The notes below the pieces were generated by a model. It was not told where the DNA came from. It made no database searches and saw only the letters and a program-made list of their open reading frames with translations. A program made the translations under genes and the position numbers. DNA of 64,000 nucleotides, taken from Chloroflexota bacterium (lineage in GTDB: Bacteria > Chloroflexota > UBA11872 > VXOZ01). Where the stretch lies: contig JAAXIC010000021.1 of NCBI GenBank assembly GCA_012270555.1, positions 1-64,000 of the forward strand. Reading direction: 5' to 3'. Below, piece by piece: positions 1 through 64,000 of this stretch (the first letter of the stretch is position 1; the number at the start of each line of letters is the position of its first letter).

Positions 1-146
1 GGGGTGAGGGGTCTTGCCGTCTGCCGGCATGGGTGTGCAAAGGTCTCCTAGGAGAGAGTGAACGCCGCCGTCTTCAGTAGCGCAGGTTTGAAACCTGCGC
101 CCACCTGGCGAGGAGTAGCCTTTGGATATATCGAGTTACGGGTAGT
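1..146. repeat. Family B tail and family F palindrome
   Basis: The first bases are the GGGGTGAGGGG tail of a family B element. It continues into a stretch (CTGCCGGCATGGGT, then GCAAAGGTCTCCTA) that recurs after the family B copy at 41923-41999, so the full element is longer than its hairpin core. Bases 80-100 form a perfect 21-bp palindrome, GCGCAGGTTT-G-AAACCTGCGC (family F). A related half-site occurs near 43743. The stretch lies 3' of the PpiC gene. The F palindrome could end transcription there, but no T-run follows it. Confidence 0.7.
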
Positions 147-1532
147 TTATTGCACTTCGGGCAGCGGCGGCATGTGGCGTTGCGCCCACGTGGCGATTTC
201 CTGCGTGAGCAAGCGTTCGACGTTGAGTTCCCCTTTGCGGTTGGCGAGGAACGTGCTGAACGCGCGGAGTTGCAATTGGGACAAGGCATGGGGTTCCAAC
301 GGGACGTCGTCAGCTTTCTCCAAGACCTCGATAATGTGGAAGCCGAACGGCGATTGGATGAGATCGCTCACCTGTCCCGGCTCCAAGGCAAAGGCCGCAT
401 CCTCGAAGGTGGGAGTCATCACACCCTTGGGGAACCAGCCCAAGTCGCCCCCGGAGTCTTTGGTGCCGGGATCGAGCGACATCTCGGCCGCAAGCTCGGC
501 AAAGTCTTCCCCGGCATCCAAACGCTCCTTAGCGAGGGCGGCATCTTCCTCGTTCGTGAGGAGAATGTGACGGGCGTGGACTTGCGCGCTACTCGTGGGC
601 ACGGCGGCGACGGTTTCTTCTTCCAAGCGCTGGCGCCACCAGGCGTCCTGGACGCGCTGATCGAAGATCTCCCGCGTCATGCCCGTAGCGGCAAGATAGG
701 CCTCCACGCGGGCGTCCAGGGCCGGCGTGGGCGTGGGCACGAGCGGCGTCGGTGTCACCGGCACGGGGGTAGGTGTCGGCGTTGGCGGTATCGGCGTGGG
801 AGTGAGTGCGGCAGTTGCCGTAGCTGCGATCATCGCCCGCATCAGCAATACGTCGGACTGCCGTATCTCATCATCCGCGGTTAAAGGTGTAACTTCAAGG
901 ATTTCGGACGGGGGAGGAGGAATGAGCGCGACGATTTGGCTGCGCACTTCCGTTTCGCTCACCGCATGCAAATAGGCGGCGGTGGCCTCCTCCCGCTCGG
1001 TGTCCGTGTAGGTAAAGCCGCGCGCGGCGGCTTCCTGGCGCACGATAATGGCCTCGATCATCTGTTCCAACGTGTAGCTGGGCAGGAACTGCAATTGCTG
1101 TTCCTGCTGGGACAACAGACGACTGGCCCCGTTGCTCAAATTCGCGGGAGTATCGACCTCTTCACTGACGAGTTTCGGCAGGATCTGCTGTACCTGGCGC
1201 GTAAGGAACACGCGATGCGCGAGTTCAGTACCCAGCTCTGTGGAATACTCGCTGGCGCGGATAGTGGTGTCTCCCACCCGCGCCACGGTCGCGCGCGCCT
1301 GTATGACGTATTCGTTGAGGTAGGCATAGAGCAGAATGCCGGCGATAAGGGCCGCCACGAAACCGGCGCCCACCATGACCGCGCGCCGCATCAGTGTGTC
1401 TCTTTCCCGCCGCGAGAGATGCGCACCCCAGCCGAAGATCCACGGCTCCCCTTCTTCCGCCGGATGCTCCAGCGGACGGGCAATGATGCGCTGGCCGCGT
1501 CGGTTCGACGAGCCGGTTTTTCTACGTGGCAT
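147..1532 (-). CDS. Membrane-anchored PpiC/SurA-type peptidyl-prolyl isomerase
   Basis: Predicted extracytoplasmic parvulin-type foldase of 461 residues, acting on exported proteins. Residues 1-49 are basic and cytoplasmic. One transmembrane anchor lies at about 50-71, then a SurA_N-like helical region (80-230), a Pro/Thr-rich linker (about 243-270, TPTP repeats), and a parvulin domain at about 316-406 with QVHARHILL, GGDLGWFPKG and FGFHIIEV, the usual landmarks of the fold. The anchor is a plain TM helix, with no lipobox. The gene follows rpsR on the same strand after 288 bp, so it may be an independent unit. No good Shine-Dalgarno site precedes the ATG, so the start is uncertain by a few codons. 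The parvulin assignment is firm; the client proteins are unknown. Confidence 0.9.
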   Translation of the reverse strand: MPRRKTGSSNRRGQRIIARPLEHPAEEGEPWIFGWGAHLSRRERDTLMRRAVMVGAGFVAALIAGILLYAYLNEYVIQARATVARVGDTTIRASEYSTELGTELAHRVFLTRQVQQILPKLVSEEVDTPANLSNGASRLLSQQEQQLQFLPSYTLEQMIEAIIVRQEAAARGFTYTDTEREEATAAYLHAVSETEVRSQIVALIPPPPSEILEVTPLTADDEIRQSDVLLMRAMIAATATAALTPTPIPPTPTPTPVPVTPTPLVPTPTPALDARVEAYLAATGMTREIFDQRVQDAWWRQRLEEETVAAVPTSSAQVHARHILLTNEEDAALAKERLDAGEDFAELAAEMSLDPGTKDSGGDLGWFPKGVMTPTFEDAAFALEPGQVSDLIQSPFGFHIIEVLEKADDVPLEPHALSQLQLRAFSTFLANRKGELNVERLLTQEIATWAQRHMPPLPEVQ

Positions 1533-1820
1533 GTAAAGGCCTTGCAGTGTGGTCGTTAGAACGAATCAAAGTGGCGGGCATGTGCATTGTTGCCGTTGCC
1601 GTGCGCTGCCCTCTGCGGGATCGGATCACGCGTCTGCCGTGAGCGCCGCTGCCATCCGATGTGCGAGTTGCTGGCGCTGCGCTCTAGCCGTCGCGAATGG
1701 CGGCAACGCGCCTGGCAAATGACAGCGCTCGTGCCGGTCGCATACTGCTCTCCAAGCTCGGCAAGCGCCGTGGCACGCTGAGTCGGAGCCGTTCACTCTA
1801 CGTCGACAGTGGCGGGCCGT

Positions 1821-2153
1821 TCACCGGGTGCGCGTGTGCTCCGGTGTGTACGGGAGCAGCGCCACCGTGCGGGCACGCTTTATGGCGACGGAGAGCCGGC
1901 GCTGGTGCTTGGCGCACGTGCCGCTCTGGCGATGCCCGACGATCTTTTCACGGTCATCCAGGTAATTCCACAGCAGATCGACGTTCTTGTAATCTATAAC
2001 CTTGATGGCGTTGCCACAGAAATAGCACGAGCGGCGGCGGCGCGGCCCTCGGCCGCCCGGTCCTCGCCGTCGCGGTCCGCCGAAACGACCGCCGCCTCCA
2101 CCGCCGAACCGTCCCGGCGGCCTGCCTCGTGAACTTCCTCCTCGATCGTACAT
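1821..2153 (-). CDS. rpsR: Ribosomal protein bS18 with Gly/Arg-rich N-terminal extension
   Basis: Small-subunit protein that pairs with bS6 on the 16S central domain. The conserved core starts around residue 40 (RRRRSCYFCGN, then DYKNVDLLWNYLDDREKI and KHQRRLSVAIKRAR). It is preceded by about 38 residues made almost only of Gly, Arg, Pro and Phe, including a run of six glycines. bS18 is usually 70-90 residues, so this 110-residue form is long because of that tail. GGGGA seven bases before the ATG supports the start. It is third in the rpsF-ssb-rpsR order common to many bacteria; the expected rplI does not follow. Confidence 0.95.
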   Translation of the reverse strand: MYDRGGSSRGRPPGRFGGGGGGRFGGPRRRGPGGRGPRRRRSCYFCGNAIKVIDYKNVDLLWNYLDDREKIVGHRQSGTCAKHQRRLSVAIKRARTVALLPYTPEHTRTR

Positions 2154-2211
2154 CGGTTTTCCCCAATCCAGATTTTGCTTATTGATATCAGTTTCGTATC
2201 ACCGGTCGGCG

Positions 2212-2634
2212 CTAAAAGGGAAGATCATCGGGATCGATGGTCTCTTCCGCTTCCACGGGCGCGCCCGCAGCTTCCATTGTGTCGTCGGACATCCCCTGAT
2301 CGCGCCGCGAGCCGAGCATCTGCATCTCAAAGGCAGTAACAGCTAAGTTGGCACGTTCCTGTCCGTCCTGTCCGGTGTAGGTATCTAGCCGCACGCGCCC
2401 TTCAATATAGACCTGTCGGCCTTTGGCGAGGTAATTCGCGCAGGTCTCCGCCAGCCGGTTCCAGGCGGTCACGCGAAACCAGTCAGTCTCTTCCTGTTGT
2501 TCACCGTCGCGGCTGCTCCAGCGACGGCTCACCGCCAGTGAAAAGTTACAAACGGGTGTGCCGCTGGACGTATAGCGCAACTCAGGATCGCGCCCCAGAT
2601 GTCCGATCAGCATGACTTTATTGAGTCCGGCCAT
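2212..2634 (-). CDS. ssb: Single-stranded DNA-binding protein
   Basis: Binds and protects ssDNA in replication, repair and recombination. It has 140 residues. The OB fold covers about 1-105 (MAGLNKVMLIGHLGRDPELR opening, DWFRVTAWNRLAE, KGRQVYIEGRV). A short acidic linker then leads to the tip DPDDLPF, the C-terminal peptide that recruits partner proteins. It starts two bases after the rpsF stop codon, so the two are almost certainly translationally coupled, and rpsR follows after 58 bp. The length is on the short side for SSB because the linker is brief. Nothing unusual in the fold. Confidence 0.97.
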   Translation of the reverse strand: MAGLNKVMLIGHLGRDPELRYTSSGTPVCNFSLAVSRRWSSRDGEQQEETDWFRVTAWNRLAETCANYLAKGRQVYIEGRVRLDTYTGQDGQERANLAVTAFEMQMLGSRRDQGMSDDTMEAAGAPVEAEETIDPDDLPF

Positions 2635-2636
2635 GG

Positions 2637-3002
2637 CTAAGCCTCCTGGCTTTCAGTCTCAGCGACGGCCGCGGGTTCCGGTTCGGGCTCCCGGTCAGGC
2701 GAAAGAGCGGGAAGGCCCTCAGCGCGCACCGTGAGATAGCGGAGTACGGGCTCCGAGATAAGGAAGAGACTCTCAAGGTCACGCACAAGCGCCGGGGCGT
2801 CGGCCTGGAAGTGCCAGAGCACGTAGTAGCCGTCGTTGAGGTGCTTGATGGGATAGGCGAGACGCTTCCGTCCCCACGTCTGTCGGGCAACGATCTCACC
2901 GTTGTGGTCGGTGATGGTGGAGACGATGCGACCGGAAAGAGTCGCAAGGGTTTCGGGGTCGATCTCCGGGTGGAAGATGACGACGAGTTCGTAGAGACGC
3001 AT
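2637..3002 (-). CDS. rpsF: Ribosomal protein bS6
   Basis: Small-subunit protein that binds 16S rRNA as a complex with bS18. It has 121 residues, opening MRLYELVVIFHPEID, with the conserved WGRKRLAYPIKHLNDGYYVLWHF segment around residues 43-65. The last 25 residues are an acidic, proline-rich tail. It is the first gene of rpsF-ssb-rpsR. AAGGA nine bases upstream of the ATG fits a ribosome-binding site. The roughly 100 bases up to the tRNA-Leu gene are the place to look for S6:S18 autoregulation. Confidence 0.96.
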   Translation of the reverse strand: MRLYELVVIFHPEIDPETLATLSGRIVSTITDHNGEIVARQTWGRKRLAYPIKHLNDGYYVLWHFQADAPALVRDLESLFLISEPVLRYLTVRAEGLPALSPDREPEPEPAAVAETESQEA

Positions 3003-3029
3003 GCGGACACATCCTTCCTCTGGGTTTGC

Positions 3030-3060
3030 CTCCGGTCGCGTACCGCGGCTCGGTGAACTC
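3030..3060 (-). promoter_or_regulatory. Possible S6:S18-binding leader motif of rpsF
   Basis: On the minus strand, GTTCACCGAGCCGCGG and then GTACGCGACCGG lie about 30-55 bases before the rpsF start and can fold into a short GC-rich hairpin. rpsF leaders in many bacteria carry a hairpin with a conserved CCG-containing bulge that binds the S6:S18 complex and represses the operon. The CCGAG and GGTA elements are only suggestive here; I could not fold or align the leader. Confidence 0.3.
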
Positions 3061-3103
3061 TATCCCGAGCCGGCATTGGCCGGAAGCAGAAAGGTTATTG
3101 TTG

Positions 3104-3191
3104 TGGTGCCGAGGACCGGAGTCGAACCGGCACGAGCGTTAAAGCTCCTGGGAGTTTAAGTCCCATGCGTCTTCCATTTCGCCACCTCGGC
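3104..3191 (-). tRNA. tRNA-Leu (anticodon UAA)
   Basis: An 88-base type II tRNA on the minus strand. The acceptor stem GCCGAGG pairs with CCTCGGC, followed by discriminator A and an encoded CCA end. The anticodon loop CTTAAAC sits between TGGGA and TCCCA, giving anticodon TAA. A long variable arm (GGAGC...GCTC) and the T loop GGTTCGACTCC are present. It lies about 100 bases upstream of rpsF on the same strand, so the two may share a promoter. Confidence 0.97.
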
Positions 3192-3296
3192 TCGATAGAC
3201 GCATTCTGCAGTTCTATCTGCAGGCGCACTTTATACTGCGGGCAAACTCTCGTCACTCCCAAGCAGGGACACACAGGCCCTTGACTACCTTTTCAC

Positions 3297-3326
3297 ATTA
3301 TATGTTGCTCTGATGCCGCCCTGCAA
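3297..3326 (-). promoter_or_regulatory. Candidate sigma-70 promoter for tRNA-Leu and the rpsF operon
   Basis: On the minus strand TTGCAG (3326-3321), an 18-bp spacer and TATAAT (3302-3297) form a good -35/-10 pair. Transcription would begin about 100 bases before the tRNA. It is read by eye only. Confidence 0.45.
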
Positions 3327-3383
3327 CCGCGAATGTGGATTCAATGGGAATCCATAAATGATGTTTGAGAGTGAAATAAGTGT

Positions 3384-3456
3384 ATCCGTTCATCCTTCGA
3401 CAGGCTCAGGACGAACGGATACTGATCATCCTGCGACAAGCTCAAGATGAACGGAT
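3384..3456. repeat. Family A dispersed repeat, two adjacent copies
   Basis: Copy one (3384-3420) has the core CTTCGACAGGCTCAGG bounded by inverted ends ATCCGTTC and GAACGGAT. Copy two (3428-3456) is a degenerate version (CTGCGACAAGCTCAAGATGA). They lie between the stop codon of the fused ABC exporter and the tRNA promoter, where the hairpins could act as transcript ends. Confidence 0.8.
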
Positions 3457-3482
3457 GCTGAGCTTTCTCGCAGTCTGTGCCG

Positions 3483-6400
3483 CTAGATTTGCACTTGGAC
3501 TCGGACAAGCTCGGCATACGTGCCGGTGGAGTCGAGCAGTTCGTCGTGGGTGCCCTGTTGCGTGACGCGCCCGTCATCGAGAACGATGATGTTGTCCGCG
3601 TCGCGCACGGTCGATAAGCGGTGCGCGATGACGAGGGTGGTGCGGCCTTCCATCAACTCAGCGATGGCTGCCCGCACCTCGCGTTCGTTCTCCGTGTCGA
3701 GGTGGGACGTGGCTTCATCCAAAATGAGAATGGGCGCTTGTTTGAGCAGGGCACGGGCTATGGCTAACCGCTGCCGCTGCCCGCCGGAAATCGACGTGCC
3801 CCGTTCGCCGACGACGGAGTCGTAGCCGCGCGGGAACGTCTGGATGAATTCATGGGCGCTGGCCATCTTGGCCGCTTCTTCGATCTCTGCATCGGTGGCG
3901 TCAGGCCGCGCCAGGCGCAAGTTCTCCCGGATGCTTAAATTGAAGAGGTAGATGTCCTGGGATACCAGGGAGATGCGGCTGCGCAAATCGTCGAGCGTGA
4001 AATCGCGCAGGTCGTGGCCTCCAAACGTGATCCGCCCCTGCTGCGGGTCCCAAAAGCGCATGAGCAGGTGCGCCACGGTGGTCTTGCCCGCGCCGGAGGG
4101 TCCGACCAGGGCGACGGTCTGGCCGGCTTCTACTGAAAATGAAACGCTGCTCAACGCCTGCGGTTCTCCCGGACCGTAATTGAACCAGACGTCTTCGAAC
4201 TGCACCGCGGGCACGGCGGCCGTTTCAGGCGAGACGTCGTGGCCGTCGTCTACCGGCACCGGTTCGTCCTGCACGGCAAAGACCCGGCGACCGGAACCGA
4301 AGGCGTTTGCCAGCTCCTTGACGATGCGGGCGATTTCGGCCACCGGCGTAAAGCAGGTCAAGGCCAGCATTGTTGCTACCGGCAATGCGGCCGCTCCCAG
4401 CAGCCCTTCGTTGACGAGGTACGCGCCCAATATGAGCACGACAAGCGCGCCCACTGCTTGGATGCCCTCGATGGCGCCTTGCTGGAAGCCGAGTTGCTTG
4501 CCGTACCGCACCTGCAAGCCCGTGAGCGCATCGCTCTTGTCGTGAATTTCCTGCAAGCGCCGTCCGTCCTGCGAGAAGACCACCACCTCGCGCAGCCCCT
4601 GCACGCTGTCCGCCATGTGCGCGTTGACCTCGCCAAGCTCGGCGCGCAAGCGGTTGCCCAACCGGTCGGTGTGCCGTCCGATGTAGTGGGGGCTCAGACC
4701 GACCAGAATAAGAAACGGCACCAGCGATAATGCAAGCAGCCACGACATATTAAGCAAGAAGGCCAGGGCCACCAGCGGCACCATGATGGCGACCAGGATC
4801 GGCCCGGCGGCATGGGCGAAGAACGACTCGACCGTCTCGATGTCCGACGTAACCACGCTCGTTAAATCGCCGCTGCGGCGGCTGTACATATACGCCGGCG
4901 CGAGGCGATCCAGGGTGTCGAAGAGCTTGATGCGCATGTCGGCCAGAATCCGGTAGGCCATGTCATGCGAGATCCAGGCCTCAATCCACGTAAAGAGCGC
5001 CACCGTCACCGCCAGCGCGAGCACAATGGGAATCATGGGTCCCAAACCCGCGTCCGTCGCCACACGTCCGGCCAGCATGGCGCTGGCAACACCCAGTGCG
5101 ATGGTGGCTCCCGCCTTCACCAAGCCGCTGCCGACGGTAATGGCGAATTCCAGCCACTCCGGACGGATGAGCCGCATCAGGCGGCTGCTCGTTTCCCACG
5201 CGCCGATGGATACCGGCTCGATGGGCTTTGCGTGACCGGCGCTGCGCAGGAAGTGACCGTCGCTATTGGCTTGGTCGTCAGCCACAGGTGCATCATTCTG
5301 TCGGACGCCTGTGACGCCTATTGCTGCGGTATTCCCGTTCGTCGCGGCAGAGGAGAATGCGCCGTCCTCACTAACGCCGGCAGCGGCTGTCGGCTGCCGC
5401 GACTGCGCTGCCACGAGACGCGCGTACACGCCGTCGTGCGCCATGAGTCCGCCGTGGGAGCCGCGTTCGACGCACGCGCCTTGGTCCAACACGATGATTT
5501 GATCAGCGCCAGCCACGGTGGAGAGGCGATGGGCGATGACTATCGTCGTGCGGTTTTGCATCAAGCGCTCCAGGGCCTCTTGGATCACCGCTTCGTTGCC
5601 GCTGTCCACGTGGGAGGTGGCTTCGTCGAGAATGAGGATGGGCGCGTCCTTGAGAATGGCCCGCGCGATGGCCAAACGCTGCCGCTGACCGCCGGAGAGT
5701 TTCTGTCCGCGCTCGCCGATGATCGTGTGGTAGCCGGAAAGGAGTCGCGGGATGAACTCGTGGGCATTTGCCGCGCGCGCCGCTGCGAGCACTTCTTCAT
5801 CGGTAGCGTCAGGGCGGGCTAGGCGGATATTCTCCAACACCGTGCCGTGGAAGAGATAGGTATCCTGGGCAACGATGGAGACCTGCCGGCGCAGAGTATC
5901 CAGCGGAATGTCCCGCAGATCGTGTCCGCCAAGCAGGATGCGGCCCGACTGGGGATCGAAGAAACGCAGAAGCAAGTTGGTGACGGTCGTCTTGCCTGCC
6001 CCGGACGGACCCACGATACCGAGCGTGCTGCCCGCCGGCACGGTAAAGGAGACATCTTCCAAAGCCGGACGGTCGCCCTGCTCGTAGGTGAAGGTTATGC
6101 CTGCGAACTCCACGCTTGGTTCCAGCGTGGCTTCATCCACGACGGTCGCGGCCGCGCTGCCATCCGCAGCGGCGCGGTCGGCAGCATCCAGGACCTCCGG
6201 CTTCTCATCGAGAAGCGAGAACATGCCGATGGCAGATGAAGTGCCAAGCAGACCTGTGTGGTAGAGCTGGTTGAGTTCGCGCAGTGGGCGGAAGATTTCC
6301 ACGCCCAAGAAGAGCACGATCATGAGCGGGGTCAGTTCGAGCGTGCCCTGATCGACGCGCACCGCGCCCCAGGCGAGCACCAATGCCGCGCCGAGACTCA

Positions 6401-7175
6401 TGAAGAGCATGCTTACGCCGCCTGAGGCGATGTTTATGCCGAGCACCTTCATCGTCGAGGTCGAGAGCGCACGCGCCCGGTCGGCGAGCATGCGGCCCCA
6501 GTCCGTGCTGCGGCCGAAGATCTTCAAGGTGGCGAGCCCCTGGATGGCATCGATGAAGTCCGCGCTGAGCTTGCGGTTGGCCTGCCAGCGCCCGCCGCTG
6601 GCACGGTAGGTAGCGCGGCGGAAGAACGTCGGCGCCACGTAGGTGAGCACGGCGAATGCCAGGAAGATGACGGCCGATTGCCAGTCGAGAATCGTCATGA
6701 AGATGAGAATGCCAACGGGAGCTATTCCGGCTACCATAAGTTGCGGCAGATAGCGACCGAAGAACGTCTCAAGCTGCTCCACTGAGTCCACGGCTTTCAC
6801 TACCACCTCGCCGGTGCGCTGCTTCTGCGTGAAGCCCGGGCCCAGCCGCAGTAAATGGCGGTAGAGAGCGGTGCGGAGCTTGACTTTCATCTTGGCCGCC
6901 GTCTCATGGGCGATGAACTGCTGCGCCATGGTAAAGACGATGCGCAGCATGGGCAGCACAAGCACACCGAGCAGTATGAGAAGAATCTCCATGAAGGGCT
7001 TCTGCTCGAAGACCATCGCTACGGCAGTACCGGAGAGGGAAAGGCGCGCTACGCCGGTGGTGACCGCGCCCAAACCGAAGAGCGCAGCCAAGACAATCCG
7101 ACCGCGCACGCCTCTAGTCAAGCTGGCAAGCCGCCAACTGGTGCTTACGGAATCTGCTTTCTGTGCCGTCGCCAT
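3483..7175 (-). CDS. Fused ABC exporter with two TMD-NBD halves
   Basis: A 1230-residue polypeptide carrying two complete exporter halves, so it could form a functional pseudo-heterodimer alone. Half one has six TM segments in about 25-300, Walker A GPSGAGKTT near 388, LSGGQRQRLAIARAI near 491 and ILILDEATSHVD. Half two follows an Ala/Asp-rich linker (about 590-650), with Walker A GPSGAGKTT near 1023 and ISGGQRQRLAIARALL near 1126. Both NBDs keep the catalytic glutamate (DEATSH) and H-loop (IAHRLSTV). The first TMD resembles CydD-like exporters (KTGEV-like and FGRYLPQL segments). The substrate cannot be read from sequence; a drug, lipid or thiol exporter are all possible. It stands alone, divergent from the CoxG-like gene, with a candidate promoter at 7244-7272. 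Confidence 0.92.
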   Translation of the reverse strand: MATAQKADSVSTSWRLASLTRGVRGRIVLAALFGLGAVTTGVARLSLSGTAVAMVFEQKPFMEILLILLGVLVLPMLRIVFTMAQQFIAHETAAKMKVKLRTALYRHLLRLGPGFTQKQRTGEVVVKAVDSVEQLETFFGRYLPQLMVAGIAPVGILIFMTILDWQSAVIFLAFAVLTYVAPTFFRRATYRASGGRWQANRKLSADFIDAIQGLATLKIFGRSTDWGRMLADRARALSTSTMKVLGINIASGGVSMLFMSLGAALVLAWGAVRVDQGTLELTPLMIVLFLGVEIFRPLRELNQLYHTGLLGTSSAIGMFSLLDEKPEVLDAADRAAADGSAAATVVDEATLEPSVEFAGITFTYEQGDRPALEDVSFTVPAGSTLGIVGPSGAGKTTVTNLLLRFFDPQSGRILLGGHDLRDIPLDTLRRQVSIVAQDTYLFHGTVLENIRLARPDATDEEVLAAARAANAHEFIPRLLSGYHTIIGERGQKLSGGQRQRLAIARAILKDAPILILDEATSHVDSGNEAVIQEALERLMQNRTTIVIAHRLSTVAGADQIIVLDQGACVERGSHGGLMAHDGVYARLVAAQSRQPTAAAGVSEDGAFSSAATNGNTAAIGVTGVRQNDAPVADDQANSDGHFLRSAGHAKPIEPVSIGAWETSSRLMRLIRPEWLEFAITVGSGLVKAGATIALGVASAMLAGRVATDAGLGPMIPIVLALAVTVALFTWIEAWISHDMAYRILADMRIKLFDTLDRLAPAYMYSRRSGDLTSVVTSDIETVESFFAHAAGPILVAIMVPLVALAFLLNMSWLLALSLVPFLILVGLSPHYIGRHTDRLGNRLRAELGEVNAHMADSVQGLREVVVFSQDGRRLQEIHDKSDALTGLQVRYGKQLGFQQGAIEGIQAVGALVVLILGAYLVNEGLLGAAALPVATMLALTCFTPVAEIARIVKELANAFGSGRRVFAVQDEPVPVDDGHDVSPETAAVPAVQFEDVWFNYGPGEPQALSSVSFSVEAGQTVALVGPSGAGKTTVAHLLMRFWDPQQGRITFGGHDLRDFTLDDLRSRISLVSQDIYLFNLSIRENLRLARPDATDAEIEEAAKMASAHEFIQTFPRGYDSVVGERGTSISGGQRQRLAIARALLKQAPILILDEATSHLDTENEREVRAAIAELMEGRTTLVIAHRLSTVRDADNIIVLDDGRVTQQGTHDELLDSTGTYAELVRVQVQI

Positions 7176-7243
7176 ACGCTGCCTCGATTAATGCTGTGCA
7201 CAACTGCCGCTGTATTGAGAATTGTTCCTAATAGTGAGAACCC

Positions 7244-7272
7244 ACTATACCACGATTTACAACTGTACACAA
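7244..7272 (-). promoter_or_regulatory. Candidate promoter of the fused ABC exporter
   Basis: On the minus strand TTGTGT (7272-7267), exactly 17 bp, then TATAGT (7249-7244). The expected start site leaves a leader of about 60 bases before the ATG at 7175. Confidence 0.5.
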
Positions 7273-7415
7273 GCCGACTTCTAGGGGAACTATAGGATGC
7301 GGACAGTTACTGCGGCCAGCAGCATGCGGCGTTGACGCGAGACTAGGATGCCACCCCTGGTTGGCGGTATGATTGAAGAGGATTAAGCCACGCGAAGCGA
7401 ATGAGGGCATAACGT

Positions 7416-7859
7416 ATGAAGGTTGAAGGTACGTTCACCATCAAAGCGGACAGAGACCACGTGTGGGCATTGCTGCAAGACCCGGATGTGCTGGCGGTGT
7501 GCATCCCCGGCTGCGAGAAGCTGGAACCGACGGGCGACGACACCTTCGCGGCCACCCTGAACGTGGGTGTGGCCGGCATCAAGGGGCGCTACCAAGGCAC
7601 GGTGGCTGTGGCCGACCGCGACCCGCCCCACGGCTACCGCATGATCGTGGAAGGCAGCGGCGGACCCGGTTTCGTGAAAGGCGAAGGGACTTTTACCCTC
7701 ACGGAGAAAAAGCCCGGTGTCACTACCATCCACGTCGCCGGCGATGCCCAAGCCGGCGGCACCCTGGCCCGCGTGGGCCAACGCCTCATGACCCAAGCTG
7801 CCAAACTGCTCATGAAGCAGTTCTTTACGCGGTTGAATAAGGAAGCCGCAGGGCGTTAA
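7416..7859 (+). CDS. CoxG-like SRPBCC family protein
   Basis: A 147-residue protein of the CoxG branch of the START/SRPBCC superfamily. It opens MKVEGTFTIKADRDHVWALL and contains CIPGCEKLEPTGDDTF and AGIKGRYQGTV, then the C-terminal helix LMTQAAKLLMKQFFTRL, as in CO dehydrogenase subunit G proteins. CoxG helps recruit CO or other molybdo-hydroxylase dehydrogenases to the membrane in some organisms. No cox or xanthine-dehydrogenase-type genes lie nearby, so a role in CO oxidation is not supported here and a generic lipid or ligand-binding role is equally possible. It stands alone, divergent from the exporter. Confidence 0.85.
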   Translation: MKVEGTFTIKADRDHVWALLQDPDVLAVCIPGCEKLEPTGDDTFAATLNVGVAGIKGRYQGTVAVADRDPPHGYRMIVEGSGGPGFVKGEGTFTLTEKKPGVTTIHVAGDAQAGGTLARVGQRLMTQAAKLLMKQFFTRLNKEAAGR

Positions 7860-7962
7860 GTTGCTTGAGAACGCATGGCTTGAATTGGCTTGTTAAGTAG
7901 CCCCACAATGGGGAGACACAAGCTGCTTCCGTTGGCGCGGCCGCCAGTTGAGGAGAAATGCA

Positions 7963-9420
7963 GTGACATCTACTAACGGCTCACCCTCTAGCGGAGTTAC
8001 GTTCCGCTTCAAGAAGATCGGCCCTATCGATGAGGCCGAGATGGAGCTGGGCGATCTCACGTTGATCGCCGGTCGCAACAACACTGGCAAGACGTACCTG
8101 GTGTACACGCTCTATGGCTTCCTGAAACTGTGGAGAAGGGGGTGGCCGCAACTTGAAAGCATACTCAAGGCAACCAAGGTTGCTGAGAGTGACTCCAAAT
8201 TGAGGCCCCCAGTTCTCGATAGGATAGCCGCAAAGGCGCTAGACAGTGGTCAATTTAAGTACGCCATGGACCTGGCTACTCTCAGCCGTGAACGAACTGA
8301 GGTCATTCAGGCCGTGGCTCGCGAATTCGTGGAAACAGCGTTGGACGACGTTTTCAGTTCTCCGCGAAAGTACTTTGCAGAATCGTCCCTTACAGTCGAT
8401 TTGAGCAATGTCTTCTCTGACGGCCAGGAAACTCTCAGGTCAACGACTCCAGCCGGAGAAGTACTTGAGTTCCTATATGACGGGCACCACATCGTTGCGA
8501 CTAGCAATTGGAATGAGGAAGAGCGCCCAGGTGAATACTCTATATCAAGGGTTCTGGATGTTCTCACATCGTTCCGTGAGTTCACTTTTCCGGAACTCGC
8601 GCTTGAACCATTCGTGCTTTCCGCTGAGCGTTTCGGTATCTCGCTCTTCTACAAAGAGCTCGACTTTACCAAGAATAGGTTGGTGGATTTGCTGCAGCAA
8701 ATGGGAGATGAGAAAGACAGAGAGCGATTTTCTCCCTTCTTCTTCATAGACCAAGCAACTAGCCGCTACGCGCTACCAATCAAGGACAACATCGACTACA
8801 CCAGAAGCATCGGTGACCTTCAAAAAGACAGAAGCGAACTCCATGAAGACAAGCTATTCGATGATATCAAAGACATGATGGATGGCTATTATAGGGGTGA
8901 GAATGACGACATCCAATTCAGGTCGAAAGCGCGCAAAGATCGGAGCTTTGCAATACCGCTGCACCGCGCGTCTTCCTCTGCGCGCGGACTATCAGACCTG
9001 TATTTCTTCTTGCGCCATGTCGCGCGCAAGGATCACCTGCTCATCATCGACGAACCGGAGAGCCACCTAGACACAGCCAATCAGATTCAGCTTGCTCGGC
9101 TGCTGGCACGCTGTGTACGCGCTGGACTAAAAGTGCTGATCACCACGCATAGCGACTATCTCATCAAGGAATTCAACAACCTCATCATGTTGAGCAGATC
9201 TTTCGCGGACAAGGGAGCGGTCGTCAAGAACCTCAGATACCGAGAGGACGATTTCCTAGTGCCGGAATCCGTGCGGGCGTACATTGCCGAAGAGCAGACT
9301 CTGCGCCAGTGCGAAGTGGACGACTACGGCATCGACATGCCGGTCTTCGACGAGACAATCGATAGTATCAACAACGTAGCCAACGAACTGTCATCGCGAC
9401 TGGCGGAAGATGTCGAATAG
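7963..9420 (+). CDS. ABC-type AAA ATPase (OLD/RecF-like), candidate defence ATPase
   Basis: A 485-residue soluble ATPase. Walker A GRNNTGKT is at about 37-44. An SSS/ARGLSD signature-like segment (about 335-350) precedes Walker B LLIIDEPESHLD (about 360) and the H-loop ITTHSDYLIKE (about 392). The 300-residue insert between Walker A and the signature is where SMC/OLD-type proteins carry a coiled coil or insertion. I chose GTG at 7963 because AGGAGA lies seven bases upstream; the TTG at 7948 would overlap that site. The stop overlaps the next gene by 11 bp, indicating a two-gene operon. Base composition is visibly more A+T-rich than the flanks, a sign of transfer. No TOPRIM domain is visible, so it is not a full OLD nuclease. 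A role in phage or plasmid defence is inference from architecture. Confidence 0.8.
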   Translation: MTSTNGSPSSGVTFRFKKIGPIDEAEMELGDLTLIAGRNNTGKTYLVYTLYGFLKLWRRGWPQLESILKATKVAESDSKLRPPVLDRIAAKALDSGQFKYAMDLATLSRERTEVIQAVAREFVETALDDVFSSPRKYFAESSLTVDLSNVFSDGQETLRSTTPAGEVLEFLYDGHHIVATSNWNEEERPGEYSISRVLDVLTSFREFTFPELALEPFVLSAERFGISLFYKELDFTKNRLVDLLQQMGDEKDRERFSPFFFIDQATSRYALPIKDNIDYTRSIGDLQKDRSELHEDKLFDDIKDMMDGYYRGENDDIQFRSKARKDRSFAIPLHRASSSARGLSDLYFFLRHVARKDHLLIIDEPESHLDTANQIQLARLLARCVRAGLKVLITTHSDYLIKEFNNLIMLSRSFADKGAVVKNLRYREDDFLVPESVRAYIAEEQTLRQCEVDDYGIDMPVFDETIDSINNVANELSSRLAEDVE

Positions 9421-9976
9421 CGAAGTGCAACTGGGTTCAAGTTTGAGATTGCTCTTGGATGAGAAGGCGTTGGAGCCGCAAGTGGGCGCGAGTATCATCC
9501 TTAGAGAACGGCAGCGGGGAGCGAGAATGCACGTTACCGTGGATACTGCATCCGTACCGGTTACTGCTGTTCGCTTGAACAAAGCAAGTCATCTGTCGAT
9601 TCTGAAGGACGGTTCCTGCAAGAGAGTGTGCGACTACCTGCTCATCTACGCCCTGGACGGCGAGAACTCTGCCGTTTTCGTCGAATTGAAGAAGACGTTG
9701 AGCGACGAGCGGAAAGCAAAGGAAAAATTGAGGCGTTCACTACCCTTCCTGGAGTATCTGCGCTCGGTATGCGCTGTAGAATTCGGCAAGGAAACTACCA
9801 ATTCACGTATTTCGATACGCTATTTCCGAATAGGTGAGAAACTGTCCGCAAGGCTAGACAAACAATCCGTCCGGGTAGGCCCAAACCGAGTCTTTAGGCG
9901 CGAAGAATACGAGAACATAACTATCAACGCGGTTCTTGGGCCGAGAGTTGCCCTCGCCACCCTATCGCGCGCGTAG
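9410..9976 (+). CDS. Putative PD-(D/E)XK-like nuclease partner of the ATPase
   Basis: A 188-residue protein with no family I can name. The middle reads KRVCDYLLIYAL, then AVFVELKK: Asp75, Glu92-x-Lys94. Spacing and hydrophobic-strand context fit the D...ExK active site of PD-(D/E)XK nucleases. A helix with KAKEKLRRSLPFLEYL follows, as expected after the catalytic strand in that fold. The ATG lies inside the last codons of the ATPase gene (11-bp overlap), so the two products are probably made together. Like its partner it is less G+C-rich than surrounding genes. The nuclease role is inferred from the motif and needs a structure prediction to support it. Confidence 0.65.
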   Translation: MSNSEVQLGSSLRLLLDEKALEPQVGASIILRERQRGARMHVTVDTASVPVTAVRLNKASHLSILKDGSCKRVCDYLLIYALDGENSAVFVELKKTLSDERKAKEKLRRSLPFLEYLRSVCAVEFGKETTNSRISIRYFRIGEKLSARLDKQSVRVGPNRVFRREEYENITINAVLGPRVALATLSRA

Positions 9977-10028
9977 TGCTAGGCTTCACTACATGCGATT
10001 CGCTCCTCTCTCTGTTCAAGCTGCAAAG

Positions 10029-10069
10029 TAGAGTACGCCCGTGGGCGCGCAGTCCCCGGGCGTACTCTA
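10029..10069. terminator. Bidirectional terminator-like hairpin
   Basis: TAGAGTACGCCCG (10029-10041) pairs perfectly with CGGGCGTACTCTA (10057-10069) around a 15-base loop: a 13-bp stem between two convergent genes, the nuclease-like gene and the P460-like cytochrome. No strong T-run follows on either side. Confidence 0.55.
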
Positions 10070-10126
10070 TTCGACTCTTGCTAGCGGCGCGGCCTGAGAA
10101 CACCGCGCTTTCTTAGCCTCGTTCGC

Positions 10127-10660
10127 TCACTTCACGTCTGCCGTGAAGAGAAAGTCGTTATCCTGCACGTCGCTATGGCACTCGGTGCAGCCCGGTACTG
10201 GGCCCTCGGCCTCGATCACACCGTCAGGCGCATACTTCAGGAAGAACCAGCCGTTCGCGTCCGGATTCTCGTAGCCGGCGGCCTTGTACATGACCGTGAT
10301 AGCGGCCAGCTTACCGTCCGGCATGAAATTCTCCTTGACGACCATGCCGCCTTCGGGAATGCTGCCCGCCTTGTCGGTAATCGCCTGCAGCGCGATCGCG
10401 TTGAAGTACGTGCTCAGCAGGGCGCCGTGCGGATCTCCCCCGGTATACATGGGCTCTACCCCGGGCAGGTGCTGCCAGGCGTTCTGATAATCAGCCGCAT
10501 TCAGATATTCGATGATCGCGGCTCCGCTGGCCTCCGGGGCGGCCATTTCCTCAGAATCCTCTTCAGCAGCGCTACATCCTGCCAGCAAGAGCATCACTCC
10601 GATGGCAGCAACGCTCATCAGCGCGAATGCTCTTCGCAATGGAGACAAATTAAATTGCAC
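10127..10660 (-). CDS. Cytochrome P460-like c-type haem lipoprotein
   Basis: A predicted membrane-tethered haem protein facing the outside. The signal peptide has a basic start, a hydrophobic core and the lipobox LLAGC, so the mature protein begins at Cys. The C-terminal half has NGWFFLKYAPDG and a single CTECH haem c site near the end, the layout of the cytochrome P460 family, where members oxidise hydroxylamine or detoxify NO. I chose GTG at 10660 because AAGGAG lies eight bases upstream; a GTG nine bases earlier would overlap it. It is divergent from a Crp/Fnr-type regulator, which suggests redox or nitrosative control. The substrate is unknown. Confidence 0.8.
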   Translation of the reverse strand: MQFNLSPLRRAFALMSVAAIGVMLLLAGCSAAEEDSEEMAAPEASGAAIIEYLNAADYQNAWQHLPGVEPMYTGGDPHGALLSTYFNAIALQAITDKAGSIPEGGMVVKENFMPDGKLAAITVMYKAAGYENPDANGWFFLKYAPDGVIEAEGPVPGCTECHSDVQDNDFLFTADVK

Positions 10661-10768
10661 CTCTACCACTCCTTAATTGATTTGGCTTGTGCCGAGAGTT
10701 GTGTATGATGATAGTGGGTTGCAGGGTGGTTGTATGTTGGCTGGACTACATTCCGATAGAGAAATATT

Positions 10769-11500
10769 ATGAATGTCTTAAGTAAAGTTCTTCCCGACAA
10801 GGACCGCAGTCCGATTGCCAGCAGAGATGAGCGCACGGCGCTCCTCATGCGGCATCTCATTCACGTTGATCTCTTTCGCGATCTCTCCAAGAGCGAAATG
10901 GAGCGGCTGTTCGGCCATCTACCAATGTATACGTTTCCCAAGGATACGCTCGTGTACACACCCGACGACGCGAGCGAGAACCTCTACATTCTCAAGATGG
11001 GCGCTGTTGACATCTACCGGCTCAGCGAGGAGGGTAAGCGCCTGAGCATTCGCCGTGTCTTCATGGGCAGTGTGTTCGGTGAAATGGGACTCCTGGGTCA
11101 GTCGATGCACGGCTGCTTCGCCGAGACGGTTGCGCCGAGCCTGGTATGTGTAATGTCGCACGCGGAAATGGAAAACCTCTTGCGCCTGCGGCCCGACGTC
11201 GGCCTGCGCTTTTTCAAGGTTATCGGCGATAGGTTGAAGTCTCTCGAGGACCAACTCGCGCGCCTCGCGTTCAGCCCGGTGCGCGCGCGGGTGGCGGCGT
11301 TTCTCCTTACCCACCTGGATCCAAAGTCCCAGGAGGTGCGGGGCTTCACACACGAGGAGATTGGCGATAGTATTGGGGCGTTGCGCTCCACGGTCACGCA
11401 GACCCTCGGCGAAATGGCCCGGATCGGCGTGATCGAAATAAAGCACAAGTGTGTGCATGTACGTGATTTTCAAGAACTTGCGGTCTTGGTGAGGGAGTAA
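10769..11500 (+). CDS. Crp/Fnr-family transcriptional regulator
   Basis: A 243-residue regulator. An N-terminal cNMP-binding-like beta-barrel (about 25-140; [29 protein letters not shown]) is followed by a dimer helix and a Crp-type winged helix (about 165-235; [23 protein letters not shown]). There is no Fnr-style N-terminal cysteine cluster. The barrel has GEMGLLG but not the usual cAMP arginine context, so the ligand is unclear. It is divergent from the P460-like lipoprotein with 108 bp between start codons, the obvious candidate target. The stop overlaps the ATG of the ThuA-like gene by one base, so the two form an operon. Confidence 0.9.
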
Positions 11501-12243
11501 TGGGCATGTCTCAACCAATTCGGGTCACGGTATGGAACGAGTTTCGCCACGAGCAGTCGGACGCGCACATCCGCGCGGTGTATCCGGAGGGTATCCACCG
11601 CGCCATTGCCGAATACTTGGAGGACCAACCCGGCTTCTCGGTGCAGACGGCGACGCTGGACGAACCGGAGCATGGACTGACGGAGGACGTACTCGCCGAA
11701 ACCGATGTGTTGATCTGGTGGGGACATCAGGCCCACGCGGCGGTGGAAGATGAAATCGTAGACCGTGTGCACGCCCGCGTACTGGACGGCATGGGGCTCA
11801 TTTGCCTGCATTCCAGCCACTTTTCCAAGATTTTCAAGAAGCTCATGGGCACGACGTGCAACCTGAAGTGGCGTGAGCTCGGCGAGAACGAGCGTCTCTG
11901 GGTCGTGGAACCCGGCCATCCAATCGCGGCGGGCGTGGGACAGTACATCGATATTCCCCACGAAGAGATGTACGGCGAGTTTTTCGACATACCGGAACCG
12001 GACACGCTCGTCTTCATTAGCTGGTTTCCCGGCGGCGAAGTCTTCCGCAGCGGCTGCTGCTACCACCGCGGCCGCGGCAAGGTCTTCTACTTCCGCCCCG
12101 GCCACGAATCGTTCCCCACGTTCTACCAGGCGGAAGTGCGCCACGTGATCGCCAACGCCGCGCGCTGGGCCGCGACCACGGATGGTCCCGAAATCGTGTA
12201 CGGCAACGTGCAGCCGCTGGAAGAGGTGACGGTAAGCGCGTGA
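11500..12243 (+). CDS. ThuA-like domain protein
   Basis: A 247-residue protein of the ThuA/trehalose-utilisation family, a class-I-glutamine-amidotransferase-like fold. It has [14 protein letters not shown] near the start, [39 protein letters not shown] and [16 protein letters not shown]. In rhizobia thuA belongs to trehalose or related disaccharide catabolism, and many homologues sit in sugar-oxidoreductase clusters. The reaction is still poorly defined. It is translationally coupled to the Crp/Fnr gene (shared A of TAATG). An ATG six bases further in is equally possible. Confidence 0.88.
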
Positions 12244-12283
12244 CCGTTGTTCGCTGGCAGCAGAATTGGTGCGATTGAATCAC

Positions 12284-12311
12284 GTAGGGGCGGTTCGCGA
12301 ACCGCCCCTAC
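12284..12311. repeat. Family D palindrome
   Basis: A perfect 28-bp palindrome made of GTAGGGGCGGTTCG and its exact complement. A second copy is at 19900-19927, and the similarity runs about 15 bases further (CCRATTTACGYGCCG). Here it lies between two convergent genes, so it may serve as a terminator for both. Confidence 0.85.
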
Positions 12312-12368
12312 CGATTTACGTGCCGTTCTGACCAATGCGCTCCCTATTGCGCTCTGATCATCTCGGAC

Positions 12369-13856
12369 TCACTGCCGCAGTATTTCCAGCAAGGCAACTG
12401 ACATCTGTTGGGCCGCATCGGCCACGTTGGTCTCGCCGCTCAAGATCGGCTGCATGAGGTGCTGCTGAAAGAGCGACTGCAGGTACGGGCCAAGCAAGGG
12501 CGGCACCCCGCGACTGTAGCCGAGAGCATTCGCAATTGTGTTTGCGTCTTCGATCCGCAGGCTCGGTCTGACTTGCTTGATGCGTTCGCCGGAGACGTTG
12601 TAGACCGGATAGCCGAAGAACGTCACGGGCAATTGGGAGAGTTCCCGCGAGAGCACCACCGCCGCCTGCGCGGCAAGTCCCGTATCCTTTGCTTGCGCGC
12701 CCACGCCAATGCCCGCGGCCGGCGAAACCCACGTGGCCTGGCGGGCGTCGACCGGCAGCGGCGCGGCATAGATCTGCTCCGCGCCCAGTCCTTGTCCGCC
12801 GCCGGAACGCACGGCTGTTGCCAAACGCGCCGTCGCGCTGGGTTGGACGCCTCCGCCCCCACCGCCTCCGCCGCCGCCTCGCTGGGGAAGTTGGTCGAAA
12901 GACACTACCTGCATGCCGTTGCGGTTCGAGCGCATGAACGCGAAGGTGCCTGCCGGCGGATTCGGCGCGATCTGGTGAAACGTGATCATGTCACGCCACA
13001 GCTCAATGCCCTTTAGCGCCGCCGGTTCGGTGAGCCGCACGGTGCCGTTTTGGGCGTCGAATACCTCGCCGCCGTGGCTCCAAATCATACTCAGCAACAA
13101 CGGCACGGAAGCATGGGCATACGTCCCCCACTGCGAGCCGGATTCATTGGCATACGTCAAGCGCTTCCCTGCCTCGATCATTTCCGTCCACGTCCACGAT
13201 TCGCTTGGCGCGGCAACGCCGTCGATTTCGAAGAGGTCTTTGTCATAGGTGAGCGTGTTGATGGAGCTTGAGAGTGGCAGAACCAGGACTTGACCTTCCC
13301 ACGTCACGGCCTCCAGGGCTCCTGGCGCAAAGTCCGAGAGATCGATGCTGCCGTCAACGCGCGTGGCCTGCTCGAACGGCTCGATGATGCCCTCGGAATA
13401 GAGTAGCGGCAGTTCATTCATATTGCTGATCATCAGCAGGTCGGGCAGGGGGTCGCCGCTGGCCAACTGACCGCTCGCCGCGGCCTCGTTCAGCGTATCG
13501 GCAATGGGACTGAAGGGTGTGGGCGTCGGTTCCGCGTTGTCGGCCTGGCCGAAAAAGGCACCGAAATTGGGGTTCGGTCCCGGGGGTACGACCGTCAGCT
13601 TTACTTCCATCTGGAAGCCGAGACTTTGGTCGTTGATTTCGTTGGCGGCAGACTGCAGGGAAGCGAGGATATTGCCGGCCTGAGCGGCCTGAAAATTAGC
13701 CCCTTGCCCCTGCGGAAGGAAGACCGCTACGTTGACCGTCTTATCGCCGGAATCCCCACCAACCAAGTCCTCGAAAAAGCCGCAACCGGACGCCAGACTT
13801 GCCGCCAGCGGCACGCCCCCAATCAACCCGAGAAACGACCGTCGCGTCATTGCCAT
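12369..13856 (-). CDS. ABC sugar transporter substrate-binding lipoprotein (Tat-type signal)
   Basis: A predicted extracytoplasmic carbohydrate-binding protein of 495 residues. TRRSFLGLIGG is a twin-arginine motif followed by the lipobox LASGC, so folded export and lipid anchoring are likely. The body is an extracellular solute-binding family 1 fold (LPDLLMISNMNELPLLYSEGII, VLPLSSSINTLTYDKDLFE, WTWTEMIEAGKRLTY). A run of ten glycines at about 329-338 is a low-complexity insert in the C-terminal lobe. No permease or ATPase genes lie next to it, so it is an orphan that must use a transporter encoded elsewhere. The ligand is unknown. Confidence 0.88.
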   Translation of the reverse strand: MAMTRRSFLGLIGGVPLAASLASGCGFFEDLVGGDSGDKTVNVAVFLPQGQGANFQAAQAGNILASLQSAANEINDQSLGFQMEVKLTVVPPGPNPNFGAFFGQADNAEPTPTPFSPIADTLNEAAASGQLASGDPLPDLLMISNMNELPLLYSEGIIEPFEQATRVDGSIDLSDFAPGALEAVTWEGQVLVLPLSSSINTLTYDKDLFEIDGVAAPSESWTWTEMIEAGKRLTYANESGSQWGTYAHASVPLLLSMIWSHGGEVFDAQNGTVRLTEPAALKGIELWRDMITFHQIAPNPPAGTFAFMRSNRNGMQVVSFDQLPQRGGGGGGGGGGVQPSATARLATAVRSGGGQGLGAEQIYAAPLPVDARQATWVSPAAGIGVGAQAKDTGLAAQAAVVLSRELSQLPVTFFGYPVYNVSGERIKQVRPSLRIEDANTIANALGYSRGVPPLLGPYLQSLFQQHLMQPILSGETNVADAAQQMSVALLEILRQ

Positions 13857-14075
13857 CGCTTGAACCCTCCTCTACCGCGGGACTTGCTACGCGCTCATTC
13901 TTGTTATCGACACATGACCATACAGGCGCGCTTTACGCCTATAGAATTGCACGGTACCAAAGAACTTTGAAGAAAATGTGAAGTTGCAAGGGTGGCGGGC
14001 GAGTTGCTTTGGAAAAACCCTCAATCAATCCTCTAGCGCTAGGCCCTTCTCAAGGCGGTACGCTAACCAGCCGCT

Positions 14076-14561
14076 TCACTCCTGCAGGGTGCGTATCATG
14101 GCGATCTCGTCGCACTTGGAGAACTTGGGACAGCGGTAGCACTCCTGCCATACCTTGATGGAAAGGGTATCCCGTTCTACTTCCCGGAAGCCGCACTTCG
14201 TGAAGAACGTCGGCTCCAGTGTCAGCGTGAACACCGTCTTGATGCCCAGATCGCGCGCTTCCGCCACACACGCTTCCACAAGCTGACGCCCGATGCCTTG
14301 CCCTTGGTATTCCGGCAGCACGGCCAGGCCGCGCACCTCGGCCAGATCCTTCCACATGACGTGCAACGCGCAGCAGCCGGCCACCTTGCCGTCCTGCCGC
14401 CAGACCACGTAGTCACGGATGCCGCCATAAAGCTCCGCCAGCGAACGGAAGAGCATGCGGTTCTGCTTGGCGTAGTAATCAATAATCTGCTTCATGGCAG
14501 GCACATCTGCTACCTGCGCCCGCTCAGCTCTACCGGTGTCAAATACCCGAAGCGTTGCCAC
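14076..14561 (-). CDS. GNAT acetyltransferase related to short-form N-acetylglutamate synthase
   Basis: A 161-residue GNAT. The acetyl-CoA loop reads LPEYQGQGIGRQLVEACV, preceded by LAEVRGLAV. The C-terminal part FFTKCGFREVERDTLSIKVWQEC with CPKFSKCDE matches the short ArgA-like synthases that acylate glutamate in the first step of arginine synthesis in actinobacteria and deltaproteobacteria. No arginine genes are nearby, so the family match is the only support for that reaction. The cysteines near the end may bind a metal. Confidence 0.75.
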   Translation of the reverse strand: MATLRVFDTGRAERAQVADVPAMKQIIDYYAKQNRMLFRSLAELYGGIRDYVVWRQDGKVAGCCALHVMWKDLAEVRGLAVLPEYQGQGIGRQLVEACVAEARDLGIKTVFTLTLEPTFFTKCGFREVERDTLSIKVWQECYRCPKFSKCDEIAMIRTLQE

Positions 14562-14736
14562 GATGTTTAAATCCTCTATTGTTCTGTTGCGTTTGGGGAA
14601 ATGGGAGCAGAGCCTTCACTATTATCGTAACGTATACGTCAACTTTGGGGAATGCCTGCGTTTGGGTGTCCTGAGTGTAACTGCGGATGGGGAGGTGTAC
14701 TTTACACCGTCTCCCCGGCACAAAGCACATATCTTG

Positions 14737-14771
14737 CTCCCTCTCCCTGGGGAGAGGGCTGGGGTGAGGGG
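14737..14771. repeat. Family B repeat
   Basis: CTCCCTCTCCCTGG pairs with GGAGAGGGCTGGGG, followed by the TGAGGGG tail. It lies between convergent ends of the space separating the GNAT promoter and the epimerase gene. Nothing else is recognised in 14562-14859. Confidence 0.8.
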
Positions 14772-14859
14772 AACCTCAACCGATCCAAAAGGATTTCGAG
14801 CCCTCGGCATGAATACGCAAGTGCTACCTCTTCGTTAAAACAAGCGTAAAAGGCCCGGT

Positions 14860-15711
14860 CTAGAGCCGACCGCCGCTCTCCTGCTCGACCAACACCCGCC
14901 GGATGTCGTCGGCAAAGACGACCTCCGAGTCGTCCTGCGGCGCGTACCCGATCACCTTGCGGGCGTTGGCGATACTCCAGAAGGCGCGCGCATTGTTGGA
15001 AACGCCGTAGAAGATCTGGAAGGGAATGCCGTGCTCGTTGGTGATGTCCGGCGTCTCAATGGACTTCACGAAGAGCTGCTGCAAGTCGCGCGGGCTAATG
15101 TACGCGCCGAGGTTGCGCTTGTAGCCCGTGAGGTCATTAGCCGCGTTGTCCGCCGGTATCGACCGCGGCGCGCCAATTCTTACTTGCACCACCTCCAAGG
15201 CCCGTCCCTTCCTGCGGGTGGCAAAGAGGAATCCTAGGTGCTCGTAGCACGCCTTGGCCCAGCCGTAATAGTTATCTGAAAGCGGCGGCGCGGTGACGTC
15301 GAGCATCTCCATTTTGCGCTGCCGCAACAGGTGCTCGTACCAATCGGCGGCGTGGTTCGAGCTGGCAATCACCACGCGGGGCACGTCCTCTTCCAAGGCG
15401 GTCTGGTAGACGTGGAATGCCAGATCGAGATTGGACCGTTCCGAATAGTAGTCGCCGTCGTTCATCGAGTGCCCCCGCTTGTAGTTGAATGCCAGATGCA
15501 CGACGGCGTCGGCCCCACTGAAGAAGCGGCGGTACGTCTCCCGGTCAGCCTCGCGGAGGTCGGTGATGGTTACACCTTCCACCGGGGCGCCGTCGCGGTT
15601 GCGGTCCCGGGTGTCCAGCAGGACGAGGTCGTACCGCTCGCGAAAGGCGGGCAAGAGCTGGGAAGCAACCCTGCCCGCGGCTCCGGTAACAACTACTTTC
15701 ATGCGTGCCAT
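14860..15711 (-). CDS. NAD-dependent epimerase/dehydratase (extended SDR)
   Basis: A 283-residue extended short-chain dehydrogenase. The N-terminal Rossmann motif is VVVTGAAGRVASQL, with Asp-Thr-Arg (LLDTRD) after strand two favouring NAD. The catalytic region has IASSNHAADWYEH and DNYYGWAKACYE (Tyr-x3-Lys). The arrangement resembles uronate dehydrogenase-type enzymes that oxidise hexuronic acids, which would suit the nearby sugar-acid genes, but the substrate is not fixed by sequence. It is a single gene, preceded by a repeat-filled gap. Confidence 0.82.
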   Translation of the reverse strand: MARMKVVVTGAAGRVASQLLPAFRERYDLVLLDTRDRNRDGAPVEGVTITDLREADRETYRRFFSGADAVVHLAFNYKRGHSMNDGDYYSERSNLDLAFHVYQTALEEDVPRVVIASSNHAADWYEHLLRQRKMEMLDVTAPPLSDNYYGWAKACYEHLGFLFATRRKGRALEVVQVRIGAPRSIPADNAANDLTGYKRNLGAYISPRDLQQLFVKSIETPDITNEHGIPFQIFYGVSNNARAFWSIANARKVIGYAPQDDSEVVFADDIRRVLVEQESGGRL

Positions 15712-16122
15712 AGGATTCTGTGCCTCACCTGTTGTTAGATCGATGCCTAAGAACCGGTTTCTGTATACTCATCTTTACCCTGTGAATAGGCTATCATACC
15801 GTTCGCTCAGAGTATCGTCGAAGGGCGAATGTCGGATGCAAGCAACAGATTTCGACACTTCTCTCTCCGTTCGTGCTGAGCTTGTCGAAGTATGAACGGA
15901 GAGAGAAGTTCATTCTCATTCCCTTGCGCAGCCTAAGCAAAACCATAGTGATTCCCGCTTTCGCGGGAATCCATCCTTGCTGAGCACAGCCTAGATTCCT
16001 ATCTAAGTGGGAATCTATCCCTCATAGCCTCTGGACTCCGGCTTTCGCCGGAGTGACGGAGAATATCGGAGTTGTTTTTACAATCCCCTTCAAATGAGGT
16101 ATCACCCCTTTCCAATGAGACA
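15712..16122. repeat. Repeat-filled gap: family A hairpin and three family C copies
   Basis: There is no gene here. Bases 15857-15872 (ACTTCTCTCTCCGTTC) pair perfectly with 15894-15909 around a 21-base loop that holds a family A core (GCTGAGCTTGTCGAAG). Family C copies follow at 15950-15973 (ATTCCCGC/GCGGGAAT), 15991-16020 (degenerate) and 16032-16060 (GACTCCGGC/GCCGGAGT). The stacking of different families in one gap is typical of this window. Confidence 0.8.
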
Positions 16123-17172
16123 TCACGCAAGTTCCACCATCCGGCCGGTCTCGCCGGACTCATAGATGGCGTCCACGATCTTCTGCACCACCAGCGCCTC
16201 TTCCGCTTTCACCAACGGCGGCGTGCCTTCTTTGACGTTCCTTACGACCTTAGCGAACTGGCCTGCGTGATTGTGCTCTCGGCCTTCTTCATGGGCAGGC
16301 GTGTAGTCAAGCAGCCCGGCATGCGGGACCTCTTTGTGGATCTTCAGCGGGCGCAGCGTCGCGCCGCCCTCGGTGCCGCAGAGGTAGGCGTTGACTTCAT
16401 TGTCGATATTGAGCGCCCAGCTCGTCTCCAGGTTGATGACGGCGCCGGTATCGAAGCGGATTTGCGCCGTGGCAAAGTCCTCTACCGTGTACCGGTCCTG
16501 ATCGGCTTCTCTCCCACGGGTAAAGAGACCGGGTCGTTTCGCGAGTTTCGTAAAGACCGCGCCGGTCACCGCCGTCGGTGTCGGATGGCCCATCAGCCAC
16601 AATGTCAGGTCGAGCGTGTGCACGCCGATGTCGATCAGCGGCCCGCCGCCGTTCTTGTCTTTCTCCACGAAGACGCCCCACCAGGGAATGCCGCGCCGCC
16701 GCAACGCCAGCACGCGGGCGTAGTAGATTTCACCCAGTTCGCCCTGATCGATGAGGTGCTTGAGGAACTGCGCGCGCTCGCCAAAGCGCGATTGAAAGCC
16801 GATGGTGAGCATCTTGTCGTTCCGGTTGGCGGCGGCAATCATCTCCTCGCACTCGGCGGCATTCATGGCCATCGGCTTTTCGCAGATGACGTTGCTGCCC
16901 GCGTTTAAGGCCGCAACACTAGCGGCACAGTGCATGAACGGCGGCGTGCAGACGCTCACCAAGTCAAGCTCTTCCTGCGTCACCATCTCGTTGAAGTCGG
17001 CGTACACCCTGGCGATGCCAAACTCGTCAGCGACGCTCTGCGCGCGTGGTTCATCGATGTCGCTAATGGCAACCACTTCGGCCTCACTGGGTATTTTTGC
17101 GTACCCCGGCAGGTGAGCGCCGCGGGCAATGCCGCCAGCGCCGATAACACCAACCCGCACCTTCGATCCCAT
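16123..17172 (-). CDS. Gfo/Idh/MocA-family oxidoreductase
   Basis: A 349-residue NAD(P)-dependent sugar or cyclitol dehydrogenase. The N-terminal Rossmann fold begins VRVGVIGAGGIARGAHLPGY. CEKPMAMNAAECEEM contains the family EKP motif with the catalytic lysine, and GGGPLIDIGVHTLDLTLWLMG carries the usual D-x-G-x-H active-site residues. I chose the ATG at 17172 because AGGAG lies nine bases upstream; the GTG at 17187 overlaps that site. It is divergent from nagA. Related enzymes work on inositol, glucose-type or amino-sugar substrates, so a link with the nagA/ROK pair is possible but unproven. Confidence 0.9.
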   Translation of the reverse strand: MGSKVRVGVIGAGGIARGAHLPGYAKIPSEAEVVAISDIDEPRAQSVADEFGIARVYADFNEMVTQEELDLVSVCTPPFMHCAASVAALNAGSNVICEKPMAMNAAECEEMIAAANRNDKMLTIGFQSRFGERAQFLKHLIDQGELGEIYYARVLALRRRGIPWWGVFVEKDKNGGGPLIDIGVHTLDLTLWLMGHPTPTAVTGAVFTKLAKRPGLFTRGREADQDRYTVEDFATAQIRFDTGAVINLETSWALNIDNEVNAYLCGTEGGATLRPLKIHKEVPHAGLLDYTPAHEEGREHNHAGQFAKVVRNVKEGTPPLVKAEEALVVQKIVDAIYESGETGRMVELA

Positions 17173-17224
17173 GGCACTTCTCCTCACTTATTTTCCAGCG
17201 TATTGGGCGTTATCCTAGTATACA

Positions 17225-17253
17225 TTGACGCAGTCCTAGCCGCCCCGTAGGAT
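17225..17253 (+). promoter_or_regulatory. Candidate promoter of the nagA-ROK operon
   Basis: TTGACG (17225-17230), a 17-bp spacer and TAGGAT (17248-17253). The transcript would start about 20 bases before the nagA ATG. Confidence 0.45.
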
Positions 17254-17281
17254 GAATTGAACAATAGCGATTGGATTTCCC

Positions 17282-18451
17282 ATGATTCTCCTCTCCGGCG
17301 GTACGGTCTACACCCCCCTGCAAGCGCTCCCGCAAACAAGCGTCGCCATAGACGGCGGCCGCATCGTGCGCGTCGCGTCCGTCGGTGAATGCGCGGACCT
17401 TGCCGGACGCGGAGAGACCATCGACGTATCCGGCTGCATCGTCTGCCCCGGCTTCATCGACATGCACGTGCATGGGGCTTTGGGCGCGTCGTTTCGCTCG
17501 CCGGCGGCTGAGGACATACGCAAGGTGACGGCGTACCGCGCGACCACAGGCACGACCGGCCTGCTTGCCACCATCGGCACCTCGTCGTGGGGTGATACAG
17601 TGGCAGCGCTCAAGGCCGTGGTACACGCCGCCGCAGCGCCCGCCGGCAGCCAACTGCTCGGCGTGCATATGGAAGGACCGTATCTCAGCCCTGAGCGGCC
17701 CGGGGCTATGCGCATACCGCTCATGCGCGAGCCGAGCGTGGACGAGGTTGCCGCCTTGCAGGACGCCGCCCACGGCATGATCAAGTCGATGACCCTCGCC
17801 CCCGAACGGGAGGGTGGCTTGGCGCTCGTGGCATACCTCGCCAAGCATGACATTATCCCCTCCATCGGCCACTCCGATGCGACGTTCGCTGAGGTGGCGG
17901 CGGCCGTTGGCAGCGGTGTGCGCCAAGCAACGCATACGTTCAACGCCATGCGCCCGCTCCACCACCGCGATCCCGGCACGGTGGGCGGCATCATGGCGCA
18001 TGCGGAGATCACCGCCGAATTGATCGGCGACGGCGCGCACGTAGATCGGGAAGTCGGCAAGCTACTTATTGCGGCCAAAGGCTGGGAGCGCGTGGCCCTC
18101 GTTACGGATGGCGTGGAGTTTTCCGGTCTGCCGGCGGGCCGCTACGAGCGGGCGAGCGGCGTAGCCGTAACCGTCTCGGACGTACTCGCCACACGGGACG
18201 ACGGCACGATTACGGGAAGTTCATCGGCTATGAACCGCAATGTACGCGTGTACGTGGAGGCCGGCATACCCTTGCCCCACGTCCTCGCCATGGCGAGCTA
18301 TGTGCCCGCACGGCAACTTGGCTTAAGCGACCGAAAGGGCATAGTGCAAACTGGGGCAGATGCTGACATTGCCGTGCTTTCTCGGGACTTTCGCGTTATG
18401 CTGACTATGATAGATGGCGAAATCGTGTATCGCGCACCGGATTTAACATAG
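17282..18451 (+). CDS. nagA: N-acetylglucosamine-6-phosphate deacetylase
   Basis: Hydrolyses GlcNAc-6-P to glucosamine-6-P and acetate in amino-sugar catabolism and cell-wall recycling. The 389-residue amidohydrolase has CPGFIDMHVHGALG (metal HxH), HMEGPYLSPERPGAM (metal Glu), IGHSDATFAEV and ATHTFNAMRPLHHRDPG (the two metal/substrate His motifs) and LVTDGVEFSGLPAG (catalytic Asp), in the family's order and spacing. The ROK kinase gene follows after 11 bp, so they form an operon. No nagB or PTS gene is present in the window. Confidence 0.93.
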   Translation: MILLSGGTVYTPLQALPQTSVAIDGGRIVRVASVGECADLAGRGETIDVSGCIVCPGFIDMHVHGALGASFRSPAAEDIRKVTAYRATTGTTGLLATIGTSSWGDTVAALKAVVHAAAAPAGSQLLGVHMEGPYLSPERPGAMRIPLMREPSVDEVAALQDAAHGMIKSMTLAPEREGGLALVAYLAKHDIIPSIGHSDATFAEVAAAVGSGVRQATHTFNAMRPLHHRDPGTVGGIMAHAEITAELIGDGAHVDREVGKLLIAAKGWERVALVTDGVEFSGLPAGRYERASGVAVTVSDVLATRDDGTITGSSSAMNRNVRVYVEAGIPLPHVLAMASYVPARQLGLSDRKGIVQTGADADIAVLSRDFRVMLTMIDGEIVYRAPDLT

Positions 18452-18462
18452 GTCCAGCGACT

Positions 18463-19407
18463 ATGACCGGAATCGGTATTGACATTGGCGGCACGAAAGT
18501 TGCCGCCGGCATTGTCGACCAGGACGGCAGCATTCTGGCCACCGACCGTGGGCCGATGATAAAGGACTCCCATGAGACCATGCTGGAGAGCATCTGCACG
18601 GTGGTAGATCGGCTCCTCGCCCAGGGGCACGAAAGGCCAAGTGCGATCGGTATCGCCGTGCCCGGTACGGTAGACCGCGATCGGGGCGTCGCGGTCTCAG
18701 CCGTCAACGTGGGCTGGCGGAACTTGCCGCTCGTGGATTTGCTGCAAGACCGCTACGGCCTGCCCGGTGTCATTGCGAACGACGCGAACGCCGGTGCGTG
18801 GGGCGAGTACGCCTTCGGCACGGGTAGAGACCGCCAGCACTTGGTGTACATAACTGTAGGCACGGGCATTGGCGGTGGTATCATCGAGGACGGTCGAGTG
18901 GTGCGGGGCAGCGGCGCCGCGGGCGAAATCGGCCACATCCTCGTAAGCCCAGGCGGCCCGCTCTGCCCTTGCGGCGTAAACGGCTGCTTGGAATCATTGG
19001 CCGCCGGACCCGGCATCGCCCGCCGGGGGAAACAGGCGGCTGCCGAGCAACCTACGGCCATCGTGCAGCGTCTCACGGACGGCAACCTAGAAAACCTGAC
19101 CAGCTTTACCGTACACGAGGCCGCGGAAGCAGGCGATCCGGTACTGCAAACGGTGCGCGACGATACGGCGCGCTGGCTCGCCATTGGCTGCCAGATCTGC
19201 CAGCAACTGTTCGCGCCCGAGTGTATTGTCTTCGGCGGCGGCGTGATGCAAGACGGCGGACGCTTGATCCAGGACATTCGCAACTGGTTTCAGCGTCTTG
19301 CCGGGAGCCCGCACCCCGACGTAGAGAACTACATCCGGCTCGCCGCGGAAAGTGAGCACTCCGGTATCGTGGGGGCAGCGGCGCTGGTGTTGGAACCGGA
19401 GCGCTGA
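18463..19407 (+). CDS. ROK-family sugar kinase
   Basis: A 314-residue ATP-dependent kinase of the ROK family. GIDIGGTKVAAGIVDQDG is the phosphate-1 loop, VPGTVDRDRG follows, and IANDANAGAWGEYAFG contains the catalytic Asp. The zinc-binding motif is CPCGVNGCLES (GxxCxCGxxGCxE type). There is no N-terminal DNA-binding domain, so it is an enzyme and not a repressor. Being co-transcribed with nagA, it most likely phosphorylates N-acetylglucosamine or N-acetylmannosamine, making the substrate for NagA. Glucokinase activity cannot be excluded. Confidence 0.9.
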   Translation: MTGIGIDIGGTKVAAGIVDQDGSILATDRGPMIKDSHETMLESICTVVDRLLAQGHERPSAIGIAVPGTVDRDRGVAVSAVNVGWRNLPLVDLLQDRYGLPGVIANDANAGAWGEYAFGTGRDRQHLVYITVGTGIGGGIIEDGRVVRGSGAAGEIGHILVSPGGPLCPCGVNGCLESLAAGPGIARRGKQAAAEQPTAIVQRLTDGNLENLTSFTVHEAAEAGDPVLQTVRDDTARWLAIGCQICQQLFAPECIVFGGGVMQDGGRLIQDIRNWFQRLAGSPHPDVENYIRLAAESEHSGIVGAAALVLEPER

Positions 19408-20012
19408 GTAGCGCGACATCATGAGAGTAATGCCATAACGGGCTTTCAGCCTAAGCGCTTCCATGCTCATCAGCGTCAGCGTGGTGCCTCTCGCCCTGCC
19501 GTTTACCAACGGCGTCGCCTGCAGCCTGCCGAACGCCCAAAGTCACACCGCAGCCTTGTCCCTCTCAACCTTCACGTCGGAAGTCCCATTGTGCGGTCAA
19601 TGACTCCTTGAGCCCGGCCGAGTATCCGGCATTGGAGCCACAGACGGGAGGGCACGGCGTCGCTACGAACACGGTGTGGGACCCGATGCTTGTGATGGTG
19701 CCATTGCCTGCTTTCATCTTGCGCTTGCCGCTAACAATCTTTGCTGATCGGTTTGCAACCAATAGCAACGCTTTTCGCATCTGGCGTCCGCCTATTTCCT
19801 TTCCCTCCTCAATTTGAGGAACTCTCAGGCCCGCAACCACTGCCGCGCAATAAACTGCATACGCCGACACCGGCTGCGCGTCACGCATTGCGCCGCCGAG
19901 TAGGGGCGGTGCGCGAACCGCCCCTACCAATTTACGCGCCGCGAAGAGGGTAACGCGCGCGAGTTGCGCAGACCGTATCACCCGTTGTTACTATGGAAGG
20001 GATAGCCCATTA
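19408..20012. other. Long gap, no convincing gene; family D copy inside
   Basis: About 600 bases follow the ROK kinase. The only structured element is the family D copy at 19900-19927. Open frames on the minus strand across 19565-19981 read through that repeat and resemble no family I know. The region may hold gene remnants. Confidence 0.5.
19900..19927. repeat. Family D palindrome, second copy
   Basis: GTAGGGGCGGTGCG joined to CGAACCGCCCCTAC: 28 bp, imperfect only at the centre. The flank CCAATTTACGCGCCG matches the flank of the 12284 copy. Confidence 0.85.
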
Positions 20013-20483
20013 ATGCGATCTCGCCATCCGGAAATCATGGATTTTATTCGCACAGCAATCATCGTCTTGCTCGCTCTGTTGAGTGTGCTCGTTCTCAGCG
20101 CGTGCGGGCCGCGCGCCGAGCAGAGCGGCGATCTCGACGTTACCATTCTGTCGGTCTCGCCTGACCCGGCAGCGGTGGGTGACGCCGTCATCACCCTGCA
20201 AGTCCGCGATGCCGACGGCAAGCCGGTGGAAGGCGCCACCATCGCGGTGGAAGGCACCATGACCCACGCGGGCATGCAGCCGGTCATTGTCGAGACCGAG
20301 GCGCTCGGTGAAGGCCGGTACGCCACCAAGGACTTTAGGTTCACGATGGGCGGCGACTGGGTCATTATCGTGCGCGCCACGCTCGCCGACGGCAGTACGG
20401 CGGAGCAGCGCGTTGACCTCAAGGGGGTGCAGGGCGAAATGCAGATGGACATGAAGTCCGACCAGGATAAGGAAGGCAACTAG
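20013..20483 (+). CDS. YtkA/FixH-like lipoprotein
   Basis: A 156-residue lipoprotein. The signal peptide ends in the lipobox VLSAC. The mature part is a single Ig-like beta domain (VTILSVSPDPAAVGDAVITLQVRDADGKPVEGATI, then MTHAGMQP and GRYATKDFRFTMGGDWVIIV), which fits the YtkA-like domain. The tail holds MQMDMKSD. Such proteins sit near copper handling, cytochrome oxidase and ferredoxin-type membrane genes, and the Met/His content (MTHAGM) would suit copper. The next gene starts two bases after its stop, so it forms an operon with the polyferredoxin. Confidence 0.82.
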   Translation: MRSRHPEIMDFIRTAIIVLLALLSVLVLSACGPRAEQSGDLDVTILSVSPDPAAVGDAVITLQVRDADGKPVEGATIAVEGTMTHAGMQPVIVETEALGEGRYATKDFRFTMGGDWVIIVRATLADGSTAEQRVDLKGVQGEMQMDMKSDQDKEGN

Positions 20484-20485
20484 CC

Positions 20486-22360
20486 GTGGCGGTGCTGCGG
20501 GCCCAAAAGACGAAACAGCGCGATTTGCTTGACGTGCCCGTGGTGGGGCGATTTCTGCGCTGGAAGCATGCGCGCACGTCCCTGCAGGCAGTGCTGCTGG
20601 TTGTGTCGGCGCTCATCCTCTATGACGGGTTCTGGGGTCCGCAACTTGCGCCCAAGAACCTCGCCGGCGTGCTGCCCTGGGTGCACTGGCGGGGCTTCGT
20701 AGTGCTGGCGCTGCTCATTGCGGGCAACATTTTCTGCATGGCCTGTCCGTTCATGCTGCCGCGCCGCCTGGCCAAGAAGCTTCTGCCCGCCGACCGACGC
20801 TGGCCGAAGGTCATTCGCAACAAGTGGCTGGCGATTGGCGTGCTCTTGGTCTTTTTCTGGGCATATGAGGCCTTCGACCTCTGGGCGAGCCCTTGGCTCA
20901 CGGCGTGGGTGGCGCTCACGTACTTTGTGGCGGCCTTTGCCATAGACGGCATCTTCAAGGGCGCGGCCTTCTGCAAATACGTCTGTCCCATTGGACAGTT
21001 CCACTTCGTCCACGGCATGGTCTCGCCGCTGGAAGTAAAAGTGCGCCAGCCGGACCTCTGCGGCTCGTGTCCGACGAAAGACTGCATCAAGGGTCGGTAT
21101 GCACAAAGACCTGAGCAGGACTTTCTTCGTAGTTCCCGAGAGACGACCCCCATTCAAGAAACCTCTTCACCAAAGGCATCGGGCTGGACTGCGAAGAGTC
21201 ACCCTCACCCCGGCCCTCTCCCTCAAGGGAGAGGGGGTCTTTCGAGTTTAGACCAGGGTAATGTGGGCCTGGGTAAGGCAGGGGTCTCCACGAGAGAGAA
21301 TGCGGGTAGTGAGTCTGACATCCGTCATTCCGGCGAAAGCCGGAATCCAGATGACTGGGATCAACCGTGGAAATCACAAGAGCAGCACCCGCTCCGTCAT
21401 TCCCGCGAAAGCTCGCCCCGGCACGGGGCGCGGAATCCATCTTCAAGTGAGTTTCAGCCGCAATCGGGCATGCCGGATATACCCAGGTCATCTCTTCAAC
21501 CGGCAAGAGAAGTGGCGACTCCCGCCGGTCTCCAGCTCGTGCAGACCGGTTGCGAACTCTGGCTCTTCCAAGAACGCAAAGTCGGCAACATGGACTGCAC
21601 CTTCTGCCTCGACTGCATCCAGGCCTGTCCTTACGACAACGTCGGTATCCAGTTGCGCGTTCCCACCAGCGAATTTAGGAAGCTGGACCAACTGCACTCC
21701 GGCGTCGGCGCGCTAACACAACGCACCGACCTGGCCGCGCTCGTCATCGTGCTCGTGTTTGCGGCCTTTGTGAACGCTTTCGGCATGGTGCCGCCGGTCT
21801 ATTCCTTAGAACAGTGGCTTGCGACGCAGCTTGGCGTCACCAGTGAGCCGGTGGTGCTGGGTGTGCTCTTCATTATCGGGCTGGTGGCGTTGCCGTTTGT
21901 GCTGGTGACCGTCACAGCGTGGTGCAGCCGCGCCCTCGCCGGGAGCCGCGAAACGCTAGCGGCCACGGCGACGCGCTTCAGCTATGCCCTCATTCCCATC
22001 GGCTTTGGGATGTGGCTGGCGCACTACGGTTTTCACTTCCTCATCGGCGCGTTGACCGCAATTCCTGTCGCGCAGAGTTTCTTAGCCGACTTTGGTGTGC
22101 CAATTCTGGGCGACCCCCGGTGGGAGTTAGCCGCCATTGTGCCCGAGTCCTGGCTGGTACCGCTCGAACTCTTGCTGCTGGAACTCGGCATGCTCGTCTC
22201 GCTGACGGTTGGCTATCGCATCGCGAGAAAACAACACAGCTCCGTGGCAAGGGCTATGCGTGCGCTTCTACCCTGGGCGGTTATTATTGTCCTGATGTTC
22301 TTCACCGGCGCCTGGCTGATGACGCAGCCGATGGAGATGCGCGGGGTTATTCTGGGATAG
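20486..22360 (+). CDS. Polyferredoxin membrane protein (NosR/NapH-like) with in-frame repeat insert
   Basis: A 624-residue membrane electron-transfer protein. N-terminal TM segments carry CMACP (84-88) and CKYVCP (163-168), as in NapH/NosR proteins. A cytoplasmic ferredoxin part then begins with CGSCPTKDC (192-200) and resumes with GCELWLFQERKVGNMDC (355-371) and CTFCLDCIQACP, supplying ligands for two [4Fe-4S] clusters. C-terminal TM helices follow (about 415-620). In relatives the two ferredoxin parts are almost adjacent. Here about 145 residues (roughly 206-352) separate them, and they are translated intergenic repeats: HPHPGPLPQGRG (family B) and HSGESRNP (family C). The frame is kept. 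A GTG start two bases after the YtkA stop implies coupling. Function may be intact if the insert loops out; otherwise this is a decaying gene. Confidence 0.85.
   Translation: MAVLRAQKTKQRDLLDVPVVGRFLRWKHARTSLQAVLLVVSALILYDGFWGPQLAPKNLAGVLPWVHWRGFVVLALLIAGNIFCMACPFMLPRRLAKKLLPADRRWPKVIRNKWLAIGVLLVFFWAYEAFDLWASPWLTAWVALTYFVAAFAIDGIFKGAAFCKYVCPIGQFHFVHGMVSPLEVKVRQPDLCGSCPTKDCIKGRYAQRPEQDFLRSSRETTPIQETSSPKASGWTAKSHPHPGPLPQGRGGLSSLDQGNVGLGKAGVSTRENAGSESDIRHSGESRNPDDWDQPWKSQEQHPLRHSRESSPRHGARNPSSSEFQPQSGMPDIPRSSLQPAREVATPAGLQLVQTGCELWLFQERKVGNMDCTFCLDCIQACPYDNVGIQLRVPTSEFRKLDQLHSGVGALTQRTDLAALVIVLVFAAFVNAFGMVPPVYSLEQWLATQLGVTSEPVVLGVLFIIGLVALPFVLVTVTAWCSRALAGSRETLAATATRFSYALIPIGFGMWLAHYGFHFLIGALTAIPVAQSFLADFGVPILGDPRWELAAIVPESWLVPLELLLLELGMLVSLTVGYRIARKQHSSVARAMRALLPWAVIIVLMFFTGAWLMTQPMEMRGVILG
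21201..21237. repeat. Family B copy inside the polyferredoxin gene
   Basis: ACCCTCACCCCGGCCCTCTC followed by a complementary GGGAGAGGG arm, in the sense that reads HPHPGPLPQGRG in the gene's frame. It equals the intergenic family B elements at 14737 and 41923. Confidence 0.9.
21321..21440. repeat. Two family C copies inside the polyferredoxin gene
   Basis: At 21321-21350, TCATTCCGGCGAAAGCCGGAA gives the peptide HSGESRNP. At 21393-21440 a longer variant (ATTCCCGCGAAAGCTCGCCC, then GGGGCGCGGAATCC) matches in reverse orientation the intergenic element at 28967-29012. Confidence 0.9.
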
Positions 22361-22516
22361 GCTAGGCGATTCGCATGAGGTCTTGTGTCGGTTGTTCGTG
22401 AAGGTAGGCAGCAAAAACCGATGAATTCGCGTCGCATGAACCGCTATTGCCGAACAACGCAAGCCGCAGGCGGTGCGCCACGCTCGGGCCGGCTCGCACT
22501 CGCGGTTCCACTTCAC

Positions 22517-22648
22517 ATGCTGCCGGCTCCGCTGGAGCACGGCGCGTTGGGCGTGTGGGACGAGGTGGCTGTGGGCGCGCTCCTTGTCGGCTGCGCCATA
22601 GCGTACGTAGTCTGGTTCTACCTCACCGGACGCAGAGAGAAGCCGTAG
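22517..22648 (+). CDS. Small single-pass membrane protein
   Basis: A 43-residue product starting MLPAPLEHGALGVWDE, then one TM helix (VAVGALLVGCAIAYVVWFYL) and a short basic tail GRREKP. The frame is open back to 22385, but the upstream part is Arg-rich and unlike a protein, so I take the internal ATG. No clear ribosome-binding site is seen. It follows the YtkA-like and polyferredoxin genes on the same strand, and could be an accessory subunit of that module. The family is not recognised. Confidence 0.5.
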   Translation: MLPAPLEHGALGVWDEVAVGALLVGCAIAYVVWFYLTGRREKP

Positions 22649-22699
22649 GACAAAGAGTAAGTACTGTTCACCTACAAGAGTGACCGTGCGAAAGGCGCA

Positions 22700-23695
22700 T
22701 CACTCGGCGTGGTGTGGACGGAGCAGCGATGCCAACACCGCTATTCCCAAAATGGCGCCGACCACGATCAGCGAATAGACCGGTTGCTTATGGAATGTTG
22801 CCGAAACGACGTCGATGGTCTCGAGCAATGGAGTAAAGAAGTGGTCCCCTTTTGGCACGTCGTGAAAGTCGGCCAGGACCATCTTGATGCCAACGAAAAT
22901 AAGCACCAGACCCAGGCCGATGGCAAGGTAGTGAAAACGACCCATGAGGTTTTCCAACAGGAAGTAGAGGGCGCGCATGCCGAGAATGGCGAATATGTTG
23001 GAGGAATAGACGATGAAGGGCTCTCGTGTGATGGCAAAGATGGCTGGCACGGAGTCCAAGGCGAAGACCACGTCGGTGACGTTTACCACAAGCAGCACGA
23101 GCAACAGCGGTGTAGCCAGCCAGCGGCCGTCGAGCCTTACGACGTACTTTCCACCATGGTAGGTGTCCGTACTGGGAAGGATCTTGCGAAATACACGAAC
23201 GGCGAAATTGCGTTCGGGGTCGGTTTCCTCGTCGCCTGAGATGAGTATGCGAAAGCCGGTGTAGATCAGGAAACCGCCAAAGACATAGATCATCCAACTA
23301 AACGTGGCGAGAAGCGCCGCGCCAGTGAGAATAAACGCGCCGCGCAGGATGATGGCGGCAAGGATTCCCCAGAAGAGGACGCCGTAGCGGTACTCTTTGG
23401 GAACACCAAAATACGTAAAGATGATCAGGAAGACGAAGAGGTTGTCAACGCTCAGCATCTTTTCGATAAGGTAACCCGTGATGTACTCGGTGCCGCGTTC
23501 AACCCCGGCAAAGATGAACATGCCCGCCCCGAATATCAGGGCAAGCACGATCCAAATCACCGACCAGGTGGCAGCCTCGCGGGGCTTGATCTCATGCGCG
23601 CCCCGATGGAACACCGTGAGGTCGAGCACCAAGAGCACGACGACGGCCAGAGTGAATCCGATCCAAAGCACCGGCGAGTTGAGCGTCCCGAACAT
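22700..23695 (-). CDS. TerC/Alx-family integral membrane protein
   Basis: A 331-residue membrane protein with about nine TM helices. It has the family signatures FAGVERGTEYITGYLIEKML with SVDNLFVF, and DVVFALDSVPAIFAITREPFIVYSSNIFAILGMRALYF. The acidic residues in these motifs line the ion path. Alx/TerC proteins export manganese or help metallate secreted proteins, and they are associated with tellurite resistance. The ATG at 23695 has AAGGGA six bases upstream; a TTG six codons earlier is less likely. It is divergent from the DUF4143 ATPase, with two hairpins in the upstream region. Confidence 0.92.
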   Translation of the reverse strand: MFGTLNSPVLWIGFTLAVVVLLVLDLTVFHRGAHEIKPREAATWSVIWIVLALIFGAGMFIFAGVERGTEYITGYLIEKMLSVDNLFVFLIIFTYFGVPKEYRYGVLFWGILAAIILRGAFILTGAALLATFSWMIYVFGGFLIYTGFRILISGDEETDPERNFAVRVFRKILPSTDTYHGGKYVVRLDGRWLATPLLLVLLVVNVTDVVFALDSVPAIFAITREPFIVYSSNIFAILGMRALYFLLENLMGRFHYLAIGLGLVLIFVGIKMVLADFHDVPKGDHFFTPLLETIDVVSATFHKQPVYSLIVVGAILGIAVLASLLRPHHAE

Positions 23696-23760
23696 CAATG
23701 TTCCCTTCGGCAATCTTCATGGCAGTCAGAATCTGGTGTCAGTGTGCGCAACACAATTAA

Positions 23761-23822
23761 GGCACCGTCATGACGGTGCCGTTTGCCTACTCTTGAGAAG
23801 AGAAATGTGCGGTAGCGCACAT
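23761..23822 (-). promoter_or_regulatory. Structured upstream region of the TerC gene
   Basis: Two perfect inverted repeats lie in the likely TerC leader: GGCACCGTCA/TGACGGTGCC at 23761-23780, and ATGTGCG-GTAG-CGCACAT at 23805-23822. On the minus strand the first is followed by TTAATTGT, a weak terminator-like tail. TerC-family genes are often governed by the manganese-sensing yybP-ykoY riboswitch, but I do not see its conserved loops here, so this is only a candidate attenuator or protein-binding site. Confidence 0.35.
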
Positions 23823-23940
23823 CTCCCATAGTAGCGTACTGCAAGCATGAGCGTCACTTGGGTGTGGTGGGATAAGGAATCCTCGGAAGGGGCCGCGAAT
23901 TCTGATCGTCTGGAGTAGCGCCTGCTGGAACCTAATAGGA

Positions 23941-23973
23941 TGTAAAATTGAAAGTACTACTTGCAACTTTACA
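23941..23973. promoter_or_regulatory. Operator-like inverted repeat before the DUF4143 ATPase gene
   Basis: TGTAAAATTGAAAGTA and TACTTGCAACTTTACA surround a single C. The arms match at 14 of 16 positions. The right arm contains the TTGCAA that looks like the -35 element of the gene, so a dimeric repressor bound here would block it. Confidence 0.6.
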
Positions 23974-23989
23974 CCCTTTCTTGCATACT
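23961..23989 (+). promoter_or_regulatory. Candidate leaderless promoter of the DUF4143 ATPase gene
   Basis: TTGCAA (23961-23966), 17 bp, CATACT (23984-23989), with the ATG at 23997 falling where transcription should begin. No ribosome-binding site precedes the ATG. Confidence 0.4.
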
Positions 23990-23996
23990 GATAGAC

Positions 23997-25199
23997 ATGG
24001 TAGAGCGTGAGATTACATCTCGTCTCGTGGCGCTGTTCCAACAGTATCCCTTTGTTACGGTGACCGGTCCGCGGCAGTCCGGCAAGACGACGCTATGTCG
24101 AGCGGTCTTTCCTGACTTGGCGTACGTAAACCTGGAAGCGCCTGACCAACGCGAGTTTGCGGAATCCGATCCCAGGGCATTTCTCGCGCGGTTGAATGAT
24201 GGCGCCATTCTCGATGAGATCCAGCGTGTGCCGAGCCTTCTTTCGTATCTGCAGGTTATTGCAGATGAGAAGAGACGCAACAGCCTCTTTGTGCTCACCG
24301 GCAGCGAGCAGTTTCGGCTGTCCGACGCCATAAGCCAGTCGCTTGCAGGTAGGACGGCATTACTGCGACTATTGCCGTTCACAATGGCGGAGCGCCAAGA
24401 GACAGGGGCAAGCAATGAGTTGGACGACATCCTCTTTTCAGGTTTCTACCCGCGCATCCACGATCAAAGACTAGACCCACGTCAAGCACTTGGCGACTAC
24501 TTTGAAACGTACGTGGAGCGCGACGTGCGGCAACTCAGCGAGATCCGCAACCTCTCGAGCTTTCAACGATTCGTGCGGCTTTGCGCTGGACGCGTCGGGC
24601 AAGTGGTCAATCTCTCGTCACTGGGGGCAGACGCGGGCGTAACGCATACGACGGCGCGCGAGTGGCTGACGGTGCTGGAGGCCAGCTATATCGTGTACCA
24701 ACTCCAACCGTTTCACTCCAACCTGCAGAAACGCTTGATCAAGTCACCGAAGCTCTACTTCTACGACGTGGGGCTGGCCAGCTATCTCATAGGCATTGAA
24801 AACGCTAAGCAGATTGCCACCCATCCCTTGCGTGGGCCCCTCTTTGAGAATGTGGTCGTTATCGAAGCGCTCAAGCACCGTTTCAATCGAGGAAACCAAC
24901 CCAACCTGTCATTTTTCCGTAGCGCAAAGGGTCTGGAGTGCGATCTCTTCTATGAGACAGGTCAGGGCATTGGCGCTATCGAGATAAAGTCCGGCGCGAC
25001 GATTGCGTCTGATTTCTTCACGTCTCTCAAGCGGGTGGCAAAGCTTGTCCCGGACATAACGGGTTCGTTCGTCGTATACGGTGGAACAGAGCGTCAGTCC
25101 CGGAGTGATTGCGAGGTAGTCTCACTGGCCGATGTGCAGGGAGAACTTGCGCGTTTCGATGTTGGGCAAGCAACTGGTGGCTTGGTGGAGGAAGACTAG
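23997..25199 (+). CDS. AAA ATPase with DUF4143 domain
   Basis: A 400-residue protein. The N-terminal AAA part (MVEREITSRLVALF) has Walker A VTGPRQSGKTTL at about residue 22, GAILDEIQRVPSLLSYL as Walker B and VLTGSEQFRLSDAISQSLAG as sensor. The C-terminal DUF4143 part has RDVRQLSEIRNLSSFQRFV, a helix-turn-helix-like segment (GADAGVTHTTAREWLTVLEASYIV) and a PD-(D/E)XK-like end (LECDLFYETGQGIGAIEIKSG). This common family is thought to act on DNA, but its role is undefined. I take the ATG at 23997; one at 23961 lies inside the operator-like repeat. It stands alone. Confidence 0.88.
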   Translation: MVEREITSRLVALFQQYPFVTVTGPRQSGKTTLCRAVFPDLAYVNLEAPDQREFAESDPRAFLARLNDGAILDEIQRVPSLLSYLQVIADEKRRNSLFVLTGSEQFRLSDAISQSLAGRTALLRLLPFTMAERQETGASNELDDILFSGFYPRIHDQRLDPRQALGDYFETYVERDVRQLSEIRNLSSFQRFVRLCAGRVGQVVNLSSLGADAGVTHTTAREWLTVLEASYIVYQLQPFHSNLQKRLIKSPKLYFYDVGLASYLIGIENAKQIATHPLRGPLFENVVVIEALKHRFNRGNQPNLSFFRSAKGLECDLFYETGQGIGAIEIKSGATIASDFFTSLKRVAKLVPDITGSFVVYGGTERQSRSDCEVVSLADVQGELARFDVGQATGGLVEED

Positions 25200-25332
25200 G
25201 GACAAACGTCGTCGAGGTCGGATGTCACTGCCGTAGACGCCAGCCGTCGAACACATGCGGTGTGCGGCGGAGGCGGCTGGCAAAACGTCGTTGTGAGCCG
25301 CCGCCGGATTGCTCTCAGCCCTGTCCATAGAC

Positions 25333-26187
25333 TCACTCAGGCGTGGTATCCTCGCGGCCCAGTTCCATAGCGTCGATGAGGCGTGTAGTTCCAATCCTGG
25401 CGGCAAGCGATGCGAGCGCAGGGCGCTCGATGGTGGTCAATTCCTTTAGACTTTCGTCGTCGGCGATGCTCACGTAGTCCACGCTCACGAGCGGCTCCTG
25501 CGCGAGCACCGCGTGCATGGCGGCGCGCAGGGTTTCGGCGTTGCGCTCACCGGCCGCAAAGCGCTGTTGCGCTGCCTGGAGCGCCTGATACAGAACGCTC
25601 GCTGCCTGGCGCTCGTCGGGTTTCAGGTAGACGTTACGGCTTGAGAGGGCGAGGCCGTCCGGTTCGCGCACGGTTTCCACCGGTACGATAGTGGTGGGAA
25701 TGTTGAGATCGCGCACCATGCGGCGGATGACGCGGAGTTGCTGGGCGTCTTTGCGGCCCAAGTAGACCCGGTGGGGCTGCACGATGTTGAGCAGCTTGCA
25801 GACCACCGTGGTAACGCCGCGAAAGTGCCCCGGGCGCGCCGCTCCCTCCAAGCGATCGGTAAGCTTCTCAACGTCCACGTACGTGCTGAAGTCTGCGGTG
25901 TACATGGTCTCAGCTTCAGGGACAAAGACGACGTCCACACCGGCTTCTTCGAACAGAGCAAGATCGCGCGGCAGGTCGCGGGGATAGGTGTTGAAGTCCT
26001 CGTTCTGTCCGAATTGCAGTGAATTGACGAATACTGTGGCCCAGCAGTGGTCGTTTGCATCGCGGGCGGCCCGCACCAGCGCCATGTGGCCCGCGTGTAG
26101 ATAGCCCATGGTGGGCACAAGCCCAAGGCTGCCCTGGGCTTGTGCGCGAACGGCGCGTACGTCTGGGATCGTGCGCAGAACCTGCAT
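25333..26187 (-). CDS. panC: Pantothenate synthetase
   Basis: Joins pantoate and beta-alanine with ATP to make pantothenate, the last step of vitamin B5 synthesis. It has LVPTMGYLHAGHMALVRAA (the HIGH-like nucleotide motif), FVNSLQFGQNEDFNTYPRD, VFVPEAETMY, YLGRKDAQQLRVIRRMV and the KMSKS-like ALSSRNVYL. Starting at 26187 (MQVLRTI) gives 284 residues, the usual family length; the frame is open 18 codons further upstream without conserved residues. It lies downstream of panB with a 126-bp gap that contains a family A repeat. Confidence 0.95.
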   Translation of the reverse strand: MQVLRTIPDVRAVRAQAQGSLGLVPTMGYLHAGHMALVRAARDANDHCWATVFVNSLQFGQNEDFNTYPRDLPRDLALFEEAGVDVVFVPEAETMYTADFSTYVDVEKLTDRLEGAARPGHFRGVTTVVCKLLNIVQPHRVYLGRKDAQQLRVIRRMVRDLNIPTTIVPVETVREPDGLALSSRNVYLKPDERQAASVLYQALQAAQQRFAAGERNAETLRAAMHAVLAQEPLVSVDYVSIADDESLKELTTIERPALASLAARIGTTRLIDAMELGREDTTPE

Positions 26188-26254
26188 GTGAGCGTGGTTA
26201 GTGTTTGGTTGGCGGCGTATTTCGCCCCTAGACTCGATCACGAAGCGCCGTGCT

Positions 26255-26283
26255 GCCCTTCGACAGGCTCAGGGCGAACGGAT
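26255..26283. repeat. Family A repeat inside the pan gene cluster
   Basis: GCCCTTCGACAGGCTCAGGG followed by CGAACGGAT, in the gap between panB and panC. A hairpin here might lower panC expression relative to panB. Confidence 0.8.
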
Positions 26284-26313
26284 ACGAAACTCGTGCGCAA
26301 AGGATGTTCCCCG

Positions 26314-27186
26314 CTAGTCTTCGTCAGAGGCCGAAATCAGGGTCTCTTTGCGCAAGGCGCGTGCGACTTCGTTGGGGAGCATGAAGCTGTGTTCGCGGGT
26401 AGGAAACGCCCCGGTTTCGACGTCCTGCACATAGGCGTTTACCGCGGCGCGCATCGCTTCGCCCAATTTCGCGTATGCCTTGGCATGCCGAGGGTGCACG
26501 GCGTGTGGATTCAGCCCGAGGAGGTCGTGCAAGACCTGAATTTGACCGTCACAGTGGACGCCCGCGCCGATGCCGATGGTGGGAATGGAGAGGGACTCGG
26601 TGATCTTCTGCGCTAGCGTGGCCGGAATGCTCTCCAGGACGAGCCCAAACGCACCTGCGCGCTCCAGGGCAAGCGCGTCACTTTGCAGTTCTTCCGCCTC
26701 GGCCAGGGTGCGACCCTGTGCCCGGTAGCCGCCAAGCTGATGGACTGACTGCGGGGTAAGTCCGATATGCCCCATCACCGGAATGCCGGCATCCACCAGA
26801 TGCGCTGTAACCGTGACGGTTTGCTTGCCGCCTTCCAGTTTTACCCCCTGCGCGCCGCCCTCCTTGATCAATTGCCCGGCATTGAGCAGGGCGCGCTCGT
26901 TTGACACTTGATACGAGAGGAAGGGCATGTCGGCTATCACCATAGCCCGGCGCGTACCGCGCACTACGGCCTGGGTGTGACGCAAGATATCGTCTACGGT
27001 AACCGGCAAGGTGTTTTCATAGCCGAGCACCGTATTGCCCAAGCTGTCGCCGACCAGGATTGCGGGCACGCCGGCAGCCTCTACGAAATGCGCCAGCGGC
27101 GCGTCGTATGCCGTCAGCATTACGATCTTGCGGCCCTCCGCCTTCATCTGCTTGAGGTCGGCGATGGTAACGCGCCCGGTGCTCAT
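26314..27186 (-). CDS. panB: 3-Methyl-2-oxobutanoate hydroxymethyltransferase
   Basis: Transfers a hydroxymethyl group from methylene-tetrahydrofolate to alpha-ketoisovalerate to give ketopantoate. The 290-residue TIM barrel has VMLTAYDAPLAHFVEAAGVP, ILVGDSLGNTVLGYENTLPV (metal-binding Asp), VIADMPFLSYQ, GAQGVKLEGG and PVMGHIGLTPQSVHQLGGYR, all characteristic. Its ATG overlaps the stop of the DUF2520 gene by four bases (ATGA), so the two are coupled; panC follows. Confidence 0.96.
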   Translation of the reverse strand: MSTGRVTIADLKQMKAEGRKIVMLTAYDAPLAHFVEAAGVPAILVGDSLGNTVLGYENTLPVTVDDILRHTQAVVRGTRRAMVIADMPFLSYQVSNERALLNAGQLIKEGGAQGVKLEGGKQTVTVTAHLVDAGIPVMGHIGLTPQSVHQLGGYRAQGRTLAEAEELQSDALALERAGAFGLVLESIPATLAQKITESLSIPTIGIGAGVHCDGQIQVLHDLLGLNPHAVHPRHAKAYAKLGEAMRAAVNAYVQDVETGAFPTREHSFMLPNEVARALRKETLISASDED

Positions 27187-28094
27187 GATGTCCCTCGGTT
27201 CTTAAGCGTCGCGCTCAGAAGTGCCTGCAATTCACGTTCGAGAGCGGTCTTGTCAACGGCGCAATCTTTGCCGAAAGCGCCATCGTTGCCATCAATAGCT
27301 GCAAGATTATTGTATATCATCGCGAGCGCCATTGCAGCGTACACGAACGTATGTTGGGGCGCGTTTTCGTCTATCGCCGCAAGATTTTGCTGCACCGTTG
27401 CCCAGTCCCCGCGGGCTACGGGACCGGTGAGGGCAGCCGCTGGGCCAAGACGACGGAGGTTGTGCACGGTACCTTGGAGCAATGGCAGCAGGGCGTGCAG
27501 GGCTTCCTGTTCCGATTTCCCAATGGCTTGCCAGAGTTCGACGCCGGCATGGGCCAGGGCGACGGTGTAGTTGGAGACGAGCACGGCCGCCGCATGATAG
27601 GCCGGCCGCGCCCCGGCTGGCACATAGCCCCAAGTGCACTCCAGAGAAGTTGCGATCTCCTTGAGTTGGGTGAGAAGCGGCTCTTCCGCCTCAATGCCGA
27701 TGAAGGATCCGGGCAGGTTTGCAAATGCCGCCTGGGCGTCCGGCAGCGTCTGCAAGGGATGAAACGCGCCGGGCACTGCGCCATATTGCGCTACCGCAGC
27801 GAGCGTGGCTGCGGAGAGCGCGCCGCTGCAATGGACGACGCCCTGTTCGCGCCGCCACTCCAGGGTTTCTGCTACAGAGGCTATGACGTTGTCCGGTGTT
27901 GTGATGAAGACAAGGTCGCAGGTGTCGGCAACAGCTTGTGGACTCGTGGCTTCACACTGCGGCAACGCCGCGGCGAGGATTTCGGCACGTGCACGGGTCT
28001 TGCCAGAGACGCTCCGTACGGTGTAGCCGCGGTCCGCGAGGAGACGTGCCAGCCCTGTGCCGACCCGCCCGGGCCCTATCACGCCAATGTTCAT
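27183..28094 (-). CDS. DUF2520 Rossmann protein, putative ketopantoate reductase (PanG-like)
   Basis: A 303-residue protein with an N-terminal Rossmann fold (MNIGVIGPGRVGTGLARLLADRG) and a helical C-terminal DUF2520 domain (GAFHPLQTLPDA, PAYHAAAVLVSNYTVALAHAGVEL, GPAAALTGPVARGD). It is the first gene of a cluster continuing with panB and panC. The step needed between PanB and PanC is NAD(P)H reduction of ketopantoate, and no panE is present in the window. PanG of Francisella and some Firmicutes is such a non-PanE reductase, which makes this the natural inference. GGGAG six bases before the ATG at 28094 supports the start. Confidence 0.8.
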   Translation of the reverse strand: MNIGVIGPGRVGTGLARLLADRGYTVRSVSGKTRARAEILAAALPQCEATSPQAVADTCDLVFITTPDNVIASVAETLEWRREQGVVHCSGALSAATLAAVAQYGAVPGAFHPLQTLPDAQAAFANLPGSFIGIEAEEPLLTQLKEIATSLECTWGYVPAGARPAYHAAAVLVSNYTVALAHAGVELWQAIGKSEQEALHALLPLLQGTVHNLRRLGPAAALTGPVARGDWATVQQNLAAIDENAPQHTFVYAAMALAMIYNNLAAIDGNDGAFGKDCAVDKTALERELQALLSATLKNRGTS

Positions 28095-28192
28095 TGCGCT
28101 CTCCCTTGGCAAGGGAAGTCTGACCTGCAAGGAAGCGGACTACGGTGCACCACCGGTGTGGTCTCTCGGGAAGGAATGAAGACGTACGGCCG

Positions 28193-28723
28193 TCAGCGAA
28201 TCATCGCATCGATGCGGTCGCCAACGACTTCTAACGTTTGAATGGGGAACGTGCCCGTCTCGACGGTGTTCTTCAGGTCGGCAAGGAGCGTCTTAATCTC
28301 TTCGATCTGCTCCTGCTGTCCTACAGAACCGAGGTTTGCCGCAGCGTCGAGCGACCGATCGACTTCTGCCAACTCGCGGATCGCGAGGCCACCCTGTTGT
28401 TCGCGCAGGTGCGCACGCGCGCGGCTAATGCGTACCGATGCCCGCAGGAGGTGATTCTGGAATTGCAACACAGCGACGTTCTGGCTGAGGGTTTCCGCTT
28501 GTTGCTCGACGCCGGTGACGCGCGCATCCATGGCGCTTGTGACCTGCGCCGCGTTCTGCGCCTGGTCGGCCGCGGTCTGAATGGTGGGACGGTCGCGCCA
28601 AAGGAAGACGCCGAGCGCCAGCGCCGCCACACCGACCGCTACGCCAATTAAGGCGAGCGCGAGGTTGATAACCCGTATCCAGCTTCCGAGCCGCGTAGCC
28701 AATGAGGGTCGTGCGTTAGCCAT
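28193..28723 (-). CDS. Membrane-anchored coiled-coil protein, function unknown
   Basis: A 176-residue protein. One TM helix at about 17-43 (VINLALALIGVAVGVAALALGVFLW) precedes a long helical region rich in Gln, Ala and Glu (about 50-165) with heptad-like spacing (AMDARVTGVEQQAETLSQNV). The body probably lies outside the membrane. No enzyme motif is present and I do not recognise the family. It precedes the pan cluster on the same strand with about 100 bp between, so it may be a separate unit. Confidence 0.7.
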   Translation of the reverse strand: MANARPSLATRLGSWIRVINLALALIGVAVGVAALALGVFLWRDRPTIQTAADQAQNAAQVTSAMDARVTGVEQQAETLSQNVAVLQFQNHLLRASVRISRARAHLREQQGGLAIRELAEVDRSLDAAANLGSVGQQEQIEEIKTLLADLKNTVETGTFPIQTLEVVGDRIDAMIR

Positions 28724-29235
28724 ACTGTGATTCTGCTCCTAGAACGAGGGTTCTGCAATGTGTGGAAGCCTACCCTTCAAGCATACCAAAATGCGGCGGA
28801 GGCGCGTTTGCAGCGACGGGCAGGCCCGCGCCCGCAGCCGCTGCGCAGTTCTCTGTCACTCCGGCGGTGGTCGGAGTCCAGAGACGCGGAAGGTAACAAG
28901 CATCTGCACCGTAGCGCGGGGGCTTGTCCCCCGCTTGGGAAGTGTGCAGGTGGCGTAAGGGAGGATGGATTCCGCGCCCCCGCACGGGGCGAGCTTTCGC
29001 GGGAATGACGGAGTCCTCTGTGCTATTTTTCATGGTAATCACCATGGCCGTCTGCCGGCCACGCAAGGGAATGAAAATGAACGGAGAGAAGAGGGTGCGG
29101 AGTTGCTACCCGCTACCTCCGCCGTTCACCCTTCGACGCTGCTCAGGGCGAACGGCTTGGTCACGCTACTTCCATAGGAATGACGGACGACGCGCCCCGC
29201 GCGTTACCTTCTTACGTTCGCCCATGTGCCCGCCT
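28724..29235. repeat. Repeat-filled gap: families E, C and A
   Basis: Family E at 28909-28940 (GCGGGGGCTTGTCCCCCGC), a long family C variant at 28967-29012 (CGCGCCCCCGCACGGGGCG, then CTTTCGCGGGAATGACGG), and family A at 29123-29155 with an altered core (TTCGACGCTGCTCAGGG). No gene is seen. Confidence 0.8.
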
Positions 29236-29748
29236 CTATTCGTCCTGCGGCTCCAGAGGCATGGCGTAGAATATCTGCCGCGCCACTTCCTCAAACCCAA
29301 GATCAGGATAGAGGTGGCGGCCGATGGGATTCTGGTCCAGCGTCTCGATACGGGCAAGAATCAGGTTCTGGTCGCGAAAATACTGGATGCAATGCTCCAA
29401 CAGCATGCGGCCAATGCCCTTGCCGCGAAACTTCTCGTCTACGGCCATATCGGGTATCTGGCCGACACTATTGGTGCGGTTTATGCGCGTCGTGGCATAG
29501 CCAATCACTTCGCCCGCGTATTCAACCACGAAGCACTCTGCCGGATGATCGGTGAGATCCATGGCGACCATGGGCCATTTGCGTTCGCCCCAGGGTACAG
29601 GCAAGAGCTCGGGCCAAGCGTTTTCGATGTTATTCTCAATGCTCACACCGGAAAATGCGGTGATGGTGAGTTCCTTGACGCGTGCCTCGTCGCTTGGTTC
29701 ATAGTGGCGTATGCTCAATTCCTTGAGGAAGTTTTCGTCAACCGGCAT
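29236..29748 (-). CDS. GNAT-family N-acetyltransferase
   Basis: A 170-residue GNAT. The acetyl-CoA segment is IPDMAVDEKFRGKGIGRMLLEHCIQYF (Q/RxxGxG/A type), preceded by CFVVEYAGEVIGYATTRI and followed by NPIGRHLYPDLGFEEVARQIFY. The layout resembles RimI-type and small-molecule acetyltransferases. The substrate is not evident. It stands alone between two repeat-rich gaps. Confidence 0.85.
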   Translation of the reverse strand: MPVDENFLKELSIRHYEPSDEARVKELTITAFSGVSIENNIENAWPELLPVPWGERKWPMVAMDLTDHPAECFVVEYAGEVIGYATTRINRTNSVGQIPDMAVDEKFRGKGIGRMLLEHCIQYFRDQNLILARIETLDQNPIGRHLYPDLGFEEVARQIFYAMPLEPQDE

Positions 29749-30261
29749 TTCGCACCGTCCTGGTGTTCTTAGTTTGCAACGGATTCTTGACTTTCATGTC
29801 TTGGAGCAGCGGGCCGAGAGGTTTTCTGACTGTCTCTTGTCTCGGCGTTGCAATTGACTTATAGCATAGCGAGAGGCAAAGCGCTGGTGAAATACCGCGC
29901 GCCAACCGCCAGGCGGGGGACAAGCCCCCGCGCTACCGAAGAATGAGCATCGATCTCAATGTGGGGACAAACCTCTGCGCTGGTTAAATATCGCGCGCGC
30001 CAATCGCCAAGCGGGGGACAAGCCCCCGCGCTACTGAAGAATAAGTCGACGCCCAAGTCCGCAGTGCCACACTCCGTCAAGTCCAAAGCGCCACATTCCG
30101 TCATTCCCGTGAAAACGGGAATCCATCTGCTCGGCCTGCCTGCGTTCATAGAGTCTCGTCAGGGGAGCCACACCATGCTCCAGCAACGATACAGAGTGGG
30201 GGCGCACTTTGACAAGGAAGCGCAGAGCAGAAAACCGAACCGGCTGCGACGATTAACCTCT
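29749..30261. repeat. Repeat-filled gap: direct repeat of a family E unit plus family C
   Basis: Two units of about 67 bases (29881-29947 and 29977-30044) are 96 bases apart. Each reads GCGCTGGT-AAATA, then GCGCCAA-CGCCA, then GCGGGGGACAAGCCCCCGCG and CTAC-GAAGAAT. A family C copy (CATTCCCGTGAAAACGGGAAT) lies at 30096-30125. The units are too few and too unlike spacer-repeat arrays to be CRISPR. No gene is seen. Confidence 0.8.
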
Positions 30262-31008
30262 CTAGCCGACCCCCCTGCCGCCGTCGATGATGAGAGTCTG
30301 GCCGGTGACCCAATCTGCGGTGCAGATGAGGTAATGCGTCGCGCCTGCGATGTCTTCCGGCGTGCCCAAACGCTGTGTGATAGTGGTCTGGCGGATCTCC
30401 TCATTGCGATCAGGGTAGTCTTCCGTCCAGCGCGTGTAGATGAGGCCGGGCGCAACGCTATTCACGAGGATTTCCGGTCCCAGGGCAGCCGCCATAGATT
30501 TTGTCAGGGCTATCATGGCGGCCTTGGAAGCGGCATACGGCACGGAACTGCCGCCGCCGGTAATGCCGGCCACCGAAGATATGTTGACAATGCGGCCGCT
30601 GCCTTGCGCCTTCATGATGGGCGTGACCGCACGGATGCCGTAGAACGCTCCCATGACGTTCACGGCGAAGATGCGATTCCAAAGCTCATCCGTCAGTTTG
30701 TCGAGTTCGGTATGGGCGATGAACTGCGTATAGCCCGCGTTGTTCACAAGCGCGTCCACGCTGCCAAACGACTCATGGGCAAAGTTCACCATCTCTATGA
30801 CCTTGGCTTCGTCGGCCACGTCGGCCTTGAAGGTCACTCCCTGCCCACCGGCCGCAGTGGCGTCGCGGGCGGTCTCTTCGGCTTCCTTTTCGGACTTGGA
30901 GTAGTTGACGACGACGTTTGCTCCTTCGCGCGCCAGCGAAAGGCAGACCGCGCGGCCAATGCCGGTGGCGCCGCCGGTTACAATGGCTGTCTTTCCCTCC
31001 AACTGCAT
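30262..31008 (-). CDS. Short-chain dehydrogenase/reductase (FabG-like)
   Basis: A 248-residue classical SDR. TGGATGIGR is the dinucleotide-binding loop and VNNAGY the structural NNAG. The catalytic triad is Ser in NISSVAGITGG and Tyr/Lys in YAASKAAMIALTKS. The C-terminal TGQTLIIDGGRGVG is typical of the 3-oxoacyl-ACP-reductase/glucose-dehydrogenase group. VVNYSKSEKEAEE after strand two suggests NADP preference. AAGGAGG nine bases before the ATG is an excellent ribosome-binding site, 13 bp after the stop of the DUF1648 gene, so these two are an operon. The substrate is open. Confidence 0.92.
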   Translation of the reverse strand: MQLEGKTAIVTGGATGIGRAVCLSLAREGANVVVNYSKSEKEAEETARDATAAGGQGVTFKADVADEAKVIEMVNFAHESFGSVDALVNNAGYTQFIAHTELDKLTDELWNRIFAVNVMGAFYGIRAVTPIMKAQGSGRIVNISSVAGITGGGSSVPYAASKAAMIALTKSMAAALGPEILVNSVAPGLIYTRWTEDYPDRNEEIRQTTITQRLGTPEDIAGATHYLICTADWVTGQTLIIDGGRGVG

Positions 31009-31021
31009 CGATGTGTCCTCC

Positions 31022-31399
31022 TTAGCGAATGATAAACCAGAGGCCGGCCAAGAGCAGCAGGCCTATCCAACACGTTGTCAGCATCAGCATACGGGCAACA
31101 AAGGCACTACTTCTTATGAAGAAAGCGCACACCGCGCCATTCACAAGTATCAGCAATGCCACGCCGAGTGGAAGGCGGTAGAGATAGACTTTATTGGCCA
31201 CGAGATCGGCTTGGCCCTGGGCATTGAAGAGAATAGGCAGTCGCTCCGGAAGCTGGGGATAGACACTCTGGATGACGCCGAGCAAAGCAACGTCTGTCAG
31301 CACGGCCAGTATCAGGAAGAAGTAGAATACCTTGTCCGTCCAGAAGCGATAGCGGGGCGCAAACTCAGTTGCGATGTTCCCGCTTGCTTGCTCTGCCAT
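31022..31399 (-). CDS. Small DUF1648-like membrane protein
   Basis: A 125-residue protein with three predicted TM helices (about 24-44, 75-95 and 102-122). Between the first two lies PQLPERLPILFNAQGQADLVANK, matching the DUF1648 pattern (P-x-P-x-HFN-x-x-G-x-x-D) with Leu in the usual His position. DUF1648 proteins include regulators of sporulation autolysins (SdpI-like immunity relatives), but no function can be assigned here. It precedes the SDR gene by 13 bp. Confidence 0.7.
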   Translation of the reverse strand: MAEQASGNIATEFAPRYRFWTDKVFYFFLILAVLTDVALLGVIQSVYPQLPERLPILFNAQGQADLVANKVYLYRLPLGVALLILVNGAVCAFFIRSSAFVARMLMLTTCWIGLLLLAGLWFIIR

Positions 31400-31552
31400 C
31401 CTGCTTCCTCGGCGGTGCTATGCGCATCACGCAGGCCGCTGCCTCTCCATGAACAACCGGGAAACGACGCCGGTGCCGGCAACCCCCAAAGCACACTCAA
31501 TTGACAAGGAGAAACGCGACTGCCACGCGCGTGCGGTACAGCGCGCAGTGTC

Positions 31553-32518
31553 CTACGAGACGCTGGCGCCTACGGGGTAAACGGCAGCGCACCATTCGTT
31601 GTATTTCGCATTGCGGTTACGCACCGCATCGAAGAAGACCTCTTGGAGGCGGGCCGCCACCGGGCCGATTTCGCCGCTGCCGATAGTCCTGCCGTCCACC
31701 TCGCCGATGGCGGAGATCTGCGCGGCCGTGCCGGTAAAGAAGAGTTCGTCGGCAATGTAGAGCTCAGTACGCGCGATGCGCCGCTCCACCACTTCGATGC
31801 CGAGTTCCTGCTGGGCCAGGGTCATCACGGCATGGCGCGTGATACCTTCCAGGATGTTCGAATCCGGGCCGGTGGTGATGAGCTTGCCGTCCCGCAGCAT
31901 GAAAATGTTTTCGCCGGGGCCTTCCGATACCGAGCCGTCACTGTTCAACATGATGGCTTCGTCAAAGCCCAGTTCCTTGGCTTGGGAGGTCGCCAGCGCC
32001 GAATTGATGTAGAGACCCGTTACCTTGGCGCGCGGCGGAATAACGTTGTCATCAATGCGGCGCCACGGTGAAATGGTGACGCGGATCGGCTTGTCCAGGT
32101 CCAAATACGCCCCAAACGGCACGGTGAACATGAAGAAGTCGTCTTCCACGTCTTCCAAGCCGCCGTCGGGAGCCTTGCGCACCAGCGAGAGGCCCACCTG
32201 CTCGGCGCTCTTGTACACGAGCGGGCGCACATAGACGTCTTCCCGGTAGCCGGACTTCGCGACGAGGTCACAGGCTAGTTGCGTCAATTCCGCCGGGCTG
32301 AGGCTCACTTTCATGCGCAAAATGTGCGCGGACCGGTGCAAGCGCTCAAAGTGCTCGCGCGCGCGAAAGAGATAGACCTGTTCGTCTTCCGCTACCCAGT
32401 AGCCCCTAATGCCTTCAAAGCAGCCCGTGCCATAGTTGAGCGCGTGCGTCATGATGCCTACCTTGGCATCAGCAAGCGGCACCACATTCCCTTCAAAATA
32501 CGCGAACGGTTCTCCCAC
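31553..32518 (-). CDS. ilvE: Branched-chain amino acid aminotransferase
   Basis: Last step of valine, leucine and isoleucine synthesis, and the supply point for alpha-ketoisovalerate used by panB. The 321-residue class IV PLP aminotransferase opens with AYFEGNVVPLADAKVGIMTHALNYGTGCFEGIRGYW. It has PRAKVTGLYINSALATSQAKELGFDEAIML (PLP lysine region) and SVSEGPGENIFMLRDGKL. The start is GTG at 32518, six bases after AGGAGG; the frame is open 53 codons upstream but that part does not resemble the family. It follows the ABC half-transporters on the same strand by 155 bp, with no clear functional tie. Confidence 0.94.
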   Translation of the reverse strand: MGEPFAYFEGNVVPLADAKVGIMTHALNYGTGCFEGIRGYWVAEDEQVYLFRAREHFERLHRSAHILRMKVSLSPAELTQLACDLVAKSGYREDVYVRPLVYKSAEQVGLSLVRKAPDGGLEDVEDDFFMFTVPFGAYLDLDKPIRVTISPWRRIDDNVIPPRAKVTGLYINSALATSQAKELGFDEAIMLNSDGSVSEGPGENIFMLRDGKLITTGPDSNILEGITRHAVMTLAQQELGIEVVERRIARTELYIADELFFTGTAAQISAIGEVDGRTIGSGEIGPVAARLQEVFFDAVRNRNAKYNEWCAAVYPVGASVS

Positions 32519-32673
32519 AACCGACCTCCTCATTAGCCCGTGGGCGCAGATGCTTATGCTACGCAAAAGCTTACGCTTTATCATGCTACATTTGCCAATC
32601 CCATGTAAACCCTGGGATGCGCCCCGGGACGGCGTGGAACCACTCTTAAAGGGGGTCCCTGCGACCCGGGACT

Positions 32674-34491
32674 TCAACCGGCCTCTTCCCGATATGCAGC
32701 AGCTTGTAGGCCGTAGAGTTCGGCATACTCGCCGCCGGACGCGAGCAGAGCGTCGTGCGTTCCCTCCTCCACCAAGCGACCCTCACGCAATACCAAAATC
32801 CGGCCGGCGATTTGGCATGATGCCAGCCGGTGGGAAATGAGAATCGCCGTGCGGCCGTGGGCCAGTTCGGCAAAGTGCTGATAGACCGCCGCTTCCGCCT
32901 TGGCATCAAGCGCCGAGGCCGGTTCGTCCAGAATGAGGATCTCGGCGGGACGGAAGTAGGCCCGCGCGATCGCCAGTTTCTGCCATTGGCCCACCGATAG
33001 CTCCGCGCCGGCGTGGTACTCCTTGCCCAACAGTGTGCTCAGTCCTTGCGGTAACTCTGCCGCCACTTCGTGGGCGCCGCTGCGCGTGAGGACGGATTGC
33101 AGGTGCTCTTTGTCATCGGCTCCTTCCAGCCAGCCGAAAGTGATGTTTTCCTCCACGGTAGTCTGGAAACGCTGGTAGGTCTGAAAGACGGTGCCGAATT
33201 TCCGGTGCCAATCAGCGGGCGCGATGTCAGAGAGGTCAACCCCATCTACGAGGATGCGTCCAGATGTGGGACGGTAGAGGCCCATCAGGAGCTTGACGAG
33301 CGTGGTCTTGCCTGCGCCGTTTTCGCCAACGAGGGCGACGCGCTCGCCGGGCCTTAGTTCTAGGTTGAGGTTAGAGAGCGCCGGCCGTTCGGCTCCCGGA
33401 TAGGTAAAGGAGAGATTATCCAAGACGATGGGTGTGGCTAGCGTTTGATCCAGTTTCCGGCCGGCCGTGAGATCAATGCGTGGGTTGTCCATCAGCACGA
33501 AGTAGTCCTCCAGGTAGCGGAGAGAGTTGTAGAGCATTGATCCGCACCAAATCAGCCCAAAGTATGTGATTTGGAACGTCTCGATTGCGGCGAAGAGGGC
33601 TGCCGCCGCGCCAATGCTGATGTGACCGTTGACGAGGAGGCCGACGCTCAGGCCGAGGGCCGCAATGTGCGTCAGGCCGTTCATGCCGTCCGATAGAACC
33701 GTGAGCCGCGCTTCGCGCGCCGAAAGCTGCAGTCGTTCTTTTTGGAGACGGCGACGGAGTTGCCCGGCTTGATCGAGCAGCCACTTTCCCAGGTTGAAGA
33801 GCCGAATCTCTGCCGCTGCATGCCGGCCGGTCAACAGGTCGATATAGACGCCAAAGCGGCGTTCGTCCGGGGCTTGCGCGCGGTCCATCAGGTATCTTTG
33901 TCGATGGATGAATTCGCGTAGCAGTGCGCCTGGCGTCGTTCCGAGGGCCAGCAAGAGCGGCAGCCCCCAGTGGAATTGCCCCAGGTAGATGAGGAGCGAT
34001 GCCATAGTCACAATGTCTGATACGCTTCTTGTGAGGAAATTGGTCGTGGCTCCCAACCGCCCCACCGTTCTGCGCCGCACCAGGTGCAACAGGTCGTAGT
34101 GCTTGTCGTGCTCGAACCACTCCAGCGGCATTGACTGCGCCTGCCGCAGGCAGTGCTCCTCTATGTGGTTGCCCAAGACCTCCTGATGACGGCGGTCTAC
34201 GATTTCCCTGACGTGCACTACCGCAGCGTGCAGGATCGCAAGCAGGGCGAGAGCGAGTCCCCACGCGAGACCGTCTGCCACGGGGGCGCTTCCCGCGACT
34301 ATCAGTTCCGCCGTTTCAATGAGCCGGCGCAAGACATGCACTTCGGCCAAAGGAAACAGACCCATGCCTGCACTTATGGCGAAATGGAGGATAGTCCCTC
34401 TAGCGTCGGCCGCCAGCAGGAGGCGCAGCGTAGGCGGCACATACTTGAGGCGCTGCCAAGAACCTGTGGTGGTGTTGGGTACTGAACTCAT
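32674..34491 (-). CDS. ABC half-exporter with LSVGQWQ signature
   Basis: A 605-residue exporter half. TM segments occupy about 25-310 and the NBD about 345-595: Walker A VGENGAGKTTLVKLL near 388, the signature ELSVGQWQKLAIARAYF near 495 and Walker B ILILDEPASALD. The usual LSGGQ is replaced by LSVGQ and followed by Trp, the style of lantibiotic or peptide exporters and related permease-ATPases. The ATG overlaps the stop of the preceding ABC gene (ATGA), so the two are translated together and probably form a heterodimer. The frame remains open upstream to 34848 only as a shadow of that gene. The substrate is unknown. Confidence 0.9.
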   Translation of the reverse strand: MSSVPNTTTGSWQRLKYVPPTLRLLLAADARGTILHFAISAGMGLFPLAEVHVLRRLIETAELIVAGSAPVADGLAWGLALALLAILHAAVVHVREIVDRRHQEVLGNHIEEHCLRQAQSMPLEWFEHDKHYDLLHLVRRRTVGRLGATTNFLTRSVSDIVTMASLLIYLGQFHWGLPLLLALGTTPGALLREFIHRQRYLMDRAQAPDERRFGVYIDLLTGRHAAAEIRLFNLGKWLLDQAGQLRRRLQKERLQLSAREARLTVLSDGMNGLTHIAALGLSVGLLVNGHISIGAAAALFAAIETFQITYFGLIWCGSMLYNSLRYLEDYFVLMDNPRIDLTAGRKLDQTLATPIVLDNLSFTYPGAERPALSNLNLELRPGERVALVGENGAGKTTLVKLLMGLYRPTSGRILVDGVDLSDIAPADWHRKFGTVFQTYQRFQTTVEENITFGWLEGADDKEHLQSVLTRSGAHEVAAELPQGLSTLLGKEYHAGAELSVGQWQKLAIARAYFRPAEILILDEPASALDAKAEAAVYQHFAELAHGRTAILISHRLASCQIAGRILVLREGRLVEEGTHDALLASGGEYAELYGLQAAAYREEAG

Positions 34492-36416
34492 GAGTCGTCC
34501 TCCGCATGGTGCGGCGCAGCGTACCAACGCGCTTGAAGGCCGTACATGTGCGCGTAAACGCCGTCTCGGTGCAGCAGAGCCTCGTGATTGCCCTCCTCGA
34601 CGATGCGACCGTGCGCCAGGACGACGATCCGGTCTCCCAGGCGGGCCGCGCCCAGCCGGTGCGAAACCAAGATCGCGGTGCGCCCGGCGGCTACCTGGGT
34701 GAACTGCCGGTAGAATTCCACCTCGGCGCGAGGGTCCAAGGCAGCGGTGGGCTCGTCGAGAGCGACGATTTGGGCATCGCGCAGATACGCCCGCGCCAAG
34801 GCCAGCCGCTGCCACTGTCCGGAAGAGAGCTCCATGCCGCCCGGCCACTCTTTGCCGAGTGGCGTTGCGTAGTCTGCGGACAGAGCGGCGACGAAACCGT
34901 CTGCCCCACTCTGCGCCGCGGCCGCGGCGATGCGGGGATGGGTTGCGACTGCGGCTTGCGGAGACGCAGCCAGCAAGGCTGTGTCGCCAAAGGCGATGTT
35001 CTCAAACACCGTCGTGGGATAGCGGACGAAATCCTGGAAAACCGCGGTCGCCACCCGCCGCCACCCATCAGGGTCTAGCGTGGACAGGTCGATCCCATCT
35101 ACAAAGATGGCCCCTTGAGTGGGACGGTAGAGGCCAAGGAGCAAGCGCACGAGCGTCGTCTTGCCTGCACCGTTCTCGCCCACGAGGGCGATGCGCTCAC
35201 CGGGCCGGATCTGCAGATTGATGTTGGTGAGCGCCGGTCGTTCCGCTCCCGGGTACGTAAAGCTGACGTCGCGAAACTGAATCCCCTCGCGCAGGGGCCG
35301 CTGTATCTGAGGCCCGTTCTCCGGCGAATCCGGCGTTTCTGCTTCAAGGGCGAGGAAGTCGCGCAGATACTCGGAGTATTGCAGCTCCTCATAGATATTT
35401 CGCAAGCCCCAGGCGACATTGTCGGCGAGGTCGCGAAACCGGGTGAGGCCATATAGCAGCGCGACCAAGCTGCCCAAAGTGATGTTGCCGACCAAGGCGA
35501 TTAGCAGGGCGAATACAATGATGAACGCTACCGCTTCTTGCGCGGCGACACTGCCCAGCCCTGGCAGCGCCACCTTGCGCTGGGCGGCAACAATCTCCGC
35601 GAGAAAGCGCTGGAATACCTTGCTCCGGCGGAGGAGCAGGAAGTCGGCGAGACCGGAAAGCCGGATCTCGGGAATAGCCTCACGGCTGGTAAGCAGACGC
35701 GACCAGTACTGCTTCTCGCGCCGGCGGGGCGAGTTTTGGTAGAAGACCTCGAGGAGATGGTGTTCGGTGAACGACTGTACGACTGCCCGCAAACCCATCA
35801 CGGCTACCAGCGCCACCCCAATCAGCCAATGGGCGCGAAAGTAGAGCACCATCAGGCCGGCCGCGCCGACCAGCGACGTTACGAGCCACGAGACATTCTC
35901 CAGAAAGTCGCTGAGGATGCTCCCTCCCTCTTTGCCGGTCACCTCCAGCTTGGTGTAATACTCTTCCCGCTCGAAGACGCTCAGCGGCAGCGCGACGGCT
36001 TTCGCGCACACCATGTGCTGCACGGCAGCGCCAAGGCGCAACCCCGTCAACTGACTGAGATAGTCGCCCAGCGCGCCGTCGAGGCTGCGGATGATAAAGG
36101 CCACCAAGAGAATCGCCAGCCACGGGACTATGGAGGGCCATACGTCAGTCGGATTGGCCGGAGAGCGCTGGAGCTCATCGATGAAGTCAATGCCAGTGAG
36201 GTCGGGTACTGAGCGCCGTACGTCATCGATAAGGCCGCTGATGGCGAAGACAATGAGCGGCGTGGTGGCGCCGGCGGCAAAGCTCTGGAGCGTAATGAGC
36301 GTGGCGGCCACCGGGACTTCCTTGAAGAGAAGCCCGAGGATGAAGCCTACTCCCGTAGTTGTAGCCCGCAAACGAGCGGCGGGCTCACTGAGCCATTTCG
36401 GCATGACAAGACCCAT
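34488..36416 (-). CDS. ABC half-exporter with LSSGQWQ signature
   Basis: A 642-residue exporter half, partner of the downstream gene. TM region about 25-340, Walker A VGENGAGKTTLVRLLLGLY near 411, an insert of about 25 residues rich in Ala and Gln (AASPQAAVATHPRIAAAAAQ), the signature MELSSGQWQRLALARAYL near 529 and Walker B IVALDEPTAALD. The two NBDs differ mostly in this insert. No peptidase C39 domain is fused. I take ATG 36416 (MGLVMPKWL); a GTG at 36509 is also in frame, and neither has a clear ribosome-binding site. The position before ilvE does not reveal the cargo. Confidence 0.88.
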   Translation of the reverse strand: MGLVMPKWLSEPAARLRATTTGVGFILGLLFKEVPVAATLITLQSFAAGATTPLIVFAISGLIDDVRRSVPDLTGIDFIDELQRSPANPTDVWPSIVPWLAILLVAFIIRSLDGALGDYLSQLTGLRLGAAVQHMVCAKAVALPLSVFEREEYYTKLEVTGKEGGSILSDFLENVSWLVTSLVGAAGLMVLYFRAHWLIGVALVAVMGLRAVVQSFTEHHLLEVFYQNSPRRREKQYWSRLLTSREAIPEIRLSGLADFLLLRRSKVFQRFLAEIVAAQRKVALPGLGSVAAQEAVAFIIVFALLIALVGNITLGSLVALLYGLTRFRDLADNVAWGLRNIYEELQYSEYLRDFLALEAETPDSPENGPQIQRPLREGIQFRDVSFTYPGAERPALTNINLQIRPGERIALVGENGAGKTTLVRLLLGLYRPTQGAIFVDGIDLSTLDPDGWRRVATAVFQDFVRYPTTVFENIAFGDTALLAASPQAAVATHPRIAAAAAQSGADGFVAALSADYATPLGKEWPGGMELSSGQWQRLALARAYLRDAQIVALDEPTAALDPRAEVEFYRQFTQVAAGRTAILVSHRLGAARLGDRIVVLAHGRIVEEGNHEALLHRDGVYAHMYGLQARWYAAPHHAEDDS

Positions 36417-36851
36417 GATCGTTTTCACTTCAGTTTGCTTATACTTCGCGTAGATCAGATGTCTACAGGCGGATTCTAAGCCTGGACTTCTCAGGTGTTC
36501 TATGCTCACGCGCTGCGCCGTGGCAGACCCTTAGCACTAAAGTCTGTTTATCCTAGCGAGATACTTGCACAGACCGTGCCGGCAGGCGAGACAACCTTCT
36601 TCTCCGTGAAGTACTCCCTCTCCCTGGAGAGAGATGGTGTGAGGGGAGCTTGGTACCGTTCCAGCCTGATGCCAAACGGTTATCAAACTTAAGTAACGGT
36701 CTTGTGAGGGAGTTGTGCGGACCAGCACGCCGTCATGGAGAGCAGCAGTGAATATGCGCACAGTGGCTTCGGTGACTGCCGACACAAGGCATCAAGAGAA
36801 AAGGCCTAGCGCGAGGCGGCCTGTGGTAGGATCTCGACGGAAAAGGCGGTT
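36417..36851. repeat. Gap with family B copy and its extended arm
   Basis: The family B core lies at 36612-36646 (CTCCCTCTCCCTGGAGAGAG, then TGTGAGGGG). The preceding GCCGGCAGGCGAGACAACC is the inverted counterpart of the CGCCTGCCGGC sequence beside the copy at 41923-41999. This shows the mobile unit extends beyond the hairpin. No gene is seen. Confidence 0.7.
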
Positions 36852-38324
36852 TTATCTCGGAACGATCACGTTTACGGCTACCGTGTGGGAGGCTACACCC
36901 TGTATATTTTCGTCGGTGGTTAGCCTGAGTTCTTGTGTCTGACCCGGGAGGAGGTTGCTCACCTGTCCGATTGCCATGCCGAGCACGTTACCAGCGGCAT
37001 CGAAAAGAGCGCCGTTGAGGTCGAGGCTGTAGGTGCGCGCGCCGTTGTTCGTGACCGACCCGTGCAGGACGTGGAGATTTCCCTCCCGCTCGTAATGCAC
37101 GCCGCTAAAGCTGATATCGCGCTCGCGATTCGCGCCACCGGCCAGCGTACCGGTAAAGCCGATTTCTACCGCTGCGGGAACAGCAATGTAAGGGTCGGTG
37201 GATAAGAGACGAACGACGCGGGTTGATCCCGGCAGCAGGGCTGCGATACTACCGGTAGCATGAGTCAAGTCGGCGCCCTGGGCATCGAGCAAGTGCACCT
37301 CGATGGCGCTGGAAATGATCGTACTGAAGTCATTGCGCAGTTGTAAGTAGATACGGTAGTTGCCGTGGGGCGATGCTATGACTGTTGGCGACCCTACGAT
37401 GGACAATACGTCGGCAAGTCCACCGGTGGCAATACGCACTATGTCAAGAGAAGACACCGTACCTGCCGGCGCTGGGGATGAAGTTAGTTCTCCGGCAGGA
37501 GGCCTAAATGCGCTCTGAAGGGCGAGAGCCGCATCCAGCGGATACCTAGCCGCCGCCGGAATGAGGCCAGACTCTTTGAAAAGGTCGCCGCCCAGCACTA
37601 CCGTCACGTCACCAACGTCTGCCCAGGGCATTTTGACTTTCCAGTATTGCAAAGCGCTGCGCTGGGCACGCACGACGATCATCGGTCCGAATTCTTGAAT
37701 TGCCAAGGGCAGCCCGAAGCGCTGCAGCCAGTCTGAATTGCTAAGAAGCCGCTCTTTCAGCGCGGCGCGGGCCGTGCTCATCTCCGCAGAGTCGCCGGGC
37801 TGCGCCTCGAAGATGCGCGTGAGATGGTTCTGAACGGTGCCTTCCCAGTCATTTATCGGGTCGTCTGCCGACCAATCGAAGCTCTTGGGAATCTGCCGGT
37901 AAGCCACGAGCCAGTCGTCATAGTTGGCGGCGGAGAGCATATCGAATGTGTTCGCAAGGTTGACACTGTTCGTCCCCGGATTCCACTGCAAAAGGGCTTT
38001 CTGAGTCGCTTGGTAGTAGAAGCCGTCCAGAATGAAACGCCCGGACACCGGGTACCCCAGCGCCGGCACGCCGCCGAGTTGCTGGAAACCGCTCCAAAAG
38101 TTGATGCCCCGGTAGTCGATGATTGCGTAGCCCTTGCCGGTGCCGCTGCCGGTCTGGGTATAGTACCAGCCGCGACCTATGGCATAGTCGGGCGCGTGAA
38201 CATGGTCGGCTCCATCTCCGTGCGCCTGCACGGCGTTCGCGGCAGAGAGCCACACGAGGAGCACCAGTGTGAGACTACTAAGAAAACGGAGACGTCGCAT
38301 GCGCATCCCTCTTATTTGGTACAT
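36852..38324 (-). CDS. Secreted protein of unknown function
   Basis: A 490-residue protein with a signal peptide (RRLRFLSSLTLVLLVWLSAANAVQA, cut near residue 34) and no lipobox. The first half has repeated segments seen in Chloroflexota secreted proteins (GINFWSGFQQLGGVPALGYPVSGRF, QRFGLPLAIQEFGP, LQYWKVKMPWADVG). This LGYP-style pattern suggests a surface or peptidoglycan-binding domain. The second half is predicted beta-sandwich, with DVLSIVGSPTVIASPHGNYRIY and a C-terminal FxLD-like domain (SGVHYEREGNLHVLHGSVTNNG). There is no catalytic motif. It stands alone. A role at the cell surface is inferred only from the signal and fold. Confidence 0.75.
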   Translation of the reverse strand: MYQIRGMRMRRLRFLSSLTLVLLVWLSAANAVQAHGDGADHVHAPDYAIGRGWYYTQTGSGTGKGYAIIDYRGINFWSGFQQLGGVPALGYPVSGRFILDGFYYQATQKALLQWNPGTNSVNLANTFDMLSAANYDDWLVAYRQIPKSFDWSADDPINDWEGTVQNHLTRIFEAQPGDSAEMSTARAALKERLLSNSDWLQRFGLPLAIQEFGPMIVVRAQRSALQYWKVKMPWADVGDVTVVLGGDLFKESGLIPAAARYPLDAALALQSAFRPPAGELTSSPAPAGTVSSLDIVRIATGGLADVLSIVGSPTVIASPHGNYRIYLQLRNDFSTIISSAIEVHLLDAQGADLTHATGSIAALLPGSTRVVRLLSTDPYIAVPAAVEIGFTGTLAGGANRERDISFSGVHYEREGNLHVLHGSVTNNGARTYSLDLNGALFDAAGNVLGMAIGQVSNLLPGQTQELRLTTDENIQGVASHTVAVNVIVPR

Positions 38325-38466
38325 TAGGTATAGGTGCTCTCCATACTAGTCGAAGCACTGCGTCGCGGCAAGGGAGTGTGCTACGCTCAGTGTTTGGGTA
38401 GCGATGGACTCTGTGTGCCGGCCTGACGCGCCAACCTAGCGTGAACAACCAGTGTAGGAGGACATA

Positions 38467-39183
38467 TTGGACCGCGTACCGCGAGCGTGGATGAAGCCGC
38501 TCGATGACGACTACAAGGCAAAGCCGCTGCCGGAACGCAAGCGGCGGCCCTGGCGTGAGACCGCCATAGGCCGTGTCGTGATGGTGCCGATTGACCGCCT
38601 CGACCCCTACGTGCGCTGGTCGGAACTGGTGGAACGCATGGTGCACGGCGTGATGCTGAACACCGATGTCTTCAATGACGCCCACGAGGACGATTCGGCG
38701 AACTTGCAAGCGCTTGCCGTGGTCTTGATCGTCGCCGTGGTGCAGAACATCAGCCTGCTCCTCGTCGGCATGTTCTGGTTCGGCTTCTTTGGCGCGTTCG
38801 GTTACGTTGCCAGAGCGATGAGCGATGCCTTGGTTTCCTGGGTCATCTGGTTGCTCGTGGCATATGCGCTGTGTAAAGTGCTCTTCAGAAGCCGCGCAGG
38901 TTTCATGCAGCTTTTCCGCACGCTCGCCTTCGCGTACGTACCGTCCATCTTCTTGTTCTTTCAGATTATCCCGCTCTATGGCGTTACGCTCGCCGCCCTT
39001 ACGTATCTGGCCCTGATCGAATATGGTGTCTTGGCGCTGCGTCCGGCGTTGAAGGGTTCGATTGCCAAGGCGCTGCTTGCCAGCTTCGTCGGCTGGACGG
39101 GGTTGCTCGTGGTTAGCCTAATCCTGAGCGAAAGTCAGCTCTTCACGCTGATCCAGGAGTGGATCGCCGAGCAATGGCTGTGA
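38467..39183 (+). CDS. Yip1-like multi-pass membrane protein
   Basis: A 238-residue membrane protein with about five TM helices from residue 75 onward (VVLIVAVVQNISLLLVGMFW, VSWVIWLLVAYALCKVLF, LAFAYVPSIFLFFQIIPLYG, LLASFVGWTGLLVVSLILS). The cytoplasmic N-terminus contains WRETAIGRVVMVPIDRLDPYVRW. The pattern resembles the bacterial YIP1/DUF1282 group. Function is unknown. TTG is used as start: AGGAGG ends five bases before it. Upstream is the divergent secreted protein. Confidence 0.7.
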   Translation: MDRVPRAWMKPLDDDYKAKPLPERKRRPWRETAIGRVVMVPIDRLDPYVRWSELVERMVHGVMLNTDVFNDAHEDDSANLQALAVVLIVAVVQNISLLLVGMFWFGFFGAFGYVARAMSDALVSWVIWLLVAYALCKVLFRSRAGFMQLFRTLAFAYVPSIFLFFQIIPLYGVTLAALTYLALIEYGVLALRPALKGSIAKALLASFVGWTGLLVVSLILSESQLFTLIQEWIAEQWL

Positions 39184-39226
39184 GCGAAGACTACGCTCGT
39201 AGCCAAGTCTATGCACATAGCGAAGT

Positions 39227-40387
39227 CTACGTTGAATGAGGTCGCGTGAACGTGGCCTGCGGCGAAAGCTCCACTCCCCACCCCGGCGCATCCCTTAACT
39301 CTACCTCTCCGTCTTGGGGTAGGGGCTCGCCCGCGAAGAAGGGGTGAATGGGGGCGATCTCCGTGCCGTCGCCGCTGCTGAAGATGAACTCCGCCATGGG
39401 GCAGACCGCGTGCGCAGCGACAAAAGAGTAGCTCATCACGCCGCCGATATGGGGGATCACCTGCAAGCCGTGGGTTTCCGCCATGGCCGCCACGCGCCGT
39501 GCCTCGGTAATGCCGCCACACCAGGCGAGATCGGGCTGCAGAATGTCGGCGCAGCCTCGCTGGATGAGATCGTGAAACCCAAAGCGCGTGTATTCGTGCT
39601 CGCCGCACGCGATCTTCAGCCACGGCAGACGACGGCGCAGCGTGGCGTAGCCATCGTAGTCATCGGGAAAGAGCGCTTCCTCCAACCAGTAGATGTCATA
39701 CTGGCGCAGGCGTTCGGCCATGCGGACGGCATACGGCACGTCCCAGCCCATCCAGGCGTCTATCATGAGGAGTCTGTCCGGTCCCAGCGCGTCGCGCGCC
39801 GCTGCTACTTGCTCCTCGTTGCGGCGCATGCCTTCCGCGCCATCCCACGGCCCGTAGCGCATGAAGACCTTGTTCCTCGTGAATCCCAGGTCCGTGTAGG
39901 CCGCCGTGCGATTGCCGCTGGCGTAGAGAGTTACACGCGGCGGCGCGTTCCCAGTCCCTTTCGTCTTGCCGCCGAGCAGCACGTAGACGGGCACCCCGAC
40001 TGCCTTGCCCTTGATATCCCAGAGCGCGTTGTCGATGGCGCTGACCGCCATGATAGGCAGACCCTTGCGCCCGTACGGGAGGGTGGCGCGGTACATGAGG
40101 TCCCAGAGCATTTCCGTGTTGCGGGGGTCTCTGCCGACGAGCAAGGGCTTGAGGTGGTGTTCGATGATGTGGCAACTGGGCACGCCCCCGCCCCCCACGC
40201 CGATGCCGACGATACCCTCATCGGTGGTGATCCGAGCGATAGTGCGCGGCACCATGCCCTGCCATGAGGTGCGTGTCTCGGCATACTCCGGATAGGCACC
40301 CATAGGGCTGGCCATACGCTCTGCCACCAGCCAGCTACGGCGTTTGGGCGTTTCTGGTATTAGGGCTTCGATATCGACGATTTTCAT
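39227..40387 (-). CDS. L-rhamnonate dehydratase-like enolase-superfamily enzyme (copy 1)
   Basis: A mandelate racemase/muconate lactonizing-type acid-sugar dehydratase of 386 residues. The capping domain contains YPEYAETRTSWQG and GRKGLPIMAVSAIDNALWDI. The barrel has LMIDAWMGWDVPYA (metal Asp), YWLEEALFPDDY (metal Glu) and KIACGEHEYTRFGFHDLIQRGCADILQPDLAWCGG (third metal Glu), then IPHIGGV, whose His is the catalytic base in the rhamnonate dehydratase group. The sequence fits that group best; a related deoxysugar acid is also possible. The ATG at 40387 aligns with the paralogue's start. Copy 2 lies directly upstream, 217 bp away, separated by a family C repeat. Confidence 0.88.
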   Translation of the reverse strand: MKIVDIEALIPETPKRRSWLVAERMASPMGAYPEYAETRTSWQGMVPRTIARITTDEGIVGIGVGGGGVPSCHIIEHHLKPLLVGRDPRNTEMLWDLMYRATLPYGRKGLPIMAVSAIDNALWDIKGKAVGVPVYVLLGGKTKGTGNAPPRVTLYASGNRTAAYTDLGFTRNKVFMRYGPWDGAEGMRRNEEQVAAARDALGPDRLLMIDAWMGWDVPYAVRMAERLRQYDIYWLEEALFPDDYDGYATLRRRLPWLKIACGEHEYTRFGFHDLIQRGCADILQPDLAWCGGITEARRVAAMAETHGLQVIPHIGGVMSYSFVAAHAVCPMAEFIFSSGDGTEIAPIHPFFAGEPLPQDGEVELRDAPGWGVELSPQATFTRPHST

Positions 40388-40433
40388 GGTAACTGCCACG
40401 CTTTTCTTCGCTTACGGAAACCCCTGCATGAAT

Positions 40434-40463
40434 TCGTCATTCCGGCGAAAGCCGGAATCCAGG
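40434..40463. repeat. Family C repeat between the two dehydratase genes
   Basis: GTCATTCCGGCGAAAGCCGGAA, then TCCAG. It is identical in its core to the copy translated within the polyferredoxin gene at 21321-21350. Confidence 0.85.
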
Positions 40464-40604
40464 AAGTCGCAATTTCCTCAAAGCCCGGCTCAACTCTGTC
40501 TAGCGGGGTAGGCGTTTCGCAAAAGTCTTAGTACCGGGTCTTTTCACAATCTCATGACTCTGTCAGTGGATTCCGCAGCGGCAGCTGGCAAGAGGCTCCT
40601 AGCG

Positions 40605-41804
40605 TTACTCTCCCGTTCCCAGACCCGCGGAACCGGGCGCGGTATCTTCTTTGCTTTCGGATGCCGGGTGCGGGCGCTCCAGCGTAACCTCCGGCGCAAT
40701 TGCGTAGCCCCAACCGGGTGCTTCCGGCGGGCGCACGCGACCGTTTTCTGGGAGGGGCTCGCCGCTAAAGAAGGGCTGCACCGGCACGAGCTCACTGCCG
40801 TCGCCGGCACGGAAGATAAACTCAACCAGCGGTGCGTTGCCGTGGGCGATACAAAAGTGATAGCTCGCCGTAGCGCCGACGTGGGGAATTACATCAATGC
40901 CGTGGGGCTCGGCCATCTGTGCCGCGCGATGGGCCTCGGTAATGCCACCGCACCAGGCGAGATCGGGCTGCAGGATATCGGCGCAGCCGCGCTGGATAAG
41001 CTCGTGAAAGCCAAAGCGCGTGTACTCATGTTCGCCGGTGGTAATGCGCGTCCAGGAGATGCGGCGGCGCAGTTCAGCATAGCCCTCGTAGTCGTCCGGC
41101 GGCAGCGCTTCTTCGATCCAGTAGACGTTGTACGGGCGCAGGCGCTCGGCCATGCGCTGGGTGTAGGTAACGTCCCAGGCCATGTAGCAATCGAGCATCA
41201 GTAGCATATCCGGCCCCAGCGCCTCACGGGCATCGGCCACGTGCTTCTCATTCAGCTTCATGCCTTCAATACCATCCCACGGGCCGTAGGGCATGGCGAC
41301 TTTGTTGCCCACAAACCCCAGCGACTCGTAGACCGCGGATTGGTTGCCGGTGGCGTATACCGGAATGTCAGGTTTGGTGGCGCCGCCAAGAAGCTTGTAG
41401 ACGGGCTGATCGGCGGCCTTGCCCTTGATGTCCCACAGCGCGTTATCAATGCCGCTGATAGCCATGAGCGGCAGACCCTTGCGCCCATAAGGGAGCGATG
41501 CGCGAAACATCTGGTCCCACAGGCGTTCCGTATCGCGCGGGTCTTGGCCGACAAGCAGACGCTTGAGGTGCTGCTCCACGATGAAGCAGCCCGGGTTGCC
41601 GCCGCCGCCCAGTCCGAGACCCTCCAGCCCGTCATCCGTTTTGACTTTAACAATAATCGGTCCCAGCGGCCCCTGCCAGAGCGCCCGCCGCGCGCCGTAT
41701 TCCGGGTAGCGCGACATAGGGTTGGCGACGCGAATGTGCGAAAGCCAGCTCGGCGGCTCAGGGGGCCTGTGGGGGAGAAAGGCTTGAACGTCAGTGATCT
41801 TCAC
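40605..41804 (-). CDS. L-rhamnonate dehydratase-like enolase-superfamily enzyme (copy 2)
   Basis: A paralogue of the next gene, 399 residues. The same landmarks occur: YPEYGARRALWQGPLG, GRKGLPLMAISGIDNALWDIKG, LLMLDCYMAWDVTYTQ (metal Asp), YWIEEALPPDDYEGYAELRR (metal Glu), ITTGEHEYTRFGFHELIQRG (metal Glu) and DVIPHVGATASYH (base His). The copies are clearly related but diverged, so they arose by an old duplication and probably differ in substrate. The start is GTG, with AAAGGA eight bases upstream. Expanded enolase-superfamily paralogues are a known trait of SAR202 Chloroflexota, which fits but does not prove the lineage. Confidence 0.88.
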   Translation of the reverse strand: MKITDVQAFLPHRPPEPPSWLSHIRVANPMSRYPEYGARRALWQGPLGPIIVKVKTDDGLEGLGLGGGGNPGCFIVEQHLKRLLVGQDPRDTERLWDQMFRASLPYGRKGLPLMAISGIDNALWDIKGKAADQPVYKLLGGATKPDIPVYATGNQSAVYESLGFVGNKVAMPYGPWDGIEGMKLNEKHVADAREALGPDMLLMLDCYMAWDVTYTQRMAERLRPYNVYWIEEALPPDDYEGYAELRRRISWTRITTGEHEYTRFGFHELIQRGCADILQPDLAWCGGITEAHRAAQMAEPHGIDVIPHVGATASYHFCIAHGNAPLVEFIFRAGDGSELVPVQPFFSGEPLPENGRVRPPEAPGWGYAIAPEVTLERPHPASESKEDTAPGSAGLGTGE

Positions 41805-41922
41805 GAGTCCGGTCCTTTGCTGGTGATGTGATAAGTGCTGCTGGTAAACAAAGGCGTCATCCTGTGGAAACCATTGCGAAATTGTGTCAAACAGTTGAAA
41901 TTGGGCAGGGTCGGCACCAGTC

Positions 41923-41999
41923 TCCCCTCACCCCGACCCTCTCCCCAGGGAGAGGGTGTCTTCTCGCCTGCCGGCTTGGGTTCTGCAAAGGTCTCCTAT
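41923..41999. repeat. Family B repeat with extended arm
   Basis: CCCCTCACCCCGACCCTCTC pairs with the AGGGAGAGGGTG arm, followed by CTCGCCTGCCGGCTTGGG and GCAAAGGTCTCCTA. The same follow-on occurs at bases 12-52, making a unit of at least 75 bases. Confidence 0.8.
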
Positions 42000-42105
42000 G
42001 GTACCGTCTATGATAACCGTCAGGACTGGTACATGTCAGTGCTGTCTCTGGGATGGGAGACATACACTGGCACAATGCCGGCGGAATTAGCGGAGGCAAC
42101 AGCGT

Positions 42106-42825
42106 ATGCAGCGCAATGTACTCAGCATCACGCGCGGCGGCGTTCTGATCTACCTGCTCGCGCTGGCAGTGACCACGGCGCTGCTGGTGTGGTTCCTCTA
42201 TCTCGACGAGCGGCCTTGGTACGGCAACTGGCCGGCGGTAGTCCTGTCAGTGATTTTCTTCTCGCTCTTCATCGTGGGGTTTCTCGTGGCATTGCCGCGC
42301 CGCGACTGGCGACAGGCGGCTTTAGGCCCGGCCTTCCTCATCGCGCTCTTCACCGAGATGTTCGGTGTTCCCTTCACCATTTACCTGCTAGCCAGCGTGT
42401 TCGATCTCTCAGTCGGACTGGACGGCAGCGAGGGGCACCTCTGGGCGGTGTTCCTCAATCGCCTGGGCTGGGTGCCACTAAGCGTTGGCGTACCTCTGCT
42501 AAAGTGGGGTGGCAGCGCGGTGGTCGTGGCAGGCTTGGTGTTGATGGGTTGGGGCTGGTGGCACGTGTATCGCGCCGGCGGCGCGCTGGTGACCGGCGGT
42601 CTCTACGGATGCGTGCGTCATCCCCAGTACGTGGGTTTCGTGCTGGTCATGGTCGGGTTTCTCATCCAATGGCCGACGTTGCTTACGCTGCTGATGTTTC
42701 CAGTCCTCTTGGCGGCCTATGTCCGCTTGGCGGCGAGTGAAGACGGCTTTCTGGAACGCGCCCACGGCGACGCCTTCCGCAGCTACAGACAGATCGTCCC
42801 CGGCTGGTGGCCGCGCTTGCGGTGA
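42106..42825 (+). CDS. Isoprenylcysteine-carboxyl-methyltransferase-like membrane protein
   Basis: A 239-residue membrane protein with about six TM helices. The C-terminal signature GLYGCVRHPQYVGFVLVMVGFLIQWPTLLTLL and EDGFLERAHGDAFRSYRQIVPGW matches the ICMT/PEMT-type SAM-dependent methyltransferases (RHPQYxG motif, then an Glu/Arg-containing C-terminal motif). Bacterial members methylate phospholipids, thiols or unknown lipids, and true protein prenylation is absent in bacteria. It stands alone after a repeat-containing gap. The substrate is not predictable. Confidence 0.82.
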   Translation: MQRNVLSITRGGVLIYLLALAVTTALLVWFLYLDERPWYGNWPAVVLSVIFFSLFIVGFLVALPRRDWRQAALGPAFLIALFTEMFGVPFTIYLLASVFDLSVGLDGSEGHLWAVFLNRLGWVPLSVGVPLLKWGGSAVVVAGLVLMGWGWWHVYRAGGALVTGGLYGCVRHPQYVGFVLVMVGFLIQWPTLLTLLMFPVLLAAYVRLAASEDGFLERAHGDAFRSYRQIVPGWWPRLR

Positions 42826-43130
42826 AAGCGACAAACACATTGACACATGAGATCTGAATCGTGTGTGCAAGGACGTTAACGCGCGCTGCACAGATGTAGA
42901 TTTCTCATACGACTCTCACCCTCCGCTGCCTAGAATAGGAAATTGACTGAGTTAGTCGGCCGCAGACCCGTTTGTGCTGAGGGCTGCGCGAAGCCTGCTG
43001 CGCGAAGCCTGCTGCGCGAAGCCCTTGCCTGTCCTGAGCCTGCCGAAGGGTCGCAGCACGATTCGGCTTATCGAGCCGATTTATGAGATAGCTTCTAATG
43101 AGAATATGAACCGCATGGCAGAATCCACTG
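42826..43130. repeat. Gap with 14-bp tandem repeat and a family A core
   Basis: CTGCGCGAAGCCTG is repeated almost three times at 42984-43024, followed directly by an inverted family A core (CCTGAGCCTGCCGAAGGG). This looks like slippage or recombination inside a family A element. No gene is seen. Confidence 0.75.
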
Positions 43131-43706
43131 ATGTTACTAGATGGTGAAATGAGTGGAGCGCAACGCATTTCTTTGAAGGTGGTGGTGAGCATTGTGGTCG
43201 TGCTCGCCTTCATCTCCGTGCTCGGCTGTGGGGACCCCACGGCGGAGTTGCTGGAAGGCATGGCCATGCGCGTCGCGTCAGATGGAGATGCACAACTTTC
43301 CTACGAGGTGGAGCTCTGCGTCAACGAGGCGCGTATCCGCGTGCTGGTAGCCGATACGCTGGAGGAGCGGGCCGCGGGACTGAGCGGCTATGCCGGCCTG
43401 CCGGATGACGCGGGCATGCTGTTCGTCTTTGCGGAGCCGACGCAGCCGTCATTCTGGATGAAGGGGATGGAGTTCGCGCTCGACATAATTTGGATTCGCG
43501 ACAGTACCGTGGTGCAGATTGATGCCTCGGTTCCACCCCCGCCGGAGGATACAGCGGACGACGAACTCCCGCGCTACCGTCCCGATGAACCGATCACCCA
43601 CGTGCTGGAACTCAACGCCGGCTCAGCCGCCCGCCTCGGCATCACCGTCGGCGATCGTATAGCGCCATGTGCCGACGCAACCCCAACCCCGAACACCAAC
43701 GGCTGA
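43131..43706 (+). CDS. DUF192 lipoprotein
   Basis: A 191-residue protein with an N-terminal hydrophobic segment ending LGCG, consistent with a lipobox. The DUF192 domain covers about 55-180: RVLVADTLEERAAGLSGYAGLPDDAGMLFVF, then FWMKGMEFALDIIWI and VLELNAGSAARLGITVGDRI. It is a small beta-barrel domain found in secreted or anchored proteins. Members are often near chaperones or carbohydrate enzymes, but the function is not defined. The start could be ATG 43131 or ATG 43149; neither has a good ribosome-binding site. It stands alone. Confidence 0.82.
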   Translation: MLLDGEMSGAQRISLKVVVSIVVVLAFISVLGCGDPTAELLEGMAMRVASDGDAQLSYEVELCVNEARIRVLVADTLEERAAGLSGYAGLPDDAGMLFVFAEPTQPSFWMKGMEFALDIIWIRDSTVVQIDASVPPPPEDTADDELPRYRPDEPITHVLELNAGSAARLGITVGDRIAPCADATPTPNTNG

Positions 43707-43942
43707 CCGAGCGCAGAGCCTGCCCCGTGCTTGATACGGGGGTGCAAACCTGCGCTACCGGATGGCGCGTGACTCAGACACATGTGAGTCTGCTGGGCTT
43801 GCGGCCAGGCAGCGGCGCGGCGGACATGCTTTACCATAGTGTGCAGTGCCATGTGCACTACAGAACCCTCTTCGCAGGTCGGACAGACCCGTGAAGGTAG
43901 TTTGCAACGCGGTGTGGATTCCTCTGCCGTATAGTGTCTTGC
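43707..43942. other. Gap with family F-like half-site
   Basis: GGTGCAAACCTGCGCTACC near 43741-43759 resembles one arm of the palindrome at 80-100. Nothing else is recognised. Confidence 0.4.
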
Positions 43943-44578
43943 CTACTCCGGGGATAGGGCGTCTTTGGAGAGCACGTCTTCTGTCCCGGCTTGGTGGTTG
44001 GCGAGGCGGGCGAGGGTGAAGAGCAGGTCGGAGAGGCGGTTGAGGTAGACCAGGACGGGTTTGGAGAGGTCTTCCTTTTGGGCCAAAGCTACAGCGATGC
44101 GTTCGGTGCGGCGGCAGACGGCGCGGGCAAGGTGGAGCGTTGCGGCGGCGGGGGTGCCGCCGGGGAGGACGAAGTCCGTGAGGGGCGGGAGCTGTGCGGT
44201 GGCATCATCAATGGCCGCTTCCAGTGCCGTCACGTGTGCGGGCGTGATGCGGGGAATGGTATAGGCGCGGGGCTCGTGCGGCGTGGCGACGTCCGCGCCC
44301 ATGACGAAAAGCTCGCTCTGAATGCGCTGGAGCAGGCGTGTCGCCCTCACCCTAACCCTCTCCCCCAGGAGAGGGGATGCTTGATCGCGCGGCGCGCGTT
44401 GGGGCTGGGTTGTGGGGTCGGTTTCCGTATCAGGCAAGTGCGCTACCGCCATGCCGAGCGCGGCGCTGAGTTCGTCGATGGTGCCGATGAATTCCATGCG
44501 CAGCGCGTGTTTGCCGACGCGCTCGCCGCCAAAGAGTGACGTGGTGCCGTCGTCACCGCCGCCGGTGTAGATGGGCAT
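43943..44578 (-). CDS. PduO-type cob(I)alamin adenosyltransferase with in-frame repeat insert
   Basis: Transfers adenosine from ATP to cob(I)alamin to make coenzyme B12. The 211-residue helical-bundle enzyme opens MPIYTGGGDDGTTSLFGGERV (the ATP-binding loop). It has FIGTIDELSAALGMA, LLQRIQSELFVMGADVATP, FVLPGGTPAAATLHLARAVCRRTER (active-site residues) and YLNRLSDLLFTLARLAN. In relatives the first helices are joined by a short loop. Here residues about 51-80 (DPTTQPQRAPRDQ, then ASPLLGERVRVRAT) include a translated family B repeat in that loop. Catalytic regions are intact, so the enzyme is likely functional. No other cobalamin genes lie nearby. The source could be an ancestral in-frame insertion. 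Confidence 0.92.
   Translation of the reverse strand: MPIYTGGGDDGTTSLFGGERVGKHALRMEFIGTIDELSAALGMAVAHLPDTETDPTTQPQRAPRDQASPLLGERVRVRATRLLQRIQSELFVMGADVATPHEPRAYTIPRITPAHVTALEAAIDDATAQLPPLTDFVLPGGTPAAATLHLARAVCRRTERIAVALAQKEDLSKPVLVYLNRLSDLLFTLARLANHQAGTEDVLSKDALSPE
44343..44376. repeat. Family B copy inside the cobalamin adenosyltransferase gene
   Basis: GCCCTCACCCTAACCCTCTC followed by CCCCAGGAGAGGGG. On the coding strand it reads SPLLGERVRVRA, keeping the frame. It has the same hairpin arms as the other family B copies. Confidence 0.9.
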
Positions 44579-45002
44579 GGCAGGAATTACTTTCTGTTTC
44601 TACAAAAACGTTATGTTTTTGCACGTACGCAGTCTTGACTTAGTTCCTGTGTCGGGCCGGTCTCACCGTTCGTGCTGAGTGGGCTTCGCGAAGCCCTTGT
44701 CGAAGTACGGATGGTGAGACGCGTGGGCAAGTCGAAATTCGTTTCTGGCAACGCATCACCTCACCAGACTTGAAAAGTATGACCGTGCTATGCGAGAGCG
44801 TTCCTTTTTGATCGGCCGCCCTTCGACAGGCTCAGGGCGAACGGTTGAACGCGACATGCAACGTACTGGGCTCACTGTGCCTACGAGCATGGCTTTCCTT
44901 GACGCAAGCGGAACGTACGGCTCTCCTTGGTAAGCGCCACGGGCTTGGTCTTCTCAAATTGCGAGTGCAAATGCCGCTTAGTTGTTGAGTGCCAACCGGG
45001 GA
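44579..45002. repeat. Gap with two family A elements
   Basis: At 44660-44720, GTCTCACC and GGTGAGAC flank a family A core that itself contains the palindrome GGGCTTCGCGAAGCCC. At 44819-44845 there is a plain core (CTTCGACAGGCTCAGG). No gene is seen; the rest is unremarkable. Confidence 0.75.
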
Positions 45003-45920
45003 TTAGTCAGCGGCTGCCGCGCGCAGCATGTCGCGCATGGCCTGTACCAGGGCCAGTCCCTCGTCCCAGGGACGTTGGAAGCAGTTGCGTCCGAAGATAA
45101 ACCCTGCCGCCCCGGCCTGGACTCCTAGGCGCGCCTTTTCCAGCGCTTCTTCATCGCTGGCGCGCGAGCTTCCCGAAATCAGCACCAGCGTCTTGCCAGC
45201 AGATTGCACCGCTTTGGCCAGCGCCTCGTCGGGTGTGACTTGCATCGTGTTGTAGGGCGCGGGCGAGAGCTTGTCTTTCTCCGGATCGATCTTGGGCACA
45301 TTGATCTTCACCACGTCGGCGCCAAGCTCGCAGGCCACGCGCGCGGCGTAGTCAATGGCGTAGAAGCTGTCGCGGCCGCCTTTGGCTTCCATGTGCTGGC
45401 CGCGGGGATAGGCCCACATGATTGTCGGCATGCCGAAGCGCTCGGCGTCCTGGCGCACTTGCCGCCAGTGGGCGAAGTCCTCATCCTGGCGCGATGAGCC
45501 CATGTACAGCGTGTAGCCTACGGCATCGGCCCCCACGCGCACGGCATCCTCGACGGTGGCATTGAGCGGATTGATAGGGTCGTCGTCGGGCGGAATGTTC
45601 GTCTTGCCGTTGAGTTTCACCACCAGCGGCACGCGCCCGGCGTAGGGACGCATGTACTTCAGCGCGTTGCCGTATTGTAATGCCACGCCGGAAAAACCGC
45701 CTTCTACCGCCAGCCGCCAAATATAATCGGGATCGAGCGCGTCGGGATTGTCGAAGAAGTCCACCGGCCCGTGCTCCATGCCGTGGTCTACGGGCAGGAG
45801 CATCATGGTGCCGTTGCCGGGACCGTAGCCGTAGAGTAGGCGCTGCAAGCGGACGTACTTACCTGGGCTCAACTCAAGATCGTCTAATGTCACGCGTTTG
45901 CTGGCGGTCGCGGCGGTCAT
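45003..45920 (-). CDS. Class I fructose-bisphosphate aldolase (archaeal/DhnA type)
   Basis: Cleaves fructose-1,6-bisphosphate through a Schiff base. The 305-residue enzyme of the FbaB/DeoC-type family has MMLLPVDHGMEHGPVDFF, VPLVVKLNGKTNIP, MWAYPRGQHMEAKGG, ADVVKINVPKIDPEKDK (Schiff-base lysine) and VLISGSSRASDEEALEKA, then GAAGFIFGRNCFQR. These mark the phosphate and lysine sites of archaeal-type aldolases. GGGAGG five bases before the ATG supports the start. It stands alone between repeat-rich DNA and the PHP gene. In the same family, some members make other products (for example in aromatic synthesis), so substrate range is not certain. Confidence 0.9.
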   Translation of the reverse strand: MTAATASKRVTLDDLELSPGKYVRLQRLLYGYGPGNGTMMLLPVDHGMEHGPVDFFDNPDALDPDYIWRLAVEGGFSGVALQYGNALKYMRPYAGRVPLVVKLNGKTNIPPDDDPINPLNATVEDAVRVGADAVGYTLYMGSSRQDEDFAHWRQVRQDAERFGMPTIMWAYPRGQHMEAKGGRDSFYAIDYAARVACELGADVVKINVPKIDPEKDKLSPAPYNTMQVTPDEALAKAVQSAGKTLVLISGSSRASDEEALEKARLGVQAGAAGFIFGRNCFQRPWDEGLALVQAMRDMLRAAAAD

Positions 45921-46103
45921 AACGGCCTCCCTCTTCTCAATGCCGTGAAGGCTAGACGACGGCGCTAGCTGCCTATGTTGAGATTTCGACTTCCCTGCCG
46001 TCTCTCTTATTCCTTACTACTTTACCACCTGCGGATACTGAATCTATTCGATTGCTGCCTACTGTCTGTGAAGATAGCAACCCGCATACTCAAGCAGACA
46101 GCG

Positions 46104-46955
46104 CTAGGCCAGGGCCCGCTGAGCGGCAGCCCCCTCCAGGCGTTGGAAGGACTCTGCCGGTACACGGATAGTGCCCAATTCCGCTTGGGACAGAATGCCG
46201 CCGCCGTGGAAGTCGCTGCCGCCGGTTGGGATGAGATCAAATCGCTGGGCCAGGTGCAAGATAGCTGACTGCTGCGCCGCCGAGTAGTCGGTGTAGTAGG
46301 TTTCAATGGCGTCGAGGCCCGCGTCGGCGAGCTCCGGCAGCAGCGCGTCCAAGTCCACCTGGTCCGCGCCTTCCACGTTGTACGGGTGCGCGAGCCCGGC
46401 CGCGGCGCCGGCCCGGTGTAGAAGAGCTATCGCTTCAGTAGGTGTGAGCTTCGGTTGCTCGACATAAGCTGGCATCCCGTGACCGAGGTACTTGGCAAAG
46501 GCTTCGTTCGAATCGCTCACGTAGCCCTGTGCGATCATGGCCTTAGCAATGTGCGGGCGGCCTACGGCGCCACCGTCTGCACTCTTCAGGATCTCCTCAT
46601 AGGACAGCGGCAGGTTAAGTGCGGTAAGCTTTTCGATCATTCGCTGCGCGCGATAGAGCCGCCCGTCGCGCTGGCGTGCGATGACAGCCTGCAACTCCGG
46701 GTGCTCCGTTTCCACGAAATAGCCGAGAATGTGCACCGATTGTCCGTGCCACATGGTGTTGAACTCGATGCCGGCGATCACACGCACACCGAGTCCTTGC
46801 CCGGCCACCTGGGCAATGGTCACACCGTCAGTGCTGTCATGGTCGGTGATGGCGATGCAGTCGAGCCCGGCCTCAAACGCCATGCGCACAAGATCCGCGG
46901 GCGAGAATGCGCCATCGGAAGCGGTGGTGTGGAGGTGGAGATCAATGCCGGGCAT
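46104..46955 (-). CDS. PHP-domain phosphoesterase (RNase AM / TrpH-like)
   Basis: A 283-residue PHP metal-dependent phosphoesterase. The metal motifs are IDLHLHTTASDG, IAITDHDSTDGV, VIAGIEF, VHILGYF, GLAHPYNV and TGGSDFHGGG, in the order of the YciV/TrpH group. Those enzymes hydrolyse nucleoside 3',5'-bisphosphates or the last 5' bases of RNA fragments. There is no polymerase or histidinol-phosphatase context. It stands alone on the minus strand. Confidence 0.9.
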   Translation of the reverse strand: MPGIDLHLHTTASDGAFSPADLVRMAFEAGLDCIAITDHDSTDGVTIAQVAGQGLGVRVIAGIEFNTMWHGQSVHILGYFVETEHPELQAVIARQRDGRLYRAQRMIEKLTALNLPLSYEEILKSADGGAVGRPHIAKAMIAQGYVSDSNEAFAKYLGHGMPAYVEQPKLTPTEAIALLHRAGAAAGLAHPYNVEGADQVDLDALLPELADAGLDAIETYYTDYSAAQQSAILHLAQRFDLIPTGGSDFHGGGILSQAELGTIRVPAESFQRLEGAAAQRALA

Positions 46956-47043
46956 GCGTTAAACTGCAATACGTTGGATTGCTGAGTCGTTTTCGCTGGG
47001 AGCGTGAGTGCACTTTTTCCTATGATACACTACGGCCCACGCG

Positions 47044-47709
47044 ATGAAGGCAAGCGTTTTCGTGGAAGGATTTCGGACGGTGTCGACGTTCTGGGAGGCA
47101 CGCTACGCGGCGGAAGGGGCCATTTGGGGTCACCAGCCCAGCAAGACGGTTGAGCACGCGCACGCGCTCTTTGAGCAGCACAGTGTCCAACGCCTGCTCG
47201 TTCCAGGAAGCGGCTACGGACGAAACACCCGGTTCTTTGCGGATCATGGCTACGACGTAACGGGCATTGAAGTATCGGAAGGCGCTCTTGCGCTTGCCCA
47301 GACGCATGACTCCACAAGCCGCTTCATACACGCCTCGTTGCTGGAAGATGTCCTGACAGACGAGACCTTTGACGCTATTTACTGCTTCAACGTGCTGCAT
47401 CTCTTTCTCGCTGCGGAACGACGAGAGGTGATGCGCCGGTGTCGGCGCTGGCTGCGCCCCGGCGGCTTGGCATTCTTTGTGGTCTTTTCTGAGGATGAGG
47501 AGAGCTACGGCAAGGGCGCGGCAGTGGAAGAAAACACCTTCGAAACGCGACCAGGGCGGCCGGCGCACTACTTTAACGATGCCGATCTGCGCGCTCACTT
47601 TGAGGGCTTCACAATCATCGAGACCGGCTTAGTCTTTGACCCTGAAGACCATAGCCCGGAAGGTCCGCACGCGCATAAATTGCGCTACGTTTGTGCGCAG
47701 AGGCTGTAA
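47044..47709 (+). CDS. SAM-dependent class I methyltransferase (TPMT-like)
   Basis: A 221-residue Rossmann methyltransferase. WEARYAAEGAIWGHQPSKTV is followed by motif I RLLVPGSGYGRNTRFFADHGYDVTGIEVS, then FDAIYCFNVLHLF and LRPGGLAFFVVFSEDEESYGKG. The opening and the PGSGYG form of motif I resemble thiopurine/tellurite-type methyltransferases (TehB/TPMT), which methylate small sulphur, selenium or metalloid compounds. The substrate is not proven. It stands alone. Confidence 0.85.
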   Translation: MKASVFVEGFRTVSTFWEARYAAEGAIWGHQPSKTVEHAHALFEQHSVQRLLVPGSGYGRNTRFFADHGYDVTGIEVSEGALALAQTHDSTSRFIHASLLEDVLTDETFDAIYCFNVLHLFLAAERREVMRRCRRWLRPGGLAFFVVFSEDEESYGKGAAVEENTFETRPGRPAHYFNDADLRAHFEGFTIIETGLVFDPEDHSPEGPHAHKLRYVCAQRL

Positions 47710-47856
47710 CGAGACACTAGGCGGAGGTAAGGCAAGCGCAAACTCCTGCAGCCAGTCCGTCTGCGAGCCACGCTGACCCCTCGGCGCCTCATAGTACCGG
47801 AGCACCCATCAGGTGACCACTAGCCGCGGGAGATCGCTCTCGCGCCCCGTCCACTG

Positions 47857-48690
47857 TCAATCGCAAATGCCGACGTCGCGCTCCAACTCAGCTTCGAGCT
47901 GCTCCTCAAGCTCCAGGCATGCCTGTTCAGCCTGCTCCGCAAGGTCCTCGCCCTTCTGCTGCAGTTCAGGGTCAAGCGGGCCGGATTCCAAGGAGTTGAC
48001 TATGTCCTGGAAGTTGGCAAAGTCTGCTGGGCCCTTGATCTCGGTGTCAGTGTTTTTCACAGATTCCACATACTCCTGATAGAAGCGAAGTGATTCCCGG
48101 TACGCTTCAATGAAGGCGCTGTGGAGATCGGATAGGTGTTCCGGGGGTTTCAAGCTTGCCATTTCGTCGAGATACTCATTGATAACCTTCAGGATGACGT
48201 CATAGACGGCTGTGGTTGCCAGTAGAATGGTTTTCGCGAACTCGCTTGCGAATTTTATATCATCCTCCGACCAGGATTCGCTGGTTTCAAGCGTAGACAT
48301 CCGCTCGAGCATGTCTTCAGAAATGAGATCGCCGGAAAAGAGGGCCTCGAACGCAGCTTCAATCTTATCGTCACCCTCTTCTTCAAAGCCGGAAGTGGCT
48401 TCCACTAGGGCTTCCGCATACTCCCGCGTCGTGAGCGCCGCGCCCTCCTGCACTTGCGCAGCCGGGGTGGGCGTATCCACTGCAGCAGGGGTAGGCGTAG
48501 CCACTGTAGTAGGAGTGACCGCGACCATGGACACCGCAGTCGGGGTGGGTGTAGCCACTGAAGCAGGAGCGACCGCGACTGTGGGCGCCTCTGCCGGCGG
48601 GGCCGTGTCACTTGAATCATCGGCACATCCGGTGAGCATCAGCGCTAAGAGCATCACTCCCAGCCCAGCTATTGCTCTGAGAATTGACAT
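47857..48690 (-). CDS. Lipoprotein with Pro/Thr-rich repeats
   Basis: A 277-residue lipoprotein. The signal peptide ends in the lipobox LTGCAD. A low-complexity linker (about 33-80) has an 18-residue unit repeated with little change (SVATPTPTAVSMVAVTP, then TVATPTPAAV), mirrored in the DNA by a 54-bp period at about 48491-48580. The rest is helical and acidic (about 85-277), ending in a Glu/Leu-rich helix with two cysteines (ACLELEEQLEAELERDVGIC). No known domain is recognised. It is probably a surface protein set off from the membrane by the linker. Confidence 0.75.
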   Translation of the reverse strand: MSILRAIAGLGVMLLALMLTGCADDSSDTAPPAEAPTVAVAPASVATPTPTAVSMVAVTPTTVATPTPAAVDTPTPAAQVQEGAALTTREYAEALVEATSGFEEEGDDKIEAAFEALFSGDLISEDMLERMSTLETSESWSEDDIKFASEFAKTILLATTAVYDVILKVINEYLDEMASLKPPEHLSDLHSAFIEAYRESLRFYQEYVESVKNTDTEIKGPADFANFQDIVNSLESGPLDPELQQKGEDLAEQAEQACLELEEQLEAELERDVGICD

Positions 48691-48990
48691 GTTGTCTCTC
48701 CTATGTAAGTTTGTAGCGGCCGGTCAGGGATGAATCCGATCGAGAGACAGCCTCATGCCTCCCGCACTTTGGGCAGACTCAGAGCAATTGTGTTACCACA
48801 CAAATAATTATCGCGTGACCGATTGTCTAGAGTTCTGTATGGATAGAGTAAGTCAATGCTTGGGCCCTGTCAATAGAAGAGGCATAGCGCAAACTTATGC
48901 TCTACGCAGTATATGGCCTCAGCACACGAGATTCCGCGCTAAGAGCGACACTGCGCTGCGCTTGGCATGACTACAACGCGCCCATGCATC
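48691..48990. other. Gap without recognisable content
   Basis: About 300 bases, more A+T-rich in the middle (CACAAATAATTATCGC). No repeat-family copy or gene is seen. Confidence 0.4.
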
Positions 48991-49761
48991 CTAGTCAAGC
49001 CGGACAGGGACACCTTCCATCAGGCCGGCTTTGTGCATGGTGACCCACTCGCCCATGAAGGTCTCGTTCCAGGTGTCGGTGAGCGGGTGTTCCATCATCT
49101 CTTGGAACGTGGTCCAAAAAATGATGATGCCGTCGGCGCCGTCGCGGAGGGCGGCGTAGGCGGTCTCGACGCTCCTGACGAGAGCGGCAGTGACGTAGGG
49201 GCGGTTTTCCCAGCCCGCGAACATCCGCACGCACTCGCGCACGAGCTTGGTCGGGTCGCCGCCCATCTGCTTCACTGGCTCGCAGAAGGGGAGGACGTGG
49301 GTCGCGCCCGCCTGGGCGACAGCGGCTGCCTGGGGCAGTGAGAAGACAGTGGTGCAGTAAGTCTCGATGCCCTCTTCCGCCAAGCGCCGGAAGGCTCCGA
49401 GCGCGTGTATTGTGCAGGGAATCTTGATGATGATCCGGTCGGACATGCGCGTGAAGAAGTGACTGACGTCCAGTAGCTCGTCCGTCGAATGGCCGTCGAC
49501 CTCTACGACCACGGGCTTGTCGGTGATATCGAGGTAGCGCTGCACGACGCCCGTGATCTGGCCGTACTTCTTCACCATGTCGTTGAGGACGACCGTATTG
49601 GTGACGATGCCGGCGGCGCCGCGCTCCATCCAGGGCTTAAGGTCTTCCGGGTCGCCTGCCAGCCAGATGGCAGGGCCTCTGCCCACGTGCCGGGCCTGCA
49701 TCACGGGACCGGTTACCACGGGATCCAAAGCGTTCGTACTGGTTCTGGTATCGGTAGCCAT
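48991..49761 (-). CDS. Transaldolase-family protein
   Basis: A 256-residue member of the transaldolase/fructose-6-phosphate aldolase family. GAAGIVTNTVVLNDMVKKYG, VVVEVDGHSTDELL and RIIIKIPCTIHALGAFRRLAEEGIETYCTTVFSLPQAAAVAQAGATHVLPFCEPV follow the barrel's order. The lysine in IIIKIPCT is the Schiff-base residue. It is shorter than classical TalB and closer to the small TalC/FSA group. I chose the second of two adjacent ATGs (49761) because GGAGG lies six bases upstream. It stands alone. Pentose-phosphate transaldolase or aldol cleavage of fructose-6-P are both possible. Confidence 0.87.
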   Translation of the reverse strand: MATDTRTSTNALDPVVTGPVMQARHVGRGPAIWLAGDPEDLKPWMERGAAGIVTNTVVLNDMVKKYGQITGVVQRYLDITDKPVVVEVDGHSTDELLDVSHFFTRMSDRIIIKIPCTIHALGAFRRLAEEGIETYCTTVFSLPQAAAVAQAGATHVLPFCEPVKQMGGDPTKLVRECVRMFAGWENRPYVTAALVRSVETAYAALRDGADGIIIFWTTFQEMMEHPLTDTWNETFMGEWVTMHKAGLMEGVPVRLD

Positions 49762-49924
49762 CATGCGCCTCCAGCGGTTCGTCGTGTGGTTGTATGCCAT
49801 TGCACCAAAGTATGACACATTTGAGTCTCGAAGCTCTTAGTTTTCTGATTTGCTGCATTGCTGCTCTTCCTTCTAGGCAAGGATTAGCAGCCATGAGTTG
49901 CGACAAAGCCCCTTGTTTTGGTGA

Positions 49925-50941
49925 TTACAGACCAAGCATTTCCCGCAGTACCGGCGCAATGCGCGTGGCGATGCGGTGCATGCCGATGTCGTTGGGGTGC
50001 ACGCCGTCGGGCACAAGAGCCGCGTCGTTGGGTCCGATGATGGTTGTGCCGTCGATGAGGCGGATGTGCGCGTCGCCCTCGGCGATGCGCTCGGCCACTA
50101 CTTCGTGCTGCGCTTCCCGGAGCGCGGCCACGGTGACACCCCGCGCGTCGGGCGTGGTATCCGTGAACTCACCGTGGCAACTGAGGATGCTGATTACTAA
50201 GATAGGCGTGGTCGGATGACCAAGCCGCACGATTTCGATGAAATTGCGAAAAACCTCGCGCCAGGCCGCAACGTCCAGCCAGGACGAAACGCGCACGTTC
50301 ACGCCCATGAGAATGCTCAGTATGTCAAAGTCCATGGCGGCAAGCATGTGCGCCGCTGCCGGCTCGCCTCGCGCCCAGCCGCGAAAGCCGAGATTGAACG
50401 GTTCCACCCCTGCCAAGTGCGCGGCTTGCGCGACGTAGGTGAGGCCCGGGTCGCTTGCCGTGCGCCCTTGTGTGATGGAATCGCCGTAGGCGGCCCAGAC
50501 GTGCGGCGGGGGTTCGACGGGGGAGAGGTTCGTTCCGTCCGGCACGCCGAGCGCGATTGGCTCCACGCGGGAAACGTACGGCAAGTAGAGTGAATACGTG
50601 TGCTTGCCCTCAGTTGCTAATTGCAACTCAAAACGCAACTCTCCGCCCGGCCTGAGATGCCGGTACGTGGCAACACATACGGCGTCTTCCCAAAGACTGA
50701 CGAGCCTCTCCTCATTAGGCTCATGTCCAGGGTCCCAGGCGCGGAGCGTGACACTCGGTGCGGACGTAGAGAAGACGAACCGCACGCCGGCAGTAGACTG
50801 GGCATGTTGCCACGCGCCCAAGGGGTAGCTCAGGGAGTCCGCCGGGTCGAGGCGGGTGACCTTGATGCGCCCGTCTGCTACTTCTACGAATGGAGCACCG
50901 CGCAAGAGCGGTAGCAGTGCTTCACCGGTATACCAGCGCAT
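49925..50941 (-). CDS. SGNH/GDSL-type hydrolase
   Basis: A 338-residue hydrolase. The N-terminal half is a beta domain (about 20-150; carbohydrate-esterase-2-like, SVTLRAWDPGHEP, YSLYLPYVSRVEPIALGVP). The C-terminal SGNH domain has WAAYGDSITQG (block I Ser), NLGFRGWARGE (block II Gly), ILSILMGVNVRVSS (block III Asn) and DGVHPNDIGMH (block V Asp and His). The catalytic Ser, Asp and His are all present. No signal peptide is seen. Likely acts as an esterase or deacetylase on carbohydrate esters. The start is ATG 50941, with GGGAGG ten bases upstream. Confidence 0.87.
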   Translation of the reverse strand: MRWYTGEALLPLLRGAPFVEVADGRIKVTRLDPADSLSYPLGAWQHAQSTAGVRFVFSTSAPSVTLRAWDPGHEPNEERLVSLWEDAVCVATYRHLRPGGELRFELQLATEGKHTYSLYLPYVSRVEPIALGVPDGTNLSPVEPPPHVWAAYGDSITQGRTASDPGLTYVAQAAHLAGVEPFNLGFRGWARGEPAAAHMLAAMDFDILSILMGVNVRVSSWLDVAAWREVFRNFIEIVRLGHPTTPILVISILSCHGEFTDTTPDARGVTVAALREAQHEVVAERIAEGDAHIRLIDGTTIIGPNDAALVPDGVHPNDIGMHRIATRIAPVLREMLGL

Positions 50942-51399
50942 TTGGGTATGACCTCCCATTTGCGCGAAGCGTTCTTCTGGTTGGGTCCTGCTCGCAAAGA
51001 CTCCTGCGGGACTCTGCTAAGCAGGTTAGGTCAGGGTAGGCTGACGGGAAATCCCCTCACCCCGACCCCCGTTATCGTAAATGGTATCACTGAACGGTTT
51101 TGTCGGGTAGGTGAAGCCATGCAAGACGTGCCGCACCACGGCCAAGCAGCGCTTTTCCCAGCGAACTGGTGACCAGTGGTCTGCGCTACGGCATAGAGGG
51201 TGGGGGTGCTTCACGTCTCATCTGGGGTATCTGCTGGCAGCGTTCGACCTCCTGGTGCGTTGCATGGCCTCAAGCCCGCTCGACACGGTGTTGTCAGACA
51301 CTCCATCGCTCAGTGCATCCTCTGACTTTTCAACTGCTCCTAAGCCTGCGATGGGGTGGGGTTGTGTCTGTATAGGAAAAGTGAGAGAACGAAGAGTAC
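50942..51399. other. Gap with a family B remnant
   Basis: A truncated family B tail (CCCCTCACCCCGACCCCCG) lies at about 51052-51070. The remainder, up to the padR promoter, shows no gene. Confidence 0.5.
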
Positions 51400-51428
51400 T
51401 TGCAAAACTCCTGCTACCTAGATATTCT
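51400..51428 (+). promoter_or_regulatory. Candidate leaderless promoter of padR
   Basis: TTGCAA (51400-51405), 17 bp, TATTCT (51423-51428), with the ATG seven bases after the -10. Transcription should begin at the start codon. No ribosome-binding site is present. TACTTGCAA also occurs in the operator-like repeat before the DUF4143 gene. Confidence 0.55.
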
Positions 51429-51434
51429 ATATAC

Positions 51435-51812
51435 ATGTTACGCGAATTACGCAAGGGCACGGCCGGCCTGCTCCTGCTCGACCTGCTGGCTGCGCAGCCC
51501 ATGTACGGGTTCGAACTCGCCGAGGCACTGCGGGAACGTACGAACGGCGTGCTTACCTTCAAGGAAGGCACGCTCTACCCCGCATTGCACCGCTTGGAGG
51601 CGGAAGGGCTGGTGAAGCCCTTCTGGCAGGACAGCCCGCGCGGGCCGCGCCGCCGCTACTATCGTCTGACCGCGCGGGGCCGCAAGGCGCTGGCCGAACG
51701 CCGCGAGCACTGGCACACACTGGTGGAGGCTATCAATGGCGCGCTTGACACCGGAAACGGAACGCTTTCTCCGCAAAGCCGTGGCGGGACTACCGTTTCG
51801 GAAGCGCGGTGA
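51435..51812 (+). CDS. PadR-family transcriptional regulator
   Basis: A 125-residue repressor-type regulator. MLRELRKGTAGLLLLDLLAAQPMYGFELAEALRERTNGVLTFKEGTLYPALHRLEAEGLVK is the PadR winged helix, with RRRYYRLTARGRKALAERREHW as the wing and dimer helix. The open frame upstream of the ATG has no PadR features. The last 77 bases overlap the start of the TPR gene, so the two are translated together. In PadR/HAAS pairs, the PadR controls a linked membrane or sensor-like protein. Confidence 0.88.
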   Translation: MLRELRKGTAGLLLLDLLAAQPMYGFELAEALRERTNGVLTFKEGTLYPALHRLEAEGLVKPFWQDSPRGPRRRYYRLTARGRKALAERREHWHTLVEAINGALDTGNGTLSPQSRGGTTVSEAR

Positions 51813-52911
51813 GGCAAGTAGAGAACTGCGCGCGCACCTGAAAGACGCAATTGCCCACCGTGTAGCGCGGGGCAGCGAACGCGCACTTGCGGAGCGGGAA
51901 TCCGTGGCGGCGCTTGGCGATGCTGCGGAACTCAACCGCGGCCTGCTTCGTGCCCACTTTGGCAAAATGTGGGTGCTGCGCTATCTTTACTCCAAACTCA
52001 GATGGTGGCTGCCTGAACTAGGTCACATCCAATTCCGGCCGAAGTTCATGATCTGGAAACATACCAGCAAGTTTTCCCATCAATATACCGAAGGCCGCTA
52101 TGACGAAATCATCCCGCGCTTAGAACGAGAACTTGCTGCAAGCGGACCGAATGACGACGTTCACCACGAACTTGGCTTGGCATACAATGCTATACGCGAT
52201 TACGAGCGTGCGCTAACGCACTTACAGGCAGCGGTGGACTTGCGTAAAGCGCATGCGAAGCCGAAGACTTCTTCAGAAGAACGCGACGTGGTGCTTGCGA
52301 ACGCCTATAGCAATCTGGCTGGAGTCTTGGAGTCACTGGGCAGACATGACGAGGCCGCGTCGGCGGTGCGCGCCGGACTTGTCGCGGACGGCAGGAGCTT
52401 CATGTTGAATTCCCAACAGGCGAGATTCCTGGTAGAGCGCGGCAACATAAGCGAAGCGTTGGAGCATCTCGAAGTATCCCTGAAAGACCCTACGACAGTC
52501 GTTGGCAGATTCGATCATGGTGAAACCCTCCTGCTTATCCTAAACACAGATACGTATGACCCTGCGCGCAAGGATCCGCGCTTTAGCGCGCTGGTGCAAC
52601 GCGCTTACGGAGACCTGGCAGGCACGCTCGAACCCATGGCCGGTGACAGCGAAGTTGTAGCGGCCATGCAAGACAGCCTTGCTGGGGACGGCCAAGACTT
52701 CCTGGCGAACTACGAATTGGCACGGCGCTGCCTTGAGGAGAGCGACCACGACGGCGCTTTTCGCAGCTTGGAAGCATGCTTGGAAGTTAAGGTAGCAAAC
52801 GGCGATCCCGGCAAGATCCTCTTGCTGCTATTGACCCCCCATGTTTTTGACCCATTGCGCAGCGATTCCAGATTCGGACATCTTCTTATGCGCACCCGCC
52901 ATACTGCTTAG
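51736..52911 (+). CDS. HAAS-like plus TPR protein coupled to PadR
   Basis: A 391-residue protein overlapping padR by 77 bp. The first 75 residues (LRKAVAGLPFRKRGEASRELRAHLKDAIAHRVARGSERALAERESVAALGD) resemble the HAAS/DUF1700-type helical domain that normally follows PadR genes and sits before membrane segments. Here no TM segments follow. Instead there is a helical-repeat region with TPR-like units (HHELGLAYNAIRDYERALTHLQAAV, YSNLAGVLESLGRHDEAASAV, and two related later segments, DPTTVVGRFDHGETLLLIL and DPGKILLLLL). It could be a signal sensor for the PadR. I see this as an unusual fusion. Confidence 0.75.
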   Translation: MARLTPETERFLRKAVAGLPFRKRGEASRELRAHLKDAIAHRVARGSERALAERESVAALGDAAELNRGLLRAHFGKMWVLRYLYSKLRWWLPELGHIQFRPKFMIWKHTSKFSHQYTEGRYDEIIPRLERELAASGPNDDVHHELGLAYNAIRDYERALTHLQAAVDLRKAHAKPKTSSEERDVVLANAYSNLAGVLESLGRHDEAASAVRAGLVADGRSFMLNSQQARFLVERGNISEALEHLEVSLKDPTTVVGRFDHGETLLLILNTDTYDPARKDPRFSALVQRAYGDLAGTLEPMAGDSEVVAAMQDSLAGDGQDFLANYELARRCLEESDHDGAFRSLEACLEVKVANGDPGKILLLLLTPHVFDPLRSDSRFGHLLMRTRHTA

Positions 52912-53301
52912 CCACATCTTCTGCGACTACGTCGTGTTCTCAATGCACTGAGGGCAAAATCTCAATCGTCAGTACTCACTTGGTTTCCTAAATGCGACCA
53001 AGCGTTTTCTCTGGTGAATCCGATGCCTGCTTGGGCATGAGGACGCGGACAGCGACTCGTCGGACGTCCACCCGCTAATGCCGCATGAGTCGTAGGTCTC
53101 AGCTAAACAAGGCGCGATCGTATTCTTGGAGCTGAACAAGCAAGGGTAAAGACCGGCAAGAGAATCGGCGCGCCGCCAGCAATTCCATGACCCGTTCACC
53201 CTTCGACAGGCTCAGGGCGAACGGGTTATGCTTTTCGTAGTGCTTTCTAGGGCTTTGCCGTTCTACTTTCCGCGATTTTTCCTTTCGCTTCCAGTTAGAT
53301 C
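52912..53301. repeat. Gap with a family A repeat
   Basis: At 53191-53225 the core CTTCGACAGGCTCAGG lies between inverted ends CCCGTTC and GAACGGG. The other 350 bases show no gene. Confidence 0.8.
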
Positions 53302-54882
53302 ATGTCAGATTCCGATAGCGCGGCTTCTTCCGGCAGGTTCGCATGGCTGCGGGCCGGTGGCAGCACGGTGGCCGGCGGCGCGACCATACTGATGGTGAGC
53401 TATGTGCTCTCGCGCGTGCTGGGTTTGGCGCGGGAGGTCGCCATCAGCGCGCGGTTCGGGACTTCCAGTGAACTTGACGCCTACGTGGCGGCGTTTCGGC
53501 TACCGGATTTGGCATTTCTGCTCTTTGCGGGGGGCGCGTTGAGTTCCGCCTATATTCCGCTCTACCGCGAGGTGCTGGGCCGCAACGATCGCGCCGCCGC
53601 GCGCGCCTTCACCAGTGCGGCCCTCAACGCCGTCATCCTGGCGGTGGGGTTCTTCGTCGCCGCTATCATTCTGCTTGCCCCGTGGATCGTGCCGCTCTTT
53701 ACCCATGGATTCGCGAGCGAGACCCGAACACTCACTGTCGCGCTCCTTGGCATCGTCGCGTTCTCGCCCTTGTTGCTCGCCGCCAGCGAAGTGTTCACGG
53801 CCACGCTCCACACGCGGCAGCACTTCCTGCTGCCCGCGCTGGCGCCGCTGCTCTACAACTTGGCCATCCTCGTCGGTGCGGTTGTGCTGGCGCTCTGGTG
53901 GGGCATCTACGGCGTGGCGGCCGGCGTCGTCATCGGCGCGGGCTTGCACCTCCTCGTGCAGATTCCTGCCTTTCGGGCCTTGGGTCCGGGCTACAGCCTG
54001 ACGCTCGACCCGCGCCTGCCGGAACTGAAGTTCCTCATACAACGCACCGCGCCGCGGATGGCCGGTCTGGTTACCGTCCATCTCTCTCTGCTGTTCATCA
54101 TGGTCACGCTCGCGTCCGGGTTGGGCGAGGGTGTCGTGGCGGCGCTCCACTATGCCTGGATTCTGATGATGTTGCCGTTAGGCGTGTTTGGCATGTCCGT
54201 GGCGCGGGCGTGGTTTCCCCGGTTTGCCGTTGCTGCCGTATCCGGCCCCACGCCGCTGCTGGCGCGCCAGCTTACTACGGCTATTCGTACGGTGCTCTTC
54301 TTCCTGCTGCCGTCAGCGGCGGGACTGATGCTCTTCGCGCCGCTGGTGGTTGCCACGCTGTTCGAGCGCGGGGAATTCGACGCCTCGTCCACCGATCTCA
54401 CCGCCTGGGCACTGCTCTTCTTTGCGGTCGGCCTGGTCGGGCATGGCGCGGTGGAAGTGCTGAACCGGGGCTTTTTTGCGCTCAAAGATACGTGGACGCC
54501 GGTCCTGATTGGCATCGTGAGCATGGGTCTGGGCATCGCCTTGGCTTTCCTGCTCATGCGTCCCCTGGCGCAGGGCGGCCTGGCGCTTGGCATCTCGCTG
54601 GCGGTACTGCTGGAGGCCGTGTGGCTCTGGCTGCTGCTCGCGCGGCGGGTGCCGGATTTTCGGTTCCTCACCGGCATGCCGCCGCTGCTACTTTGCACAG
54701 TGCTTGCAGCGGGCGTGAGCGGCGCGCTGCAGTGGCTCCTACCGCTCGCCGGTACGCCCGCTATCGTACGCCTCGTCCTCTACGGCGCCGTACTGCTTGG
54801 GGTCTATGTCCTTGCCGCGCTGCTCCTTGGCGTGCCGGAAGCGCGCACCGTCTGGCGGCGCTTACCCTTCTTGCGGCGCTAG
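53302..54882 (+). CDS. murJ: Lipid II flippase MurJ
   Basis: Flips lipid-linked peptidoglycan precursor across the cytoplasmic membrane. The 526-residue membrane protein of the MVF/MviN family has about 14 TM helices. MVSYVLSRVLGLAREVAISARFGTSSELDAYVAAFRLPDLAFLLFAGGALSSAYIPLY is the conserved N-terminal segment, with RHFLLP-like (RQHFLLPALAPLLYN) and FFALKDTWTPVLIG segments later. Acidic and basic cavity residues (RLPD, R-E) are kept. It stands alone, with no mur genes nearby. It could also be a related oligosaccharide-lipid flippase. Confidence 0.93.
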   Translation: MSDSDSAASSGRFAWLRAGGSTVAGGATILMVSYVLSRVLGLAREVAISARFGTSSELDAYVAAFRLPDLAFLLFAGGALSSAYIPLYREVLGRNDRAAARAFTSAALNAVILAVGFFVAAIILLAPWIVPLFTHGFASETRTLTVALLGIVAFSPLLLAASEVFTATLHTRQHFLLPALAPLLYNLAILVGAVVLALWWGIYGVAAGVVIGAGLHLLVQIPAFRALGPGYSLTLDPRLPELKFLIQRTAPRMAGLVTVHLSLLFIMVTLASGLGEGVVAALHYAWILMMLPLGVFGMSVARAWFPRFAVAAVSGPTPLLARQLTTAIRTVLFFLLPSAAGLMLFAPLVVATLFERGEFDASSTDLTAWALLFFAVGLVGHGAVEVLNRGFFALKDTWTPVLIGIVSMGLGIALAFLLMRPLAQGGLALGISLAVLLEAVWLWLLLARRVPDFRFLTGMPPLLLCTVLAAGVSGALQWLLPLAGTPAIVRLVLYGAVLLGVYVLAALLLGVPEARTVWRRLPFLRR

Positions 54883-55104
54883 TTGGAGATTCCTGACCGC
54901 CCACGTGTGGTACCTATCCGTTCGCCCTGAGCACTTCGACAAGCTCGGGACAAGCAAGCTCAGCGCAAAGTGGATTCCGGTAAGGCCGCGGCAGGCATAG
55001 TCTCTGCCATTCATCGCTTATCCTTTCAGCCAACGCAGTTGCAGCCAGCCAACGCAGTTGCCGCACACCTGGACACATAATCCTCGATTCTCACTCCTGA
55101 ATCA
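54883..55104. repeat. Gap with family A remnant and a 19-bp tandem repeat
   Basis: A family A variant lies at about 54917-54950 (CGTTCGCCCTGAGCACTTCG). At 55028-55060, AGCCAACGCAGTTG occurs twice with a 19-bp period. No gene is seen. Confidence 0.6.
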
Positions 55105-55133
55105 TTGACACGCACTATCAAAATTTATATTAT
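55105..55133 (+). promoter_or_regulatory. Strong sigma-70 promoter of the sugar-binding lipoprotein
   Basis: TTGACA (perfect consensus -35), exactly 17 bp, TATTAT (-10). The leader of about 60 bases has a GGGCTG-CGAA-CAGCCC hairpin (55164-55179) just before the AAGGAGGA ribosome-binding site. Confidence 0.75.
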
Positions 55134-55197
55134 CCAAGCGTAGAAGGCTAGAGTGGTGTAAACGGGCTGCGAACAGCCCTACAAGGAGGAATCAGGT

Positions 55198-56586
55198 ATG
55201 GTTTCCCGACGACGGTTCTTGCAATTCAGCGGCGTAACGGCTACTGCGCTCGTTGCCGCCGCGTGCGGCGCGGTGCAGACGGCGCCGGCAGCCGAAGAAG
55301 AGGCTATGGAAGAGAAGGAAGCGCCCAAGGAGGCCGCCCAAGAGGCTCCCGCCAAGGAAGTGCAGAATCTTTCCATCCATAGCTATGGCAACGCCGCGGT
55401 GCTTGAGCGATATGTGAATGTCCTCGGCGTCTTCAACGAGAACTTTGCCGGTGAATATGAGGCGGAAGCGACCATAACGCCGTTTTCCGAGTATAACCCC
55501 AAGCTCTTGTCTCAGATTACGGCGGGCGTGCCGCCGGACGTCTGGAACATGTGGGCGCAATTCAAGTCCAATTACGTCGAGCGCGGCATCGTCCTTGACG
55601 TTACCGATCGCGTCAAAGCGAGCCCGACTGCCAGCCTGGACCACTACGTCCAGCCGATGCGTGAGGCCATGTCGTATCAGGGCCGCATCTGGGGCACGGC
55701 GCAGGACTTCAACGGCACCCTGATCTATCTCAACGCGACCATCTTCCAGAACGCGGGATTGGAATTGCCGGCTGAAGACTGGACGATGGACGACCTTCGC
55801 GAGATTGCGAAGCGGACCGCCAATCGGGAGGAGAACATCTGGGGCACCAGGAATCTTGCAAACAACTCCGGCTCTGACAACTTTGCGGTGATGTGGAATT
55901 ACGGCCAACACTTTTGGGTGAACGAAGAGCAGACCAAGTCGCTCGTCAATGGTCCGGGCCCTGTTGCCATGTACACCATCTACCAAGATATGGCGTATGC
56001 CGACCGCAGCATACCCACGCCGGGCAATCCCCAGGAAAGCGGCCTCGGTGCCCATCAAGGGTACTATGCCACGTGGGACGCCTGGGGCAACGATCCCTGG
56101 TGGGTCAACTTCCGTAACGAGGGCAACGTGCCGTTCGAATGGAAGGCCCATACGTATCCCGCGGGCCCCATGGATCAGAAGCATTTTTCCCAAGGTCACC
56201 TGTGGTCGATCGCGGAGTCTCATGCGGACCACGACACCGCCTGGCTCCTTGCCGAGTGGATCGGCGGCATCGAGGGTTGGAAACAGTGGGTGGCCTTGGG
56301 CCAGGGCCAACCGCTACCGGTCTCCGACCGCGCGCTGTGGGAGCAGTATTACAGCTTCCTGGAGCCGGATAAGGCGCAAGTACAGACCGACTTCATGCTG
56401 AATCGCATGTATAACGGCCTGGCGTTCAACTTCCAGTACTGGCCAACGTACGGCGAATGCAGCAACATCATGCGCGAGGCGCATAGTGTTATCTTTGGCG
56501 AGTCCCCCGGCGAGGTGGAGTCCAACCTCAACGAGGCCGCCAAGCGCATGGATGCGGTGCTGGCAGAGTACAAGGACAAGACTTAA
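55198..56586 (+). CDS. ABC sugar transporter substrate-binding lipoprotein (orphan)
   Basis: A 462-residue extracytoplasmic binding protein. SRRRFLQFSGVTATALVAAACG is a twin-arginine-type signal ending in a lipobox. An acidic Ala/Glu linker (30-55) follows. The solute-binding family 1 fold has FNENFAGEYEAEATITPFSEYNPKLLSQITAGVPPDVWNMW and WGTAQDFNGTLIYLNATIF, then QGYYATWDAWGNDPWW and a C-terminal helix. It has its own consensus promoter, an optimal ribosome-binding site and a strong terminator, so it is a monocistronic and probably abundant protein. No transporter permease is adjacent. The ligand is likely a carbohydrate, not identified. Confidence 0.92.
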   Translation: MVSRRRFLQFSGVTATALVAAACGAVQTAPAAEEEAMEEKEAPKEAAQEAPAKEVQNLSIHSYGNAAVLERYVNVLGVFNENFAGEYEAEATITPFSEYNPKLLSQITAGVPPDVWNMWAQFKSNYVERGIVLDVTDRVKASPTASLDHYVQPMREAMSYQGRIWGTAQDFNGTLIYLNATIFQNAGLELPAEDWTMDDLREIAKRTANREENIWGTRNLANNSGSDNFAVMWNYGQHFWVNEEQTKSLVNGPGPVAMYTIYQDMAYADRSIPTPGNPQESGLGAHQGYYATWDAWGNDPWWVNFRNEGNVPFEWKAHTYPAGPMDQKHFSQGHLWSIAESHADHDTAWLLAEWIGGIEGWKQWVALGQGQPLPVSDRALWEQYYSFLEPDKAQVQTDFMLNRMYNGLAFNFQYWPTYGECSNIMREAHSVIFGESPGEVESNLNEAAKRMDAVLAEYKDKT

Positions 56587-56664
56587 CCGCGTGCGCATGC
56601 AGCAGAAAGAGTCCCGAAGCACTCAACGCCGAAGGGCTTGGACTAGCAGTATTGCATGCGGTTG

Positions 56665-56705
56665 GAGAGGGGCACGGTATGCCGTGCCCCTCTCTCTTCT
56701 TTTCT
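56665..56705 (+). terminator. Rho-independent terminator
   Basis: GAGAGGGGCACGG and CCGTGCCCCTCTC form a perfect 13-bp stem with a four-base loop (TATG), followed by TCTTCTTTTCT. It closes the sugar-binding lipoprotein transcript. Confidence 0.9.
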
Positions 56706-56759
56706 CGAGCCTTGCGTAAACCAATTGCTCACGCAGGCACCGAACACTCTGCCAATGCC

Positions 56760-56847
56760 CCCTCTCCCTGTAGAGACCTTTGCATAACTAGGTCCCGGGA
56801 GTTAAGGCGTTACACCCTCTCCTCGGGGAGAGGGCCGGGGTGAGGGG
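56760..56847. repeat. Family B repeats
   Basis: A degenerate copy at 56760-56800 (CCTCTCCCTGTAGAG, then ACCTTTGCA) and a full one at 56814-56847 (CCCTCTCCTCGGGGAGAGGG and GGGGTGAGGGG). The rest of 56706-56889 shows nothing. Confidence 0.75.
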
Positions 56848-56889
56848 ATCTTGAGCGAGCCGGCTCAACTCAAGCCGCGTGGCTGTTCT

Positions 56890-57801
56890 TTACATTCCGG
56901 CGCTGGCGACGATCTCGTCGATTTCCTGTAACTGCTGTGGTGTGAGTTCCCAGTCCCCCGCGCCGAGCCAGCCTTCCACTTGGGCCGGACTCTTCGCGCC
57001 CACCAGCGCAGTCGTCATCGCGGGGTGCGCTAGTACCCAAGCTATGTCCAGTTCTATGAGTGTGTGCCCGTGGTCGGCGGCGTAGGATGCGAGCTGCTTT
57101 GCCATGCGGATAGTCCGCTTGAACTGCTCGCCGGTGAAGCGCTCGTTCTGGCTGCGGATGTCGTCCGCGTTGAAAACGTGGTCTTCTTCGTAGCTGCCGG
57201 TGAGCAGTCCCTGTCCCAGCGGGGCGTACGCCAGCACGCCGATGCCATGTTCCAGACAGAAAGGCAGCACCTCATCCTCGATCTCGCGATCGAGCAAGTT
57301 GTAGCGGGGTTGGTCGGAGTCCACGTGCCGCACTTTGAGACATTCCTGCATCTGCGCCGCGGAAAAGTTCGAGACTCCTGCGTACCGCACCTTACCTTGC
57401 TGTATCAGGTCGTCGATGGCCTGCATAACTTCAGCAAAGTTCATCTCCTCGGTCGGCCAGTGGACCTGGTAGAGATCGATGTAGTCGGTGTGCAGGTGCT
57501 GTAAACTGCGTTCGGCGGCGGTGAGCAGGTCGGCGCGGCGCCAGTTTTCCGGCATAACTTTCGTAGCGATAAAGACATCGTCGCGCCGGTGGCCCACAGC
57601 CTTGGCTACAAGCTCCTCGGAGAGACCGAACCCGTACGCCTCCGCCGTGTCGATGAGGGTTACGCCGCCGTCTACCGCCCGTTGGATTGCCGCTACGGCA
57701 TCACTTTCTTCTACGGGACCTAGCTTGCCCGCTATCGGCCACGCGCCAAACCCCAGCACCGAGACCGGCGGGCCGTTCTTCCCTAGTTGGCGTGTCTGCA
57801 C
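56890..57801 (-). CDS. Aldo/keto reductase
   Basis: A 303-residue NADPH-dependent oxidoreductase with the AKR TIM barrel. VTLIDTAEAYGFGLSEELVAKAVG holds the catalytic Asp and Tyr, FIATKVMPENW the Lys and DYIDLYQVHWP the His. The C-terminal IELDIAWVLAHPAMTTALVGAKSPAQVEGWLGA binds the cofactor. It resembles the aryl-alcohol/YdjG-type and dehydrogenase-like AKRs acting on sugars or aldehydes. The start is GTG 57801, about seven bases after GGAGGG. It is a single gene. Confidence 0.92.
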   Translation of the reverse strand: MQTRQLGKNGPPVSVLGFGAWPIAGKLGPVEESDAVAAIQRAVDGGVTLIDTAEAYGFGLSEELVAKAVGHRRDDVFIATKVMPENWRRADLLTAAERSLQHLHTDYIDLYQVHWPTEEMNFAEVMQAIDDLIQQGKVRYAGVSNFSAAQMQECLKVRHVDSDQPRYNLLDREIEDEVLPFCLEHGIGVLAYAPLGQGLLTGSYEEDHVFNADDIRSQNERFTGEQFKRTIRMAKQLASYAADHGHTLIELDIAWVLAHPAMTTALVGAKSPAQVEGWLGAGDWELTPQQLQEIDEIVASAGM

Positions 57802-58101
57802 TCCGTTCCCTCCTGCCTTGCAAGCGTTTTCCCTAGCTTACCGTACTTTCCATGATCCGACACCGGTCGGGAGAGAGCACACGTAGGATTGCGGTAACGA
57901 TATTTTCCTCACCCAGACTCTCTCCATGGAGTGGGAACTTTACAGGGAACCTGGTAAGGACGTGGTGCGTTATGAAACAGAGGGGTCTTTTCCAGGAAGG
58001 TACGTGCTCAAGATAGATACGGAAGGCAACTTAGTTTTGACCGCGCCCGCCGATCACCGTATCATCAAACGAGCGAGTAACCGAACTGCCAGCGAGCCAA
58101 G
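57802..58101. other. Gap with a degenerate family B copy
   Basis: At 57908-57937, CCTCACCCAGACTCTCTCCA and ATGGAGTGGG are a weak family B relative. No gene is seen. Confidence 0.5.
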
Positions 58102-58728
58102 ATGATGTCCGATCTCCCAACAGTACCCAATCACTTCCGTTACTGCCCGCGCTGCGGCAAATCGCTCGTACTGCTGCCGGACGGCGGACGTCAACGCGCA
58201 TCGTGCCAGGCGTGCGGCTTCATTCATTTCAGCACGTTTTCCCTCGGCGTAGGCGGTGTCGTGGTGCGGGACAACAAGGTCCTGTTCATCCGGCGCGGCC
58301 AGGATCCGGGCAAGGGCCGCTGGACCATTCCGGGGGGCTATGTCGAACAGGATGAGCCGTTCGAGGAAGCGGTGGTACGCGAACTCTACGAGGAAACCGG
58401 CGTCCACACGGAAGTACAGGGCGTGCTCGCGGCGCGCAACAGCCTCACACAACGGGATAGCAACGTCTACATCGTCTTCAGTCTCAAGGACTTGGGCGGC
58501 GGCCCGGAGTGCGATGGTGTGGAAGTTGACCGCGCTGAGTTTCTGGCTCCGCACGAGTTTGAAGCGCTGCAAGAGTTGGCAGGTGTCAGCAAGTACTTCG
58601 CGCAAATGGCGCTCGAAACCCCAGCCGCGCCCTTGACTGCGTCTTCATTCGCGGGCCAGACCAGCGGCTATGCGTACTCCATGTTTGACATTGCCGGTTT
58701 CAATCCCCACGCGCTGGACTTAGATTGA
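58102..58728 (+). CDS. NUDIX hydrolase with N-terminal zinc ribbon
   Basis: A 208-residue hydrolase. The first 35 residues (YCPRCGKSL, then CQACGFIHF) form a four-cysteine zinc ribbon, as in NudC-type NADH pyrophosphatases, though it is shorter than NudC. The Nudix box GGYVEQDEPFEEAVVRELYEETGV (about 75-98) is complete. KGRWTIPGGYVEQDE is typical of the pyrophosphatases that act on ADP-ribose or other nucleoside diphosphates. The extension after about 160 is not recognised. The substrate is uncertain. Confidence 0.88.
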   Translation: MMSDLPTVPNHFRYCPRCGKSLVLLPDGGRQRASCQACGFIHFSTFSLGVGGVVVRDNKVLFIRRGQDPGKGRWTIPGGYVEQDEPFEEAVVRELYEETGVHTEVQGVLAARNSLTQRDSNVYIVFSLKDLGGGPECDGVEVDRAEFLAPHEFEALQELAGVSKYFAQMALETPAAPLTASSFAGQTSGYAYSMFDIAGFNPHALDLD

Positions 58729-58788
58729 GCGGGGCTGCCGCGCAGACTTCGCGCAGGCCAATTGCCAACGCTCGCCTACTAAACCGGT

Positions 58789-59502
58789 CTAGCCTTGTCC
58801 ACGGAGTTGCGCTCTGAGGCGGGCGAGTTCGGCTTCGGCTTCCAGACGCGCGTGGCGCTCAGCTTCCGCGCGGGCTTCGGCCGCTTCTCGCTTGCCTATC
58901 GTTCTGCCGGTCTCCGGGTCGAGCGCATCGAACTCCCGGCCACCCCAGCAAAACACCACGTCCAACAACGCGCTGTACCTGCGCACCGCACCCTCTGCCT
59001 CAATCTCCAACCCGTACGGGACATACTTGCCGTCGATTAACCGTTCCCCTGCCAGCGGCTGACCGTACAACGCGCCGCCGGTTGGGTCCATTCGCCAGTA
59101 CTCCGCTATCCCCAACCGTTCATACAGTTCCCGCTTCTCTCCCAAGTCGCGGTCAGCAGTGCTTTTGGACGCTACCTCCATTACAAAGTCCGGCGGCTTC
59201 CCTACCTCCCAGATCCAGTAATTGGGCAAGTTCTCGTAGATAGCCTTCACGTCTACACCGAACGCGATATAGCAGTCGGGAGCGACCCGCTGATTGCCGT
59301 TTTCAGGATTGTAGAAGACGAAGCCGCCACTGGAGACGAACACGTCGGGAGAGTCCTCGTAGCGTTCGGCGAGCAGATACGCGATACGGCGTATGAATGG
59401 GTCTTGCAGGATGCCGTCCTCGACTGGCGGCGGGTCCTCATAGAAGCTGTCCGGCAGGATTCTTACTTTCCAGGCGTTTGTGATGGTTCTGGTCGTTGCA
59501 AT
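58789..59502 (-). CDS. Uma2-family endonuclease-like protein, probable ATT start
   Basis: A Uma2/DUF820 PD-(D/E)XK protein. PDCYIAFGVD, PDFVMEVASKSTADRDLGEKRELYERLGIAEYWRMDP are the hallmark segments, followed by a C-terminal charged coiled coil (EAAEARAEAERHARLEAEAELARLRAQLRGQ). The first usable canonical start is GTG 59343, but 53 more codons upstream remain in frame and read like this family (KVRILPDSFYEDPP, then GILQDPFIRRIAYLLAERYEDSPD). No ATG, GTG or TTG is present there. The codon at 59502 is ATT, seven bases after a perfect GGAGG. Either ATT is the start, as known for infC, or the original start was lost. The role of Uma2 proteins is unknown; they are often numerous in Chloroflexota and Cyanobacteria. 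Confidence 0.65.
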   Translation of the reverse strand: MATTRTITNAWKVRILPDSFYEDPPPVEDGILQDPFIRRIAYLLAERYEDSPDVFVSSGGFVFYNPENGNQRVAPDCYIAFGVDVKAIYENLPNYWIWEVGKPPDFVMEVASKSTADRDLGEKRELYERLGIAEYWRMDPTGGALYGQPLAGERLIDGKYVPYGLEIEAEGAVRRYSALLDVVFCWGGREFDALDPETGRTIGKREAAEARAEAERHARLEAEAELARLRAQLRGQG

Positions 59503-59581
59503 TGGTGGACCTCCAGCAGCAGATCGTCAGATTGGAAGCGCCTCTACCCGATGCATTATGGACATGCGCTGCTCCGCCGCG

Positions 59582-60166
59582 TCAGCCGGCCACAACGCGG
59601 TCAACTTCTAGGATTACGTCCGGGAACGCTTCCGGCGCGATGCTAGTGCCAGGACCGGTATGCCGCACAGTAGCGTATGCGCTCGCTTCGGGTTCGGTGT
59701 AGGCTTCGATACGGCGGTTTTCCCGGGTGACGATCCACACTTCCGGGATGCCGGCGCGGGCGTAGGCCGACAGCTTGGCGCCGCGGTCGTAGTCAACGGA
59801 GGTGTCGGCGACCTCGATCAGGAGCAGCACGTCGTCCGGGCCGGGGTGGCCTCCCTGATAGAAGTCATCGCGCCACCGCAGCAGCATCACGTCCGGCTGC
59901 GGTTCGCTGCGGTAGTTCAGCCGCGTCGGGTCCTGGACGCTGACGATGGCACGCCCCTGCATCAAGGGCAGCATGACATGGTTAATTCGCTTAACGCAGG
60001 CCGCGTGCCAGTCGCTAATAGGGGACATGACGATGAGGTCTCCCTCCAGCAGTTCAACCCCATCGTTTTCGGCCAGGATGCCGATGTCGGCCATGGCGTA
60101 GTATTCGGCCACGGTGAAGCGGCGGCGGGTCGGCGCGAGTACGGGCGGAGCGGCGGTAGTGGCCAT
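59582..60166 (-). CDS. Uma2-family endonuclease-like protein
   Basis: A 194-residue Uma2/DUF820 protein with RRRFTVAEYYAMADIGILAENDGVELLEGDLIVM, SPISDWHAACVKRIN, SEPQPDVMLLRWRDDFY and VLLLIEVADTSVDYDRGAKLSAYARAGIPEVWIV. The Asp in EPQPD and the Glu in LIEVADTS are the putative nuclease-type active-site residues. It lies 79 bp before another Uma2 gene on the same strand, probably an operon. The family is predicted to be nuclease-like but has no proven function. Confidence 0.88.
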   Translation of the reverse strand: MATTAAPPVLAPTRRRFTVAEYYAMADIGILAENDGVELLEGDLIVMSPISDWHAACVKRINHVMLPLMQGRAIVSVQDPTRLNYRSEPQPDVMLLRWRDDFYQGGHPGPDDVLLLIEVADTSVDYDRGAKLSAYARAGIPEVWIVTRENRRIEAYTEPEASAYATVRHTGPGTSIAPEAFPDVILEVDRVVAG

Positions 60167-60318
60167 GGCAATTCTCTCAATCCCCTCTCAACGTCATGCT
60201 ACGCTCCATGCTGCGCTGCGGTGTCGGGTGAAGTACATGCAGCCGGTCTTTCCGCGACACACTTCCGACGTTACCCAGTCTAACGGAGACAGTCCAGCCC
60301 CAAGCCACGCCCGTTCGC

Positions 60319-62736
60319 TCAGTTTCCTCGCTGCGGCCGGTCGGTGCGCACGTCGCGCTGGACGCCGACCACGCCGTTGACGCGCTCGATCTTGGCCATA
60401 AGGTCGGCCAGCCGGCCCACGCCGGTAACCTCTACGGTGAACCGGATGGTCGCGGAACCGCCGTCGGTGTGAACGCTGGCGGCGCTGATGTTGAATTTCT
60501 CTTCGGTCACCACGCTGCTGATGTCGCGCAGGAGCCCCGGTCTATCGATGCACTCGGCGCGCAACGCAACCGGGTAGAGGGCTTGTTGCCTGCTGGCGCG
60601 CGACCAGGAAACATCCACCAGCGTACCGGTCGGTCCGTCTTGCCCCACGCGGCGGCAGTCGGTGCGGTGCACTTCCACGCTGCCGTCCACCACGTAGCCC
60701 TTGATCTTGTCACTGGCCTGGGGACTGCAGCACTGCGCTAAGAGCAGCGGCAGGTTGCGTGCGTCGTGACAGATCACTTGATCGCCCCAGTCCACCGGCA
60801 CCAGGCGCTCTTTATCCTTCACGCTGTGCACGTTGCGGCAGTCCCGGCGGTGTACCGTAACGCCCCGCCCGCGCGTGATGTAGCCGACGATGTGATCGCC
60901 GGGCAGCGGCTTGCAGCACGTCGCCAAACGGGTGAGCATATTTCCCTCACCCATGACTTGAACCGTGCCGGTGGTCCTGTCCGTGGGCGGCTCGGTAGGC
61001 AGAATGTCCGGTTCGACGGCGGATGGTGCCGCTTCCTCGCCGGAACGGCTCAGGTTCGTAACCACTTGTTGCGTAGATATGGCGCCGTAGCCGATGGCGG
61101 CAAAGAGGTCTTCCGCCGTATTGATGGTGAATGACTTGCACAGCGTACGGAGGCGCGTTTCATCCACGCTGTTCAGGTCGCCCTGGCCCAGCCGCCTAAT
61201 CTCTCTATCCAGCATGTCTTTGCCGCGGGCGACGTTCTCGGCGCGTTCCTGCTTCTTGAACCACTGGCGGATGCGTTCGCGGGTGTGCCTGCTCTTGACG
61301 ATGTTGATCCAGTCGCGGCTGGGACCCTTCGGCGCTTTGCTCGTCTGGATGTCAACCACGTCACCATTCTGCAGCTCGGTATCAAGCGGCTTGATCTGGC
61401 CATTGATCTTCGCGCCGAGGCAGCGGTGACCGACGTCGGTATGAATGCGGTAGGCAAAGTCAATGGGCGTGGAGCCGGCCGGAAGGTCCTTCACATCGCC
61501 CCGCGGCGTAAACACGAAGACCTGGTCCTCGAAGATGTCGGCCTTCACGGTCTCGACGAATTCCCGCGCGCTGGAGAGCTCTTCTTGCCAGGTCAGCAAC
61601 TGGCGCAGCCAGGCGAGGCGCTCCTCCACGTTGCCGCCCCGTTCTCCCTCTTTGTAGCGCCAGTGCGCGGCGACGCCGAGTTCCGCTTCCTGGTGCATGT
61701 GTTGGGTGCGGAGCTGTACCTCTACCGGCTGACCGCGCGGGCCGATCACGGCGGTATGCAACGAGCGGTAGTTGTTCGACTTGGGGACCGAGATATAATC
61801 GTCGAACTGTCCCGGTATCGGCTTCCACAGCGTATGCACCAGTCCGAGCGCGGCGTAGCACTGCTGCACTGTGCTGACGATAACGCGCACGCCGATGAGG
61901 TCGTAGATCTCTTGAATGCCGACGCCTTTGCGCCGCATCTTGAACCACGTGCTCGTAATGTGCTTCGGCCTGCCGCTCACCTCGCCCTGAATGCCGGCCC
62001 GCGCAAGCTCGTGCGTCAGTGTCTGCAGCGCTTCTTGCAGGATTTCGTCCTGCGCCAGTGCACTTTCCGCCAAGGTAGCTTCAATTTGCCTGAATACGTC
62101 AGGATGGAGGATGGCAAACGCCGCATCTTCCAACTGCCACTTCCAATGGCCCATGCCAAGTTGATTGGCGAGCGGGGCGTAGATGTCGAGGGTCTCCTGG
62201 GCCTTTCGTTGCTGGCGCTCCGGCTCCACGTACGCCAGCGTGCGCATGTTGTGCAGGCGGTCCGCGAGCTTGACGATCACCACCCGAATGTCCCGCGCCA
62301 TCGCCAGGAACATCTTGCGGAGGTTTTCAGCCTGGGTATCCTCCAGATTGAGGAAGTCGAGTTGGGTGAGCTTGGTGACGCCGTCCACTAGCTGCGCCAC
62401 GTCATCGCCGAATTGCGCGCGTACGTCGTCCAGGGTTACGTCGGTGTCTTCCACGCAGTCATGCAACAAGCCGGCGCAAATGGTACTGGCATCCATGCGG
62501 ATTTCGGCCAGCAAGAGTGCGGTGCAGAGGGGGTGCTGCGCAAACGGTTCGCCGGACTTGCGCACCTGTCCTTCGTGAGCGCGCTCAGCGAACGCATGGG
62601 CCTGGCGAATGCGGTTGAGTTCCTGCTTGCGGGTGTCGGGCTGTTCGCTCACATAGGTAGCTACTGCCGCGAGCAACTCGTCGACCGTGCGCAATTGGGT
62701 CTCGTCGGGTGACGTGGCGGAGTGTGCCAGTGCCAT
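60319..62736 (-). CDS. rel: Bifunctional (p)ppGpp synthetase/hydrolase with duplicated C-terminal cysteine domain
   Basis: Makes and degrades the stringent-response alarmone. The 805-residue RSH has an HD hydrolase domain (HPLCTALLLAE, LLHDCVEDTD, KLADRLHNMRTL), a synthetase (FKMRRKGVGIQEIYDLIGVRVIV, GQFDDYISVPKSNNYRSLHT, VEVQLRTQHMH), a TGS domain (about 402-465) and ACT at the end (PVALRAECIDRPGLLRDISSVV). All hydrolase residues are kept. In the synthetase the RFKD loop of classic bifunctional Rel is QFDD, closer to the EFDD type. The cysteine (CC/RIS) domain occurs twice: RLATCCKPLPGDHIVGY about 605, and LLLAQCCSPQASDKIKGY about 664, each ending VHR-x-DC. A gap of 19 bp separates it from recJ upstream. 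Confidence 0.93.
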   Translation of the reverse strand: MALAHSATSPDETQLRTVDELLAAVATYVSEQPDTRKQELNRIRQAHAFAERAHEGQVRKSGEPFAQHPLCTALLLAEIRMDASTICAGLLHDCVEDTDVTLDDVRAQFGDDVAQLVDGVTKLTQLDFLNLEDTQAENLRKMFLAMARDIRVVIVKLADRLHNMRTLAYVEPERQQRKAQETLDIYAPLANQLGMGHWKWQLEDAAFAILHPDVFRQIEATLAESALAQDEILQEALQTLTHELARAGIQGEVSGRPKHITSTWFKMRRKGVGIQEIYDLIGVRVIVSTVQQCYAALGLVHTLWKPIPGQFDDYISVPKSNNYRSLHTAVIGPRGQPVEVQLRTQHMHQEAELGVAAHWRYKEGERGGNVEERLAWLRQLLTWQEELSSAREFVETVKADIFEDQVFVFTPRGDVKDLPAGSTPIDFAYRIHTDVGHRCLGAKINGQIKPLDTELQNGDVVDIQTSKAPKGPSRDWINIVKSRHTRERIRQWFKKQERAENVARGKDMLDREIRRLGQGDLNSVDETRLRTLCKSFTINTAEDLFAAIGYGAISTQQVVTNLSRSGEEAAPSAVEPDILPTEPPTDRTTGTVQVMGEGNMLTRLATCCKPLPGDHIVGYITRGRGVTVHRRDCRNVHSVKDKERLVPVDWGDQVICHDARNLPLLLAQCCSPQASDKIKGYVVDGSVEVHRTDCRRVGQDGPTGTLVDVSWSRASRQQALYPVALRAECIDRPGLLRDISSVVTEEKFNISAASVHTDGGSATIRFTVEVTGVGRLADLMAKIERVNGVVGVQRDVRTDRPQRGN

Positions 62737-62755
62737 GGGATAGCTCTACGTTGTT

Positions 62756-64000
62756 TCACTCGCCATGCGTATTTCGGTCAGGATCAGCCAACTGCAAGTC
62801 CTGCAGGACGAATTCAAGCCGAGAGTATCCGCCCCACGTGTTCTCTTGCAACGAATATACCACATCGAGGGTCTGCCCCTGGCCCAGGCCCTGGGCCCGG
62901 TCGGCCATGTGAAAGCCGATGCCGGTCACTGACGCGCCGCCAACGTCAAGTGTCGTGCGCAAGTGGCCGTTGCCGACCGTCTTCATGCCCCTAAGCTTAA
63001 GGCCGCGGCTGAGAAAGCGCGGCTCCGGATTGCTCGCGCCGAACGGAGCGAGGACGTCGATCTGGTCGAGCACGTCGAGGTCCATCTTCTCGGCCGCAAC
63101 CTGGCAATCGATTTCCAGCCCCGGCCGCATAGCAGCCGGTTCAAACAGCCGGCGGGCGTCTGCTTGCAGCGCTTCTCGCAAAGCAGCACGCTGCTCGTTG
63201 ACTGCGGCGAATCCGGCCGCCTGGGGATGGCCGCCGTGACGCCGCACGAGGTCGCTATGGGCGGCAAGCGCAGCGGCAATGTCATATCCTCTAATGCTGC
63301 GGCAAGAACCGACCGCTTCCGTTTCGTCGAGCGCAACGGCGAGTGTCGGTTTGCCGTATTCCTCAGCCAGCTTGCCGGCCACCAAGCCAATGATGCCGGC
63401 GGGCCAGTCAACCCCCTCGACCCACAGCAGCGCTTCGTCTTGCTGGGCCGGCTCCACCTGTTGCCGCGCCTCCGTGAGGACTCGTTTCGTCTCGTCTTGA
63501 CGCTGTAGATTGAGTTGGTGCAACTGCCAGGCCAAGGCTTTGGCGCGGGGGAGGTCTCTGCATGTCAGGAGATCATAGGCCAGCTTCGGATGTGCCATCC
63601 GGCCCGCTGCATTCAAGCGCGGGGCCAGCGCAAAGCCGATACTGCGGCTACTAATTGTCGCCGGGTCCACACCGGCTACCTGCATGAGCGCGCTCAGGCC
63701 GGCATGCTCCGTGCGCCGCAGCGCCTCGATGCCCGCTGTGACAAGTGTCCGGTTCTCGCTGCGCAGCGGCACGACGTCCGCGACGGTCGCGAGGGCGGCA
63801 AGCGCATTCAGTTCAGAAAACGGGGAAGTCTCCGTATCTCGGACCAATCCCACCGCGGACAGAAGCGCGCAGGCCAGCTTGTACGCCAGGCCGGCACCAC
63901 AAAGCTCCGGGAAGGGGTAATTGCAGTCGGGCAGCCAGGGATTGATGATGGCGCGCGCCGCGGGTAGCTCTGGCGGAGGCTGGTGATGGTCCGTGACGAT
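62756..64000 (-). CDS. recJ: Single-stranded-DNA exonuclease RecJ (3' part only)
   Basis: A 5'-3' ssDNA exonuclease of recombination and mismatch repair. Only the C-terminal 414 residues are here; the frame remains open at the right edge, where VTDHHQPPPELP contains the DHH motif. The nucleotide core runs on through GAGLAYKLACALLSAVG and DVVPLRSENRTLV. The DHHA1 domain has the RRHGGHPQAAGFAAV motif and the OB-like tail follows. The GTG at 63853 is an internal codon, not a start. The stop lies 19 bp before the rel start, giving the recJ-rel order known from many Gram-positive and Chloroflexota genomes. Confidence 0.93.
   Translation of the reverse strand: MVTDHHQPPPELPAARAIINPWLPDCNYPFPELCGAGLAYKLACALLSAVGLVRDTETSPFSELNALAALATVADVVPLRSENRTLVTAGIEALRRTEHAGLSALMQVAGVDPATISSRSIGFALAPRLNAAGRMAHPKLAYDLLTCRDLPRAKALAWQLHQLNLQRQDETKRVLTEARQQVEPAQQDEALLWVEGVDWPAGIIGLVAGKLAEEYGKPTLAVALDETEAVGSCRSIRGYDIAAALAAHSDLVRRHGGHPQAAGFAAVNEQRAALREALQADARRLFEPAAMRPGLEIDCQVAAEKMDLDVLDQIDVLAPFGASNPEPRFLSRGLKLRGMKTVGNGHLRTTLDVGGASVTGIGFHMADRAQGLGQGQTLDVVYSLQENTWGGYSRLEFVLQDLQLADPDRNTHGE

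Follow-up and report, generated by a model that had tools for sequence, protein, structure and literature searches.

Dispersed palindromic repeats within open, variable loops of a polyferredoxin and other conserved genes in a Chloroflexota genus

Within the window analysed here, a 64,000-nucleotide stretch of a Chloroflexota contig, the gene for an iron-sulphur membrane protein has dispersed repeats running in frame between its ferredoxin ligands, which raises the question, already posed by an initial annotation of the sequence, of whether the protein tolerates a long loop at this position or whether the gene is decaying and has stayed open by chance. The open reading frame (20486..22360, + strand; 624 aa, GTG start) encodes a polyferredoxin of the NapH/NosR-like kind, as judged from the frame itself, profiles, alignment and predicted structure, and is preceded by a lipoprotein-like frame of 156 aa (20013..20483, + strand) that stops 2 nt 5' of its start and is, from this spacing, its probable operon partner. 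The first three cysteines of motif 1 (C192, C195 and C200; 21059..21085, + strand) and, beyond the insert, the fourth cysteine of that motif (C356) together with motif 2 (C371, C374, C377 and C381; 21551..21631, + strand) occupy invariant columns, with no variation in the ligands across an alignment of 61 homologues. These motifs, C-x2-C-x4-C..C and C-x2-C-x2-C-x3-CP, lie beside membrane helices in the alignment and in predicted structures, as is characteristic of the NapH/NosR-like superfamily. The helices and cysteine motifs are shared with the NapH/MauN family (TIGR02163), but the profile matches are weak, falling below both cut-offs (21.3 bits against 234 for NF007013, 27.8 against 213.05 for TIGR02163), and the protein is related to NapH/MauN yet outside its curated membership. 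A profile search of PDB sequences found no solved relative, and a Foldseek search of the predicted model against the PDB returned nothing better than E=1.5.

The insert, as delimited by comparison with relatives, occupies 21098..21547 (+ strand; aa 205-354, between CGSCPTKDCIKGR and GCELWLFQ) and consists of 150 codons without a stop, bounded by C200 and G355. This bears out the earlier description of about 145 extra residues that split the ligands while keeping the frame open, and the signatures PHPGPLPQGRG and HSGESRNP reported for it are found in the frame at matching coordinates. One family B and two family C elements are present, as had been proposed, the second C element being a longer variant. 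The family B palindrome (21202..21237, + strand; peptide PHPGPLPQGRG) recurs in 109 copies in the 3.18-Mb genome at up to 3 mismatches, and the family C element (21323..21349, + strand; peptide RHSGESRNP; sequence CGTCATTCCGGCGAAAGCCGGAATCCA), a perfect match to its consensus, recurs in 111 copies at the same threshold. Reversed-pattern controls gave 0 copies for both families, which excludes a chance origin of these matches. The longer CGTC hairpin variant, C' (21392..21444, + strand; peptide HSRESSPRHGARNP / RHSRESSPRHGARNP), has a second, inverted copy at 28961-29013, and same-phase direct repeats within the loop are spaced 72 nt apart.

The element at 21323-21349 carries the CGTC tetranucleotide at one end, a perfect 8-bp stem starting AT, a 4-nt loop and a CCA tail, and its predicted hairpin is stable (-13.6 kcal/mol, z -4.3). 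In tag, stem, loop, tail and high-copy dispersal it resembles the CGTC-1 REPs, a class that takes in dRS3 of Neisseria and RPE-6 of R. conorii (Di Nocera et al. 2013, PMC3733652), and on these sequence features family C fits that class. Family B gave no match to a named family.

An AlphaFold2 model of the window protein, built with the 61 homologues, has pLDDT above 85 for most residues and below 50 across aa 227-344, so that the insert is predicted to be disordered while the overall fold is kept. Short strands (204-207 and 349-353) bracket the insert, and a natural insert-free relative (L109) is predicted to have the corresponding strands (204-206 and 209-211) joined as a hairpin with a two-residue turn, which together locate the insert to a beta-hairpin tip. 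The structure prediction that had been suggested as a check thus shows the insert looping out of the fold. The accompanying statement that the split stretches share a single cluster is probably inexact: under the canonical 2[4Fe-4S] ferredoxin topology, which we take to apply here, the cysteines on either side of the insert, though of one motif, would serve different clusters, and the loop need not then disturb a cluster.

Comparison among congeners separates the tolerated loop from decay. A search for an insert-free allele in close relatives had been proposed, and none of the congeners supplied one: all five congeneric genomes (G000-G004, where G000 is the window genome) carry a loop at the same site, stop-free and of whole codons, with lengths of 150, 114, 84, 163 and 132 aa, respectively, and with differing sets of repeat peptides. 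The B element is common to G000, G001 and G004 and absent from G002; the longer C variant is common to G000 and G002, and the CGTC copies of G003 are different ones. The G004 loop has the left flank of the first C element abutting the apparent right flank of the second, as would result if same-phase direct repeats, the pair of CGTC elements still present in G000 and G002, had recombined and the DNA between them had been deleted. The loop flanks (GRY... and AGLQLVQ) are conserved across the genus. Pairwise dN/dS between species is 0.07-0.13 for the core, and 0.35-0.64 for the loop, where the alignment is partly non-homologous. On this comparison the gene is under strong purifying selection and is not decaying; the low core dN/dS, the five stop-free loops in multiples of three and the fold retained in prediction all favour a long loop that the protein tolerates, as one of the two original readings had it. 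Decay might have been suspected from the split ligand motif, and repeats of this kind are stop-free in several frames, but with the core so constrained, the cysteines invariant and every congener open it is scarcely credible, and this candidate was rejected. An assembly artefact, for which dispersed repeats are a classic cause, is still harder to sustain and was also rejected, being very unlikely because separately assembled congeners share the same architecture, each with different in-frame contents.

The polyferredoxin is not the only gene affected. The initial annotation had considered the repeats strictly intergenic elsewhere in the window; this seems mostly so within the window, but genome-wide they also lie in frame in other conserved genes, and the conversion of repeats into coding sequence that it had recognised extends to at least eight further genes of the genome. 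Among 162 elements in stretches sampled around repeat copies (a sample rather than a whole-genome scan of reading frames), Pfam-supported frames with elements include those for UvrA, GalE, MoeA, a HerA-type ATPase, a 3-hydroxyacyl-CoA dehydrogenase/enoyl-CoA hydratase (HCDH), an APH-family kinase, a type ISP restriction enzyme and a glycosyltransferase. UvrA, MoeA, GalE and HCDH each have one fixed loop site at which length and content vary by species, with ranges among congeners of 63-345, 67-164, 35-68 and 42-73 aa, respectively. The polyferredoxin thus has open, in-frame, genus-wide and variable inserts within a conserved core, and four other conserved genes are alike in this respect. In an outgroup from a different family of the same phylum (G113) the UvrA, MoeA and GalE sites hold 6 aa each, and that in the polyferredoxin holds 8 aa. 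No UvrA insert was found in genomes of a sister family within the class, and in the longer UvrA frames of other genera of the class the inner insert was found in none of the readable loci of seven. A second decorated loop in UvrA is made of a different repeat (PSTSSGRT). The UvrA of G003 (L240) is an open frame of 1494 aa in which one loop, of 345 aa, has twelve CGTC elements, with internal duplications evident. The MoeA loops of G004 (L264) and G003 (L267) have collagen-like GSPGSPGTPG low-complexity runs beside VIPAKAGI peptides, which may mark a later stage in the growth of such loops.

Reading frame and stem pairing were tallied over the loops of five genes (polyferredoxin, UvrA, MoeA, GalE and HCDH) in five to six species each. 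With stops left unfiltered at loop extraction, none of the 2691 loop codons was a stop, whereas the other two forward frames had 142 between them, which is a further argument against a gene open by chance, and the loop lengths within genes would imply about twenty net changes, every one of them a multiple of three. For any one gene and orientation, the coding CGTC elements, 61 in all, share a single codon phase (polyferredoxin 6/6, UvrA 23/23 and 10/10, MoeA 12/12, HCDH 4/4 and 5/5, GalE 1/1), these counts being non-independent, with shared ancestry and duplication accounting for part of the regularity. The phase in MoeA reads VIPAKAGI, and that in the other genes HSGESRNP/MDSRFHGND. The coding copies have kept their character as DNA elements: a perfect 8-bp stem is present in 47 of the 61, and the variable stem position is Watson-Crick paired in all but one (47 C-G, 13 G-C), so that two residues of the peptide are coupled (HSGxSRNP versus HSRxSGNP) because of pairing in the DNA stem and not because of the protein. 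Conservation of the frame suggests that the loops are translated. Removal of the insert from the RNA, or its bypass by the ribosome with the help of REP hairpins, would draw on the stability of the CGTC hairpin, but neither would need an open frame, and frame and absence of stops are conserved in all loops; a search of the insert against Rfam gave no match above chance and none to a self-splicing family. Skipping of the insert is accordingly highly improbable. On the same Rfam result, the idea that the insert belongs to an RNA family, or is an intron or a ribozyme, was rejected.

The reading that we prefer, with a probability of roughly 0.86, is that palindromes (CGTC-1, its longer variant and family B) inserted at the hairpin tip of a functional polyferredoxin, that in-frame survivors were tolerated and that the loops were then remodelled. 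The repeats would spread as selfish DNA and insert at random, and purifying selection would leave only in-frame events at hairpins or turns that are structurally neutral. A loop once established would be a safe landing site in which more elements could be gained, duplicated and lost, and recombination between same-phase direct repeats would change its length by whole codons. The peptide itself would need no function beyond not blocking folding. A loop tolerated at first could also have been domesticated later, as a disordered linker or as a partner-binding or localisation tail; the persistence of loops at fixed sites in all congeners without a complete loss, a loop dN/dS below 1 and the conserved flanks of the polyferredoxin loop would be consistent with this. 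It is nevertheless unlikely, given that length and content differ for every species pair (from 63 to 345 aa in UvrA), that the peptides obey the rules of a DNA palindrome, that unrelated proteins receive the same peptides and that outgroup proteins work without loops.

The order of events at the polyferredoxin site is less clear-cut, in that the repeats could have invaded an older low-complexity loop rather than made it. The claim that the ligand stretches are nearly adjacent in relatives holds for most insert-free homologues, which have about 6-14 aa at the site, but not for those of Gemmatimonadota (e.g. L038, L039, L041 and L042), which have low-complexity loops of roughly 26-110 aa in the same hairpin, and another Chloroflexi genome (L049) likewise has a long loop within this range; no CGTC repeats were found in the Gemmatimonadota loops, nor does the L049 loop carry them. 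The site therefore tolerates length in other lineages too. The closest insert-free Chloroflexota relatives have only the short form, however, and the outgroup sites in UvrA, MoeA and GalE are short; an older loop is a possible but doubtful explanation, and one that could apply to the polyferredoxin alone. At the polyferredoxin site, two members of Anaerolineae (L093 and L106) have independent loops about 40 aa long. Beyond the insertion and remodelling of palindromes that we favour, it is conceivable, and we put it forward tentatively, that REPs are a standing generator of disordered protein segments, with the fixed permissive sites in UvrA, MoeA, GalE, HCDH and the polyferredoxin acting as nurseries of phase-locked repeats that are rebuilt in each species and some segments perhaps becoming functional linkers.

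In-frame palindromic elements are of a known kind. REPs have been reported within reading frames, among them the uvrA genes of Opitutus terrae and Thioalkalivibrio, and at about the same site in recB in two species of Xanthomonas (PMC3733652). The largest REP-encoded regions in that survey are 43-82 aa, compared with 150 aa here and, in the UvrA of G003, as many as 345 aa, and remodelling of several genes at the same sites across a genus, as seen here, is not described in it. The RPEs of Rickettsia are selfish palindromes that interrupt conserved proteins without breaking the frame (Ogata et al. 2000, 2002, reviewed in PMC10969869 and PMC2229807), and a guanylate kinase of R. conorii that carries one is described as produced and active with altered substrate affinity (PMC2229807). 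In-frame insertion into conserved genes is a trait in common, as retained function would be, judging here from dN/dS. The RPE unit, however, is a long stem-loop of about 105-150 bp, whereas the units here measure about 27-53 nt and fall outside that size, and, unlike RPEs, they belong to several families whose members cluster, duplicate and replace one another in a single loop. A literature search found no paper with the string HSGESRNP and none on intragenic REP elements and disorder. What is new is the occurrence of CGTC REPs in Chloroflexota, which is not among the five phyla for which the survey lists them (PMC3733652), the length of the loops and their repeated remodelling across a genus. 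The range of in-frame palindromic elements is thereby extended from Rickettsia, Wolbachia and the REP-rich species of the survey to a Chloroflexota genus, with inserts that are longer and more dynamic, and five genes in each of at least five species form a ready comparative series in which to ask how selfish DNA becomes protein loops, which sites tolerate it and whether any function is gained.

With respect to candidate mobilisers, the genome has two RAYT-type genes, and neither is flanked by CGTC elements or lies beside family B, which agrees with the view that CGTC REPs are without a dedicated transposase (PMC3733652). GTAG REPs are also present, and one RAYT-type gene (L205 1287-1953, on G000:C12 at about 78.5-79.2 kb) lies between inverted GTAG copies in a REPtron-like arrangement. 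The locus resembles REPtrons in pairing GTAG REPs with a RAYT gene; the difference is that the coding inserts here are CGTC and B elements. Its frame is seemingly two overlapping reading frames and may be frameshifted. The second RAYT-like frame (L204 1169-1888, on G000:C35) is uninterrupted at 240 aa, with no CGTC or GTAG copies nearby. In the window itself, near-perfect 28-nt palindromes (GTAGGGGCGGTTCGCGAACCGCCCCTAC) with GTAG ending both strands occur at 12284-12311 and 19900-19927 and are mostly extragenic.
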